A stretch of DNA of 64,000 nt from Ulota crispa (lineage: Eukaryota; Streptophyta; Bryopsida; Orthotrichales; Orthotrichaceae), in contig OY987247.1 in assembly GCA_963920765.1 (NCBI GenBank), positions 18,696,471 to 18,760,470 of the forward strand. Reading direction: 5' to 3'. Below the pieces are notes generated by a model, which was given only the letters and a program-made list of their open reading frames with translations, made no database searches and was not told the origin of the DNA. The position numbers were made by a program, and so were the translations under genes. Below, piece after piece: positions 1 through 64,000 of the stretch (position 1 is its first letter; each line of letters starts with the position of its first letter).

Positions 1-277
1 CCTGACATCAGGCTTGGACACCAGTTCTCTTAGAACTACTCAGCTTGTAATGACGTCTGAAAATAGGATAATCATTCTCAAGCTAAATGATAATGGGCTT
101 GCCTTTGTAACCCTCCAAATCATGAAGGTTAAAAGCAAAGCAATTCCGATACGAGTAGATAAATGCTTGCACCTCATGTACTTCAACATCTGTGAGATGA
201 TGACCTAAACTCAAAGGCAAATCATCAAACTCCGTGGTAGTCTTCTCTATCAAAGAATTACCACCAAATGTAGACAC
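1..277 (-). pseudogene. Start of gypsy reverse transcriptase (runs off left edge)
   Basis: The minus strand reads YRNCFAFNLHDLEGYKGKPI, a stop, then LENDYPIFRRHYKLSSSKRT and GVQA. This matches the well-known entry into Ty3/gypsy reverse transcriptase, where a DLG-type motif precedes the PI-RR-YRLS-E segment. The catalytic YxDD box, RNase H and integrase would lie beyond base 1. Two stops are visible (after KPIII and after GVQA), so the copy is dead. It sets the order of this element as gag, protease, methyltransferase, reverse transcriptase. Confidence 0.75.
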
Positions 278-529
278 AACCTGTGGTTGCTAATAAAAAG
301 AAGGAGGGACAATATCATTGCCTCCAACATAGCCACTTAAGGCCAAAGTAACAAAGACTTTTTTAGCTTGAAGCTCATCCAAAGTTTGCCACTAAAATTG
401 AAAATGATGCTCAAAATCCTTTCCAACTGTAGCAATTAGCATTCTCATTGCACCCTTACCTTTGTCCTCTGCTTCTAAAGTGAACAAATGGCCATATCAT
501 TGCTGAATAGCAAAGCAAATGCCAATGAT

Positions 530-1785
530 TCAAACCATAGAAAGGAAATCCATAGCTTGACCCAATTCAAAGCGTTGTTGATTTTCAATAAGATCATGAG
601 CTGCTATAGTGCCAGTATAAAATCCCATGGCACGCTTTCGCTCATGCCCATTGGGTTCCTTGTAAATAAGACTGTGCAAATTCCAAACCATGCCAAATCT
701 ACGTGCTTGAAATGCAAAGGACTTACAATATGTAACAAAAGTTGGAAATATATCGCAAGGCTTCTCAATTTTGTTGACCAAAGCAAAGGGAAATGAATCA
801 TCTTTGGTCACAGCCAAAGGTTCCCTGTGGTCATCTAAAATATCCCTCATAACACGCCCTGAAGGTCTAATAACTTGTAAAAGAGCCTTAGCCAACATGG
901 AATGTAGCATCATGCTGTTCAAAGCCAATGTGGTCAATAGGCAAATGATCTCAATGCTGCAGCATCTCCAAAGATTAAAGGGCCAAGAATTTGACACATA
1001 TAATGGCCATCTTCCTTTGGCCGATCATCACCCAATAAAGGTACATTTTCAAAAATATACTCTAATAGAGTGGTTTCATGGTTATACCACCACTGTGTAA
1101 TCCTCACCAACTGTATAAATAGGCTAGATTTTGGGTCATCTAACCCTTGACTTGCACCAACTTGTAAGTGACCTTAGCAAGGCCATCTTGCCACAAACAA
1201 ATCAAAATGGCCCAACCTCCTCAAATCCTCATCACTGATAAGGATAATGTTTCTAGAAAGGTGGCCAAAACATCCATGAATGGATGATGGAGATAATTGC
1301 TCAAGAAACTAAGGCATCAACTTCTGAAGACGGTATCGGATTGCTTTGATACGCACATAACTATCATCAAAGTAAATTTATTGCTAAACCATGAGCCCAG
1401 CCATTAATATGGCTGCCAATCCGGTGCCAATGCCTCCAAAAAACTCCTTGAATGTGATCCCGTCTGGAGATAGACGCCAATGAATAGGTTGCTCAAGCAT
1501 AGAGCTGATGGAGATAGAAACCAAAGAGTCAAAAGATACAGAAGCTGCAATGTCCCTACATTGTTGGGACAACTCTTGACGGCTAATCCAAGGCGGCAAA
1601 GCGTCCTTGGAATGCTGAAATGTAGCCACCAAAATCAGTGATTCTTGTCGGTCCTCTAGAAATGTGGCAGCAAATGCTAAGGTCTCCTCTAAAAGTGAAG
1701 GACTAAATAGAAGACTCTCTAAAAATGCCAAGCATCTAAACATAGCGTCAGCAGTCATAGACATGGTCAATGCTACAAATGCCAT
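530..1785 (-). pseudogene. C5 cytosine-DNA methyltransferase domain carried inside the gypsy pol
   Basis: The minus strand gives ordered C5-methyltransferase motifs. Motif I (SAM binding) is EFFGGIGTGLAAILMAG near 1460-1400. Next come ISDEDLRRLGHFDLFVARW and the motif IV core W-P-C with the catalytic Cys near 1170. After it a stop (TAA) sits where the family has Gln, followed by GLDDPKSSLF. Motif VI is YIFENVPLLG near 1050. The motif IX/X region is ERKRAMGFYTGT and FELGQAMDFLSMV near 620-530. The enzyme would methylate cytosine in DNA with SAM as donor. It lies between the protease and the first reverse-transcriptase residues of the same element, so it is an element-borne domain and not a host gene. 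At least three stops after motif I, stops within motif VIII and one frameshift around 990-930 make this copy inactive. The segment 1785-1480 is a linker with PPWISRQEL. Confidence 0.85.
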
Positions 1786-1934
1786 GGAAACTAGTTCCTT
1801 TTGGCCATTGCCAAAAGACCATCCTAATAAAATCTAAGCCTCTTTGGTCTAATTATCCATACCAAAACCAAGAGGATAAAGTGCATGCTAACCAACTAAA
1901 ATATCATAGTTGATAGCATTTGTGACAGTAGACC

Positions 1935-2195
1935 TCAAAGAAAAATGAGAATTGGTAAGTTTCCCCCCACTCTAAATATTAGCTGCAAAGACTCTTTAGT
2001 ATAGCCTGTAGCATGCTCCATGCCACCAACTGAGATGACAATAGTGAATAGACAAGGCACCAAGTCCTTAACAGTTAAATCAAGTTCTACCGCCAAATGC
2101 TTGCCAATCATAACTGGCTGGGCACCTGAGTCCATCATCACCCCACGTGGAATAGTTTGATGACCATACTCTCCACCACATGAAACCACAAACAC
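1935..2195 (-). pseudogene. Retroviral-type aspartic protease of the gypsy remnant
   Basis: The segment contains VMMDSGAQPVMIGKHLAVEL, the D-S-G-A active-site loop and flanking strand typical of retroelement aspartic proteases. In the family this enzyme works as a homodimer and cuts the gag-pol polyprotein. It lies between gag and the methyltransferase-like segment on the minus strand. The open stretch is about 86 codons, shorter than a full domain with its flanks, and the surrounding frames are broken. The active-site Asp is intact in this copy. Confidence 0.75.
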
Positions 2196-2776
2196 TCTAT
2201 TGTCATTTAAAAAACAAACAACACTTGAATATATTGCTTGTTGCTCTCAAGCACATCTTGCTGAAATATCTGCAAGATAAGCTGCTCCTGCCGCTAGAGA
2301 CGCATCTATAAAAAAATGATGCGGTATGTAATTATCTACATGCTTACCAAATGCTACAATGGCTTCAATTGCAAGATTGGCTTGAAGCTATGCTTGAGCC
2401 TTTAAATCTTAAATTAAAGAAGTCTTGGCAATAGTCTGAGAAACCTAAAGAAATGGCATCTCTGCCTCCCTTTTCAAAATACGTCGCACCATATGAAAGA
2501 CCTCAGAGGTCTGAAAACCAGGTGCTATCAACTCCAAGCCAAAAAATATCGGCATTTGCATAACCTTATGAGCCATGGTTTGCAGTAAATCAAATGAAGC
2601 AAAACCTCTAAAATATGGAAGTGAAACAATTGAGCATGTGCCCGTGGCAACAATGTCAGCCAAACCAAAAGATAATGGTAGGCATGCCTGGCCAATAGAA
2701 TTAGTAAGACCACTATGGAGTACGTGTAAGACAGTCGTAACATTTGGAACTGGAAAATAATTAATCCTCCAATATT

Positions 2777-2977
2777 CTAAGATCGAGTAGCAGCTGCAGC
2801 TCCCAACTCTCTAGATGCACTAAATATGTAAGGTTCAGAGCTAGAATAACCAACTGTCTTCTTGAGAGATGTCCTAGAATCAAAAGCTTGAGCCAATGCT
2901 GTAGAGCACTTGAGCTTCTGCTCTAACTCTATGATCTTGGCCTCAAGGGTCTTCTTCTTTTGTGACTTAGCAACCAC
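2777..2977 (-). pseudogene. Coiled-coil linker between gag and protease of the gypsy remnant
   Basis: A short lysine- and glutamate-rich segment (KKKTLEAKIIELEQKLK) with a leucine heptad-like pattern lies between the zinc-knuckle region and the protease on the same strand. Its position suggests the gag C-terminus or a gag-pol linker. It is in a different frame from its neighbours, so the reading frame has shifted. No catalytic motif is present. Confidence 0.4.
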
Positions 2978-3090
2978 AAAATTAGCTGGCTTTATCTCAT
3001 GATGAAGCTAAAAGTTGTGATCCTCATCATGGTTAGTGCCAGCACAATGGTTACACTTCAAAGGTTTCTTCTTGGACTTAGCTTCACCCT

Positions 3091-3960
3091 TCACCTCTTC
3101 TTTTTAATAGCCTTAGATGGCTGAGAAAGAGTTTTGAGTTTCTCTAGGCAATCCTTCTTGGCATGTCTATCTTGCCCACATTTCCAATAATGTATAGTCT
3201 TCTCTAGTTTGGTATCCGCCAGATTGCTAGTAACAGCAGGGATCTTCCTAGATTTAGAAGAATCTATCATGGAAGAGACCATATCCGTGGCGTCATGATG
3301 ACAAAGTGCCCAATCACACCTCTCAACCACAGCAAAAGCTTGGGCTAAACTAGCCCTACCCTCATAATCAAGGATAATCCGTGGAGATACTAAATCCAGC
3401 AACCGCTTGTCGATCTTTGACAAAAAGATCTTCACAAGCTAACTCTCAGTGAAAACTCCACCAGACTCGACAACAAAACATGCCAAGCAAGTGTACTTGG
3501 TGCGTGGCATATCTTCCTTTTCCCTCCAAAAGTCCTAGATATGATGCATCTAATCTCAACAGAATCTGCCATACTCCACTTCCAAATGCGCATTGAACTG
3601 CGCTAGTGAATCAAACCAAAGTGGAGGACCAACTGTGGCTAGTGTTGCCTAAGTAGCTTGAGTCATGCACGACATGATGGGTAGTATGACACTCTCTCTC
3701 CTGGATCCCAGAGCTTTCAATTTTCCATTAGAATCCTCAGAGGCCACTGCCTCACCCTTGTTAGGATTTTCCTCTATCTTCACGGTTGAGGAGGCTATGG
3801 CAGCTACTGCGCCATCCTTAAGAGGTGAAACAAATTCTACTCACATCTCCCAGTAAAGCTGCACCTCAAAAAGCTCAAGTTGATGAGTTTGAGTCCCCTG
3901 CTCATAGGTCCGAAGGGCCTCAAACTCCAAATGTTGAGGCAAAAGCTCAAAAGCAAACCA
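3091..3960 (-). pseudogene. Ty3/gypsy gag remnant with degenerate zinc knuckle
   Basis: Reading leftward, the frames give a capsid-like stretch (WFDSLAQFNAHLEVEYG, then FTES, stop, LVKIFLSKID and FAVVERCDWALC) followed by a CCHC-like knuckle, YWKCGQDRHAKKDC. The spacing fits a retroelement nucleocapsid, but the first cysteine is tyrosine, a change one G-to-A transition would make. A second Cys/His cluster, CNHCAGTNHDEDH, follows near 3045. Gag would coat the RNA of the element whose protease, methyltransferase and reverse transcriptase lie downstream on the same strand. Several stops interrupt it. The upstream limit near 3960 is approximate, and no 5' LTR was identified. Confidence 0.7.
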
Positions 3961-3999
3961 ATCGTTGAAACTAGGCAACCTCTAGCACTTCTCCTTCAC

Positions 4000-5170
4000 C
4001 CATGTGCGGAAGCAAAGCCTCCAATCACAAGGGAAAATCTCCTTTAGTTGTCATGAAAACCGATCAAGCATCAAATCGCGATGATTGTCCTCCATATCAT
4101 CAAACGTGCCCACACTCAAGACTCAAAGCCTACTAGTAGTATTCAACGCCGAATCAAATTGAAAAGCCTTGTTATATCTACTGCTAGCCCAAAGTCCTCA
4201 GTGTGGTCACCTTGTAAGTAGTTTGGTGAAAGAGACCAATAATATTGGCTCCTAGTCTGCACCATAAATAGACTATTTGGATACCTACAACTATCTATAG
4301 GTTTAGGACAACCTACAATTATCTAAAGGCTTATGGCAACTTGACTTGCAATCACCACCAAATTGTGTGGTTCACCGGTAATAACATCCAGTGAGCACAG
4401 GTCCAACACATACAGAAAGGTCTCGCCAGAAATCAACCCGGCCTTACCCCAACAATATGCCCACCTCTAACAAACACAAAAATGGGACAATGTCCGCAAA
4501 CAAGAAAAAGTACCAAAAACAAAATTTAAAATACAAATTTTGGATCCTCTTCCTAAAACAATAGAAAAGCAAAAGTGATACATGCACAACTAGCCAACAA
4601 TGTCTAAAAAACAAGCCACATTGTTCCATAGCAAGGATCAAAACATGTTAACCCTCAGTCGCTTCCTTAAGAGGTTACCACCAACCCGTCAAAAGATTGC
4701 GTGTAAGAAGACATTGTCATCCACATGCGCTCTCTTTCCGACCCAAAACTATCACCCAACAACAAATAGTAGAAGAAAAAACCAACCAATCGGCACATGC
4801 CTACAGCTGGTGATAAGTAGCAAAATAGAATGCAATAACCTATAAATCCAACGCCCCCAAATCCAGTGTCTACTAGTCTAACAAGAAATTTGACAATTCT
4901 TTGGAAAATAATTGGTTGTGAAATTTTGGTGATGTAAATCCAATGAGTTGAATTCACCAAGTTTGGATGATTTAATTAAACTAAGTTTTGCATGAGCTCT
5001 ACCTAAATTTTTGAAATTTCCACTTCCAAGATTTAATTCAAAACCTTAGAGGTGAGGATGAAAAACACCTTCCCAAGCACTCGCGGTCTGTTGGTTCTCA
5101 AAATTAAGGCCAAAATCAAGAAGCACATGAGAGATGGATTGAAAAATTAAGAGTGGAGTCCCGGAAAGGA
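4000..5170. other. Non-coding stretch upstream of the gypsy remnant
   Basis: This interval should hold the 5' leader and possibly the 5' LTR of the leftward-reading gypsy remnant. I could not find a direct repeat partner, a tRNA-primer complement or TG...CA ends, so no LTR is called. The short open frames on either strand show no recognisable motif. Confidence 0.35.
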
Positions 5171-5173
5171 ATC

Positions 5174-5930
5174 CTAGCTACCGGAGGCACAACCCTGCTG
5201 GCTTGTGGGCCTTGCTAGCACCAAAAATCCTAGCCAGCTGCTACCTTGCTCACAACTCCTGCTCTTCCCGTCAAGCCTCGCTCTCGTTGCTGGACGTTGC
5301 TTCTGCGGCCGTGACCACCTTTTGCAGCTCGTCGCTCTAACGCCAGTTGTGCACCTCCAAAATCCTATTTTTTTTTGGTTACTCGTTTGTCGACTCCTAG
5401 CTGCACTCCAGCCCTCGCTCACTGCCGCGCCTATTAAGCTTGGGGTTGCGTCATTCCCCCGGACCCTGACTTGATTTGCTAAGAATCTGCTCTCTGCAAC
5501 CGCAAGAACTCTTGTCACTGCTTTGTCCGCCGAATTTTTGGTTCCTAGCTTGTCAGCTTGTCGCTGTCTCCCACTGCTTGGTCGTCGCTCCCCGTAAGCA
5601 AACTTTAATTTGGCCCTGATTCTGATGAGCAGCTCGTCGACGCTCCCGCTCCAACCTGCGCCCTTGACCGCCATCTAGTGTTGCTCTGACTTCCAAACCC
5701 TAATTCCTCCGTCAACGTGGCCCGCACTGGCTTTTGGCTTGCGGCTTGTTGCTTTGTAGCTCTTCACCCTTGCCTTGCTGGTCCCATCACCGTGCTCCTT
5801 CTCAGAGCTCTAATCCTAGGCACAAGCGTGTGCACTTTTCAAAACCAAAAACCACCGGCTCCACCTCACAAACCTAGCAATGCAAAGTATAAATCCAAAG
5901 CCAAAAACTCAGACTCAGACAAAAACTAGA
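5174..5930. other. GC-rich island with a 166-codon basic open frame
   Basis: Between about 5170 and 5830 the base composition jumps well above the AT-rich surroundings. A minus-strand frame from an ATG at 5674 to 5174 stays open for 166 codons and encodes a basic Arg/Lys/Ser-rich product with no motif I recognise; the opposite strand is also open over long stretches. Such openness can come from GC content alone. It may be a leader or LTR part of the neighbouring retroelement, or a fragment of foreign composition. It is not called as a gene. Confidence 0.3.
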
Positions 5931-6228
5931 AACCCTCAAAGTTTTACAAAACTGCAAAAACTTCAAGAAACAAAAGAAATAAGAGATTCTTTGCCAAATG
6001 AGAAGATACAAAATCTAAGCATTTAATTGTCAGTCAAACTACCTCTCACTTTGCTCATGGAAGAATCCAAGAGTGGAAGGAGAAACATAAAAGATAGTAT
6101 AAAACTCAAAAAAACATAGCAAGCGTGTTCTCTCTCAACAACACCTCACAAGACTTGACTTGATAAAGAATGCCAATTCAAGGAAGTAATGTACCTTAAC
6201 TAACTCCAAGCCCTAAGTGGCCTCAAAT

Positions 6229-6279
6229 GAGGTGCCAAATGGAATGAGGTGCCAAATGGAATGAGGTGCCAAAGGCAAT
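6229..6279 (+). repeat. Three tandem copies of a 17-bp unit
   Basis: The unit gaggtgccaaatggaat begins at 6229, 6246 and 6263. The first two copies are exact; the third diverges after gaggtgccaaa. It is a short minisatellite in otherwise unremarkable sequence. Confidence 0.85.
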
Positions 6280-6437
6280 AACCTTCTCCAAAATTACAAA
6301 AAACAAAGATTATCCACTAATGAAATACATCCGATGTGGCATAGCCATAATGTCACATCATGTGACATCATGGTAAATACTTGGCACAAGTTACCTTGCA
6401 TGTCTGATCCTTTTTTTTTTTGGCGCAAGCCACATAG

Positions 6438-6668
6438 GTGTTTTTCTTAGATGTGGATGGTAAACCTAGTTGGAAGGTAGTTTTACAACATGCGGCTAAA
6501 GCGAGAAGAGAGGTGTTGGACGCATCAGACGTCTTCATAACGACTACACTTGAAAGCATTGATTTTCCTACTCCCCAAACAATGTCAGTTCCAACGAAGA
6601 CTGCACCCCTAGAAGGAGCTACTGAATTGATCCTTGTAGAGAACCTGTTAACTCATCAGAATTACTAG
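6438..6668 (+). pseudogene. Possible 3'-terminal exon of an unrecognised plus-strand gene
   Basis: A run of T followed by ...CCACATAG just before 6428 looks like a polypyrimidine tract and 3' splice site. Downstream the frame reads VFFLDVDGKPSWKVVLQH and continues through SDVFITTTLESIDFPTP to a stop at 6666-6668. Composition and the mixture of hydrophobic and charged residues look protein-like. I do not recognise the family with certainty, and no upstream exon could be placed. It may be the last exon of a decayed gene or part of an element. Confidence 0.35.
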
Positions 6669-9600
6669 CAATTTGGAGTAATTACAGAGCATAGGTGAAA
6701 CCTATACTTGTTGTTGTATACGTTGCTCATTTGTATAGGATGACTCTAAAATCATTGTTGTACTTGGGGATCAAAAAAAGGAGGGTGTATTATGATGAAT
6801 TTTCATCAAAGGGTGAAAGTCTCAGTTATTGGTCCTAAGTGTGGGAAATTGGCAAATAATCAATGTTATTATAGTAATTCTGCACCCCCTAAACAATAAT
6901 ATTTTTTATAATCACTAAATGACCAAAAAACCACTTGAAATGGACAATACTTTATTTGTGAACCTCAGAGTCTAGACATTAATAAGCCCCTAAAAATCCT
7001 AGAACACACATATGTACTATGTATGAACTTACTACTGAACAGGGTTAACCAACTACAAACAATACCTAAATTATCAAACCCTCCGTAAAGTGATATTGAA
7101 GAATGAAACATTTTGCAAAAGCTTGACCAAACAGCTGGAACCGTAATTGTAACCCTCAGACACCCTGAATCTCTATGTTGTTGATGCAATCGTGCTGCAA
7201 TTGCAAAGTAGATGCTGAACATGACTACGCAATCAAAGACGTAAGTGCCAAACTACTATAGTGGGCTCCATCCCTAGTTATAGTTAACTATAGCCTCCTC
7301 TATGTATAGTTGTAGATGAGGAAAGGCGGATGAAACAAAATTGTTATTGATGGACCATTCTTCAATCACGGTCGTGACTAAGGAACAACTGGAAATAAAG
7401 GGAAGATGACATTGTGGTGCTAATAGGAATGGCCAGTGCAAATCCACTAAATCCAAAGGCTAATTGAGCTATAGTCAATTGTTCCCAATCACCAAAACCC
7501 TATTTTCTTTCTAGTGCAACTGGGTGGTTGTCAAGATTGAAACAATTGTTTAAAAGTCATACCTTGTCTTATACAACTCTTAAGCCATTGTAGAGTGACA
7601 ATCGTTTAAATCCCACATCCTACTAGTAAAAAGGGTGTTTATGTAAAATGACAAAAAATAGTGGTATATTTTGAATATGGCCATGAAAAACGCCCAAAGT
7701 GAACTAACTCCCCCATTGCCTTTGCCTAGATAAATAAAGCTTTGTGGCTTAGTCCATCCAACATCAATATTTTTGGACTAGAACAGAAGAGCTCTATAAA
7801 ACTCAAGCAAGGGTAAAATTAATAATTTGCCCCATATTTTTGTAGAATTTATTTTTACATTCCTCTTGGGATTTCAAACCAAATCAAGATTTTGGAATCC
7901 AAATGTAAGGTTGAGATTTCCAAATTCAATCTTCTAATAGTGAACTTCCAAATTCTCAAAAAAATGAATTTTGAAAAAGTAAAACTTTTTCAATCTGGCC
8001 TCCCAACCTAATAAAGCTGTTGATCGAGCTACCAGCCCCATTCATCCAAGAAAAGGGCATTGAGGGGGTCATTTCTCTAGGGCCTTGAAGATTAAACTTG
8101 TGGTTGCAAAACAATTGATAGAAAAATTAAATGTAATGTAGTTATGTGATGAGGTAGAAGCTAAAAATATTTTAGCACATGGGATAGAAAAACACATACA
8201 CAAAGATGGAAAAATGATGATGCCATTAGTAGAAGTGGTCACACCTTCTCCAAGAAAGGAACTTATGTCACTAAAAAATTGTGGGGTAGAAATAGAAGCT
8301 TCATGAAGGTGGAGTGAATTTCCCTTTTGTGGGTGGTAAAAAATGGAGATTGGTGAATGGTTAAAATGAAAAGAGCAAGTTCTAAAAACAAGAAAGTGAC
8401 AATAAAAGGAATCCAATGAGAATAAAAACAAGACAAACATGGGTGAAAGGTTTGTGTGTAAAGATTTCTTAACTCCCATTTCTACTTAAAAAGTAAAGAA
8501 GAAAAAAAAACAGTGTACAAAAATCAAGAAGAGATTGGCAGAATCCCATTCTTTGGAGATTGAAAATGGGATGAAGGTGTGACTAATCCTATTGGATAAA
8601 ATACTTCTTCTCTAAAAAAAAAGAATGATGGAAAAAACTCTTCTAAAACAAAGCCAAAAAATTGCAAACCCTATAATTAATGTTCAAGACTCACAAAGGA
8701 TACTTTTATGCTTTTATCTAAGCAATTGTCAACCTAAAATGCAAGCATGCAAAGGCATCTTGAGTTGACTTCAAAATTATTGTAGATTTTTTCATTTCTA
8801 AATGTTGGTCACTTGTTTTTTGTAATTGTGAAATAATATTCAACAAATAACAAGCCTTTTTATTGACTAAAGCAAAAATATTCTTAATCATTGATTACTC
8901 AACCTACTAATTGTTTAAAAATAATAATGTTTGAAGAAATTGCTCTACATAAGAAGAGTGCAAATTTTGTTTTGTCAAAGAGAATACATAGGAGGATATA
9001 TGCAATGATTACTTCCTTCTCATCTTAAAATATTTTTAATTTTTTGTTTTACAATACAAGTGGAGGTGTTCTAAAAGTGTTTGCAATCAAAGCACAAAGA
9101 AAAACATTAATAAAGATAAAACAAAGTCCCATTCCAAGCAAATATTCCATACTAGCCTCACTAAAGAAGCTACAATCTCAATTCAAACTATAGATTTGAT
9201 ATACTCATCAACATTTTTATAATTGCATTAGACCAACATACCAAAAGACACTTACGCAAATGATAAAATCAAATAAGAAGTTAATGACCTTTGTTGTTGA
9301 TTAGATTATTCTACATGTTCAAATGAATAAAGTCAAAGGCCTTTTTGATAGCTAAGATTCTTGTCAATAAGTTCATGCCCTAATTTGTAATCCTTTTATC
9401 TCAAAAATTGATCAATGCTACTAATTTGATATCCTTCAAAGCTGCAAAATTCCTACAATGTTCTTTGCAATTGCTTGTAAGCTGATTTTTATGAGTAAAG
9501 AGACATTTTTCACATGTTTGTTACAAAGAAAGAAAATAAGCATGTTCAAAAGACAAATGAATTATAGTCTTAGCAACTTTCACCAAAAAGCATCAAAAGA

Positions 9601-10025
9601 ACATCCATGAAAAGTGGAACATTGTCATATTCACTTTGCAAGTACATTTGTCAACGATACAGCATTTGTTGAACTGCATCTAAAGGAAACCTTTGTTGTT
9701 ATTAAAAGCTTGTAAAGTTAATGCATACCTACGACATTCAAAAAATGGTAGCCATTGTTTGGTTTAGACTGTGAATATTGCTCAAACATTTAGATTTAAA
9801 CCTCAGTAGAAGAAATATGAGATTCAACAAATGCAATTTGTCAAATAAAATACAACTAAGCCGTGAAACAGCTACTAAACAACTACAAAATCACATGGAA
9901 ACTCAAAAAAACATTTCAGCAACAAAGAAGATATTCTAAAGAACTCATAGTTGTATTGTAGTTGTCCACACAACTACAAAAATCATCTAAACAATTGTTG
10001 AGGATAGAAAATTTTATCATCATAA
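6669..10025. other. Intergenic AT-rich sequence
   Basis: No supported gene. The longest open frame (minus, 8479-8069) has no motif and looks like chance. The plus strand of the same stretch (about 8070-8280) reads somewhat protein-like (for example NILAHGIEKHIHKDGKMM) but has stops, and it is left uncalled. Confidence 0.4.
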
Positions 10026-10172
10026 TGCATTATTCATTAAATTGGGAAAAAATGACATTTTGGACTTTTGGGTTTTCTATTTTTTGAAGAGTATTCTTTT
10101 GAATACTCTTCAAAAAACCTAAAATCCAAAAGTCCCAAAATGTCACTTTTTCCCAATTTAATGAATAAAGCG
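10026..10172. mobile_element. Palindromic MITE of about 147 bp
   Basis: The left arm beginning gcattattcattaaattggg is mirrored by a right arm ending at about 10171. The complementarity continues inward through tgacattttggacttttgg to a loop of a few bases near 10095. Nearly the whole element folds as one hairpin, typical of foldback-like MITEs. The target duplication could not be assigned. Confidence 0.8.
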
Positions 10173-10221
10173 TTTCATCAAATTTCAATTTAGTCATGGA
10201 TGCTAGCCATTCATATAGATT

Positions 10222-10525
10222 GCATTATTCATTAATTTGGAAAAACAATGGGTATCATTTTTTACTTCACCTTAATCCAAAGTATTCACCTTAATTTGAA
10301 TTAAGATGATTACTTTAATCCTAGTTAATGAATTCTGTCCAAAATTTCATAAGTAAATGAACTTTTTGTCCAAAAAAAGCATATTTATGGATGATATGGA
10401 TAATATATACTTCATTTCATTAGAAAACAGTCAACAGATTTCCAATTCAATGAATATGGAGTTCTTTGGAAAAAAAGTGCTAAAACCCAAAATGTAAGCA
10501 TTTTCCCAATTTATCAAATAACGCG
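10222..10525. mobile_element. Second MITE sharing the same terminal repeats, about 300 bp
   Basis: The element starts with gcattattcattaatttgg at 10223 and ends with the inverse ccaatttatcaaataacgc near 10523, the same terminal sequence as the palindrome 50 bp upstream. Its interior is longer and less palindromic. A related interior stretch (caccttaatccaaa...) recurs near 48645. Confidence 0.6.
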
Positions 10526-12669
10526 TTGTAGACTCTAGAAACACTTGCATATTGTTGTCTTTGTCTTCTTTGTTGTTGTTTTGTTCAATGATCCTTCAGT
10601 CACTTTAAACTCTAGAAGGGTAGGATTTCATGCAACCTTCCTTAGCGGAACCTTTTGATATAGAGGCTAAACATCTGAATCTTGTAACTAGTGTTGAAAT
10701 TGGATTCGGAAGAGGTACAGGTGTAGGATACTCCTTTTGAAATTCCAGATACTTACAATAGATTGTTGTGGATATGAAGATCTAATTAGGAGATAGGTAG
10801 TAGGAGAAACTTCGGTTAGTCAGCCTGTGTGGGTGTGTGTGTGTGTCAAAAATAGGATCTCTACATCTTGTTTCGGTCATCTTTTAGAAACTACAAACTA
10901 AATCCTTGTGGAACAATAAGCAAATCATCTTCTTGGTGTTTTAAGTCAATTTTAATGCCAACAAGAGGATAAATACTTTCTTGTGCTTTAATAGTGACCA
11001 ACTCCAAAACTAGCAAAATGAGCCCATTTTTCCAAAATATATTTGAAATGATAAAGTCCCTATTTAATTCTAGACAATTCAAATTTTTGTTCCTAACTTT
11101 CTTGTTTCAATACCAAATTGAAATAATAACTAAAACACTCAATAGAGTTTGTTAAAAACTATCATCCACTCTGATGAGGTGACAACAAAGGAAAACTACA
11201 CACCCATGGGCCCAATATACCTATCACTCCTTGTCATCCCCTCTCACCGCCTTGCCATCCAAAGGATGGATGATAAGAATGCTTGAAAAGCAGCCACAAA
11301 ACAAAATTAAGGACTTTAGAAGAAGACCATGCTTGCATTTGGTGTTTACAACAATAAAAAGAAATTAGAATCCTTTGTAATTCATAATTTCTTGCCATCC
11401 CCACTTGTGCCACTGTTCTCCTTTTTCTTTCCTTGATTCTCTGCATTATTCCCTCCAAGTGAGCATAGTCATAGAACAACATACTTTGTTCAGAGGAGTT
11501 GGTAATTAGAAGAATTGATGACTGTACAATACTTTTACAACACTCAATCAACAGCATGGACACCCTTGTTCATCCACAATAACCCTAGTGTCACTATACA
11601 AGTAAATCAAACTCCTGCTGTACATTGTCGTGTTGCATACGCAAGCACTTTGTGATTGGATAGAAGGCTACAAACAGATCTATATTCATGAGTGGAAAAC
11701 TCGTAGTTGCACAATGGTAGCACTAGCCTTACCTGCTAGCGCTCATATGACATGTCCCATGCTGACGTCAAATAATGTACTCCAGTGCACTTACCTTAAC
11801 ATATTGTTTAAAAGATAAGGCCTTATTGTAGCCCCAATTTGTCTCTAATGCAAGTAGCAGCTAGAAAAAGAAGTGATCCATTAGTGTTTCCGATATTGGC
11901 CATGAATAAATAACCAACAAGAGCCTTGCCAAAGTTTGTATATGCAATCATAGATAATACATAAAGTATATTTTTTTCATTCAAAGGTACTGCACGTAGC
12001 CACAAATGGATACAAGCCAAATAGCCCAAGTGAAGGAGACAGGTATCCAAAAGACATGAGTGATAGATTTATAAAAAGCAACCGCAGAAGGAGAATCTTG
12101 CCTAAGTGCATTTGTTTTTAGCAATTGTGGGTCAACCCTAGATTCCTAGTGTGGGAGGGCGCATGGAAGTATGGAATGACGCATAGAGGTTTGATAGGGT
12201 GCATGCAAGTTTGAAACTTGCAACCCTTGGAGAGATCACTAGCCTATGTTTTAGGACCATGTGGGTTAAAAGATAGGGTCCATTTAATTCAAAGGATTAA
12301 AAAATTAAGTAATATGTAGAGCTACTATAGGGTTCATGAAATACTACATAATTTAGTACATATAAAGTAGGGTATGTAAAAACATTAGGAAGTAGGATTT
12401 TTTCTAATAAATTAGCCTTGACAAATAGGGGTTGTAAAAAAGTATAGTGTTGTTTGTTGCTCTTCATGTTCAATTGTTTTAAACACATGCCATAGAATTG
12501 AAAAATACTCAAAACTTGTTAATACAAATTTTCACTTGGATAATATTAACTCTTTAATTCATATCTTTGTTATTAGTTCAATGGTGAATACCATATGTGT
12601 GTATGTAATAGAAAAAAAGTTATTTTTTTGGATGAATAATGGAGACTAGATAAAATTGGACAAACAAAA
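10526..12669. other. Intergenic sequence with a short GC-rich repeat near its end
   Basis: No supported gene. Open frames at 11234-11563 and 11823-12050 (minus) carry no recognisable motif. A short (GT)n run lies near 10830. A small GC-richer segment at about 12120-12240 (gggcgcatggaag..., gggtgcatgcaag...) resembles the degenerate arrays at 14.6, 35.4 and 41.1 kb. Confidence 0.4.
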
Positions 12670-13593
12670 TTAACCCTAAAGGACCAAAGTCCCCTTGGGG
12701 GACAAATGAGATTTTGGGCATGTACCTATGGCTAATCTACTTTTTGTGATTTTTTGAAGCTTTTATTGAAGGTGGGGAATTCAAAGATCTACTTGGGCAT
12801 CTAATTTTTTCTTCATTCTGACATTTGTTGCAAAAGTTATGCATGAATTTATGAAAAATGATGTTCAAGGGGCAGCCAAAAACTTCTTTAAAAATTTCAT
12901 TTTTTTCAAATAAAAATCTGAAATAGGTTCTTTAGACTTATATAGATGTGGGGAGCTTTGAATCATTCAATTTTGATAAATGAGATGAAAGTTATGAGGA
13001 GTTTTTGTTTGCGGGTTCTAGATTCTCTACTCTAAAATAAACTTTGAAGTTCTTTATTACACTCAATTTTCAATATTTTGGAGAATAAATTAAACTAAAG
13101 GATGTAAATTGTTTATCACAACATTATAATCATTGGATTTGCATTCTTCATCTTTATAATTCAATTCTTAACAATGTAGTGTTTTGACTTATTCTCTACT
13201 TCTTTTTACTTCCTATTTTTTCCCATGTGTTGTATAGTTCCATTTGATTTGAAAATTCTCCCACACATACCTAACTTGGTCTCCTACATGGGAATAATTA
13301 TCTTCAACTTTGTGTAGAGTAATTTTTTTGATCTAATAGTGGTCAAGCCTTCTGAAATTTCTGGGCAGTAGCAAAAAAAAACTCATTTTTGCAATTCAGA
13401 TGTAAATATCTCACTCATTTTTGTGTAGATTGAGCTGAAGTTTTTACCACATGTACCTCTTGTAGTCTATTGTAAGATCTTATGGTTGAATTCTTGTAAA
13501 AAAAAATTTTTCTTACCATTGTACTTGCTTCCCCAAAAGTGGCAGTTTTCTGTGTTTTTCACAAAAAAAATGGCTTGGTCCTTTAGGGATTAA
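12670..13593. mobile_element. TTAA-bounded element, copy A (about 916 bp between TTAAs)
   Basis: The left end is TTAA-CCCTAAAGGACC and the right end is GGTCCTTTAGGGA-TTAA, a terminal inverted repeat flanked on both sides by TTAA. Four other copies in the window share the ends and much of the interior (for example ttttgggcatgta near the left end and gtggcagtttt near the right end). There is no transposase frame, so it is non-autonomous. TTAA targets with CCC starts are the hallmark of the piggyBac superfamily; Kolobok also uses TTAA. Confidence 0.8.
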
Positions 13594-13686
13594 TACATAA
13601 AATAGCCCCATTTAAAAATCAAATGAAGGAATTTATAACAAAACATAAAGTACCATGAAGATGATCCATGTAGCTTTTTATATAAA

Positions 13687-14550
13687 ACTAGTGGGCCTGT
13701 GTACCCGCCTTTCCGACGAAGGGCCATCACGAGAGGAGGTCCTTGCAAAAAAAATTAATATGAAATTTGATCTTCATTTGTAAACTCTTCAAACTTAACT
13801 TGGTGAGCCTTGGTCTCTGGTTCACATTAAAAAACATTCCATGGGATACTATAAAATCAATTTGCCTCTTCATCTCCCTCCCCACCCTTTTCTTTCTCAA
13901 TTTCAAATTCAAGTTGGAAAAAGATTCCACCAAATATGTCTTTTTCCACCCAATGCCTATGTTCATCACTTTGCATGTTCATCATTTTGCCCCTTGGCTC
14001 TAGACTAATCACAACTTTTTCACAAGGCCTTATATCCCATCCCATGTCCATGGTCCATTTCATGCCCATGACCCATCCCATCCCATTCTTGTGACCCATT
14101 CCATCCCATGCTCGTGATCCATCCCATATTATGCTCATGACCCATTCCATCCCATGCTCATGACCCATCCCTTTCCATGCCCATGACTAATCCCATCCCA
14201 TGTCCATGACCCATCACATGCCCATGACCCATCTCATCCCATGCCCATGACCCATCCCATGCCCATGACCCATCTCATCCCATGCCCATGACCCATCTCA
14301 TCCCATGCCCATGACCCATCCCATGCCCATGACCCATCTCATCCCATGCCCATGACCCATCCCATGCCCATGACCCATCTCATCCCAAATCCATGACCCA
14401 TTCCATATCCATGGGCCATGGCCCACCATCCAATGCCGGCTAGTAAGATAAAAAATTTGGTTATCAATTAGTTTCTCAACCGCCTTACATTCTATTCTTT
14501 TGACACCTAACTACCCAACTAATAGGACTAAGCTTATTATATAAATAAGA
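13687..14550 (+). repeat. (TA)n-associated interspersed repeat, copy X1, containing a minisatellite
   Basis: It begins actagtgggcctgtgtaccc after a tatataaa stretch and ends ctacccaactaataggac followed by AT-rich sequence. The same conserved start and end define copies at 56.5 kb (same strand) and three at 60.7-61.7 kb (opposite strand). No terminal inverted repeat or coding capacity was found. The middle of this copy is expanded by a tandem repeat. Confidence 0.7.
14030..14420. repeat. Minisatellite based on catgacccatcccatgccc
   Basis: About 390 bp of imperfect tandem units built from cccatgaccc and atcccatgcc modules, with higher-order alternation of catccc and catctcatccc. It lies inside repeat X1. 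A short stub of the same motif, as its reverse complement, appears in copy iii near 61500-61545, so expansion happened after the element spread. Confidence 0.85.
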
Positions 14551-14639
14551 TAGGGTCATTTTAAATACCATATTTGAGACAAATAGGCCTACATCAAATA
14601 CCTTTTTAATTCACATGTATATAATAAAATTATAAGGAG

Positions 14640-14960
14640 TGATCTCTTTGAGTTGCAATTGCAAGTTTGGAAAGGCCCGAGCAAGACTAGAAGAGCGCAT
14701 GCAAGTCTGTGACTTGCAACTGCGGGTCTAAGCACATCCACCCTAAATCCTATACTACATGCTTGAGTGTGTACAAGTGTGACCTTAAAAGCACAAGTTG
14801 GCAAATATATTGCAACTTGAAGTTGCCTTTGAATAAAAGTCGCCCTAAATCGTGGTTTTCCTATATCCAATGTTGCCTCTCACCTGGGGTTGCCCTCATC
14901 AGAAGTTGCACTCAACTCAAAGTTGTTCTAGACTTGCATGCGCTCCCTGGCTATGTCACG
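14640..14960. repeat. Degenerate GC-richer tandem array (ttgcaactgcgggt type)
   Basis: Loose repetition of gttgcaattgcaag, acttgcaactgcgggtct, aagttgccttt, gttgcactcaactcaaagttg and similar modules. No gene is supported; the overlapping open frames follow from the repeat. Confidence 0.5.
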
Positions 14961-15119
14961 CAGATGCCACATGGCATTTGACTAGGCTAATATTAAAAGT
15001 GGTAATTTTTAAAAAGTTGCAGGTTAAAGTTGACCCTACTAGGTGGATAGAGGGGCTACTAAACGTCTATGACATCATATTTGTTGGGTTGTTGCCATGT
15101 CAAGGAAGATAACTCTAGC

Positions 15120-15430
15120 CTAGACGCCCCATTGAGGTCATGGTTTATCTAATAAAGTCAACTCATAGTTGACTTTAAAAAATGGTAAAAATTGATAAAA
15201 AGAATTTACTTTGTACATGCCAATGACACTCATTGTTGCCAACATGAAGTCCAAACACTGGATTTAAGGCCATATCACATAATAAAAATTAAAAATAATA
15301 ATTGGTTTTTTTTTTTTTAGGTCAAAAATCCTAAAAATGCCTTAAATAAAACAAGCAGGGCATACATGTCCATCTATCTTATTGTTTTGGGCATTTTGCA
15401 TGTGCTATTCAATAGCCTAAAGTTGCCCAA
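15120..15430. repeat. Dispersed repeat, copy 1 (empty-site copy)
   Basis: This segment (gtcaactcatagttgact ... gacactcattgttgcc ... gtgctattcaatagc) is clearly related to 25270-25690. At 15210-15212 it carries a single ttt where the second copy has a 152-bp MITE flanked by ttt on both sides, so it preserves the pre-insertion state. Confidence 0.75.
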
Positions 15431-15606
15431 ACTAACAACCCTAATTAAAGTTAAAGAATTATGTTAAATTCATGTCATCTAAACAAGGTGTTTCTTGTAG
15501 TGAGAACTTTTATAAAAATACAGACATACATTTCAATTGGTGTGGGTCCCTAGATTGACACCAAAGTCTTCTAATTTAATTTTTTGGAAATTTTGTTAAC
15601 CTATCT

Positions 15607-16545
15607 TTAACCCCTAAATGACTGTTGTTTCTTTGGGGGACAAGTGGAAGTTTGGGCATGTAATTTTGGATAAGTTACTTTGTGTGATATTCTAAATTTT
15701 TTACTAGAATGTGGGAACTTCAAAGATTTGTGCGGGCATCTAGTTTTTTCCTCATTCCGACAATTATTGAAGAAGATATGCAAGAATTTCTGAAAATTTG
15801 GAGAGGATTGCTCGCTTGGGTAGCCCAAAAATTTCTTTAAAAATTAAAAAAATTAAAAATTAAAAATTGAAATTGGTTCTTTAGATTTTTATATAGGTGA
15901 CAAGCTTTCAATCATTCAATTTCAATCAATGAGATCAAAGTTATCAGGAGTTTTTGTTAGCGGGCAGTTATGGATTCTCTACTCTAAAATAAACTTTGAA
16001 GTCCTTTATTTTACTCAATTTTCAATATTTTGGAGAAAAAATGAAACCAAAGGAAGTAGATTGTTTATCACAACATTTTGACCATGAGGATTTGCAATTT
16101 TCATTTTAATAATTAAATTCTTAACAATTTAGTGATTTGACTCATTTTCTACTTCTTTTTACTTACTGATTTTTCCCATGTTTTGTGGAGTTCCAATGGA
16201 TTTGAAAATTCTCCCACACACACCTAACTTGATCTCCCACATGGAAAAACAAAAGCGCAACTTTGGATAGAGCAACTTTTTTGTTATAAAAGTGGTCAAA
16301 GGCTTTTGAAAATTTGGGGCAGCATTTTAAAAAAAAAATTCCCTTGAGATGTAAATATTTCACTCATCTCCATCTAGAATGACCTAATTTTTTTACCACA
16401 AGTACCTAATCCAGTCTAGGGCAAGATCTTACGGTTGGATTTCCCAAATTTAAAAAAAAAAAAACCACTTTCTTACTAACCCCTTCAAAAGTGGCAGTTT
16501 TAAGTGATTTTCACTAAATAAATGGCTCAGTCCTTTAGAGGTTAA
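15607..16545. mobile_element. TTAA-bounded element, copy B (931 bp between TTAAs)
   Basis: The left end is TTAA-CCCCTAAATGAC and the right end GTCCTTTAGAGG-TTAA. The interior is collinear with copies A and C over nearly the full length, including tctcccacacacacctaact and gtggcagtttt. The few open frames are shadows without transposase motifs. Confidence 0.85.
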
Positions 16546-19105
16546 GTTATTTTTAAAGGCAACCTACAATTTTATTTATTAAGAAAAATAGTGGCAAATG
16601 GCTTGCAATACTCAAATCACGCTAGGCCATTTTATACTAATTAGCAAAATATTTAAAATTTTAGAAGGTTTTAAGGCAATTGAGAGAAACACCCTAGTCT
16701 AGGCTATAGAACCAATCAATCAGCTAATCAAACTTGCTAGCCACCTCTAGCATCAAATCAACTCAAGAAATCTACAAAAGCAAACTAAATTCCCAACTAA
16801 GTTAAAAACAAAATTCCGATTATATCCAAAGAATGGGCATTAGGGATAAGAAAACTCACAAAAATTAAGGAGTCAGACTAAACTCTTAGCCAAAGGTTAG
16901 AAACAAAACCTCAACTTGCATAATAAAACAAACAATTCAAGATGAGACAGTAGAATAGACTATCATGGTGCCAAATTGTGCCAGGAATTCAATGGCAAAG
17001 ACAGCACGTTAAGATTTCTTGCTAGAAAAAAGAATCTCTTATGGACAACCTAAACTAAATGTGACTAAGAGATATCCACAAATTGACTATTCAAAGTGCA
17101 AAATTGAAGTAATTCAATTAGAATAGATTTGTAGGAGGCCCAAAAAAATCCTTAGATTGATGTAGATGGCAAAAGGCTTTTATTTGAGCAATCAATGTGT
17201 CAAAGGTTGGATTTAGAAGCCCTAGAAATTTGGCAAATGGCGATAAAATCTTGCCAAATTCAATACAAGGGTTTTCTAGTTCCTAAAGATTTTTAATAAG
17301 TTTTAGGCTATTTCAATTGCAGAAAAAAATTTGGCAGTCAACACTGAGTATGCAACAAGCATTGACTGCAATTCTAAACAGAGGCAGCGTCAAAATCAAG
17401 CAAGAGTGGAGAGTTTTTCAATTCCTACAAGGCATGTTGTTAAGTCTACCAAATCAAATATTCATCTGAAATGAACCCCTCTAATTTGGGCTTATACTTT
17501 AAGTGCGCCGACTATAACAATTTTGAGCTAAATTTTGAATTGAATGCACTTTAAAAATAAAAATAATTGGTGCCGCATGTGGAAATCAATTAATTTGGCC
17601 ATTTTGAAGTCAATGGCATTGTTGTTATGTAGAGAGGAGCGCAATTTGAGAACATGCAAAGTGTTTGGTTAGGTGAAAAACACTATGCACAAAATCTCTC
17701 TCAAAAACAAAGCTTCAAGATGATATGAATTCAAACATGAAAGAACAAACAAATAAGAAATATAAATCACATATCAAATAATAATTGGTCTAAAAAAGAA
17801 CATCACTCTTCCAAATAGGGTTATCTCTTTATATTAAAGAGAGAGGATATAAAGTAGAACGTCCTCTTCTACCATTGGTCTATGAATTATCCTAACAACT
17901 CCAAAGTAAAATCATTCTATACCATTGGTCTATGAATCCCTTTACTAAAAAAAATTTAGTGAACTCTAGTTAACTAATACTCTTATACAATTGTTGCCCC
18001 ATCAAAATCTTATCCAAGAAAACCTTATCAATCAAGTGCAAAACTATAGGTGAATGAAAAAAAATACAACACCTCACACAAACCACAATTTAATCAAATT
18101 TTGCAAATTTACCACATGTCGTGACTTGCATCACAACATGTTCATTTGCGATTTCAAGCTTTTCTCCAACAATTAGCCTAGAAACAACTTTAGTAGTTAG
18201 TTTAAGTTATTCTTGGTAATTTACAATAGGAAAAGATAAGTATCTAGGCATACCTTCAAGGATCAATATATCTAGGTCATATCTTTGAAGTCAAGGGACC
18301 GTTTTAGAGGAGAAGCCCTTAGAAACTACATAAAACATCCTTTCTCTTTCTTTCTCACTTTGTTCTCTCAATGTCAAACTTTTTCTTTAGATTATAGTCA
18401 TTGTTGCTCTCAAGTCTTCTCCTCTTTTTTTCTATGTCTTAGTAGGTCTTTATACTTTACTGTCTTTTGGAAGCAAATGTAGAAAAAATGGGTCCCTCTA
18501 GAGTGTCAATGAGCGTATTTTGTTTATTTTATCTTATTTTATCTAGCCTAAGGGCCATGTGGCCTTGGTACATGTTGCATTTGTCTTTCTTTTTAGGCCT
18601 ACTAATCTTTAGGGTAGGTGTTGGCTATATCTTGGTAATGCTGCAGGCCAAATTTCTTTAGAATTTCTCTTTTGTTTATTTGTTTTTTTTTCATTGTTTA
18701 ATGACAAACCTATTCACCTGGCCGCTTAATGTTAGCATCTATTTTAATGTCAAATAGGTGGTTTTGAGGTCCATTATCATAGCTTTTTGTGTTTTCAATT
18801 GTTTTGTGTTTAATTATAAATCTAAATTCAAGTAGGAGCTATTGTTTTGTGGAACGTAGGTCCTTCATTTTCTTGTTTTTGTTTATTTTTCTTTTACTTT
18901 TTTTAATGGCCAGTCAGCAAGGAGTTAAGCTTTGGTCAATAGGTATTAAAGTAGATTAGCTTAGAGCTGAGACTCAAGAGCTAATGTGGATGGTTCTCAT
19001 AGAAAAGACCAGCCAAAGTTTAGGTTAGTAACAAGGAGCAAACCTTGTGAAAGCTTGAACTTGCCCAAAGAGTTACTACCTAGTTTGTTCTCAAATCACG
19101 CCATC
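16546..19105. other. Intergenic AT-rich sequence
   Basis: No supported gene. A short imperfect duplication (taccattggtctatgaat near 17870 and 17920) is the only structure noted. The plus-strand frames at 18285-18661 lack motifs. Confidence 0.4.
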
Positions 19106-19281
19106 CACTTGTAGAAAACTGCGTTGGAATCCACTAAATTATGTAGGATAGTTTTTGTTGAGTTCCTTGTTTCCAACGCAAAATTTTGCATTGTTTAGCA
19201 AAATTTTGCATTGGAAATAAGGAATTCAACATGAACTATCCTTCAAAATTTAGTGGGTTACAACGTAGTTTTCTACTAGTA
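19106..19281. mobile_element. Hairpin MITE of about 176 bp
   Basis: The arms cacttgtagaaaactgcgtt and the inverse ...cgtagttttctactagta mirror each other through ccactaaatt, ggatagttt and caaaattttgca to a short central loop near 19200. The ends resemble the CACTAG-type ends of the 25.3 and 44.4 kb hairpins. No convincing target duplication. Confidence 0.75.
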
Positions 19282-19899
19282 ACAGCATTTGGTCAATGCA
19301 AAAGCTAACAAGGCTACAACACCAGTAGAAAAAGCATGGAAATATGTCTAAGGGAATGCTCAAAGAGGAGGGAATTACATAAATAAATGGTCAACAAAGA
19401 AGGCGGAGCCCAACAAAATGGTCTTTTATTTGCACAATACTTGACCACAAGGGGCATTGCCCGACGTAAACCATGCAAGGATGTTTGGATGAATTTGTGA
19501 GTTTTTAGATGAAAAGCTCAAAATCTACAATAGAAAATTTGTAATCTCTAATTATGCGGATTTTCTTGCAAATTGCATACTTGCGACGTTGAACCCACCT
19601 TACAAATGAACAAAAAACATCTTTGCAATGGTTTACAAAATTTGTTGTATACAAGGCTGCAGTATTGGAAAGCATGGACTCAAGGTTCGCGGTAGCAACT
19701 GTAGGAAGCAAGCAACAGCGAGCCCAACCCGCCACGCAATAAAGTGTTATTGGTTGTGTGGAGCAACAAGATTGGAGATGGAGTTGAATGAGCCACAACC
19801 ACTTGTGGTTAAGTTAACAATAAAGGTCACGGAGAAGTAAAGTCAAATCTTAGCACCGGATTTTGAGCCAGATAATAGTCATGGTTGTCTCATTGAACA

Positions 19900-20193
19900 T
19901 GTCATGGACATAGAAATATGAAGATAATTGATAAGAACTAGAAATAAATTTGAATTCAAAGAAGATGAACAAATAACAAAGGAGGTGAGCGATGGCTCCA
20001 AAAGATGTGTTGTCGAGTTTGAATAACACTTCAGCCTTGACCTCTATATATACTCTAATCTAAAATAAAAAAAAATCTAAAGTAAAAGAAATCTAAAGTA
20101 AAAAAAATCTAAAATAAAAAAAATCTAAAGCAAAAGATACTCTAAAGTTAAAAGCAAAAAAAAATAGAACATTCCAAAGTAACATCTCTAACA
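19900..20193 (-). repeat. 3' LTR (294 bp) of the 20-25 kb gypsy element
   Basis: It aligns throughout with 24957-25216, including gaggtgagcgatggctcca and the (aatctaaagt) repeats. The extra length comes from expansion of a 13-20 bp taaaataaaaaaaatc motif. Confidence 0.85.
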
Positions 20194-21031
20194 TTATCAC
20201 CTTCTCAAGCAACAAGTTCCAATATGAGTTCCAGGCTTATCCAAATAAAGTTGATAAATTTCTTCTACCATTTTCGGTGCATTTACAAGATTCTCGGCTA
20301 ATTCTACATTTGTTCAATATTATAACTGCTCCAATGTATCAAATACTCTAATTTTTCTCATATTTTTTGCGAGTCTAATATTTGATCCACCTCATATTCA
20401 TTGTAGTTCTCAATTTCAATACTAGGCGATAGCGGTTGTATTCTTCCTAGAAAATGCAATTGTCAATACGGTTTTAAAAGGGATACATGAAAAATTGGAT
20501 ATATTTCATAAAAGTTGGTAGCTACAAACAATATGCCACTGAGTTGATCTACTTTAGAATGACAAATGGTTCCAATTTCCGATAGTCTGACTTGTCACAT
20601 GGCCGATTGGTCTTAATATTTTGTTGAAAAAACCATACCTTATCTCTGATTTAAAAATCAAGTTCTTGATTTGTAAGATTTGTCCGTAGTAGTCTTGTAA
20701 GACTCTTGGGCGGATTGTAGCTGAAGCTTTAAAATATGTTGAATTTGCAATAATTGTTTTGCAAAGTCGTCAACTGCTAGGTTACTATATGTTAGTGAAC
20801 TTAACAGATCAAGCTTTGGATGATAACCATAATTAAAATAAAATGGTATTTGTTAAGTTGAAGCATGAAAAGTATTGTTGTATGTAAATTTTGCTAATGA
20901 CAATTATGTTGTCTAGTTGTCTTGCTTATAATTGATACTACATCATAATTATTGCTCAAGAACTTAATTAATTCGTTTTATTTGACCATCAGTTTGAAGA
21001 TAGAAAGCTGAATAGAAATTGATATCCACAT

Positions 21032-21268
21032 TCAATATTTTGAAAGGAGATTTCCAAAACTTTGATATAAATTAGAGTTTTTGATATGATACGGTATTGT
21101 TTTAAAAACTGTGATATCAATACACATTATCAAGAAATAATATGCCGTATCTTCATTTGATAAAGTTTTTTTGCAAGAGACAAAGTGTGCCATTTTTATA
21201 AACCAATCGACTACAAGAAAAACGTTGTTGAATGAATTTGATGGCGGCAAATCCGTGATAAAATCCAT
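21032..21268 (-). pseudogene. Integrase core fragment, 20-25 kb gypsy element
   Basis: MDFITDLPPSNSFNNVFLVV followed by DWFIKMAHFVSCKKTLSNED matches the gypsy integrase catalytic core (D-FI--LP-S-G---I-VVVDR-TKMAHF). The first acidic catalytic residues of the fold are present. The remaining DDE positions toward 20900 are in broken frames. The enzyme would insert the DNA copy into the host chromosome. Confidence 0.8.
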
Positions 21269-21846
21269 TGAAACTGAAAACTATTGTCAACGTCAAATAG
21301 ATAATAGTTGCAATAGTCCATAAAGGCAATATTGAGGATTCTTGAATCTTAAACAAATATCACAAAAGGTAACAAAATCTTTTACATTTTTTAATATTTG
21401 AGGCCATCAAAAATCTTTGGAAACAAGTACTAAAATCTTGTTGTATTCAAAATAATCCGCGGTTGGGAAGTCATGACAGGATTAAAGAACGCAAAGTCGT
21501 GGTGGACTTTTTGGAATAAATAAACATTTTTTAAAATATAATAAATCTCCATCCATTTTCAAATTGTTTTCTTCACCAAGGGGACGCATGATGTCGAGGG
21601 CTACACAATCTCTATAGTTGCAACGCGCACTTGGTTAAAGAAATCCTCATATATAGGTGATGGTATAATTGTAGCACATAGGCAAAATAATTCTGACTTC
21701 AACAAAATTCTACATTATTGATTAAATGTTGTTTCTCCAACTTTGGGTGCAAAATATGATACTCTTGATTAAACATCAGATAGTCATTGTTGTTTTTTTG
21801 GTTGATATGTAATAATAAAATCAAACCAGGATATAAACATATTCCA

Positions 21847-22074
21847 TTAAATTTGATGCCAATTTAAAATACAAGATGACATAAAGCACTTCAAATTCTT
21901 GCAATATGTATAAACAGTCACTAAATGTGTAACTCTTTCAAGAAAATGGCGACACTCTTGAAAAAAATCTACAATAGTAAGAAGTTTCTTCTCGTGAATC
22001 TTATAATTGTTTTTGGCAGCAAAAAATTTCTGAAAGTAGAAGGCAATTGGATGAAGCTTTTTGTTTTTTTCCAA
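21847..22074 (-). pseudogene. RNase H / RT connection domain, 20-25 kb gypsy element
   Basis: KLHPIAFYFQKFFAAKNNYK, then IHEKKLLTIVDFFQECRHFL and VTVYTYCKNLKCFMSS, is the typical gypsy RNase H start ([36 protein letters not shown]...VYTDHKNLEYF). The Asp of the VYTDH block reads Tyr here and several positions are altered, consistent with an inactive copy. Confidence 0.8.
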
Positions 22075-22689
22075 TTATAAAAGTACAGCTCCCAAAGCAA
22101 AATTTGAGGCATCAGTTTCCAAATATAATGCTTTCAAAAAACTTAGGTATACTAAAATCAAAGCCATAGTGAATGTGGTTTGTAGATACTGAAAAGCTTT
22201 CTCCGCTAGTGGTCCCTAGTTGAGCTTGTCTCTACTTGTGAACCAAGTAAGTAGAGCAGTAACTTAAAAATAACCTTTAAAGAATACTTGATAAAAATTG
22301 ATAAAACCAAAAAAACATTGTATGTCTCTAATAGTCTTTAAAACCTTCTAAAACAAAATAATTTTCACCTTTTTAGGATCCATTTTCAAGCCCTCTGCAT
22401 TTGCAATGAATCCTAAAAATTCCATTTCAGTCTGATAAAATAAACACTTCTTTGGTTTGGCGTAGAGTCTTTGTTTTTATAAATTTTTAAAGACTAAACA
22501 AACGTATTTTGCATGATCTCCTTTATTTTTGGTTATATAAAAATGTCATCTAAGTGAAGGACAACAAAATTGTCAAGATGCTCCCAAAAGATGTCATTCA
22601 TCATGTGCTGAAAGACTGCTGGAACATTTGTTAGACCATATGGTATGACATTGTATTAAAAATTTTCATCTTTTATACAAAAAGCCGTC

Positions 22690-22972
22690 TTCCATTTGTC
22701 TTTTTTTTATTCATACAAAATTATAAGCTTTGCGTAGGTCAATTTTGGTAAAGACCTTTGCACTTCTAAATTGATTTAAAAGTCTAGGGATCAAAGGTAA
22801 TGGATAGCAAGTTTTTTTTTGTCACCTTATTTGAGACTTCAATAATTCCCACACATTCGTAAAGAGACATCATTTTTTTTACAAATAGAATAGATATTTG
22901 AGTAGGTGATTTGAAGTGATAAATGAGGTATTTGGCCAAATTCTTATTAATGTAATTTAATAATTCTGCCAA
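22690..22972 (-). pseudogene. Reverse transcriptase N-terminal part, 20-25 kb gypsy element
   Basis: The minus strand reads LLNYINKNLAKYLI followed by KSPTQISILFVKKMMSLYEC and NKVTKKN, matching the gypsy RT entry ([39 protein letters not shown]). The catalytic YxDD region lies toward 22600 in broken frames. RT copies the element RNA into DNA. Confidence 0.75.
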
Positions 22973-23989
22973 TTCTGTTTGTAATAGATTATAAAGTGAG
23001 TAAAAAAGAGGTTATATTTTTTTCACCAAATCTAGAGCACAATCATATGGTTGGTTCTTCAATAGTATGTTGGCATTTTTCTTCAAAAAGATATTTTCAA
23101 AATTTTTATACTACTCCGAGATACTAGCTATTGTGATCTTCTCTTTATTAGTTGGAGCCGTATAAATAACAAATGGTATATCTTGTTTGGCCATTTTTAT
23201 AAAAGCTTTTGCTCCAATGAACATGAATTTCTTCACTTACAGTTTGTTAGTTTGTTTGCTAATAGTTTTTTCAACAGATTGTGTAACAAGTTTATTGACT
23301 AGATGACTTTTGAAAGAAGTCATCTTTTAAAATTTTCATTTTATTGATGAATTATACTCTTTTAACCACAAAAAACCAATAATAATAAGCTTTGACGGGG
23401 TTTTAATGACATTGAAGATAATGTAGCTATTATGGCCTTTGAATGTCACATCTGAAGGCATTGTTTTGTGTGTGATACTAACAAAAGACAATTGTTATCC
23501 ACTTATCATTTCTATATGGATGGGCTGAGATTTCTAAACCAGAGGAAGTTGGTGATTCTTGACAAATTCTTCATTCAAAAAATAAGCAGATGTTCATAAA
23601 TTTAATAGAGCAATTGTTTCAAATTTTTGAAGATTAACAAATAAATAAATGGTAAAACAAGTGGCAAATTGAGTTGAAAAGGAGGAACCTAAATATTGTT
23701 GTAAAATTGCATCAACTAGCCAAATGGTTTTTATTGTGGCTGGATATCTTTGTTTTCTTGGACAATGACACTTTTAGTCTTGACAATACGTTGACTTGGC
23801 TTCTTTGGATAGTTAGGAATTCTATGGCTTGTCTCGCTACAATACAAGTACAATCCTTCCTCCATGCAACGCTTATTCTCTTTTGGAGTGAGATGCTTGA
23901 CACGTAGTGCGTCAATTTGCATGTTTGTAGTTTTTGAATGCAAAATTGGATTATTTGTTGACATAGATAAGGTGGGACAAGTTGTTTGT

Positions 23990-24726
23990 TCATTTATTGG
24001 AACTTAGTTTTGGCAACGTTGGAAAAGCCAGTTATTGCACTTAATCAAGTGATTAATTGTCTCATTCAATGTTTGCGGATCAGGAAATAATAAAAGTAAA
24101 TTTTTTACAAAATCTTTTTATTTCCAATAAAATTAACTCATGAGGGCTGTTTCATCCCAATTAATATTGCACGCAAGTTGTCTAAAGTTCAAGGCATAAG
24201 CCAATGCAAAACGTGTCTATTACTGTATAGACCAAATTTTTGTAATTGCCTAATAAACTTTATCATATTCACCAAATATTTCCGCAAAGGCCTAAAAAAA
24301 AGTGTCAAAATTGCTCAATATAGATGAGTGTTTTTTGAATAAAAGAGCAAACCATGATAAAACTTGTTCTGTAAGTAAAGTTCCAACTAATCCAACTTGT
24401 GATTCTTGTGTTGAATAGCATCCCGATTGTAAAGCAATTATTAATCAAATTTAATTGACAAACCCTCGAAACTTGGAGAGCGTGCCATCAAATTTCTCAT
24501 GAAGACTAACACAAGGTTCTTTTTGTTATAGTGGTGGTGGTAAATCTTATCAAACCACAAGTGAAGTTCCTTTTTCTAAATTAACAGAAGATTAGCCTTG
24601 TTGAAGATCACCAATGACTCATTTAATTATTGTGTTCCGATTTGACAACGTGGTGATAGCATTGAGGATGGCTTTTAATTTAGACTCTACAGATTTGGAC
24701 ATGACAAAATCCTTAAGTTCAGCCAT
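23990..24726 (-). pseudogene. gag of the 20-25 kb gypsy element
   Basis: An ATG at 24726 opens MAELKDFVMSKSVESKLKAI, followed after stops by PCVSLHEKFDGTLSKFRGFVN, the capsid-type KFDGT...KFRGF block common to plant and fungal gypsy elements. Multiple stops (after NRNTIIK, DLQQG and others) interrupt it. The right boundary is the first ATG after the primer site; the left end is approximate. Confidence 0.6.
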
Positions 24727-24956
24727 ACTAGAAGACAGAAAATAACAAAATGTATAAAATAAAATAAAATATTGGTTTAGAGAAGGTAATTCGCAACCTC
24801 TAAATTTTTTAAACCTTCAAAGAGAGGGGATGTCCGCAACTCTCACAAAAAAAACAAAATACAAATATTGTTATAAATGAGATATTGAATTAGGAGAAAT
24901 CAACCGCAATCTCTAACAAAGGCCTTGATACTCAACTGAAGTAAGACTCAACAAAC

Positions 24957-25216
24957 TGTCACGGACATAGAAATATAATGATAATTGGTAAGAACTAGAA
25001 ATGAATTCAAATTCAAAAAAGATGAACAAATAACAAAAGAGGTGAGCGATGGCTCCAAGAGATGTATTGTCAAATCTAAATAACACTTTAGCCTTGACCT
25101 TCATACATACTCTAATTTAAAGTAATAAAATCTAAAGTGAAAGAAATCTACAGTGAAAGATATTTTAAAGTCAAAAGTAAAAGATAACAGGACGTTTTGA
25201 GATAACATCTCTAACA
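24957..25216 (-). repeat. 5' LTR (260 bp) of the 20-25 kb gypsy element
   Basis: Partner of 19900-20193 with the same TG...CA ends. The primer-binding region lies just left of it on the plus strand. Confidence 0.85.
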
Positions 25217-25224
25217 AAACCTAT

Positions 25225-25700
25225 GTTGTTCCTTTGCTTGTCTTGAAGTGCCTAATTGAGCTTGTAATTTTTGAATGTAGTCAACTCATTGTTGACTTCA
25301 AAATACAATTAAAATTGATGAATTTTTTTTACTTTCACTAGAAGAAAAACATATCCAAACAACTAGTCACTTAATTGTTGCGTAGGTTATTGTAACCATA
25401 TGTAGTTGTTTCATAGTTGTTATATGGTCACAATAACTGCACAACAACTAAGTGACTTAGTTGTTTATTGCCATTTTTCTTCTAATGTTTGTACCTGCTA
25501 GTGACATTCATTGTTGCCAATTTAAAGTCAAAACATGGTTATAAAATCAGATCACATAGTAAAAATGAAATATATTAATTTAGTATTTTTTAGATCAAAT
25601 TTTTCCTAAATATGCCCTAAAAAACAAGAGAGGTCATATATGTCTGCCTGTTCTATTTGTTTTGTACACTTGCTTGTGCTGTATATTAGCAAAATTGCAC
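25225..25700. repeat. Dispersed repeat, copy 2 (carries the MITE)
   Basis: Homologous to 15120-15430 on both sides of the MITE: gtcaactcattgttgac before it, gacattcattgttgcc and the stretch ending in gtgctgtatattagc after it. It adjoins the right LTR of the gypsy element. Confidence 0.75.
25336..25487. mobile_element. 152-bp CACTA-like hairpin MITE with TTT target duplication
   Basis: The ends CACTAGAAGAAAAAC and TTTTTCTTCTAATG are inverse, and the arms pair further through caactaagtgac and gttattgtgacca. TTT flanks both sides (25333-25335, 25488-25490); the sister repeat at 15210-15212 has a single TTT and no insert. A 3-bp duplication and CACTA ends are the signature of the CACTA (En/Spm) superfamily. 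Confidence 0.85.
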
Positions 25701-28536
25701 AAAATAATAATTTTGATAGCATGGCTAGAGCCACATCAGCCTTAAGCCAGCGCCATTGAGTCTAGCAGCTTTGGAGCTGATCCAAGGAATTGCTTATTTC
25801 AAAATTTAGACATTCCACTAAATCTTAGGCTAATTCCTTTCAACCTTCAACCCCTCTCCTTAATCTTCCATTCTCTTTTTTTAATCTTAGATTCCTCTTT
25901 TTTTAGAAAATACTAAAAAAAGAACAAAAATTAAAAGAAATAGAGATGGTAAGGAAAGAAAATACTATGACAAGAGGGAAAGGTGAGGTATATGTAGAAA
26001 GAGGGTTGAGAGCCTTCATGGTAACATTCTAAGAAGAAAATTAGAGTTGAAATTCAATTCTCTTCAAGAATACGCGTCTAGCGTCATAGGACTTTTTCTA
26101 GCATTATAGGATTTTCTTCAAGCATCATAGATCTTCATCTAGCATCATAGATCTTCTTCTAATGTCCTAGAATCTTTTAAAAGAATTCAAAATCCTTCTT
26201 TAACTACCAAAAAGGCCTTTATGGAAATTATAGAACGTCATACAATTTTTCAAAGTTGACATAAGGAATCTTTTAGAAAAAAAAATACACAATTGCTCAC
26301 CATTTAAATCATTTTTTTTTGCCCTACAAGCTTTTTTCACATATTTTGACAATAGCTTGTAAAGATTTAGGTGTCTAAATTAATTCTTCTTTTGTAGGAA
26401 TTTGGATTTTGTCATATTCTTTGACCAATTAGAGTGAGGGATTTGCGTATAATAGAATATCCACAAGCTAGGATTTAGAAAATGAAAATCTCTATTCAAA
26501 AATTAGTAAAAATCAAAGGGCTAAAGATAGACAAACAAGGGCTAAAGGCATGCCACCATCCAAAAACACACCAAGGATGGAGGTAGTGTACAACCAAAAG
26601 TATAGCAATGCCCTTTGCTTAGATGAAGTATAGTGCTTGCCTTCCCTCAAATCTTGCTTCTTGCTTTTTTACTTAATACAAATTCCAAAAATTGAATTAT
26701 CAAAGTCTTTTAGCTCAAAATCTTGGCCAAATGTTGGCTTAATATATAAACTCTAAATTTTTTAAAATTAATAAATATACAAATTAAAGAAATCCATTGC
26801 TTAGAAGGCAAAGGCTTGGAGCCTATAGCACATCACTCTAATTTAGTTTTGATTTTTATTGATTAGTGTTTTGATTTCCTTAAATTGGATTGTGTACAGC
26901 ATGTATTTCTAGAGTGGAAATATGAGCACTCATAATTGGCTAAGTATAATTACTTTTCAAAGAAAACCTTATAAGTGAATTGTCAATTTTATGATTTGTA
27001 TGGAAAGAAATAATAGGTCCACATAGAAGTTTAATATTTTTTCATGCTTAATATTTTGTTTATTATATAGCAAATACATGTCATTCATCTTCTAGCCAAA
27101 TTTTTTGAGTGTTTTTAAAGAGTAAACCGGATTAGAATGTATATTTATAAACTTTGAACATCCATTATAATAGCAAAAAAGAAAGCAAATTTTGATTTTT
27201 CCACTGAAAAAATAATGGCATGATTTTAGCCCTTGAAGTATATTGACTATATTTCAAAAAAAAAAAATTTAATGAATTGTTTTGATGGCAAAGGCCAAAA
27301 TAATTGACAATTCAAATTTTGGTGACACTTACTATGGGAACTTGTGGCATGCTACTTTCTTGTGTTATATTAGAAAAATGAAATATTTTTGATAGCGCAA
27401 ATTTTGAGATTATCATATCTGAAATGCTAAATAGATTTTTTTAAAGCATTCAAAGTTTGCATAGCAGTAATATGACTTTTACACTAGTTATTTCTAGTTT
27501 TTTGCTTGAAGTTTTTACTTTTAAGTTACAATATAGAAATGCTCACATGTTCAAAATAATCCAAAACATTTGAAATATGTAAAGCACACTAAAAATTTCT
27601 AACAATAAACTAGCTTTAAGTAAAGTCCAATACAAAATTATTACTCCAACAATTTTTGGCTTCCAAATTTCTTCAAAATGTATGTGGTGTACTATGGTCT
27701 CTAATGACGCTAGTGTGCGAGCCTCAAGCGGCAAGCTTGCGAGCTCCGAGCAGGAAGTACATGAACTTGAAGCTTGAAACTAAAGAATATTCTTTGAAAA
27801 TTAGAATTGTCCACCTTTGATGGGTACCCCTTGCAAATTTAAAATAAATCAAGAATGTAATTATGTATTGGGACCTATGACCACGGATTCATGGTTATAC
27901 CCAAGATTGTGGGGCTATAGCAAAATATGGGTAATTAGCCAATGGCTTTGAAGGTCGCTTGACTTAATAACCCTAATTTAAGAAGGGTGCTAGAATTGTT
28001 TGAAATTAGTATTGGGAGTATTGAATGGAGAAATGTGATTAATATTAGAAAGATAGAGGCATTTATACTTGCCAAAATTTATCAAGAAATATGTAACCAA
28101 GCATTTTAGAAAAGAGGGCTTACGGTCAGTCACTTGCAGTTTCCCTTTAAAGATGGAGTCTGACAGAAAGTAATATAATTCACAAAATGTATGCCAACTT
28201 TAGCAACGGATATTCATTGTATACATAGATACAAACAATATGAATAGACACGGTGAAAGTACTGAGCTTTGTCAATAATGGAGTGCTAGGTAACCATGAG
28301 AGTGTAAGAAATTCGTAGGATATGGATACTAACAAAAGGTTACATGCATGTCCAACCTAAAGTATAAGGGGCAGTTAAATAGTAAAAATAAATCCACTCT
28401 AGAGAATTTAGAATTGGTAATGTCATCACAATAGTAATCCTCTAAATCTTATTAGAGGAAGGTGCTAAGATGTGGGTAGAACTCTGCAATGAAAAACGCA
28501 TGGCACTATGCAAATAATCCGGTAACATGTAATCAA
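25701..28536. other. Intergenic AT-rich sequence
   Basis: No supported gene, tandem array or element ends. A short imperfect repetition (tagcatcatag / gcgtcatagg, about 26085-26165) is present. One 63-codon frame at 27543-27734 lacks motifs. Confidence 0.4.
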
Positions 28537-30284
28537 CTAATCCTTCATCTTTATAATCCTAGTTTTAAGGAGTACAACCTTAATCTTTGAGTAACTAAAG
28601 CTTGAAGCATGTATGAACTTGTCAATCAAAAGGTCCATCTTGCACATATAACAAAAAAAATAATATAGGTGCTTGCAATTCACATATTGATGACAACTCC
28701 CTATAGAAGAGGCGGCCATGTCCACAAAATTTGGACAAGAGTAAGATGGAAAATTTCCAATTGTAAGCCGGTAGACGTTTCTGGAGGTCAAGGAGCTGGT
28801 TTCAACAGTCACAATTGCACCAAAACCTAGAGAAGGTAACACTGTGACATCCAAAACCTTCCCTTTCACATTTGCAGCACTCTCCCATTTGTTTCAATGT
28901 TCTGGAGTAGGCACATTATTGAAGAGGCAAATTGAACAGTTCGGCCTCTTGGTTAGAAATGAATTTGGATTGGGAGGGGGCAAATTGCTATAAACTACAC
29001 ATTCAAAATCAACTGAGATGCCAAACAGTTGATGAAGAGAGAATGTAGGTTTCGCTTGCAAAACAAAACTTGTGTACTGCAGCAAAATGGATTCCTCACA
29101 GCTAAGGTTTGTACCTAAAAGGATTGGCCACACATCTGGAACCATAGGCTTGTCAATCACCCCATTACGTTTACTGCCTTTTACACAACGCTAAATGTCA
29201 TCTGCACAAAACTAGATAGTTGGTACCACTTCATTGTAAGAATGAAAATCTTGTTTCCTTCCTTGGTATGTTGGTGTTGGAGTACCTTTGGATCCTCTTG
29301 CAATTTTAGCAACACATTTGATGTTAGTACCATTTTGTTGAGCATGGCCCTTAACATTTGACTTAGGCTTTAGCCTAGCAATGTGCCACAATGATGTGTC
29401 ACATTCAGATTTGTGAGGCATCGCCACAGAGGGCGCACCTTGGAGGTCTGGCACTAAACTAGGCCTGCCTTTAGTATTAACAACTAGATTAGTTGATCTT
29501 CTCTTCACACATAGCTCTGAGAAATTCACCTTGTTGGGTCAATGGGAGTCCTCCTCATCTCTTATAGGTGTGTCCAATTTTCTCTTGGAATTACCAAAAA
29601 CCTCTTTGCCCTCTAAATGGGGAATTTGACTTCCAAGATTCTCCACCCCTGGCAAAGTGCTTAATGCATCTGCAATTTTCTTAGGATCACCACTCCCTCT
29701 TGTAGCCCAAAGTCTAAGTTGACTTGTTGAAGGACTAGTACTTGTAGCCTGACCATACAAGTATGCCTTGTAATTGGTCATCTACTGCCTTGCTCTTATG
29801 TTGTCGTCGCAAGTGACTTCAAACAAATTCTTGCCACAATTCCCAGACGTTTGTAGCCATTTGTTGTGTACAGTGTTAGACAAATTGCACGTAGGCATGT
29901 TTGCCATCTCATCTAAGTTCTGCTTTTGCAAAATAGTAATGAACCCACCAACAAATGAAATCAAAACACATACCAGAAGCAAGTCCCTAAACCCTCAAAA
30001 ATATCATGAAGTCATGCAACTCAAATAGACAGCCACAAGAAGAACCTCTAGCATTGATGAAAATTAGAATATAGTAATATTACATTGTACAATAAGATGA
30101 GTGGGAATTCTAACTCATCCGTGGAGCACATTTATATGAGAAGGCCCATCAACCGGTGGTCATCCAAGATATTAATTGCCTGAGAATTGAGAAGTGCCAA
30201 AACTTAAAGATAAAGAGAAAGGTATATCCAGCGCAAAAATTGCTAAAGCTAGTATGTTCCAAAGAACTTATCAATAGAAAACGG

Positions 30285-30735
30285 AGAAATTTAACCAACT
30301 CCACTTCACCCACGATATACATTTGTAGACAAATGTGATTACCAAGGTACCAAGGACTACAAATAAATTTCTGAAGAAAAGATTGAAATTGAAATTCAAG
30401 AACATTGTAGAAACTGATCCAACTTCTCTCCACCGGAGAAGCACATTTGTCCACAAATGTGCTTGGGGAGGTAGTCAGGGCTGCAAACATTTTCCTGAAA
30501 AAATCAGAAACAACTAAAAAAAACTAAAAACAAGGATTTTGTTACAACTCCTCTCCACCCATGGAGCACATTCATCCAAGAATGTGTTCCGGGCGATACT
30601 CCCAACTGCAACCAATTTCCTAAAAAAATGAAAATTGGCCAAATTTGAAGCAAACAAAAGCAAAATTGCTTCAACTCTAGTTCACTTTTGGAACACATTT
30701 GTCCACAAATGTGTTCAATGCAACACTGTTGGCTG
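30285..30735. repeat. Four tandem ~125-bp units with a palindromic core
   Basis: Homologous units begin (minus-strand sense) at about 30732, 30605, 30480 and 30356, spaced 124-127 bp. Each starts after a TGCAG/TGTAG that resembles a 3' splice site. Each contains a 20-bp inverted core, cacatttgtccacaaatgtg or a variant, then a (c)tccac..gg(a)gag block. They lie in the region between the central and final exons of the SWIM transposase gene. Confidence 0.75.
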
Positions 30736-31106
30736 CATCAATTTCACCAATACTTGAATGAACAACTTAAAATACGTATGACAATGAAGCATATTTTTGG
30801 ACAACTATGCAAATTCCCGTCCTAAACAATAAGTTGTTTCTAATTTGTCCATCAATAAGAACGTCCGGTGTCAAACAATTTTGGAGAATTTGGAGTTTTA
30901 GTAACGTTTCTTATGGCAAACAAGGATTAGGCTAAACATCATTTGCATAGAATCAACAATACAGTGAAGTAACTATGTGGTTAATTAGTATCTAAATCTT
31001 AATGTAGTACTGGTTATAGATAGTATCGCAAAATTTGAAATCATTATATTGTTAGTCAATCTATACCAATAAGGTGAAGTTCATTTTGAGATCAGAGTCA
31101 CATACC
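30733..31106 (-). other. Candidate intron of the SWIM transposase gene
   Basis: The donor AAATG/GTATGTGAC follows the conserved WLAFWHF...W exon end, and an acceptor TTGATGCAG/CC lies 374 bp downstream at the first tandem unit. The donor is a near-consensus plant site. The downstream exon reading frame is uncertain. Confidence 0.5.
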
Positions 31107-33265
31107 ATTTGCAAAGGCCCTATCCATTGCCAATATCAAAAATGCCAAAATGCTAGCCAATGACTTAGGTGATGGAGAGCATCCTCTGATGGCGCTTTAG
31201 AGGACAACCACTAGGAGCAAATAGCAAGATATCTTGTCTCAGCAATTTCCATCGCATAGGAGTCCTTGTATTGTTTGCAAAGTCTAGAGTGTTGCTCCTG
31301 GAAAGCTTCTTTGATATATTTCTAAGTATGTTTCACAAGTGATGTGCTCTAGTGCAGTAAACAAGTCCTCTCGTTGTTTGACATGACTTCATCAAGGTTA
31401 CCAGACCCTAAAACAATCCTAACAGCCTTCCAGTTTGCCATAGCACTGTTTGCCATAAACTCCTTGAAGTTTGGAGTAGCAACACCAAACCTAGTCATAA
31501 CAGCAATCCAAGACCTCCAAAATTGCACTTGAATATTTGTATTCTCGGATTGCATATCACATGTTGCAATGGTCATCACCTTCTTATATCCGGAATCATA
31601 CACATGACATGCCATTGTTGTCCAATCTTGTAATTGCTTGATGTAATCAAACATTATCCAAGAAAGGTGCAAGTCACCCCCTACTTACATCCTCCTAACT
31701 AAATCAACTCCACTCCCTGGTTCTTTGACCAACATTTTAAAAAGATAAACCTTCTCTTTTCCTTGGCTGAGGAAGACACTATCATGGATAAACTCAAACT
31801 TTGAAAGTCTCTTCATCATCATAATATTATCTATGATCCCTCCTTGCTTATTTGATCGCAGTTCAAAAATGACATTACAAATATTTGGGCTACTCAAATA
31901 CTGAAAGCAATCCATCACTTCCTGCATTTCCGTTTCACCTAGCATTGCCTTTTCCTTGTCTCCACTGTGATATAAATGATTTGCAAGGAATTTATCTACA
32001 GCTCCTAATGCAATGGCTGAGTTTGTTGCTTTTAGAGTTTTAGCAACTTCCTCTGCAAGTAGATTCTAGATTTCTTTTGCAGAATCCCTATATGCTCCTT
32101 TAGCAACCAAGTGAGAGTGATGACCTAGATGTGCAACAGCCATGGTCATCCTAATGGTGTCATTGTACACATAGTATATACGTGCATCACATAACTAGAC
32201 ATACTTTGGACTTTCCTTACAGACTTTGCATACAATAGTACGATCTTTTGGCGGATTAGCATCAACTGCAATTGCAAAAATTGTACTTCCACTCCACTGT
32301 GTCTTATTTTTTGTATTCCCCCTCTCTAAATAATTGCAGCCATGATTGATGCATATAAGATGTCCAACGCAAATTGCTTTATTAAATTTCAAATTATTGT
32401 CGTTGTGAATATTAGTAGTGACTAACTTACACCATAGATGACCGTCATACCATTTGTTCATTCCCTCCAAGTTACGTGTAGCTGAAGCAGAGGCTTTAGA
32501 ATGACATGGCAGGAATTCAAACATGACATTCCTAATAAATAGAGGAGGAAGGTACTCCACTCGATGATGTGAAAGAGTAGAATAGTCAAGCAACAAAACT
32601 TTATTTCTACTGCGACGCATGACAGCTAAACGCTTCAAGCATTCCAAAATACTAAGGTGAGCATCAGAATTTGGGTGCAACTGTGAACGCATACTTGCAA
32701 AAATCGATTCGACGTTGGAAAAATTCTTTTGCTGGTTTGAACCACTATTGTTGCCAATTCTTGCACTAGAGGATGCATGTAATAATTTGCGGACATCTCT
32801 ACCACCATTGTGCTCCTCAAAATCCTGAGAAAGTTCCAATATAGGTGACAAGTTCTTGACCTTCACCAATCTAAAAGAATGCGTTGAAGGTAAGATATTT
32901 TCATTTCTAATAATTGGTATAGGTAGAGGTGAGGCAAGGACAAATGGCATTTCTATAGTAGAGACACTTAAGTTCAAATTTGGCTTTTGCAACTCTATTG
33001 TAGGATTTGGCAATAGGAAACCATAAACATGGAATGATCTAGGATGTAGGACCCAGAAATCTCCAGTATTGTCTACACCTTTCAAAACCGGATTACACTC
33101 AACCAAGTTTCCAATGACTAACTTCTTCTCTTCCTCTACATAAACTGAGGATTCCGACAGGCAGAACTAGGCACGAAGCATATGGTTCAGCACTTTTGCT
33201 CTACCATCTTTGTCAAGAGGAACAATTAAAGGAATTTCAAATCCATCAGCACATATGAAAGCCAT

Positions 33266-35430
33266 GAGAACAACTTCACAATGTAAATTCAAAAAACAGT
33301 TAACATCTCATCTCCGCTACAGCTCATAGATGGAGAGATAAGAAAAGAACACCTAAAACTAATCAAAGAGGTCAACAATGTCACAGTTAAAACTAAGTGA
33401 CAAGAATATAGTCCAGTAACAACTATTGGCATATCAAAGCAAGAATTGTCTGTTAGCTACCATCCAAGCTGTTGGAAAAAAGGATTATCTAACATTTGTA
33501 ATATTGTACACAGCGAAAGATACAATATTGCACAATACGCCGTTGTTGATCATAAGTATTTGGTATTTTGGACCAAAATTGTACCAAGGTTAGTTTGAAA
33601 CTTTCCAATCAACAAGCACATTGTCAAAACTTAGGCAATTTGTCTGACAAAGATAATCTAGTCATGAAGATAACATTGCCATGTGTCCCTGACAATAGTA
33701 GCAAATGCAAATTTGTAAAAAGTGCTGCAATATATGGTGACAATTAGTTCCAAAGGTTATTTTGGGCAGGTAAATTGGGCACTAAATGATAACCACCATG
33801 CAACACAGCCCTTCTAACATAGAAGAGGCAAGTACTATGTGAGGGAAACTACTAAACTAATTTATTCAATTATCAAAGTATCTGAAGCTGCCATATTGTT
33901 GAAAGCAACTATGGAAGCGCTAATCATTTGAAAGGACGTCAGTGAAGGCACTGACGTATTGGATGGTAAGGATCTTTGTAATGAATGAAGATCAATCCTA
34001 GAAAAGCAAAGTGGTACAGCTACTATAGTTCAAAAAAAGTCTGTAGCTTTGAAAAATGTTTCAATGAAGATCCAAACATTCCGTAACAAAAAGATGGATG
34101 AAACTTGAGGCGGACAAACTCATTAATCAAGTGAAGGATTTTTTTGGTAAGTTGCCATTCTCAATATTTGTTGGTCCTCATATATTTAGTCCTCCTTTTG
34201 TTTCTATTCAATAAGATCAACATTATAGAGAGTTCATTGTGAAGCAGAGAGAGGTTGCAAATCTTTATTTCACAACCAAGCTCATAATGTGCATTACCTT
34301 GTACATGAAAATAGAAAATATGGGTGTTGAGGTTGTCGACTACTGACGTAAACTGCTAAGGGTTTGCAATAGAATGAGTTCACGCACAAAGCTTCTTTCT
34401 CAGATTTTTGGAGACCTATAATAGAGTATAAAGAGTCCTAATCTTTGAAGAATCAAACAAGGGAGTTGCCACTGCAAGTTCGGTGGAGGGAGCGGTAGGA
34501 ATTGGGAGTTTGAGAGGAGAGTCACTTGTGTCGCTTGAAATTTCAACTAGTCCAACAATACAGGTATTTCGAAAAATTCATGTTCCAAGAGTGACATTGT
34601 AGACTACATTTTTTCTAGTATGTTTTTGCTTGTAACTGATAGAAGATATGTTTTGCATTATTCATTTGACATATTTGTTTGATAAAAACTATGGGGAAAT
34701 ATGGTACGTAATACACGATTAGCTGATACAATTACACTTCATATGTTTGCAATGGATCTAAAGTAATATCAGTATTAATAGCAAGATAGTTTTAGAGCTA
34801 TAAGTAATAGATATTGTTGCCTTGTAAAGACGCTCAGTAGAAATCTAAAGTACCACATACAAAGATGATTGCTGAACTACACATTAAGAAGGTTATCATT
34901 TAGTGATGCTAGGGAGACAACAAAATAGATTTCTTAGTAATGCAATAATTGGAAAGCTACAAAACAAGATTGTTAGATGAAATTATTAACAAATATATTT
35001 ATAGGACGAGAGAAGCTGTACATGGATACCAGAGTCAATTAGTGCAAAACTGAAATAATCAATAAACGTATTTTCTTAGATAATAGTAAACATTGGTAAA
35101 CATCTGAAATTTGATGTGTTTTAGAGTTGTATTTTAACAAAATTAACATAGCAATGCGGCTATTATTGGAGCAATAGACATTACATCGTTTTGGAAACCA
35201 AATTTTCCGAGTCTTAATATCCACTAGGGTTGTCTTGTTTGACACATTTTGGGCTTTAGTAGTCATGTTGTCTATCTGACATTGCATGTTGTGTATGACA
35301 AATGTTGATTGTTGTAGACAAGGTCGTCGAGCAAGGTTTTAGGGTTTTCTGTTTTGTTACCCCTTGATAAAAAGGGTTGTCCTACACGGTTGTCTTCAAA
35401 TTATGATGTGGATTTGGCATGTCAACGTCA
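33266..35430. other. Upstream region of the SWIM gene; coding-like plus-strand fragments at 34.0-34.6 kb
   Basis: Most of this interval shows no gene. Between about 34080 and 34600 the plus strand gives short protein-like blocks: KRWMKLEADKLINQVKDFFG ending at a GTAAGT donor-like site, YREFIVKQREVANLYFTTKL and later FRKIHVPRV. They may be exons of a decayed host gene. No family was recognised and the frames contain stops. Confidence 0.3.
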
Positions 35431-35670
35431 CCATGGGTGACCTCAGGTTGGGGCGCGTGTGGCTCTTCATTAGGCGACCGCTGGTCCAAAACCAAGGACG
35501 ATTGCAGGTTTGAAACCAGGGGCGACTATGGTTTGAAATTGGGGGCGACTGCGGGTCTAAAACCCGAGCGATTATGAATATCTTGGGTGGGGCAACTGCG
35601 GGTATTAAGATAGGGGCCACTTTAGGTATCTCATTTCTATGGAGGGGCGACTGCAAGAGTTTGGCCATGG
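35430..35670. repeat. Degenerate GC-rich array (ggggcgactgcgggt type)
   Basis: Loose tandem units such as ggggcgactatggtttgaaa, ggggcgactgcgggtctaaa and ggggcaactgcgggtattaa, spaced about 28-35 bp. The composition is far more GC-rich than the flanks. It ends at the TTAA of the next element family. Confidence 0.7.
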
Positions 35671-35676
35671 CAGTCA

Positions 35677-35926
35677 TTAACCCCTAAAGGACTTCATCCA
35701 TTTTGAAATGATCAAACCTCATTTCTAATTCCAATTTTGCCTTTTAGCCCCTAAAGAAGTTGATCCTTCTTGAAAATGTCAAACTTCATGTCTAAGCTGA
35801 ATTTTGTCTTTTAAAGTGTGTTCAAACATCAATTTTATATTTTTATTTTGTGAAAATTTGGATGGCATATCACTGCAAGAAATTGCAATCCATTGCATGA
35901 AAACTTGTAGTGGTTATCACTTCTAT
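35677..35926. mobile_element. Stub of a TTAA-family or related element
   Basis: It starts TTAA-CCCCTAAAGGACTTCATCC, identical for 12 bases to the element ends. A second copy of the end motif (agcccctaaagaagttgatcc) follows 66 bp later. No matching inverted end is seen before copy C begins at 35927, so this looks like a rearranged fragment. Confidence 0.45.
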
Positions 35927-36864
35927 TTAACCCCTAAAGGATTGTTGTCCTTTGGGGGACAGGTGGGATTTTGGGCATGTAACTTTGAATAAGCTACTTT
36001 GTGTGATTTTTTGAAACTTTTATTGAAGGTGGCGAATTCAAAAATCTACGCAAGCATCTAATTTTTTCCTCATTCTGACAATTATTGAAGAAGTTATGCA
36101 AGAATTTTTGAAAAGTAAAGTAGGGCTGCTCGCCTAGGTAGCTCAAAAATTTCTTTAAAATTTAAATTTTTTAAAATTAAACTTTGAAATTGGTTCTTTA
36201 GATTTTTATATAGGTGACAAGCTTTCAATCATTCAATTTTAATCAATGAGATCAAAGTTATGAGGAGTTTTTGTTTGCGGGCAATTATGGATTCTCCACT
36301 CTAAAATAAACTTTGAAGACCTTTATTTTACTCAATTTTCATTATTTTGGAAAAAAAATTAAACTAAAAGAAGTAAATTGTTTATCACAACATTTTGAGC
36401 ATTAGGAGTTGCATTTTTCATTTTAATAATTAAATTCTAAACAATTTAGTGATTTGACTCATTCTCTACTTTTTTTTACTTACTGATTTTTCCCATGTGT
36501 TGTGTAGTTCCAATTGATTTGAAAATTCTCCCACACATTGCTAACTTGATCTCCTACATGGGAAAATTAAGCACAAAGTTGTGTAGAGCAACTACTTTCA
36601 TGTAAGAATGGTCAAAGGCTTTTGAAATTTTGGGGCAACATGAAAAAAAAAAAATTCTTTTCATTTTAGATGTAAGTATCTCACTCATATCGATCTTGAA
36701 TGACCTGATTTTTTTTCCACAAGTACCTAATCCAGTCTAGGGCAAAGATCCTATGACTGGACTTCCCAAATTTTCAAAAAAAGTTACCTTCTAACTAACC
36801 CCTCCAAAAGTGGCAGTTTTGAGTAATGTTCATTGAAAAAATGGCTTAGTCCTTTAGGGGTTAA
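35927..36864. mobile_element. TTAA-bounded element, copy C (930 bp between TTAAs)
   Basis: Best-preserved copy. The left end is TTAA-CCCCTAAAGGA and the right end TCCTTTAGGGG-TTAA, perfect inverted repeats with TTAA on both sides. The interior is collinear with copies A and B. No coding capacity. Confidence 0.9.
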
Positions 36865-37544
36865 GAAAATGGACATAAACAAGTTAAAATAGCAAACAAA
36901 AACCAAATCAATGCAACTTTCATTAAGGGGCAGAAGTAGCATCAAAGATTAGTGTGAAATTTGGGGTCTGGTTATTTTATTTCTTACACCCAAATCAACA
37001 ACAACAAAGGATTTCAAGTCAGATTTGATTGTAAAACCAAGTTTGTCCTTACATTTCATTAATTTATAATTTTTTGATTTATGTCATATGAGGATACATT
37101 CATTTTCTATTCATGCTATTTTCTCAGCAATTTGATGGAAACTTTGAATTAGTGTGATTCTATGAAACCAAATGTAGAAATAAAATCATATCAATTAGAA
37201 TGTACAATATATATTTAAGAACGCTCAAATTTCTACCATAAATGAACGGTACAATGAGAAATATAGTCTTCCAAATTGAATGTTCAATGCATTCAAAGAG
37301 TAGAATATATGAATGAAATACACTCCATATAGCCATATTGTATAATTTGGATTTAGACACTTGGAGCTTTCAATGGCAACAACTCTCTCATTGTTTGACA
37401 TTTTTCAATAAAAATCAATGAGATAGAAAGGGTTCTTGGGCCTTCCTTAATTTTCTTAGATTGAACCATGTACCAGAAATACATATTTTCAAATTTACAA
37501 TCACGGTTGACCTAAACGCATCCAGTATTTGGAAGCCCAAACCT

Positions 37545-38474
37545 TTAGCCCCAAAAGAACCAACTGTTGGTTCAACGGCCAAATGGAATTTTGGGCATGT
37601 ACCTATGGCCAAACTACTTTGCATGATTTTTTGAAACTTTTATTGAAGATGGGGAATTCAAAGATTTGCATGGGCATCTAATTTTTAATCCAATTGATGC
37701 CAAGGAGCAAAAGTTATGCCCAAATAAGCACAAACTTAGGGACTCCGGGCAGCAAAAAAAATTCTTATAAAATTTTGAAAAAAAAAATTAATTTTTTTTC
37801 TCATAGATTATATCTTTGTCTACATTTGAAGCTTTGACTCATTCCATTTGGACTAGTTATGAGAAAGTTATGGACAATCTTGTTTTTCGGGCAATTCAAG
37901 CATCTTTTTGAAAAAATAACTTATAAACTTTTTTTTTGAATGCAATTTTAACATTTTTTCAAAAAAATTGTTGAAGAGGGTGAAGTTTGCTTTTTAGAAC
38001 AATCTCACCATTGGGATCATTGCATTTCAATTCCATTGCAAGGTTATGAGCAATTTAAGTTTTTGTTCAATCTCATACCTTCTTCTACCTAATGTTTTTC
38101 TTAAGAATGAAATTTAATTATTTTTTGTTTTTTTGTTTTCTCCTAAGATTACCAACTCAACTTTCCACCATGCAAAAATAGAATTCCAAATTCTTTGGTG
38201 CAAAGTTTTAAGTTAAAAAAGTTCAAAGTCAAATAACCTAATCATGCAAGGTGCAAAAAGAGCAATTTTTTACTTTTTAAATGCAAATATCTTCCAACTT
38301 GTATGGTCAAAGTTCTTGAGTTTTGTATGACACATTTTTGTAGTAGTCTAATATAAAATCCTATGGTTAGATATGCAAAATGACTGATTTTCAAATTTTT
38401 TTACTCTTTGCCATAGAGGTGGTAGTTTTGAGTGTCTTTTGACAAAATAAAGGCCATGGTCTTTTAGGGGTTAA
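37545..38474. mobile_element. TTAA-family element, copy D (about 922 bp, diverged)
   Basis: The left end is TTAG-CCCCAAAAGAACC, the right end GGTCTTTTAGGGG-TTAA. The left interior (ttttgggcatgtacctatgg, ttttattgaagatggggaat) aligns with copy A; the middle has diverged. The left TTAA has one substitution. Confidence 0.75.
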
Positions 38475-39334
38475 GGGGTAACTAGTAAATGCCCAAAATA
38501 CTTTTACAAATCATACAAATTTCCACCATATCAAGCAAGAAGTCAATATTCTCAACAATTGTATAAATCGATTGTAAATTGTAACCGTACAAATTCAAAC
38601 TAGATATGTTAGGTGTCACATAGGAAAAAGAAACACGACAATATCACTTAGAGATTGAAAGATTTTAATGTTTGATCATGCGGGTGTTAAAACTACAAAA
38701 ATGACTTGAAGCCTTTGAATCCTCTTTTCACATGTTTGATCTACGAAAATGACTATCCAAAAAATATAAGGTTAAAGAAATAACATACATAACCCTAACC
38801 ACTTTATAGCTTTTTGAAATCTCCTTTACAAATTTTTCAAATGATTTTCTTGTGTAAATTTTTCTCCAATATCTAGTGTATTTGAGGTTCATTTCCAAGA
38901 GCTCTCAACACTAGAGAAAGTCAAGACCCTTGCCCAAAAGTTTCAACAAAAACTCATAATTGATCATTTTCAAAATCAAATTGTTCATCCTACAATTAAA
39001 CTTCACAAAGAAAAGATCCAGAATGTAAGATACTAAAAACAATAACTTAGTCAGGTTTATTGAACTTTAGACTATTGTAAACACTAAAATTTGGTGCCAC
39101 AAGCATTTAGGGGTAGTTGCCCTCAACTTTAATTTATAGTACAACACATTCATCAACAATGTCTCCACATACATAGACACAATCATTACAATGTCCATAA
39201 TTTTCAAAACTCAAAAGTTCATATTAAAAAAAAAATTTACAATGCATTTCTGAAATTGCTGTAGAACTACTAGAACACCCTTCAGCACACTCTTGCATGT
39301 GCTACAAAACTATACATTATAAGGTATTTCTATA
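38475..39334. other. Intergenic sequence downstream of the kinase-like pseudogene
   Basis: No gene, repeat pair or element ends were recognised in this stretch. Confidence 0.4.
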
Positions 39335-40938
39335 CTACATTACACCTACTTGAAAAACAACTTCAAGGAGCTTCATCAACCACGGTTTACCCATGAGGAG
39401 GCGCACCACGTCATAGCAAGTCAGCCTTCTCTCAACATCAGGCTTTGTCAATTTGCGTAACTTCATTAGAAAGTAATCTTGCGTTTCTGAACTATTGAAT
39501 AAGTCCTCGTTGAACTTGTGATCATCTCCAAGCTTCATCATTAACGCCAACTCCCCAATAGAAAACAAGTCTGATTTCACCAAATATTTGTGTGTTGCTT
39601 GCATCATCTCTAGGCTTCTATCAAGGTTTCCTTCTGAAAACGTATATATTAACTCTAGTGCCACCCACCAATTGCCCTTCAATGTACAATTTATGTCTTC
39701 TTGTTTTTTATATATGTAATGCAAGGTATACCCTTCTTGAATGCAACTAGATATATCCCAATCACAAATCCCAATGTTGATGACCTCCTCTAAATATGCT
39801 AGGAAATGGAAGAGTACGTTTGATGGGAACAAATCATTGTGTAGCACTCCTACTTCATGCACAGGACTAGTAACATACACTAGAGCCTACGCCAACTTCT
39901 CCTTGTGCCTTTGATACAAGCTCACCTTCTTCACCTGCTCTGCTCTGAATTGCTTCATTAGCTTTATTTCATGCCACTCAGCAGATGACACCACCTTGTC
40001 ATTTAGTAAAATCATGTCCTTCAAATGACCACCATTCCACCATAATGTAACTCTTCCATTGTCTGGTCATGAATCGCTAGAAACTTGATAATGCCTAGAT
40101 GATTCAACAGAATCACAAGTGCCTCAGTGGAACGCTCAATTCTTGCTTGATGTAGGTTTTCTGTCTTCAAAGATTTTCCTGCAAATTCTATGTGTTCCCC
40201 AATTGTACTCATTTCCTTGATGCATAATTTGTGCACCTTCCCGTACCCACCAACAAATTATATTCCTATGAGGTCCTCAAACTCAGCTTGCCTGGGTATC
40301 CAAGTAATACATGATGGACCATCCTTTGTCAATTGAGCCTTCAAAGCACTAGCTTGCCACCCCATACCCCTCGTGAGTGTCTTTGACAATCTTCTCATTG
40401 CGCTCATCCACCACTCCATTTTCTTGCAAAATTCCCTTACCTCTTTGCCCTCGACAAATCCAAGCACTTCAGGGCATAAGCCAATCATGAGTTTCTTGGT
40501 GTTGAATATGCACCGCTGCTAACAATTTCCCATCCAAGCCCAAAATCAATTACAATACGTCTCTTGCATGTCCATGAATTCTTCATTCTTGTTGCACTTT
40601 TCCAAAAATGCTGCCATCAACTCGTCTTTCAATTTGGTGGTGCTGGCCTCACAAATTTTCAAATACTTCCTCTCCAAATCTTTAGTGCTTTTATTTGCAT
40701 ACCACTCCAAAGCCACCTTGTACACAAAGTTTGAATATTTTGGCGGCGGGAAATTTGAATCCTTCTTGTTTGCTATCCTTGCTTTCTTTGGTTTTGCTGG
40801 ACCCACGCCGCCAACTTCAACAACAACGGGGATTTCTGGAACAAAGTCATCGGATTTATCAAGGTCCCCACTTGAGGGGGGAACATACGGCTGATACAAT
40901 GAAGTACCACGGCTATTACATTCACCTGGACTTGACAT
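39335..40938 (-). pseudogene. Protein-kinase-like pseudogene with HND loop
   Basis: The likely start is ATG 40938 (MSSPGECNSRGTSLYQPYVP). The N-terminal part (about 130 residues) is low-complexity then helical (KSTKDLERKYLKICEASTTK, ELMAAFLEKCNKNEEF). A helical domain follows (WWMSAMRRLSKTL). A kinase-like fold comes next: glycine loop FVGGYGKVHKLCIKEM near 40240, hinge-like WNGGHLKDMI, catalytic loop LHNDLFPSNVLFHF near 39840, metal loop ICDWDIS near 39760, and the C-lobe to 39335 (PDVERRLTCYDVVRLL). HND replaces HRD and DWD replaces DFG, as in a kinase-like family I associate with mosses; the ligand is unknown. Stops at about 40546, 40519 and 40258 plus one before ALVYVTSP, and a frameshift near 40030, show it is broken. 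It might otherwise sign as a cytoplasmic Ser/Thr kinase or pseudokinase. Confidence 0.7.
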
Positions 40939-41049
40939 GGTTGCCAGTGCATGCAAATAAGGGCCAGGAGATGGCGCTTGCAAAAAAATCAGAAACTTTT
41001 CTTCCAAATAAATCACCCTTGGCCCTCATGCATGCATCTAGCAACTTCA

Positions 41050-41400
41050 GGGTTGTTGGAAGCCATTGCGTAGAGCCAAGAGTGGAGACTACGGGTCAAG
41101 GGCAGGCTTAAGTACCCGAGGTCGCGCTGGGGCAAGTATCCAGTGTTGGGCAAGTGCAAGTAGAAGCAAGTGCGGGTACAGGCAACCGCGGGTACCGCTT
41201 CGACCGCTGCTGCGGGGCACGTGTACGACAAAGGCGGAGTTTGGAGTTAAGGGGCGCATGTATTGGAGCAACCGCGGGTCTACTTGCAACTGCCGGTGCA
41301 CCGTTGGCTGAGAGTGGGAAGGAATGTGTACATAGGACGTAAACGCCCTCAAGGGCAATTGTGGATGGGGCGATTGCAGGTCCCAGGGCGGGAAAACCAT
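41050..41400. repeat. GC-rich degenerate array upstream of the kinase-like gene
   Basis: Units such as gcaagtgcgggtacaggcaa, gcaaccgcgggtctacttgc and ggcgattgcaggtcccaggg repeat loosely. Both strands are open over long stretches because of the composition; those frames are shadows. The motif is shared with the arrays at 14.6 and 35.4 kb. Confidence 0.6.
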
Positions 41401-41444
41401 TCCCTCTGTCTACTAACACAAATCCTTCCTAGAGCCTTGGAAGA

Positions 41445-41925
41445 TGCAGTACAAATTCCAAGACATTCCCACCTTTTTTGCTATAGGTATTAAAAAATCA
41501 TCCCAATATCCAATTCTTTGGCAAGTATTTGAGTATGTGACCACCAAAGGGGTCACCTTGAACCATATTTCATTTTAATCCCAAAAAATTCCCACATATC
41601 ACATACTTTATTGGAGGATGTGATACAAATTTCAAGTCATTCCAACACTTTTTGCTATAGGTATTAAATAATCACAACAATATCCCATCTTTTGGTAAGT
41701 ATTTGAATATGTGACCTCCAAAAGGGTCACCATGAACCATGTTTCATTTTGATCCCAAAAAATTCCCACATGTCACACACCCTTATTAGAGGATGTGGTA
41801 AGAATTTCACATCATTCCAACACTTTTCAATATAGGTTTTAAATAAACCCACCAATATCCCATTCTTTGGCCAATATTTGAATATGTGACCTCCAAAGGG
41901 GTCACATTGAACCATTACTATTAGC
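41445..41925. repeat. 174-bp tandem repeat, about 2.7 copies
   Basis: Anchors ctataggtattaaa recur at 41481, 41655 and about 41830 (spacing 174-175 bp), with gtgacc(a/t)ccaaa(g/a)gggtcac and caaaaaattcccacat at constant offsets. No coding potential. The monomer length is in the satellite range. Confidence 0.85.
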
Positions 41926-42051
41926 ACCGCACCAAAAAAATTGAAATTTAAAATTTAAAAATTTTAATGTAAAAAAATAATTCAAATTATAAATATCAAT
42001 GCCCATGCATCCTATATTAGCGATTTAGCACCCATCATTTCTTCTTGCTAG

Positions 42052-43400
42052 CCAGCGTGTACAAGGTAAATCTACATCTGCCATTTTTATCATTTCTCAA
42101 AATTAAAAAAGAAAAAATTGCATGGAATAGACATGAGCTTAATCAAGCACTTTGAGCACATGGGAAATTGGATAAATGGGCAATTGAATGTAACAACCAT
42201 AGATGTTGTTGATGCAACCTTTGTTTGGGAAATAAATTGATTGTGTTTAGTTTTAGAATTATATTTAGCAATAGCACAACATACCTTTGACAACATGATA
42301 AAAAGAACCAACACACATGCCATATTTGCAGGTTCAAGAAATTTGGCAATTTGCTTTGAATACCACAATGACCCTATCCTCTCATACATATTTGTGTAGC
42401 TTCCTCTGCCACTTATTTAGAAAACCTATTTTTCTTTGCTGACTTGAATTTGACCAATCCTAATATTGCATGCAACAAACACATATTTTTGAGATAGTTA
42501 TGATGGAAGTCATATTATTAGCAAAAAAAAAAAACAATTTAAACCAAAATTCTAGACATCAAAAGTAAAGAGGCTACTTCTAAAAACAGCAAATGAAAAT
42601 ACAAGCAAAAATTCCAAGTATGAGCATCAAGCACTTCACCTATTTCCACTTACAATGCTTGGAAGTATACTTTCATATATTACTTACTAGAATAAGTACT
42701 TGTTGGTCCAATGAGACCCATGATAAATCATATTCAAACTTTTGAGGAAAATTGGTGGCAATCAAGTGGATAAACTTGGATATATCAGCACCTTGGTTAA
42801 GACAACATTAGTCTTTGTGGCAAGTTATTCCCCTTTTTGCTTACCACAATATAACAAAAGTTTGAACTACAACTTTGATACAACCCAAAGGAACAATTCA
42901 CATGTTGTTCAAAAGCTCAAAGTCATGTATCTTGCTTCTCTTCAAAAAATTTCCTTTTTATCCTATCATTCTCCTACAACAAAAACAACAAAAATGATTT
43001 TAAAACAACAAAGGCATGGTTCTTACTAATTTGGCAAGTTTTGGTTGTCAAACAGCACAAGTAGCTGCACATAAAAGACAACGGATAGACATGTTTACCC
43101 TCTTGTGTTTTTAAAGCATTTATAGGATTTTTGACTGAAAAAACAAAGTATCAGATTATTGTCTTTCATTTTTAGTACATGATATGGCTTTGAATCCACA
43201 TTTTGACTTCATGTGCGCAACAATGACTATTACCAGCGTGTACAATGTAAGTTCTGTTTGTCATTTTGTACCATTATTTTAAATCAACCATGAGTTGACT
43301 TCATCAAATGGACCATGACCTCAATCAAGCACTTTGGCTGTATGGGCAAGCAGGCAAATGAGGCAGCCCAATATGACAACCATGAACATAGGGTGTGAAA
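42052..43400. repeat. Pair of ~150-bp direct repeats 1.18 kb apart
   Basis: The segments from 42052 and 43233 both read ccagcgtgtacaa(g/t)gtaa and later atcaagcactttg and tgacaaccat or taacaaccat. They may be the two ends of a small LTR-like or duplicated unit. The sequence between them has no recognisable coding region. Confidence 0.5.
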
Positions 43401-43851
43401 AACTTGGCTAATTTCCAAACAAATAATGTTTTTCTGTTTCAAAGAGCTTGATTTTCCACACTTCCAACACCACTTCAAATAAATTTTTGCTCTTTAACGC
43501 TAAGTTGCAATTATTGAAATTCATCTCAATTCTCACAATTATCAGCATAACAGATTTTTAATAATGGATATTTCTAAAAGAATATTAAAAGCTAGATGAT
43601 ATATTGATCCATAAATAAGCTTTGATGATACCTGAACGTAAAGAACCATCATAAGAATGAATGAGGTTACTTTACTATTTGTAACTCTTTAAGAGCTACA
43701 TGGAGATTTTATTTAAAAAATAGACAATTGGTACAAATTCAAACAATGCAAAAGAGAGAAGAAAAAAATTCTTCAAAAAAAAGTATCCAATTCCATGATT
43801 TCCATCCACAATGTCAAGTTGAATGGATGAAAACTCTTATGCTCCTACTGT

Positions 43852-44002
43852 CACTACAACAAAAATTGTTCAAGTTGACATGTTCAAATTGACTTAACGT
43901 GTCTAAAATGACACAAACATGTTTGCAGTGATAAAAAAATGTCCAAATTAGAACATCCACATCTACAAAAAATGTCCAAATTGACATTGTTCCCTTGTAG
44001 TG
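43852..44002. mobile_element. 151-bp CACTA-like MITE with TGT target duplication
   Basis: The ends are CACTACAACAAAAATTG and the inverse CACTACAAGGGAACAATG. TGT flanks both sides (43849-43851, 44003-44005). The interior arms carry ttcaagttgacatgttcaaa and its near-inverse. A relative sits at 50094 with ttc duplications. Confidence 0.8.
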
Positions 44003-44354
44003 TGTACTAATGCAATTCAAAATGGTTTGCGTATACAACTCTTGTCAAAATGTCTTGAGAAGTGCATGCCATCTAAAAATTCATGCTCAATGTCAAAAAA
44101 TTGCATCTAAGTCTTCTCCAACTCAATCATTATATGTAGCATCATGGCCACATTCTCAACAAAGCTCTTTCATGGACTTCTTTAAATATTATTACATCTC
44201 AACTACTTGATTAGAAAGTCCAAATTTGATTGCCACTTTTTGCTCGTTGACAAAAGGCAAGGCTGCACCTTTAAACCTTTTATTCCAGTATTTGCTAATT
44301 AGAAAGTTGGAGCTAGAACAAAGTGCTTTGTTATACACAACATTTTGCATCAAT

Positions 44355-44486
44355 CAATTAATGAAAACTTTGTTGAAGTTGACATAAACTAAATGATGTT
44401 TTCTTGCTTCTAATACAAACTTTTGCATGACAAGCAAGAAAACATCATGCAGTTTATATTGACTTCAACAAAGTTTTCTACTAGTG
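44355..44486. mobile_element. Hairpin MITE of about 132 bp
   Basis: The left arm gaaaactttgttgaagttga, continuing through aaatgatgttttcttgct, pairs with the right arm ...agcaagaaaacatcat...tgacttcaacaaagttttc ending ctactagtg. The right end is CACTAGTAG in inverse; the left end is degenerate. The target duplication is unclear. Confidence 0.75.
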
Positions 44487-44717
44487 ATAGCTCTCTAGAA
44501 TTTGATTTTGCACCAAATAGCACTAAATTATTTTTTGAAGCTGTTGCACGTGAGAAAGCCACATATAGTTAACCATGAGAAAAAACATCTTTTGTACGGC
44601 AAATTCCCCCTTTCAAGAGAGTTTGTCCTTGCAATTTGTTTATCATCATGGCGTAAGCAACACAAACTTGGAGTTGCCTATGACATATCAAGAAAAGCAA
44701 TCTAGAACTCTTGGTAA

Positions 44718-47700
44718 TCAAAGATTTTCAAGGAATAAATACAATGTATCTACACAATCACATGTGAAGACCTGAGCCTCAAGACCCCAATGCAAACAAT
44801 GGTCTATAATTGATTTGATACCATTGCATAACCCATTTGATGTGTCCAAGTTACGTACAAGTATCACAGGCGTTCCAACCTTTAGTGTGAGCTTGTGTAG
44901 TGGCCATCTACTCACTTCTAGCATATTTAAGTATTTAGTAGAATTTATGTTTCCACCTTCAATATTATCTACCATTTAAGCGCTCAAAAATTGTTGAATT
45001 TGCCCATGCACTCTACCAAACACAGCTACTTTGATTGTTGCCACATCAAAATTGCGTGCAAAAAAAATGGCTCAACTATTGAAAATACTTGCATTTGTGT
45101 TGCACACTTTCAACTCTTGACTAGGTTGCATTAATTAGACCTTCCAAAATTTGGTCATGCAGTATTTGGGTTTTTTTTTTGGTTTTCTCACCAATGTTTA
45201 GGTGGCATTTTTTGAAAATGGTTTGTAGCTTGCTAGCTTCCTCCCTATTTTGGTTGTAGTTGAAGGTGGCTCCAATGCACACATTTTTGGAGCATCATGG
45301 GATTTTTTTTGTAGGAAAAAAATATTCATTGGTCATTTCTTGAAAACATCCAGATATTCATTGCCATTACTTAAGTATTGTATTGAATTGGATTAGGCAA
45401 CACCTCAAACAAATTAAAATGCTCAAATAATTTTAAAATGATGGCATCAATTCTCAACTTGATAAGGATTTTATGAAAGCCTAAGCAGCAGCACAATTTG
45501 CATTATTGCAATCAAGCATTTTTTGACAAAAACTCTCCCTTTTTTTCCTATTGGCTTGAAGCTAGCCTTTTTTTTTGAGGTAATTGGGCCTTAAATTACC
45601 CAATATAAAAACACTGTGTAGTACTATTGATTCTAGACAACATGCAAATTCTTCTTTAGCAATGTCAAGGTTACCTTCACCAAGTGCTAGAAGCCAGACA
45701 ACAAATTTTTGATATCCCAGGTTAGCATGAAGCATGGCAAGTCCCCTAACACACATGTTTCGACATAATGCATGCCCCTCAACATGCCTCTAAACTTTTA
45801 AAAAAGTTAATTAATGCTATAACTATATCTAGACGAAGCCTATTGAAATTATAGGCAAATCGTGGCAAAATTCTTTACCCATTACAAAAGTAATTCCTCC
45901 AAATGACACATTCTTTTCAGTAATAGTGCGTAAAGTTCAATCAAAAGCTTCAAATGCTATCTTGTTTACTATGGGTGCTTCATCCTAAAGGATAAGTTTG
46001 GTGTGGCAAATGAATTGAGCAAGTTCACTTTAAATGCTATAGACAAAAGTGGAATCCAGCTTCAGCAAAAATATCAAGCACAAGTATGCACTCCTTTTTT
46101 TGTCCAACATCAATGCTACAATGCTAGATGAAGCAACAACAAATGCAATTTTTTTTGTGAACATGTAATTTTCAAGAGAAAATTTATCAAATAGGTTGTG
46201 TTGGTTTTACTAAGATTGTCAATTAAATAAACTTTATAAACTATTGCAAGTACATAATATTGCACAATTCTATCACAAATGTTTCATTGCTCTATGTTGA
46301 AAGTGGAAATCTACTATTGAATCTCTTTTTTTAACTCCTCAACATTCATGTCAACTTGATCAAGAATGAACCTATTTCCTTGCAATTCCTCCATGGAAAA
46401 AGCAAGTTGTGGCAGTTGGAATCCTTTGACAACTTCTTGTAGGTTGCATGAAGTTGGGCAATGAGGTTCAAAGCAAAAAAATATACCTAGTTTTGTGATA
46501 GTTGTTCAACTTTGTTTTGGCGCATACAATGAGCACAATCATTTGACGGAAGTCTTGTTAGAAGTTCACTAATTTTGCAAGAGGTCCATGTGTCAAGATG
46601 ATCACAAAAAGCAATCAAAGCTGAGCACCAGATTGCATCTTTGCTACTTTTTGTAGGCAATACTCTCATTATGTGTCATCTTTATACAATCCAAGGGCAA
46701 CACAAGCATCTTTGAAAGAGATGATAGTTTTGCCGTTGAAAGTACGCAAACATTTGAAAGATGCAGCTCATTTATAACAATTAGCAATGTGCACAAGAAA
46801 TACCTCTCATTTACTAAGAGGCTCATAAAGTATAAAAAACTAATTGTATAACTTTTTTTTGGATTACCCATTTCTTATATGTGGCATGCCAAGTAAAATA
46901 CAAGGAAAAGTCTAAATATGATGTCTCTTGGGCCAGCAGAATGGTCTAATTTGCTTCAAATTGTTCTCCGAGGATTGTCTTCCTAGCTTGATTTGCAGTA
47001 ACAACCTTTGTAAGATTGCCATCTACATTGAATGCCACACATTGCATATTTGGCAAATGGACTTGGAGATGTCAAATTGGCGCAAATTGATGATGTGTAT
47101 TGAATTCAAAAAGTCTTCACGTTGCCTCAGATTCAAAGACGTTTTATTGAATTTTGTCATTACTTGGCAAAATTGCAGTTGTACAGTTGCAACCTTTATA
47201 AACTTACTTACATAGGTATTTTACAACCATAATAGATTAGTTGATATGTGCACAATAAAATAAAAAGATATTTTAGTTTGTTAACAAATTGTAATCAATA
47301 CATTGACATGTAAAATTTCAATGAACCTACTTAACTAACCACTTAAAGAAAAGCTACAACAACTTTTTTCAATTTGATCCAATACTAGAGAAACTATACT
47401 TCATTTGCATAAAGAGCAAAGAATCAAACATTTACAAAAAGAAATGTTTGAGTAAATCAATTAGTTGGGCTAGACTGAGAGTGCTAAGTGAGCTTTTTTT
47501 TGCAGTGCCATCTTTTTTGTCAATAAGAGAGCAGACACAATAAGCAAAATGAAGCAAGTCAACAAAGTCTCATCATCCAAAGCTTGAGACTAATCAATGT
47601 AGGATTGAATGTTTTGCAACCTTTGAGACCTTTCTTTGAGCATCTTTGTAACATAATTGATTTTGGTCGCTCTTTGTTGTCATGCACATAACTATTAAGA

Positions 47701-50700
47701 TAATGCAATTATTAAAATGAACAAATTCTAAGCATTTGGATAATTAGGCAACACACTCACAATTCCAATTTTTAATTTTTGATTGTAACTCTAAAAGTCC
47801 TTATAATACGTCTTCTCCAAAAAAATAGAAAACCAAAAGTTCTTTTAATGTATTTGAGGTAAGTTTGAGTTTCTTCTCAAGCCCACTTCAAACCAATTTT
47901 TTTATTTTTCTTCCCTTTGGACTAAACACTGTAACTATGTGATGATTCCAAAGAGGAAACCAAAAGTTTTTTTAATGTGTTTGAGGTGGATTTGATTTGC
48001 ACCTCAAACCTACTACAAGAATTCTTTTACTTTTTTTTACGTTTTGGCTAAATGACTATGTTAAAACCCCAAGAATAAAGAACTAAAAGTTGATTTGTTC
48101 CGGGTAGGTTTGAGCTCCACCGACCCATAGAGAAAACTCAATGCTAAAAAGGGAGTAGTGTTTTCAAATTGGGTCAAAACAACTGCTTATGACAATTGTG
48201 GGAGCACGGTTTGTGGTTTGAGAATTACAATAGTTTTAAAAAGAAGGCTTGGTAATCTTGCAGCTTAAAGAGCCATGTGAGTTCATGACACAGTATTTTG
48301 TCAAAACAAATTACTAAGTTTGATGTGGTCAATAAAGTGTAACAATTATTATCATGAATCTTGTCTTGTAGTTGATCTCTGGATTAGCTTCTCAATTAGT
48401 TCTAAAATATGAATTCAGACAATTCAAAGCTGTTGTTATCAACCAATGACAATAATCTACTTTAAACAATTTTGTTTATTTTTTGGTTCAAAGCACCATT
48501 CCCATTTGTTGAGTTCATTTAGAGAGAAATTTCACATATGTATGAAATATTTGTTAAAGCAATGTTTTAACTACTATTAAAATAGAAATCACACAATATT
48601 CATCAATAGGAGAAAAACATGTGTACCATTTTGTATTTCACCTTAATCCAAAATAGCCATCTTAAACCAGATTCAATGGTATCAGATTTAGTCTAAGCCG
48701 CTAAGATTTTTTCCCTCTCAAAGTCCTCTCAGGTGAGGCCGTATGTATCCAAAAAAATGTTGGAGCTCAAATTCAGGTGACCACTCTAATTCTTCAAAAG
48801 TCCCATTTTGTAAGTTTTTTCCCCTTTTAATGAATATTGTGTTAAATGCAAGATAGTCCATTTGGCTGCAAAATAAAATGAGTGTTTTCACATTCAATTC
48901 AAAGTGTTTGCTAAAACAACCATTTACCTCTACATTTATATGAGCGTTGTATTTAGTTGCTAAATAGACAAAATGCATTGCAACCAAGCGGTTGTCAATT
49001 GCATTTTCTTTACAGTCCACAAAAAAGCCTCCACTATTTCTCCACATGTACATGAAGTAGCCATTGCTGCCCATTTTTGTTTTTGCAGCAATATCGTGAA
49101 GGTAATGTTGTCGTGTTTTTATTGTCCTCCATGCAAGAAGCATTTGGATTCAATGTGCTACATGGGCTGTATACTAAACTTTGCATCACAATCTTGTATG
49201 CCTCTAGTTGGATAACCAAATTTGGAATTTTTGCAAATATAGCCAAATTAGAGATGTCTTTAGTCCTCAACTCTAATTGATTGTTGAGGATCAACCAATC
49301 ATTGAACTCCAATTCCAAACTTATCACAAACAATGCAAAAACAGAGAATCTACAAACCACAAATCCAAGGCCTAATGGTGATCTATACAGATAGTGAGCA
49401 CAAGTCTCGCATAAGAGAAACATTTAGGAGTCAAAAATATGTAGAAATTGCTTGAATTGAGTGATCAAATCCAAAGGCCCCTCAAGAAAAATAAGAGAAC
49501 GTATCTGCAAGTACAGCTAAACCAATATTGTCTTTAGTCTTCAATTCCAATTGCTCAACAAAGATCAGCGAAAGATGAGCATGAGTTTGGCAAAAAGTTA
49601 AAAGTCTAATAGATTTGCACAAACTAAGATTGATCCCTCCCATTTTTATCCAACCAATTGGTGACAGCTGTCAGCTTGTTGCCAAAAAAAAATGCCCTAA
49701 AGTGCATGTGACAAGCTTCTCATTTGAAATTCAAATACCCAAATCTGCTTATGAACTCCTCAAAAACTTTGTGGTCCTTCAAATCCATCATTAGCTATTC
49801 AAAATTTGTGTTGAATACATGCTCAACTAAATCTAGCCACTCTTTGCAGTCTTGGCAAGTAATTATTTAGTTGTCAATTCTGCATAGTTTGGATTGCATG
49901 TAAATATCATGAAGAAATGGAGACACCTGTGCATACTTGCAAGCAAGTGCATCTTAATGCAATTGATTCATTTGGCATATCTTTTTAAAGAAGGATGATG
50001 GCAAAATGAACTTTTGACCAAATTTTGTTGTGTTGTGATTGCCAATGTTGAGAGCATCAACGACTCAACTGTACAATTCACATTGCGTCCTTCTACTACA
50101 AAGGAGCAATGTTAATTTGAACATGTTTTGTCAATTAGATTGCCCTAATTTGAACATGTTTTGTCAATTAGATTGCCCTAATTTGGACACTATTCTATCA
50201 ATTTGGACAAGTTTTTGTCAATTTTTTGTCAAGTTTTTGTCAATTTTTTGTCAAGTTTTTGTCAATTTTTTGTCAATTTGGACACTTTAATCAATTTGAA
50301 CCTGTTGCTACGGCCAACTTTTTTTGCAGTGTTCTAATTGTCATTAAAGAATTTGAGTCAGTTGTGCTCAATGGAGGCCCATGCATCAACCATACATTGT
50401 TGTAAGAGACAACTTGCTTAGAAAATATGGTCCTCCCAATTGTGTGGGTGGAGAGCATGTGCGTAGAATTGCATTTGCGCTACTCTCCTTGATTTGTGTC
50501 TACCTCTGATAGGAATTAGATCCAGTTCCTAAAAATCTTCATCAAAACCTTGCAAGGGGATGTTTCAAGACCACCCTTGACATCCATTGGGGAAGTAAAG
50601 CACATAGTGCAAGAGTGAATATGCATGGTGTAGTGCAAAGATTTGCTATAGAGGTTTTTCTATTCTCCTTAGAATAATGTCTTTGTCAAACATATTGCCA

Positions 50701-51000
50701 TTATGACCATCTCCAACCACTATTGCACCTACTCTATTTGCCATTGGAGTGTTGTAAATTTGCATGTCCCTAATTTGCAAAGTGAAAAAGCAAAGCTCCA
50801 AATTGTTTATTAGTTGCATAGCCAATTGCGCACAAACACTTTTGAAAAGTTATGCATATGAATAGTGCTTGCTTAACATGTTTTGAAGTTTGTTCAGTAA
50901 GTGTTGATCCAAATTTTCAAACAATGCTGTTCTTTTGCTCTCCAATTTTCTTTATGTTTTTAATACTTTGTGCCACATTTTGTGAGTGCTTCTTGTATCA
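44718..51000 (-). pseudogene. Helitron Rep/helicase gene remnant
   Basis: Leftward order of blocks: ENLDQHLLNKLQNMLSKHYS (about 50960), LQIRDMQIYNTPMANRVGAI and MQFYAHALHPHNWEDHI with VDAWASIEHN (50800-50350), GQKFILPSSFF (about 49990), DLVEHVF and the Rep HxH-like region EACHMHF (about 49760), AIDNRLVAMHFVYLATKYNA and HINVEV (about 49000), NERYFLCTLL (about 46830), SALIAFCDHLDTW (about 46610), a degenerate Walker A (KTNTTYLINFLL) near 46200, DEAPIVNKIAFEAFDWTLR with FGGITFVMG (about 45900), and HKLTLKVGTPVILVRNLDTS with NGLCNG (about 44870). This is the diagnostic Helitron Rep-helicase architecture for rolling-circle transposition. Every block is separated by stops, frameshifts or insertions. 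A CACTA-like MITE splits it at 50094. Neither Helitron end was identified. Confidence 0.85.
50094..50331. mobile_element. 238-bp CACTA-like MITE inside the Helitron, TTC target duplication
   Basis: The ends TACTACAAAGGAGCAATG and the inverse CACTGCAAAAAAAG are flanked by ttc at 50091-50093 and 50332-50334. Inside are two tandem copies of a 34-bp unit (aatttgaacatgttttgtca...) and three copies of aagtttttgtcaattttttg. It separates Helitron protein blocks that belong together. Confidence 0.75.
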
Positions 51001-51059
51001 ACAATCAAGATCGTATCCATGTTTTTATTTTCTTTATTGTACTTGGTCACAACTTTGAA

Positions 51060-52905
51060 TTTTTTCATCCATTGGTCACATTTAATAGAAGAAAGTGAAC
51101 TTCGGTGGATCCTTTGGAATTGAGACAAATTGATTTAATCATTTATTCTATTTTTTTTTTTTCAATTTATAAGTTTTTTTTTCTCCCTCTTGTTTTTTCT
51201 TCTCACCCCTTAGTAGACCTTCAAAACTTGGATGCAAGAAGTAGAATCTATCAAGAAGACTACAAAATTTACCATTAAAACTTTAGTTATTAGTAAAAAA
51301 TGGAAAATAAGACAAACTTGATCACATAGTTGTTTTAATGTGTTTTAACAATGGATTTAATTGTAATAAAACAAGATATCAAAAAATCTACAATTCCAAT
51401 ATACCTTTCAATTTATACGTATTTATAGTAATAAAATGCAATTAGTGCAAAACACTTTATTCTTTGCAATAATTCTTTTAGCAATATAACAACATTCTAA
51501 CAATAAATATTGTACTCACAACAATAGAGCCTCATCAAAACAATAATCTTGATCGTTAACAATACCATATAGTGACAAAATCAACCATTCAATTTTTTTG
51601 GGATTGCTTAGTTACTCTAAAAATCTTGAGATCATCTTGAAGGAGTCTAAATGACCATGAAACCTTATCCGTTTTTTTGACATGTAAAATTCCATGTCAT
51701 TTTATCATCAATGTTGTGCATTGGTCAATTTTGAACTTTGAGGACCATTGAAAGTGATCATGGACCATATCCTTTTTCTTCTACAATCATAATGCTTTAA
51801 ATGCCTTGGTTTGTGGCCTTTGATCAACAGTGTGACAAGTTTGTGATTATCTAAATTAATAGCTTCCTACTAGTAACCAATTAGAGTGAACATATTCAAG
51901 TTTATATATATAATGGACTTTTTAAAACTTTTACCAAATTTTTTTATAGAAACATTCACTTTATTACTTGTTTCAAAATAATTACAAACTAAATCATACA
52001 TTAATTCATGTAATAAGGTATATAGCTTCCTACAAAATGAGTAGAGATTTATTTTTATTTTTTTAATTCTTTATTAATTTTCAAAAACTGCCATACAAAA
52101 AACTATTTAATTATATTTTTTGCTATTGCTTGATCTTTTATCATTAAACAAAAATCTTAAAATCATGATTATTTCATAGAGTATGTGAAAAGACAAAAAA
52201 TATCAATACTAGATTGTATAAGTTTTTGTTTGATTGATCTTGAAAATATTATTTTTTGATTTGACATGTGGAAATATTTAAAGAACATATTGTAAGAACC
52301 TATGCCATTGTGTTTACAATTTGTTGTTTCAAACATATGTATTTGTTTATAATGTAATCATTTGGTCAATAATGAGCAAAACACGAGTGCTCTCATACCT
52401 AGATATTGAAACCTCATGTCTTTTTTCGTACTGTTCCTGAACTATATTCTAGATCATTTCTACTCATGTAATATTGAACGTTTCACATGCTTCCAATGTT
52501 ACATATATAATAAATGGCATGAAAATTTCGCCACTAATAAGGCTCTTTAAATGTTTTATACCCGTTCTTTCTTATTATATAAATATTACCATCAAATTCA
52601 TGTAATCACCAAAGTTTGTTGATTAGTGAGTTCTCATTCAACATACTTGTAGTTTAATGAGTTTAAAAAGATCTTAAAGTTTCTAGCTTAAATGATAGTA
52701 AATAACAAACTTTTGATAAAAAATAATGACAATTGAGGTTTCTTTTTCTTTTACAATCAATATTTGAGAAGGAAACTTATGTAATTGTTTCTAAACAATT
52801 AATGTAAAATCATTTTTTGTAAGTAATAGCTTTGTATATGGGTATTTCTTAACGGTTCATTTTATTTTTTTAATACGTAGAATAGTTTCTTAACACCATG
52901 GGTTA
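51060..52905. other. AT-rich intergenic sequence
   Basis: Very AT-rich, with no supported gene or element. It is the downstream flank of the F-box gene; possible polyadenylation signals are too common in this composition to call. Confidence 0.4.
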
Positions 52906-54656
52906 CTATGGCTTTCTATTAAAACATGGCTCATAAGAAGCATTGAGAAGATGATAAGATTCCACATCTGAAAACTTTTGTGTAGGAAAGTAGAAACTTG
53001 ACCATTGTGAGGTTTCTATGTTGTATTGAATTATAACAAAAGCTTTTTTGCCAAATTTAAATGAAATTATAGTATCACAACCACTTACCTCATAATCATC
53101 AAGATAGATTGATTTGGAAGATAGTTTGTGGATGAGGTTGTTTGGCATTGTTGCTAATAGCCTAAATTCCCAAAATTCATGTTTGCTCTCTTTAATTATT
53201 ATTTCTACAACATATAAAGTCACTATAGCAACTTTTGTATAAGTAGTAGCAAAGATTCTTGTTGAAGTTCCTTGCACAAGTTTTGGAGCTTGAAGGGACG
53301 ATGAATCAGGAACGTTGTTTAGAACAAAAGGTATTATAAGCTTTTTAATACAAGGTGAACTTCCAATATTGAAATAATACAAACATGGACTTTCACCTTT
53401 TTTTGATTTCAAGTTTTGAACTAGCATTATCCCTCCAACAAATATTTTGTAGCCTATCATGGCAATACAAGAATTGCTATAGTAATCTAAAATAGGTAAT
53501 CTACATTCAATACTATCACAATAAACATAACATTTTTCTTGTGAAGAGTATACAATCAAATTAATTGTCCTTTTTAAATTGCTATAGTTATTCAAGATTT
53601 TGCACTTTAGATTGGTTTTACCTTGCTGGCATATATTTTGAATGTCAACATCCCATCCAATTAAAACCAACATGTAACAAGTGCGTTCTTTATTTCTCCA
53701 TATAAATTTTCCTATTTTTTTATTCATTAATCTAGTAGGAATTAGTGGTAATATAGTAAATTCTTTTGTAAGCGGATTGACAACATGCATAATAGATTGA
53801 TGTTCAGTATAAACATGTGCATGCCTCAAAAATGAATCAATCGGAATGTTTCCTACCTCCAACAAATGTAGATTTTGACTACACTCTTGATGTCTTCCAT
53901 CAATCACAAATAACCCTACCAAAAATAGTCAAATGTAATTTTATACAAATATAAAATTACAAATAGTGTTTGAAATTAGTGAACTTTTACAAAAATAATA
54001 AAATGATATTATAACCTAAATTTACTTTAGTAGGTAGATAGTTATAAGTTAATTTATATCCGTTTGTAACAAATTTTGAGGAAATAAGCAATATCAAGTA
54101 TTGTTCTATATAAACCTGCAGAACCGGTAATAATCCTTAAGTTGTATATACTTTTGTTGTCGGACAAAAAATTGAAAGAAGGCAAAAGTGTCCAAAATCT
54201 ATTGTTACTACTGGTATCATATTCCTTCTTGTGTCCCGCCAAAAGCCAAGATTTCAAACCATTTGCATTTCTTTTGTTGGTCTTAACGATAATTGGATGG
54301 TACCAAATGGATGTTTTCATTATTGGATTTTCAAACAGACTACTTACTTTCCACGTTACAGATTCTTTATCTTTGGAATCATTTGAAGGGATGTTGTGGT
54401 AATATTCCACCACATCCTCCGATAGCTTAAACATTGTTTTATAGTTACGCAACCTATGTGAGGAAATTTTTCACCTATAAATACTTGTCTCACCAAAAAA
54501 ATCACAAAACCAATGTCCACTTAGTCTAAATATTATTGGAAATGTTTGAAGTTTTATAGGAACAGCAACAAGAAAAATAATATTAGACTTGTCATTGCAA
54601 AAGATATAAAATTCACCTAATTTGCTTAGCAAACCCAATATTGAGTGCGCTTTCAA
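52906..54656 (-). pseudogene. F-box/kelch-type gene, two exons seen, one in-frame TGA
   Basis: The exon ending at 54116 contains an F-box-like stretch (FLVAVPIKLQTFPIIFRLSG, then HWFCDFF), a single TGA at 54473-54471, then the same frame on through LKSWLLAGHK and RFWTLLPSFNFLSDNKSIYN to GSAG. A 200-bp intron (54115-53916) has a consensus donor CAG/GTTTAT and acceptor TGGTAG/G. Exon 2 continues in frame as LFVIDGRHQ, then VVNPLTKEFTILPLIPTRLM, to a stop at 52906. The exon-2 part (about 335 residues) matches plant F-box-associated beta-propeller domains with the NPLT-K-LP signature. F-box proteins recruit substrates to SCF ubiquitin ligases. No ATG is found in the first exon (a stop lies just upstream), so an upstream exon or a lost start is needed. 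With only one stop over about 470 codons, it is a recent pseudogene or a gene with an odd exon. Confidence 0.7.
53916..54115 (-). other. 200-bp intron of the F-box gene
   Basis: Joining ...TCTGCAG to GGTTATTTGTG restores GSAGLFVID, the expected continuous F-box-associated sequence. The donor is GTTTAT, the acceptor TTTTGGTAG. Confidence 0.85.
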
Positions 54657-54659
54657 TCA

Positions 54660-56480
54660 CAATGTGCATGAAAACTAAGCATGCTTGAAAATTTACCTTC
54701 AATTTAACACAAAATTATAGGATTAACGAGCTCCGTCGTAACTTAATTCTAAACCTATAAGAGAATACACTAGACATTTGAGATTTGTGATTCAGTGATA
54801 TAGGTTGACTGGAATGCATACTTTATCATTTAAGAGTCATTAATGTGAACGTTCTTAATACCTACTTTGATTAATCCAATACTCATTATAACTTTTGATT
54901 ATAACTAAGAGTTTGATCCTCAGTAAAACAAAATGAGAATTTAGAAATTTGATCAATTTGAATGTACCTTTCAGTCTTAAAGTGTAATTTTGATTGAAAT
55001 CTCGATGCACAGTCCGGAAAAAAATAGCATTAAATGATTCGTAACACTCAAGCTTGTTGAAAATTATCATGATATCATTTGAAAGAATATTCTCTATTCC
55101 ATTTAGAAAAGGTCAAGATGACGTGAAACAGATCACAATACACGATTGATCTTCTTATATTTGCTTTGGAAACACTTTTTCATTTTTGAATGGAATAAAA
55201 TACTTCCTTGTACTCCTAATTTTGTTTCAAATTTGACACATTTAAGTTATTTGTCTTTGGAAAAAAGTACATGTCACCAACATTAGAAAACAATAATTAC
55301 AGTTTGCACGAGAACCTAAGAATATCGCTTAGAAACTTGGTAGAAATAGAATGCTATCATTTCACATGTTGTACCTCGATTATTTTTTAGACAAATTTTC
55401 AAATGTATGCTCAATTTGTGTGACGTAATTGTTTTTCTAGGGCTATTTTTTTTATATTTCCTTTATAATTATGATAGTAGCGGCCTTTTTTAATTATACT
55501 TCTATCAATTTTATGTTAAGAACAACCATAAAAAAGGTTAGTAGGACAGACGGAGCCAATTTGATGGAAAATTTCCCCCGTTATTAACAGAAGGTTCTCT
55601 ACTACTTTGTAGAAGCAATGGACTCCATACAAATCTTTTTAAGTTGGATTGCAGATATTAATTATCGCGATTATGCAGGCTAGGTTTTTTATTTGGCCAA
55701 CATATTGAGCTCAAATGAAATGAAATTATTTCCTTCCTTAAAGCTTCAATTTTTTGCAACATGCTTTAACGTCAATTTGTAACAAAGTGAATTCAATTCA
55801 TTGGATTAACGTAACATAAAATCTTCATATAGATGGCAAGTTACACCCATATGTCATCAATTAAAATGTAAATCGTTCGTCATATATTAGCTCTACAACA
55901 CGACAATCGAAAATTTATCAGAAACATTGTAATAACTTTTCCTTTTGAAAATATTTTGCAAAATCAATCTCAAAGATAGAATATTAGCGGACAACAATGC
56001 GTTTTTTGAAGAAAATCGTGGATTTTTTAACTACAACCTTTTTAAGAGCCTTCGGTACAAACAAAGAGTTGTCGACCATTTATGGAGGCAAAATGCTTAC
56101 ATGTTAACAAAAGAAATATAACAGAAATCGGCTGATTCATTTTTCAACTTTACAAAGATCATGTTATACATGTTCAATTCCTTCTTTTAATAGTACTATT
56201 ACGTGGAATTTTCTTAGTATAACACCTTTAATGAAATGTTATACGCTTCTTTTTTTTATCTCCCTATAATAAAAAAGATCTTCACCAAAAGAATTACGAA
56301 ATAACATGATGTTTATCAAAATAAAATTTCAAATGCTCTACTTGATTCAAACGAATGGAAGTTGAAGGTTGAAAAATAATTAACAAGTTTTCTGCATTTT
56401 GCAAAATAAAATTTACCTAAACCATTCCACATAAATCAACATAATAAAGAAAGCTGTTCTAAATTAATAGTCTATTAACT
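54660..56480. other. Upstream flank of the F-box gene
   Basis: AT-rich and without supported genes or repeats. It may contain the F-box gene promoter and a missing first exon; none could be placed. Confidence 0.4.
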
Positions 56481-56830
56481 ATTATTCGTGGACTCGTGCA
56501 CCGCTAGATGGTAAAAGGCTATCATATCCATGGTATCCCCATGTCACCATTTATTCACAAAAAAATATTCCATAGGATAATGTAAACTCAAATTCAATTT
56601 TAGATCTAAATCCATTTGCCTCTTTATCTCTCTTTCTACTCCTTTTTATGTGAATTGCAAATTCAAGTTCAAAAAGATTCAATGGGTTCCACCAACAATG
56701 TCCTTCCACATACAATGCCCATGTTCATTACTTTGCCCCTTGGCTCTTGGCTTCACTTTGCCTCTTGGCTTCCGGCCAATCACAAATTTTTAAATCATAC
56801 TTTGCTTGCAACTACCCAACTAATAAAGAA
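56481..56830 (+). repeat. (TA)n-associated interspersed repeat, copy X4
   Basis: It begins attattcgtggactcgtgcac and ends aactacccaactaataaag, matching the start and end of X1. The interior shares ttttgccccttggctct and ccaatcacaa with X1 but lacks the minisatellite. Confidence 0.7.
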
Positions 56831-56842
56831 TGTATTCTATTA

Positions 56843-58668
56843 CTCCCTCCGTCCCAAAATGATCTCCCTATTACACAAAATGTCATAGATTAAGCTTGAA
56901 AAGAACCATTCAAAAAAAAAATGATCTATGAGTAGAGTATGATGTCCTCCTATTGTTTTGAAAATCTGAGTTTCAATGTAGTTTTCAAAATGTGGTTTCA
57001 AAGTGCTTGAAAATTGAATTTTTGAGGCATTTTTGACGAGCACTAGTGGCCACTCACTTGATGGCATGGGATTGGTTAGCAAGGTAGTTGCAAGAAATGC
57101 TTCACAATATTGTCTCAAACACCCTTAAAACTGGTAGTACTAGGTAGTGCTATGAGCTTTTGAAATATTTTTTTTATAAATAAAATAAAATATGAGAAAT
57201 TTGTAAAGCACTTATAATAGCACTTAAAATAGCATACTCATGAAAATTCAAACCTAGAAAAAATTTATCCTAAAGTTATGCACAAAAACAAAGGGACATA
57301 AATTACACCCAAAAAGACAATTTCTTTTTTGCTTTTAAAAAATAGTAAAAAAATTCAAAAAAAAAAAAAAAAATGTTCACTTTTTATCTCTTTGAGTAGC
57401 TTTACTTGATGCAAGTGGTTTTTGAAGGAAGTTTTTTTATTTCACCAATGCAAGGAGAATGCATGCCCACTTTGAGACAATGTGCATGGCATGGAATTTA
57501 GAATTTTGTAAAACCCTTCTACAAATCCATGTAATGCTCTACAATAAACAACTTCCCTAATTTGTGGCACAAGATTTGCTTTTCTGAACCCAAAATAGTA
57601 TTAAAAACCCCCAAAATGGCCAAGGTAGACACCTACTAGGGTGTTGTTTAAAAACAATAAAAAAAAATTATTATTATTGGACGTCTATAAATTTGAAGTG
57701 AACATAACTCTAAAATTCCAAGTCAAAATGACTTGGTATGGAAAAGATAGGAGCCAAAAACCACTTGCAAGAGGTGAAGGGGACAAAAAATAGTACAAGT
57801 GTTTCTTGCAATCACCCAATGCTGGGTGATTGCAAGAAACACTTCACAATTTTGTCTCAAACACCAATAGTACTTGTAGTACTAGTAGTACTACCAAGCT
57901 TTTGGAATAATTTTTTTAAAAATAAAATAAAATATGGACAATTTGTAAAGCACTTAAAATAGCATACTCATGAAAAGTTAGACCTAGAAAACTTTTTATT
58001 CTAAAAGTTATGCACAAAACAAAATCACTTACAAAAAGTCAATTTCTTTCTTGCTTTTTAGAAAATAATAAATCATTCAAGAAAATAAAATAAAAACTGG
58101 CCATTTGAAAACCCATTAAACGCATTCACATGGTACAATTGCTTTGCTGAGGAATTTCTTTGTATTTTGCCAATGAGAGAGATAGGATGCCCACTTTGAA
58201 ACAATGTAGATGCCATGGAATTTATAATTTTGCAAAACCCTTCTATGAATGCATGTAAGCATGCTCTATAAACAACATCCCTTATTTATAGCCCTAGAAA
58301 AGCTTTTTTGGACCCAAAGTAGTACTAAAAACCTCCAAAATGGTCAAGGTAGACACCTATTTGGAAGCTATTTAAAAATAGTAAAATAATTAAAAAAAAC
58401 CGCAAAATTATGGAAGGTCTATAACTATGACATGTACCTTCCTTTGAAATTTTAGCTCAAAAAAACTTATTTTGCAGAAGTTACAAGCCAAAAAGCACCT
58501 GCGGGAAGTGAAGGAGACAAGAAATAGTACAAGTGTTTCTTGCAATCACCCAGCATGCCCATGCTTTTGGACTATGTACATGTGTTGCTAACTTCCTCCT
58601 CCAACAAGAAGATCATTTTGGGACACTAAATAATGGCCAATAGGAAGATCATTTTGGGATGGAGGGAG
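56843..58668. mobile_element. 1.83-kb mariner/Stowaway-ended element with TA target site
   Basis: The left end is TA-CTCCCTCCGTCCCAAAATGA and the right end the inverse, one mismatch in 22 bases, flanked by TA on both sides (56841-56842, 58669-58670). CTCCCTCCGTCCC is the classic plant Stowaway/Tc1-mariner terminus. It is several times longer than a typical Stowaway MITE and has no transposase frame. The interior carries a roughly 735-bp tandem duplication (about 57085-57820 and 57822-58550). Confidence 0.85.
57797..57846. repeat. Near-perfect palindrome at the duplication joint
   Basis: agtgtttcttgcaatcaccc, a short atgc centre and its inverse gggtgattgcaagaaacact form a hairpin with arms of about 21 bp. 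It lies exactly where the two internal units of the mariner-ended element meet. Confidence 0.85.
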
Positions 58669-58670
58669 TA

Positions 58671-60674
58671 GTGTATTAACCATTTTTGAACTTAAAATTA
58701 AACTAATTGCCAAAATTTGATATACAAGTAACATTCAATAATTGAGGAAAAATCTTTAACACATCACAAACAATAAGGAAAAATATAAATTAAACCATAA
58801 AAACATGATGTAGGAGGCGCACTTTGCATTACATCATCTTCTAAAAGACATTTATGGCAAACGTAAACAAAGTATTACTTATTAGGTCCAATTTTTATCA
58901 TAAAGTTTTGGACGTAAAATAAAGTGGCTTAGTTGATCCTAAATATTACATATCTAATTACTTTATCATCAAGATCGGTCATATGAAAAAGGGGAAATTA
59001 CAAATAGAGGCTTGAAAACAGAAATAGGCGCAATTTCAATATAATTGCAAATAGGGGCACAATTTTTAAAAATTGCATTTTTTTGGTTGATTTAGATACA
59101 TCATCTTAAATGTTAGCTAACTTCCAAAAAAAAATAAAAGTCTTCAAAAGTTGTCATTCCCTATACTAAAACTTCTTTATTTAGGCTTAATTTGGAGAGA
59201 CTTTTAAATTTTTAGAAGCTGGTTAACATTTAATGTGATTTATCTAAATCAACCAATGTCCAAACACAAAAGAAAATTACAATTTTCTTTTGATATCTTA
59301 CCTCTATTTGTAATTATTTTGAAATTATGCCCCTATTTGTAATATTTTACGTTGTCATACCCCTATTTGTAATATCCTCTTTGAAAAATGATAATTACTT
59401 AAATCTTATAAATCCTCTTAGAACTGAATGCCCTGATCAATCTAAATTATTGCACATTCAATCTATATAATAAAGCATGGTGTGTATGTCTATCTCGTGA
59501 TATCATGACTTATTGTGTATGTCTCATAATATTATGAGATGTAATGTCAAATTTTTTTTAATCTCAATCTCTAATAAAGAGAGGGACAAAAGAAGAAAAT
59601 GCACTCAAAGGAAGGGTGAGTCTTCACAAGGAGATGAAAAGGCACCCAAATGTATGTTGAAAAGTCATTATAATTTTCCAAATTTGAGAATTTAAGGCAT
59701 GTGAAGCACTAGGTGGCTATGCATCACCTAAATCTTGAAATTTATAGGGAAAAGAGATTGAAAAAAAGGCACTAAAAGGGAAATGGAAAAAAGGGCGTAT
59801 TAAAACTTGCAAAGAAAAGTCACACTTATACTAGTTAGGAAAACTCAAGTATCAATACACAAACCAAAAGATTATAAAAAGATATCTTCTATAAAACATT
59901 CATTGTAAATTCCTAAAAGCCATTTTCCTTGCAAGGGATAAAAAGGATTTTAGGTAAGCTTGTTTTATTGGGCTTTTTTATTGTCATTTTGAAGTTTTCT
60001 TTTGAACTAGAGATTTGCAAGGGCTACATGGAGATATTGTGTTTTTTGAGATTTGATTTATAGTTCAAAAAATATATGAGCGCTTTAAGTGTTTTTTTTG
60101 AGCGAGAAATGATTAAAACATGCAATTTTTCATTAACTTCTCTAAGAGCAACCAATGAAGGGCATGACCCTTCATTGCAACATATTCAAAGCAAATAGTG
60201 TATTTGATATATATACCAGTCTTTGCATTACATTAACTACTAGAGATTTAGTTTTTCTTTTCAAGTTTTTGGAATTGTTAATACAAATAAGACCTTTCAA
60301 TCAATCGTTGAGACTTTTTTTTTCCAAAAACAACCATGTAAAATTTGGTTTGATAAAAACTTTAGTGTAGCATGTATTAAAAAAACAAGGCCCTTGAAGA
60401 GAATGTTTTAAGTCATTGGTGGCAATGAAGACTTGTGGAATTATGCTTAACATGATTTAAAGCATGCTTGACAAATCTCTCTTGCATTTGTAGTGCAAAA
60501 GAAGTTTACAATATTTGGTCAAATGGACTTCAAAATTTGGACAAAAGTCAAAATGAAACTTTTAAAACTAACTTTAAATGCTCGTGTCTCTCAATTCATG
60601 ATGCCGAGTCTCATGAAACTTTTACCATGACTCCTTTCAAAAGTCTAATGCAAAATCCTATTGTTTGATTTGTA

Positions 60675-60680
<6 letters not shown>
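58671..60680. other. Intergenic AT-rich sequence
   Basis: No supported gene. Frames at 59513-59695, 60155-60370 and 60468-60668 have no motifs. Around 59010-59360 the phrase (c)aaataggg(g)c and its inverse ccctatttgtaat repeat at both ends with inverted sequence between, suggesting a further degenerate foldback element. Confidence 0.4.

Positions 60681-60737
<57 letters not shown>
60681..60737. repeat. (AT)n microsatellite
   Basis: About 57 bp of pure AT dinucleotides, directly bordering (TA)n-associated repeat unit i. Confidence 0.95.
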
Positions 60738-60742
<5 letters not shown>

Positions 60743-60744
60743 TA

Positions 60745-61742
60745 AGCCAAGTTCTATTAGTTGGGTAGTTGGATGTTTATAATAGAATAAAATCTCTATT
60801 AGTTGGATAGTTTGATGTTGCTCCAAGAAGATTAAGTGGCGGTTATGTGGCGGTTATTCATATTTCTATGGTTATGTGGCGATTATGGTCATCCTTGGGG
60901 ATGGGGTATACACAAGAATAGGGGGTGGTCGCTTGAAGAAGGATGCAAAGCATGTAGGTAGGCATAGTACAGGTAAGTTCATTGTAATGGAATGGAGAAG
61001 AAGCTTGAAGAAGGTGATTATGAGGAAGGTCATGTTAATTTTTTTGCAAGGACCCCCTCCCATGATGGCCCTCCGCCGGAACGGCAGGTACAAGGGTCCA
61101 CTAGTTTATATATATAATATAATTAGTTCTATTAGTTGTGTTGTTGGATGTCTATAATAGAATAAAATCTCTATTAGTTGGGTAGTTGGGTGTTGCTCCA
61201 AGAAGATTAAGTGGCAGTAAAGTGGCAATTAATCTTATTTCTATGGTTATGTGGCGGTTATGATTGTCTTTGGGGATGAAGTATACATGGAAATAGGGGG
61301 TGGTTGCTTAGGGAAGGAGATTGCCCTCTGCCGAAATGGCAGGTACATGGGTCCACTAATATATATATAATAAGCTTAGTTCTATTAGTTGGGTAGTTAG
61401 ATGTCAAAATAATAGAATGTAAGGTGATAGAGAAACTAATTAATAACCAAATTATTTGCAACCAAATTTTCTACCTTACTAACTAGCATTGGATGGGGGA
61501 CCATGGGCATGATATGGGTCATGGGCATGGGATGGGATGGGATTCTTTGGTGGAACCCATTCAATTTTTTCCAACTTGAATTTGGAATTCACATACAAAG
61601 GAATAGGGAGGGAGATGAAGACTCAAACTAATTTGAATCTAAAATTGAATTTGAGTTTAATTATCCCATGGAATATTTTTTATGAACATGGGGGTGGCCC
61701 AATAGCCTTCCGCTGGAACAGCGAGTGCACGGGTCCACTAGT
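60745..61742 (-). repeat. Three consecutive (TA)n-associated repeat units (i, ii, iii)
   Basis: Unit i (about 60745-61105), unit ii (about 61124-61360) and unit iii (about 61380-61742) each start ttctattagttgggtagtt or a variant and end gggtccacta(g/a)t on the plus strand, the inverse of X1 and X4. They are separated by short (TA)n runs. Unit iii carries a stub of the X1 minisatellite in inverse. Units i and ii share ttggggatg(g/a)(g/a)gtataca. Confidence 0.75.
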
Positions 61743-61746
61743 ATGT

Positions 61747-61776
61747 GTATATATATACACACACACACACACACAC

Positions 61777-61832
<56 letters not shown>
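61747..61832. repeat. Compound (AC)n-(AT)n microsatellite
   Basis: TATATA, then about ten AC repeats, then about 27 AT repeats, bordering the end of unit iii. Confidence 0.95.
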
Positions 61833-61834
<2 letters not shown>

Positions 61835-61940
61835 ATTCTTCTTTATTTGTTGTACAAACAAAATGTGCCTTAGGTTATAGGGCGCATGAAACAAATTATT
61901 ATCTAACACCTAGGGATCCATAGATTAGTAGAATGGCACA

Positions 61941-62300
61941 TTAACCTCTAAAGGACCAAGCAAAATTTTCTTCAAAAACTCTCCAAAATTGCCATTTTTG
62001 GACCATCAACTGAATTTGAAAACAAAAATGTTTTTATGCATATGTGACCATAAGATCTTATAGAAGAATAGTTTTAGAAGATGTGGAAAATATTTCAGAG
62101 TATTCCACCGTGTGGATTGGAAGATAGAATGGTTTGAATAATCAAAAATGTCTTGTGAAAAACCAAGGAGCTACCCTTCAAAAGGTGAAATTTGTAAGGA
62201 AAAAAGGACGTGTGGGTGGTACTTTTCTAAAACCTTTATTCCACCTAAGTAAAGTACATGTCAAAAAAGTTTCAAATCACTTGGAATTATATAACATATA
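61941..62300. mobile_element. TTAA-family element, copy E, inverted and truncated
   Basis: It starts TTAA-CCTCTAAAGGACCAAG and continues caaaattgccattttt...gtgaccataagatctta, the inverse of the right part of copies A-C (gtggcagttttgag, aagatcttatggttg). The far end was not found, so this copy is truncated or too diverged. Confidence 0.6.
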
Positions 62301-62839
62301 GAAAAAATTAGTAAGAGAAATGCAATAGAGTATGATTCAAAACACAAAATTGTTATGAATTTAATCATGGAAATGAAAAATGCTAATCCCAACAATTAAC
62401 ACCATATTCATTAATATGAGAGTTTTCTAATGAAATGAGAGATTATAGAAGCATCGTACATCAGAATTTCAACATAATAAGTTATCTATAAACCTAAAAG
62501 AATGATTGCCATGACTCATAGAAGGCATATGAAATGGAAACATATCACAAATCATGCATTTCTTTCTACAAAGAATCTTATGAAGACAAAATAAGGTGCC
62601 AATAAACAGAAAGGAACTCCAAACTATGGAATACACATTACAGTAGAAATCGAAAGTAAGTAAATATGCTCTACAGCGCATGGTATTGTAAATATTGACA
62701 CTAAATACAAGCAATCAAAAGATTGAGGTATTAAAAATTGCACTAAAATATGGTTTCTTGTGTTGGGAGAGAGTAATGAATGTTTTCATCCAAAACCTAT
62801 GAGTGTGACCTACTCTTTAACTTTTCTAAAGCCTTGAAT

Positions 62840-63900
62840 ATTGCTGGCCCGGAATTATACCTGGAACTATTTCTTCCAACGAGCCAATTATGTTCTTGGG
62901 CTTGAATCTTCAAGGCCTTTGCTTCCCAAGCATCCTAGGGACGCTTGCCAATAGAAGGAAGTAGATGACTGTTATGAGTCATCCAATGACGTTTTGTAGC
63001 AGCCCTTAACCAAGATCGTAGCAATGGAGGTTGAGAATCCTTTGACAATGTGGGCAGTCTTTGATTGATGGCGACAGTTTTTGCCAAAACTTCTGTGCAC
63101 TGTACAAATAAACAAAATTAGACAATAATGTGCAATCCATATCAATCAAGAAAGAAGGATTCAAATGCTACTCATAAAACAAAAACCCAAATCATTCAAA
63201 CCTGAGTAGCGACAATAAGTGAATCATTATTCCCGCTATAAAGTTTGCGTTAAGGCACAAAATTCCTTTGAGTTGGACTTTCAAGTAAACATCTTTGCAT
63301 GCGGCACCGCAGCGGCAACACAGAAGTCATAGAAAGGGGATGTTTCCCACCATTTGGAGGACTGTCAATGACACCATCATCCACATCAATGACGAAGAAA
63401 TCCATTGTGGATTTGGGCAGTGACCGCCGAGAATATGATAAGCCCCATGCCCTTTTGCAAAGTAGCAAGCTATTCATAGCCCATGAATGCAGTAGGAAAA
63501 GTAACATAGCTATAAACATAATCCATTCTAGTATTTGAAAAATCAAGCTAACTCTCACTCCAAACATGCAAAGGTAAAATGAAACATCAGTACATTCAAT
63601 TAACTTTCTATTAAGATAATAATACAAATAACAACCAACATGAGATAAAAAGGATGTACAAGACTACAAGGCTGAATGTCATTCTAGCTTTACTCAATTT
63701 CTCTCAATCAAAGTAGAATTGCATTCAAAGAAGTTATGATACATGCCTTCTTTAACAACTGGGTCATTGTCATAGTTGGAAGTGTCACGATCACAAGCAG
63801 ACAATGGACCTCCTATATCATTTAAACTCCTGAATGCGAGCAAACTATCTCTTCCAGCCTATTATAGGCAACAAATGCAAAGCAAGAGTTCATCAATTAG
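62840..63900 (-). pseudogene. Unrecognised multi-exon gene, partial, with two stops
   Basis: Reading leftward: a block at 63870-63750 reads AGRDSLLAFRSLNDIGGPLS, then DRDTSNYDNDPVVKEG. A second at 63460-63205 reads STMDFFVIDVDDGVIDSPPN, later TQRNFVP, a TAA stop, then RKLYSGNNDSLIVATQ ending at donor CAG/GTTTGA (about 63203). A third begins after TTTGTACAG near 63100 with CTEVLAKTVAINQRLPTLSK, then LLRSWLRAATKRHWMTHNSH, a TAG stop, DAWEAKALKIQAQEHNWLVG. Both stops could come from CAA or CAG by one C-to-T change. I do not recognise the product; the exon-intron pattern and protein-like composition suggest a host gene that extends past the right edge. Confidence 0.5.
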
Positions 63901-64000
63901 AAACCTATTGTGCTTGCAATCACCTTTGTAGGACCACCTCTCCGGCAGGACCACATTCTCTTATGAATTAAATCTATGCTATAAAAGAGAGTCATCAATA

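Follow-up and report, generated by a model that had tools for sequence, protein, structure and literature searches.

A Ty3/gypsy retrotransposon that carries its own cytosine methyltransferase (DNMT) occupies positions 1–6367 of the window (the whole stretch of DNA analysed here, 64,000 nucleotides long), where a 5′ terminal repeat, gag, protease, a DNMT assigned to the DNMT3 type and the start of reverse transcriptase (RT) follow one another on the minus strand. The copy, its pieces interrupted by stops and frame changes, is a dead element of an old family. Within that family the gene order is fixed, the terminal repeats are arranged A-coding-B-A-B, a stop is conserved between DNMT and RT, and in intact relatives the DNMT3-type domain keeps its catalytic residues. 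Such a layout may let the enzyme be made in bulk with the particle's shell protein. The parts are as follows.

6011–6367, minus strand: 5′ terminal repeat ‘A’, beginning TGT, 80.7% to the 3′ A of copy L018 (repeat comparison and junction)
4285–6010, minus strand: untranslated leader from repeat A to gag, its extent presumed
3769–4280, minus strand: N-terminal part of gag, two pieces, the best 55% to the intact relative L009 (tblastn)
2780–3696, minus strand: C-terminal part of gag with two decayed zinc knuckles
1840–2507, minus strand: aspartic protease, MMDSGA at 2121–2138
1549–1824, minus strand: protease–DNMT linker, 40% to L009
449–1485, minus strand: DNMT3-type C5 cytosine methyltransferase domain, with stops and a frame change near 913–916
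284–292, minus strand: ORF1/ORF2 boundary TAG CAA CCA, the stop lying in a UAG-CAR-YYA readthrough context (PMC2754532)
2–199, minus strand: start of RT (locus L036)
G000:C6 18696669–18695859, 18695735–18695319 and 18694988–18694297, minus strand: RT, RNase H and integrase pieces of locus L036 beyond the window

All of the motifs named in an earlier, sequence-only reading are present on the minus strand in the order it gave: a zinc knuckle (within 3091–3438), MDSGA, motif I (EFFGGIGTG, 1420–1446), WPC with a stop immediately after it (1177–1185), ENV (1042–1050), LGQAMD (548–565) and the PIFRRHYKLS of RT (38–67). The same reading placed the element at 1–3960, where it does lie, but this is too short, as gag starts near 4280, the 5′ repeat is further out and the element continues past base 1. 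No Rfam family matched the window at gathering scores.

Taken singly, the decayed pieces score poorly. Nine were compared with Pfam: one matched DNA_methylase (E 0.35) and another Asp_protease_2 (E 0.0085), both below cut-off, and the other seven gave two odd sub-cut-off matches and five blanks. The 149 amino acid piece holding motif I found no homologue at E ≤ 0.001, and a PDB sequence search with three single pieces returned one chance match (E 0.26) or nothing. By sequence comparison the DNMT match is nonetheless far beyond chance, because the window DNMT read as one broken gene (X at the breaks) matches the relative P0001 at E 1.9e-109 (54% over 100%), P0001 in turn matches PF00145 at E 8.7e-13, and a reverse search with the intact L009 domain recovers the window copy as two pieces (E 3.1e-63 and 2.9e-36). 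The Pfam DNA_methylase check that had been proposed thus stays below cut-off for the window piece and succeeds for its relative.

The unit recurs in the source genome, whose size (275 Mb) and host DNMT3, DRM and CMT genes make the moss-type plant of the sequence-only reading plausible. Among the loci scored (142 of 744 first-look RT candidates), DNMT lies just upstream of RT at 87 of the 93 RT loci with at least 50% identity, with a median gap of 297 bp over those 87, and at none of the seven loci below 50%. The proposal that a DNMT catalytic domain sits between protease and RT of a Ty3/gypsy element is supported by this shared layout, and the counter-possibility that the two are unrelated neighbours in the genome fails on the same count. 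In 18 copies from the source genome the parts seen share one order and lie on a single strand, with gag in 16, protease in 18, RT in 17 and a PHD finger in 14. As for intact copies, every one of the 113 methyltransferase pieces listed for the source genome is interrupted by stops. The window copy being dead as well, the suggested methylation of the element's own DNA could hold only for relatives or ancestors.

One such relative, L009, is a 9.3-kb public contig with intact ORFs, in which Pfam identifies protease (0.00078, below its cut-off), RVT_1, RNase H, Integrase_H2C2 and rve, with a PHD finger ending ORF2. No Pfam gag family matched the L009 ORFs, and gag is called there on zinc knuckles and position. 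Pfam found no chromodomain in ORF2, and no tyrosine recombinase matched it at E ≤ 0.01; it carries an rve integrase instead, so the order is not that of DIRS elements. The Ty3/gypsy order gag-protease-RT-RNase H-DDE integrase is seen in L009 and in the source genome's own copies, and up to integrase in the window copy. The window DNMT search gave 13 homologues and a further search 36, making 49, of which seven are named as liverworts and none bears the name of Klebsormidium nitens; liverwort proteins are, next to L009, the other intact relatives. Five proteins named Marchantia polymorpha (P0033, P0035, P0036, P0038 and P0040) are of the DNMT-element kind, and a PHD finger is also found in P0044, P0046, P0047 and P0048. 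In P0037, P0041 and the gene model P0036, DNMT runs into RT with no stop between them.

Split A/B repeats take the place of an ordinary pair of full terminal LTRs. Both ends are seen together only in L018 (A at the 5′ end, B-A-B at the 3′ end); B-A-B was found in 7 of 16 loci searched, and the 5′ A also in the window copy and partly in L033. L018 is flanked by AAAT on both sides, a single four-base match that proves nothing as a site duplication.

Several lines of evidence assign the element enzyme to the DNMT3 type. The best PDB sequence matches of P0001 are DNMT3A/B, and its structure model (mean pLDDT 79.1) finds DNMT3 entries in all of the best 50 of 204 PDB matches (E ≤ 0.001); the predicted catalytic fold is of DNMT3 type and the motif order unrearranged. 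In a phylogeny of the kind called for, set against host DNMT3 (four rows), DRM (two), CMT (one) and phage enzymes (two), with the window copy left out as too broken, the 51 element rows form a single clade (support 99/99) with the host and phage rows outside it. The branch that joins this clade to host DNMT3 and DRM, leaving CMT and the phage enzymes apart, reaches only 87/58. BLAST among the few rows compared points less cleanly to DNMT3: it gave host DNMT3 as the best match of P0047 and P0033, and two phage enzymes, then DRM, as those of L009. Motif IV of the elements resembles that of phage enzymes. Motif IV and the L009 result raised the question of an origin from bacteria or phages; fold and PDB sequence matches favour DNMT3, and the tree decides neither way. 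A scan of viral_contigs found only six distant phage-type loci.

Cys118, Glu161-Asn162, Arg201 and Arg203 of P0001 are invariant in all 26 aligned proteins, selected from the 49. Median pN/pS against L009 is 0.40 for DNMT, 0.46 for both gag and protease, 0.22 for RT and 0.18 for integrase, rough values given saturated pS (median 0.73–0.79) and dead own copies, which place DNMT under less constraint than RT and integrase.

Of the 15 readable main-family copies, 14 have a stop between DNMT and RT (12 UAG, two UAA), followed by CAA-YYA or, once, CAA-CUG; copy L032 has lost it. A stop with CAA-YY-A/G is likewise found in L009 and L040. UAG-CAR-YYA is the tobamovirus-type readthrough context (PMC2754532), and since the conserved stop in this context lies between the two domains, DNMT in the main family is predicted to belong to the Gag-protease side and not to Pol. 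The position described as classic for a captured gene is therefore right as regards protease and RT, and needs amending as regards Pol. L009 ORF2 has no methionine before codon 117, which lies past the RT start. In L009 none of the 50 tiles is more structured than the RNA directly after the stop (z −4.84), whereas z in the 14 decayed copies ranges only from −3.1 to −0.1; structure behind the stop is thus suggestive, and for L009 only.

Capture of DNMTs by retroelements in charophytes and dinoflagellates, which the sequence-only reading mentioned, is published (PMC5890265). The window element is of the same kind as KnitGypsy-Dnmt3 of Klebsormidium nitens (de Mendoza et al. 2018; PMC5890265), down to the odd repeats, a likeness by description. 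As that paper describes it, KnitGypsy-Dnmt3 has in common with the elements here Ty3/gypsy domains, an unrearranged DNMT3-type domain in an intronless polyprotein, a DIRS-like repeat arrangement, conserved catalytic residues and selection against change; its enzyme showed no activity in yeast, which the authors called inconclusive. It differs in that the paper places its DNMT in the Pol ORF, whereas here it precedes the conserved stop in the gag-protease ORF; in that ‘PHD’ is absent from the main text of PMC5890265, whereas the elements here end ORF2 with PHD; and in its host, the hosts here including liverworts and probably a moss. SymbioDIRS-Dnmt3 and SymbioLINE-Dnmt of dinoflagellates are also retrotransposons with a cytosine DNMT (SymbioDIRS likewise having two domain orders), but are described as working with a tyrosine recombinase or LINE machinery, where the elements here have gypsy RT and DDE integrase, and as independent acquisitions (PMC5890265). 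Plant host DNMT3 and DRM, genes for which the source genome carries together with CMT, share enzyme class and motif set, but neither falls within the element clade and DRM is a rearranged enzyme. Moss chromodomain Ty3/gypsy elements, as described in PMC3350952 and PMC2864245, likewise have a chromatin-reader domain behind integrase, which in L009 ORF2 is a PHD finger and, by Pfam, no chromodomain. We found no report in the literature of a retrotransposon-borne DNMT of this kind in land plants. To our knowledge, chromoviruses carry no DNMT. The conserved stop in its tobamovirus-type context and the PHD finger ending ORF2 are new details, and so, as far as our searches show, are the land-plant hosts.

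On balance we favour the following account as a whole. The first polyprotein would be Gag-protease-DNMT, with RT-RNase H-integrase-PHD after the stop; ribosomes would mostly halt after DNMT and occasionally read through into Pol, so that DNMT would be produced and packaged in amounts typical of Gag and not of Pol, a sharp new prediction. The enzyme, probably derived from a eukaryotic DNMT3-like one and kept by selection, may act on the element's cDNA while it is being reverse-transcribed or afterwards, methylating it probably at CG, and the new DNA would therefore enter the nucleus already resembling that of the host. The PHD finger behind integrase may help to choose the insertion site. If descent was vertical, DNMT would have been kept since before the liverworts and the source plant's lineage split. 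Only tentatively do we go further, to a streptophyte-wide gypsy lineage that has kept DNMT among its core particle components over hundreds of millions of years, at Gag stoichiometry via a leaky UAG, with cDNA methylated inside the particle and A/B repeats reflecting a replication scheme still to be described for gypsy elements with an integrase. CpG depletion was rejected as a sign of self-methylation, dead copies (observed/expected 0.31–0.52) standing against an equally depleted background (0.32 in the rest of the window).

Alternatively, and in our view rather unlikely, DNMT could act on the host chromosome instead of its own cDNA, marking the insertion site or neighbouring DNA together with integrase and PHD and so dampening harm or hiding the copy. 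The PHD fingers of L009, the own copies and the four relatives would suit such a role, as would the insertion-site chromatin effects and host-protective roles discussed in PMC5890265; the main-family DNMT on the Gag side, with a stop before integrase-PHD, favours a role inside the particle. It is less probable still that DNMT no longer methylates DNA and serves as a nucleic-acid-binding particle part or acts on RNA, a target suggested for LINE DNMTs (PMC5890265): its faster change relative to RT and integrase would fit, but the 26 aligned proteins never vary at the catalytic Cys, the motif VI EN or either Arg of HRxR, and the modelled fold is that of DNMT3. That host DNMT pseudogene remnants merely lie by chance beside gypsy remnants is scarcely credible, a broken window copy with weakly scoring single pieces being outweighed by the order of the own copies, the RT-locus count, single contigs and single proteins holding the unit, the tree, and host DNMT3 genes that are multi-exon in the source genome and fall outside the element clade. 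With the Marchantia polymorpha proteins, the question of why a transposon would carry its host's silencing mark can be put to a genetically tractable plant.

The Ty3/gypsy copy on the minus strand of window positions 1-6367 had been taken, in a sequence-only reading, to carry its own DNA methyltransferase (DNMT), and three-frame reading of that strand over the first 4.3 kb recovers all of the motifs then named, in the stated order. The copy is badly decayed, with a longest open piece of 164 amino acids, and its single pieces score under the Pfam cut-offs. Joined as a single broken gene with X placed at stops, its DNMT part matches 13 proteins in a collection of 5.8 billion, from E 1.9e-109 (54% identity, whole length covered) down to E 1.6e-16. 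Ten of these were scanned: PF00145 is above cut-off in six, and in the other four, where the domain's first half is missing, PF00145 has no match. Comparison with the intact element L009 shows that the window copy (locus L036) extends past base 1 into reverse transcriptase (RT), RNase H and integrase, with no PHD finger seen. It is an ordinary dead member of its kind.

L009 is a 9285-base public contig (CADCWO010000201.1) with two long open frames in the same frame, separated by a single stop. ORF1 encodes a gag-like part, a protease (E 0.00078, under its Pfam cut-off) and a DNA_methylase domain; ORF2 encodes RVT_1, RNase H, the integrase zinc-binding domain and rve, with a PHD finger at the end. 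The record is titled as a cyanobacterial MAG but is taken as contamination because its content is a plant-type retrotransposon, and the 127-base overlap of its ends is attributed to circular assembly of a repeat. The best protein match, P0001, is likewise plant-type retrotransposon sequence, under a record titled Candidatus Obscuribacterales; plant contamination of both bacterial bins is probable.

The proposal that DNMT and RT belong to one element is borne out across the genome. The L009 DNMT domain matches at least 113 pieces in at least 92 places, counts that are lower bounds (112 of 159 first-look candidates scored), and the RT matches at least 100 places at E<=1e-30 (142 of 744 candidates scored). 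Of the 93 listed RT places with at least 50% identity, 87 are preceded, no more than 4 kb upstream, by a DNMT piece (at a median gap of 297 bases) and six have none within that distance, as against none of the seven listed places under 50%; the DNMT is therefore a fixed part of the L009-type family. More distant gypsy elements, of which a part was scored, either have no DNMT or have one that has diverged beyond recognition. Every DNMT piece listed contains at least one stop, and thus the copies found in this genome are dead.

We compared 25 ten-kb stretches of the same genome with L009, comprising 24 of its 46 Pfam hits and the window copy, which is not among the 46. Eighteen are copies of the element and seven are host genes, which from motif order and family features we take to be two DRM, four DNMT3 and one CMT. 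The visible parts of the 18 copies keep to a single order and strand: gag is present in 16, protease in all 18, RT in 17 (L037 breaks off) and PHD in 14, with gaps or interruptions in L023, L029 and L040. L024 and L040 form a second, more divergent subfamily (support 100/100), and the 3' side of L040 bears a direct repeat of 335 bases at a spacing of 677 bases. In two cases a pair of copies in opposite orientation has identical scores (G000:C3:32753274/32773845, about 20 kb apart, and C4:9402472/9413234, about 11 kb apart); these pairs are either recent inverted duplications or artefacts of assembly.

At the DNMT/RT boundary, 14 of 15 readable main-family copies (the window copy counted once; L024 and L037 not readable) have a stop at the same place in the ORF2 frame, 12 TAG and two TAA; L032 has a sense codon there. 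CAA follows in all 14; the next codon is YYA in 13 of them and CTG in L034. The boundary reads TAG CAA TCA in L009 and, farther from the RT, CAA TAG CAA CTA in the divergent L040. For readthrough in tobamoviruses, the six bases CAR YYA behind UAG are reported to be an essential consensus (PMC2754532). In L009, ORF2 shares the frame of ORF1, and the RT begins at codon 75, ahead of the first Met of ORF2 (codon 117), so that readthrough is the simplest route to Pol; that it occurs is inferred. The position of the stop places the DNMT with Gag and protease. The stop is not universal among relatives: in P0037 and P0041 the DNMT continues into the RT in one frame, as it does in P0036, a gene model from Marchantia that may be spliced.

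In locus L018, a 343-base repeat (A) lies at the 5' end and again, 86% identical, at the 3' end, where a 103-base repeat (B) stands on both sides of it. Contiguous B-A-B occurs in seven of 16 loci searched (L016, L018, L019, L026, L031, L032, L034). Five (L025, L033, L035, L038, L039) have the first B alone at the 3' side with no A-B after it, through truncation or as another insertion form, and B was not found in L023, L024, L029 or L036. The 5' A is present in L018 and the window copy, both starting TGT, and partly in L033; the 3' ends of the seven B-A-B copies approximate ACAACAA with substitutions. At the threshold used, 90 shuffled controls gave no direct repeats. This A-coding-B-A-B plan, found here together with a DDE integrase, is that of DIRS and of the gypsy element of Klebsormidium nitens, to which the plan is said to be common in the legends to Figs. 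1 and 4 of PMC5890265.

Among solved structures, P0001 is closest to DNMT3A and DNMT3B and matches HhaI and HaeIII less strongly. Its AlphaFold model, built with 26 proteins, has a mean pLDDT of 79.1; most of the methyltransferase core exceeds 90, and the final 110 residues score low. Of 204 PDB matches to the model at E<=0.001, the 50 listed are without exception DNMT3A, 3B or 3C, with TM by target up to 0.83 among them; a viral structure reaches E 4.3e-17 at best, as against 9.7e-20 for DNMT3B. Across 26 aligned proteins hand-chosen from 49, the catalytic Cys118, Glu161-Asn162 (motif VI) and Arg201 and Arg203 (motif VIII), numbered as in P0001, are invariant. A 60-row tree holds 51 element domains (L009, 38 database proteins and 12 of the 18 copies, the other six, including the window copy, being too broken) with four host DNMT3, two DRM, one CMT and two of six phage enzymes. 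The element domains form one clade (support 99/99) separate from all the others; the order of the deep branches is uncertain, and the tree program flagged the meeting of long branches. Median pN/pS against L009, for copies with more than 100 codons, is 0.40 for DNMT (18 copies), 0.46 for gag (16), 0.46 for protease (18), 0.22 for RT (16) and 0.18 for integrase (15). These values, which are rough and probably too high because synonymous change is saturated, show DNMT constraint similar to that on gag and protease and weaker than that on RT and integrase.

A third homologue search (7994 candidates sharing most words scored) gave at least 36 proteins, the named relatives being from Marchantia polymorpha (five), Calypogeia fissa (one) and Closterium (one, a weak match with 26% coverage); the first set of 13 adds M. 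paleacea. In P0046 and P0047 the DNMT occupies a second position, between RNase H and integrase, and the PHD finger is kept in P0044, P0046, P0047 and P0048. DNMT-carrying retrotransposons are a known kind, described from K. nitens and Symbiodinium (de Mendoza et al. 2018; PMC5890265) and, as DNMT3 members earlier reported in streptophytes and dinoflagellates, in a 2025 survey (PMC12344493); a 2019 paper gives transposons with DNA methylases as absent from land plants (PMC6338049). In the open-access literature searched, with PMC10952607, PMC9516144, PMC9033089 and PMC6453930 among it, neither DNMT-carrying retrotransposons of bryophytes nor the DNMT/RT stop turned up.

Two further minus-strand features lie elsewhere in the window:
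31685-32065, minus strand: 126-amino acid open frame matching a Dot/Icm substrate Pfam family (E 7.9e-6, barely above cut-off)
39335-39886, minus strand: protein-kinase-like fragment (Pfam, E 7.4e-5, under cut-off)
The first match, in a plant genome, is likely to be a chance or mis-scoped one.
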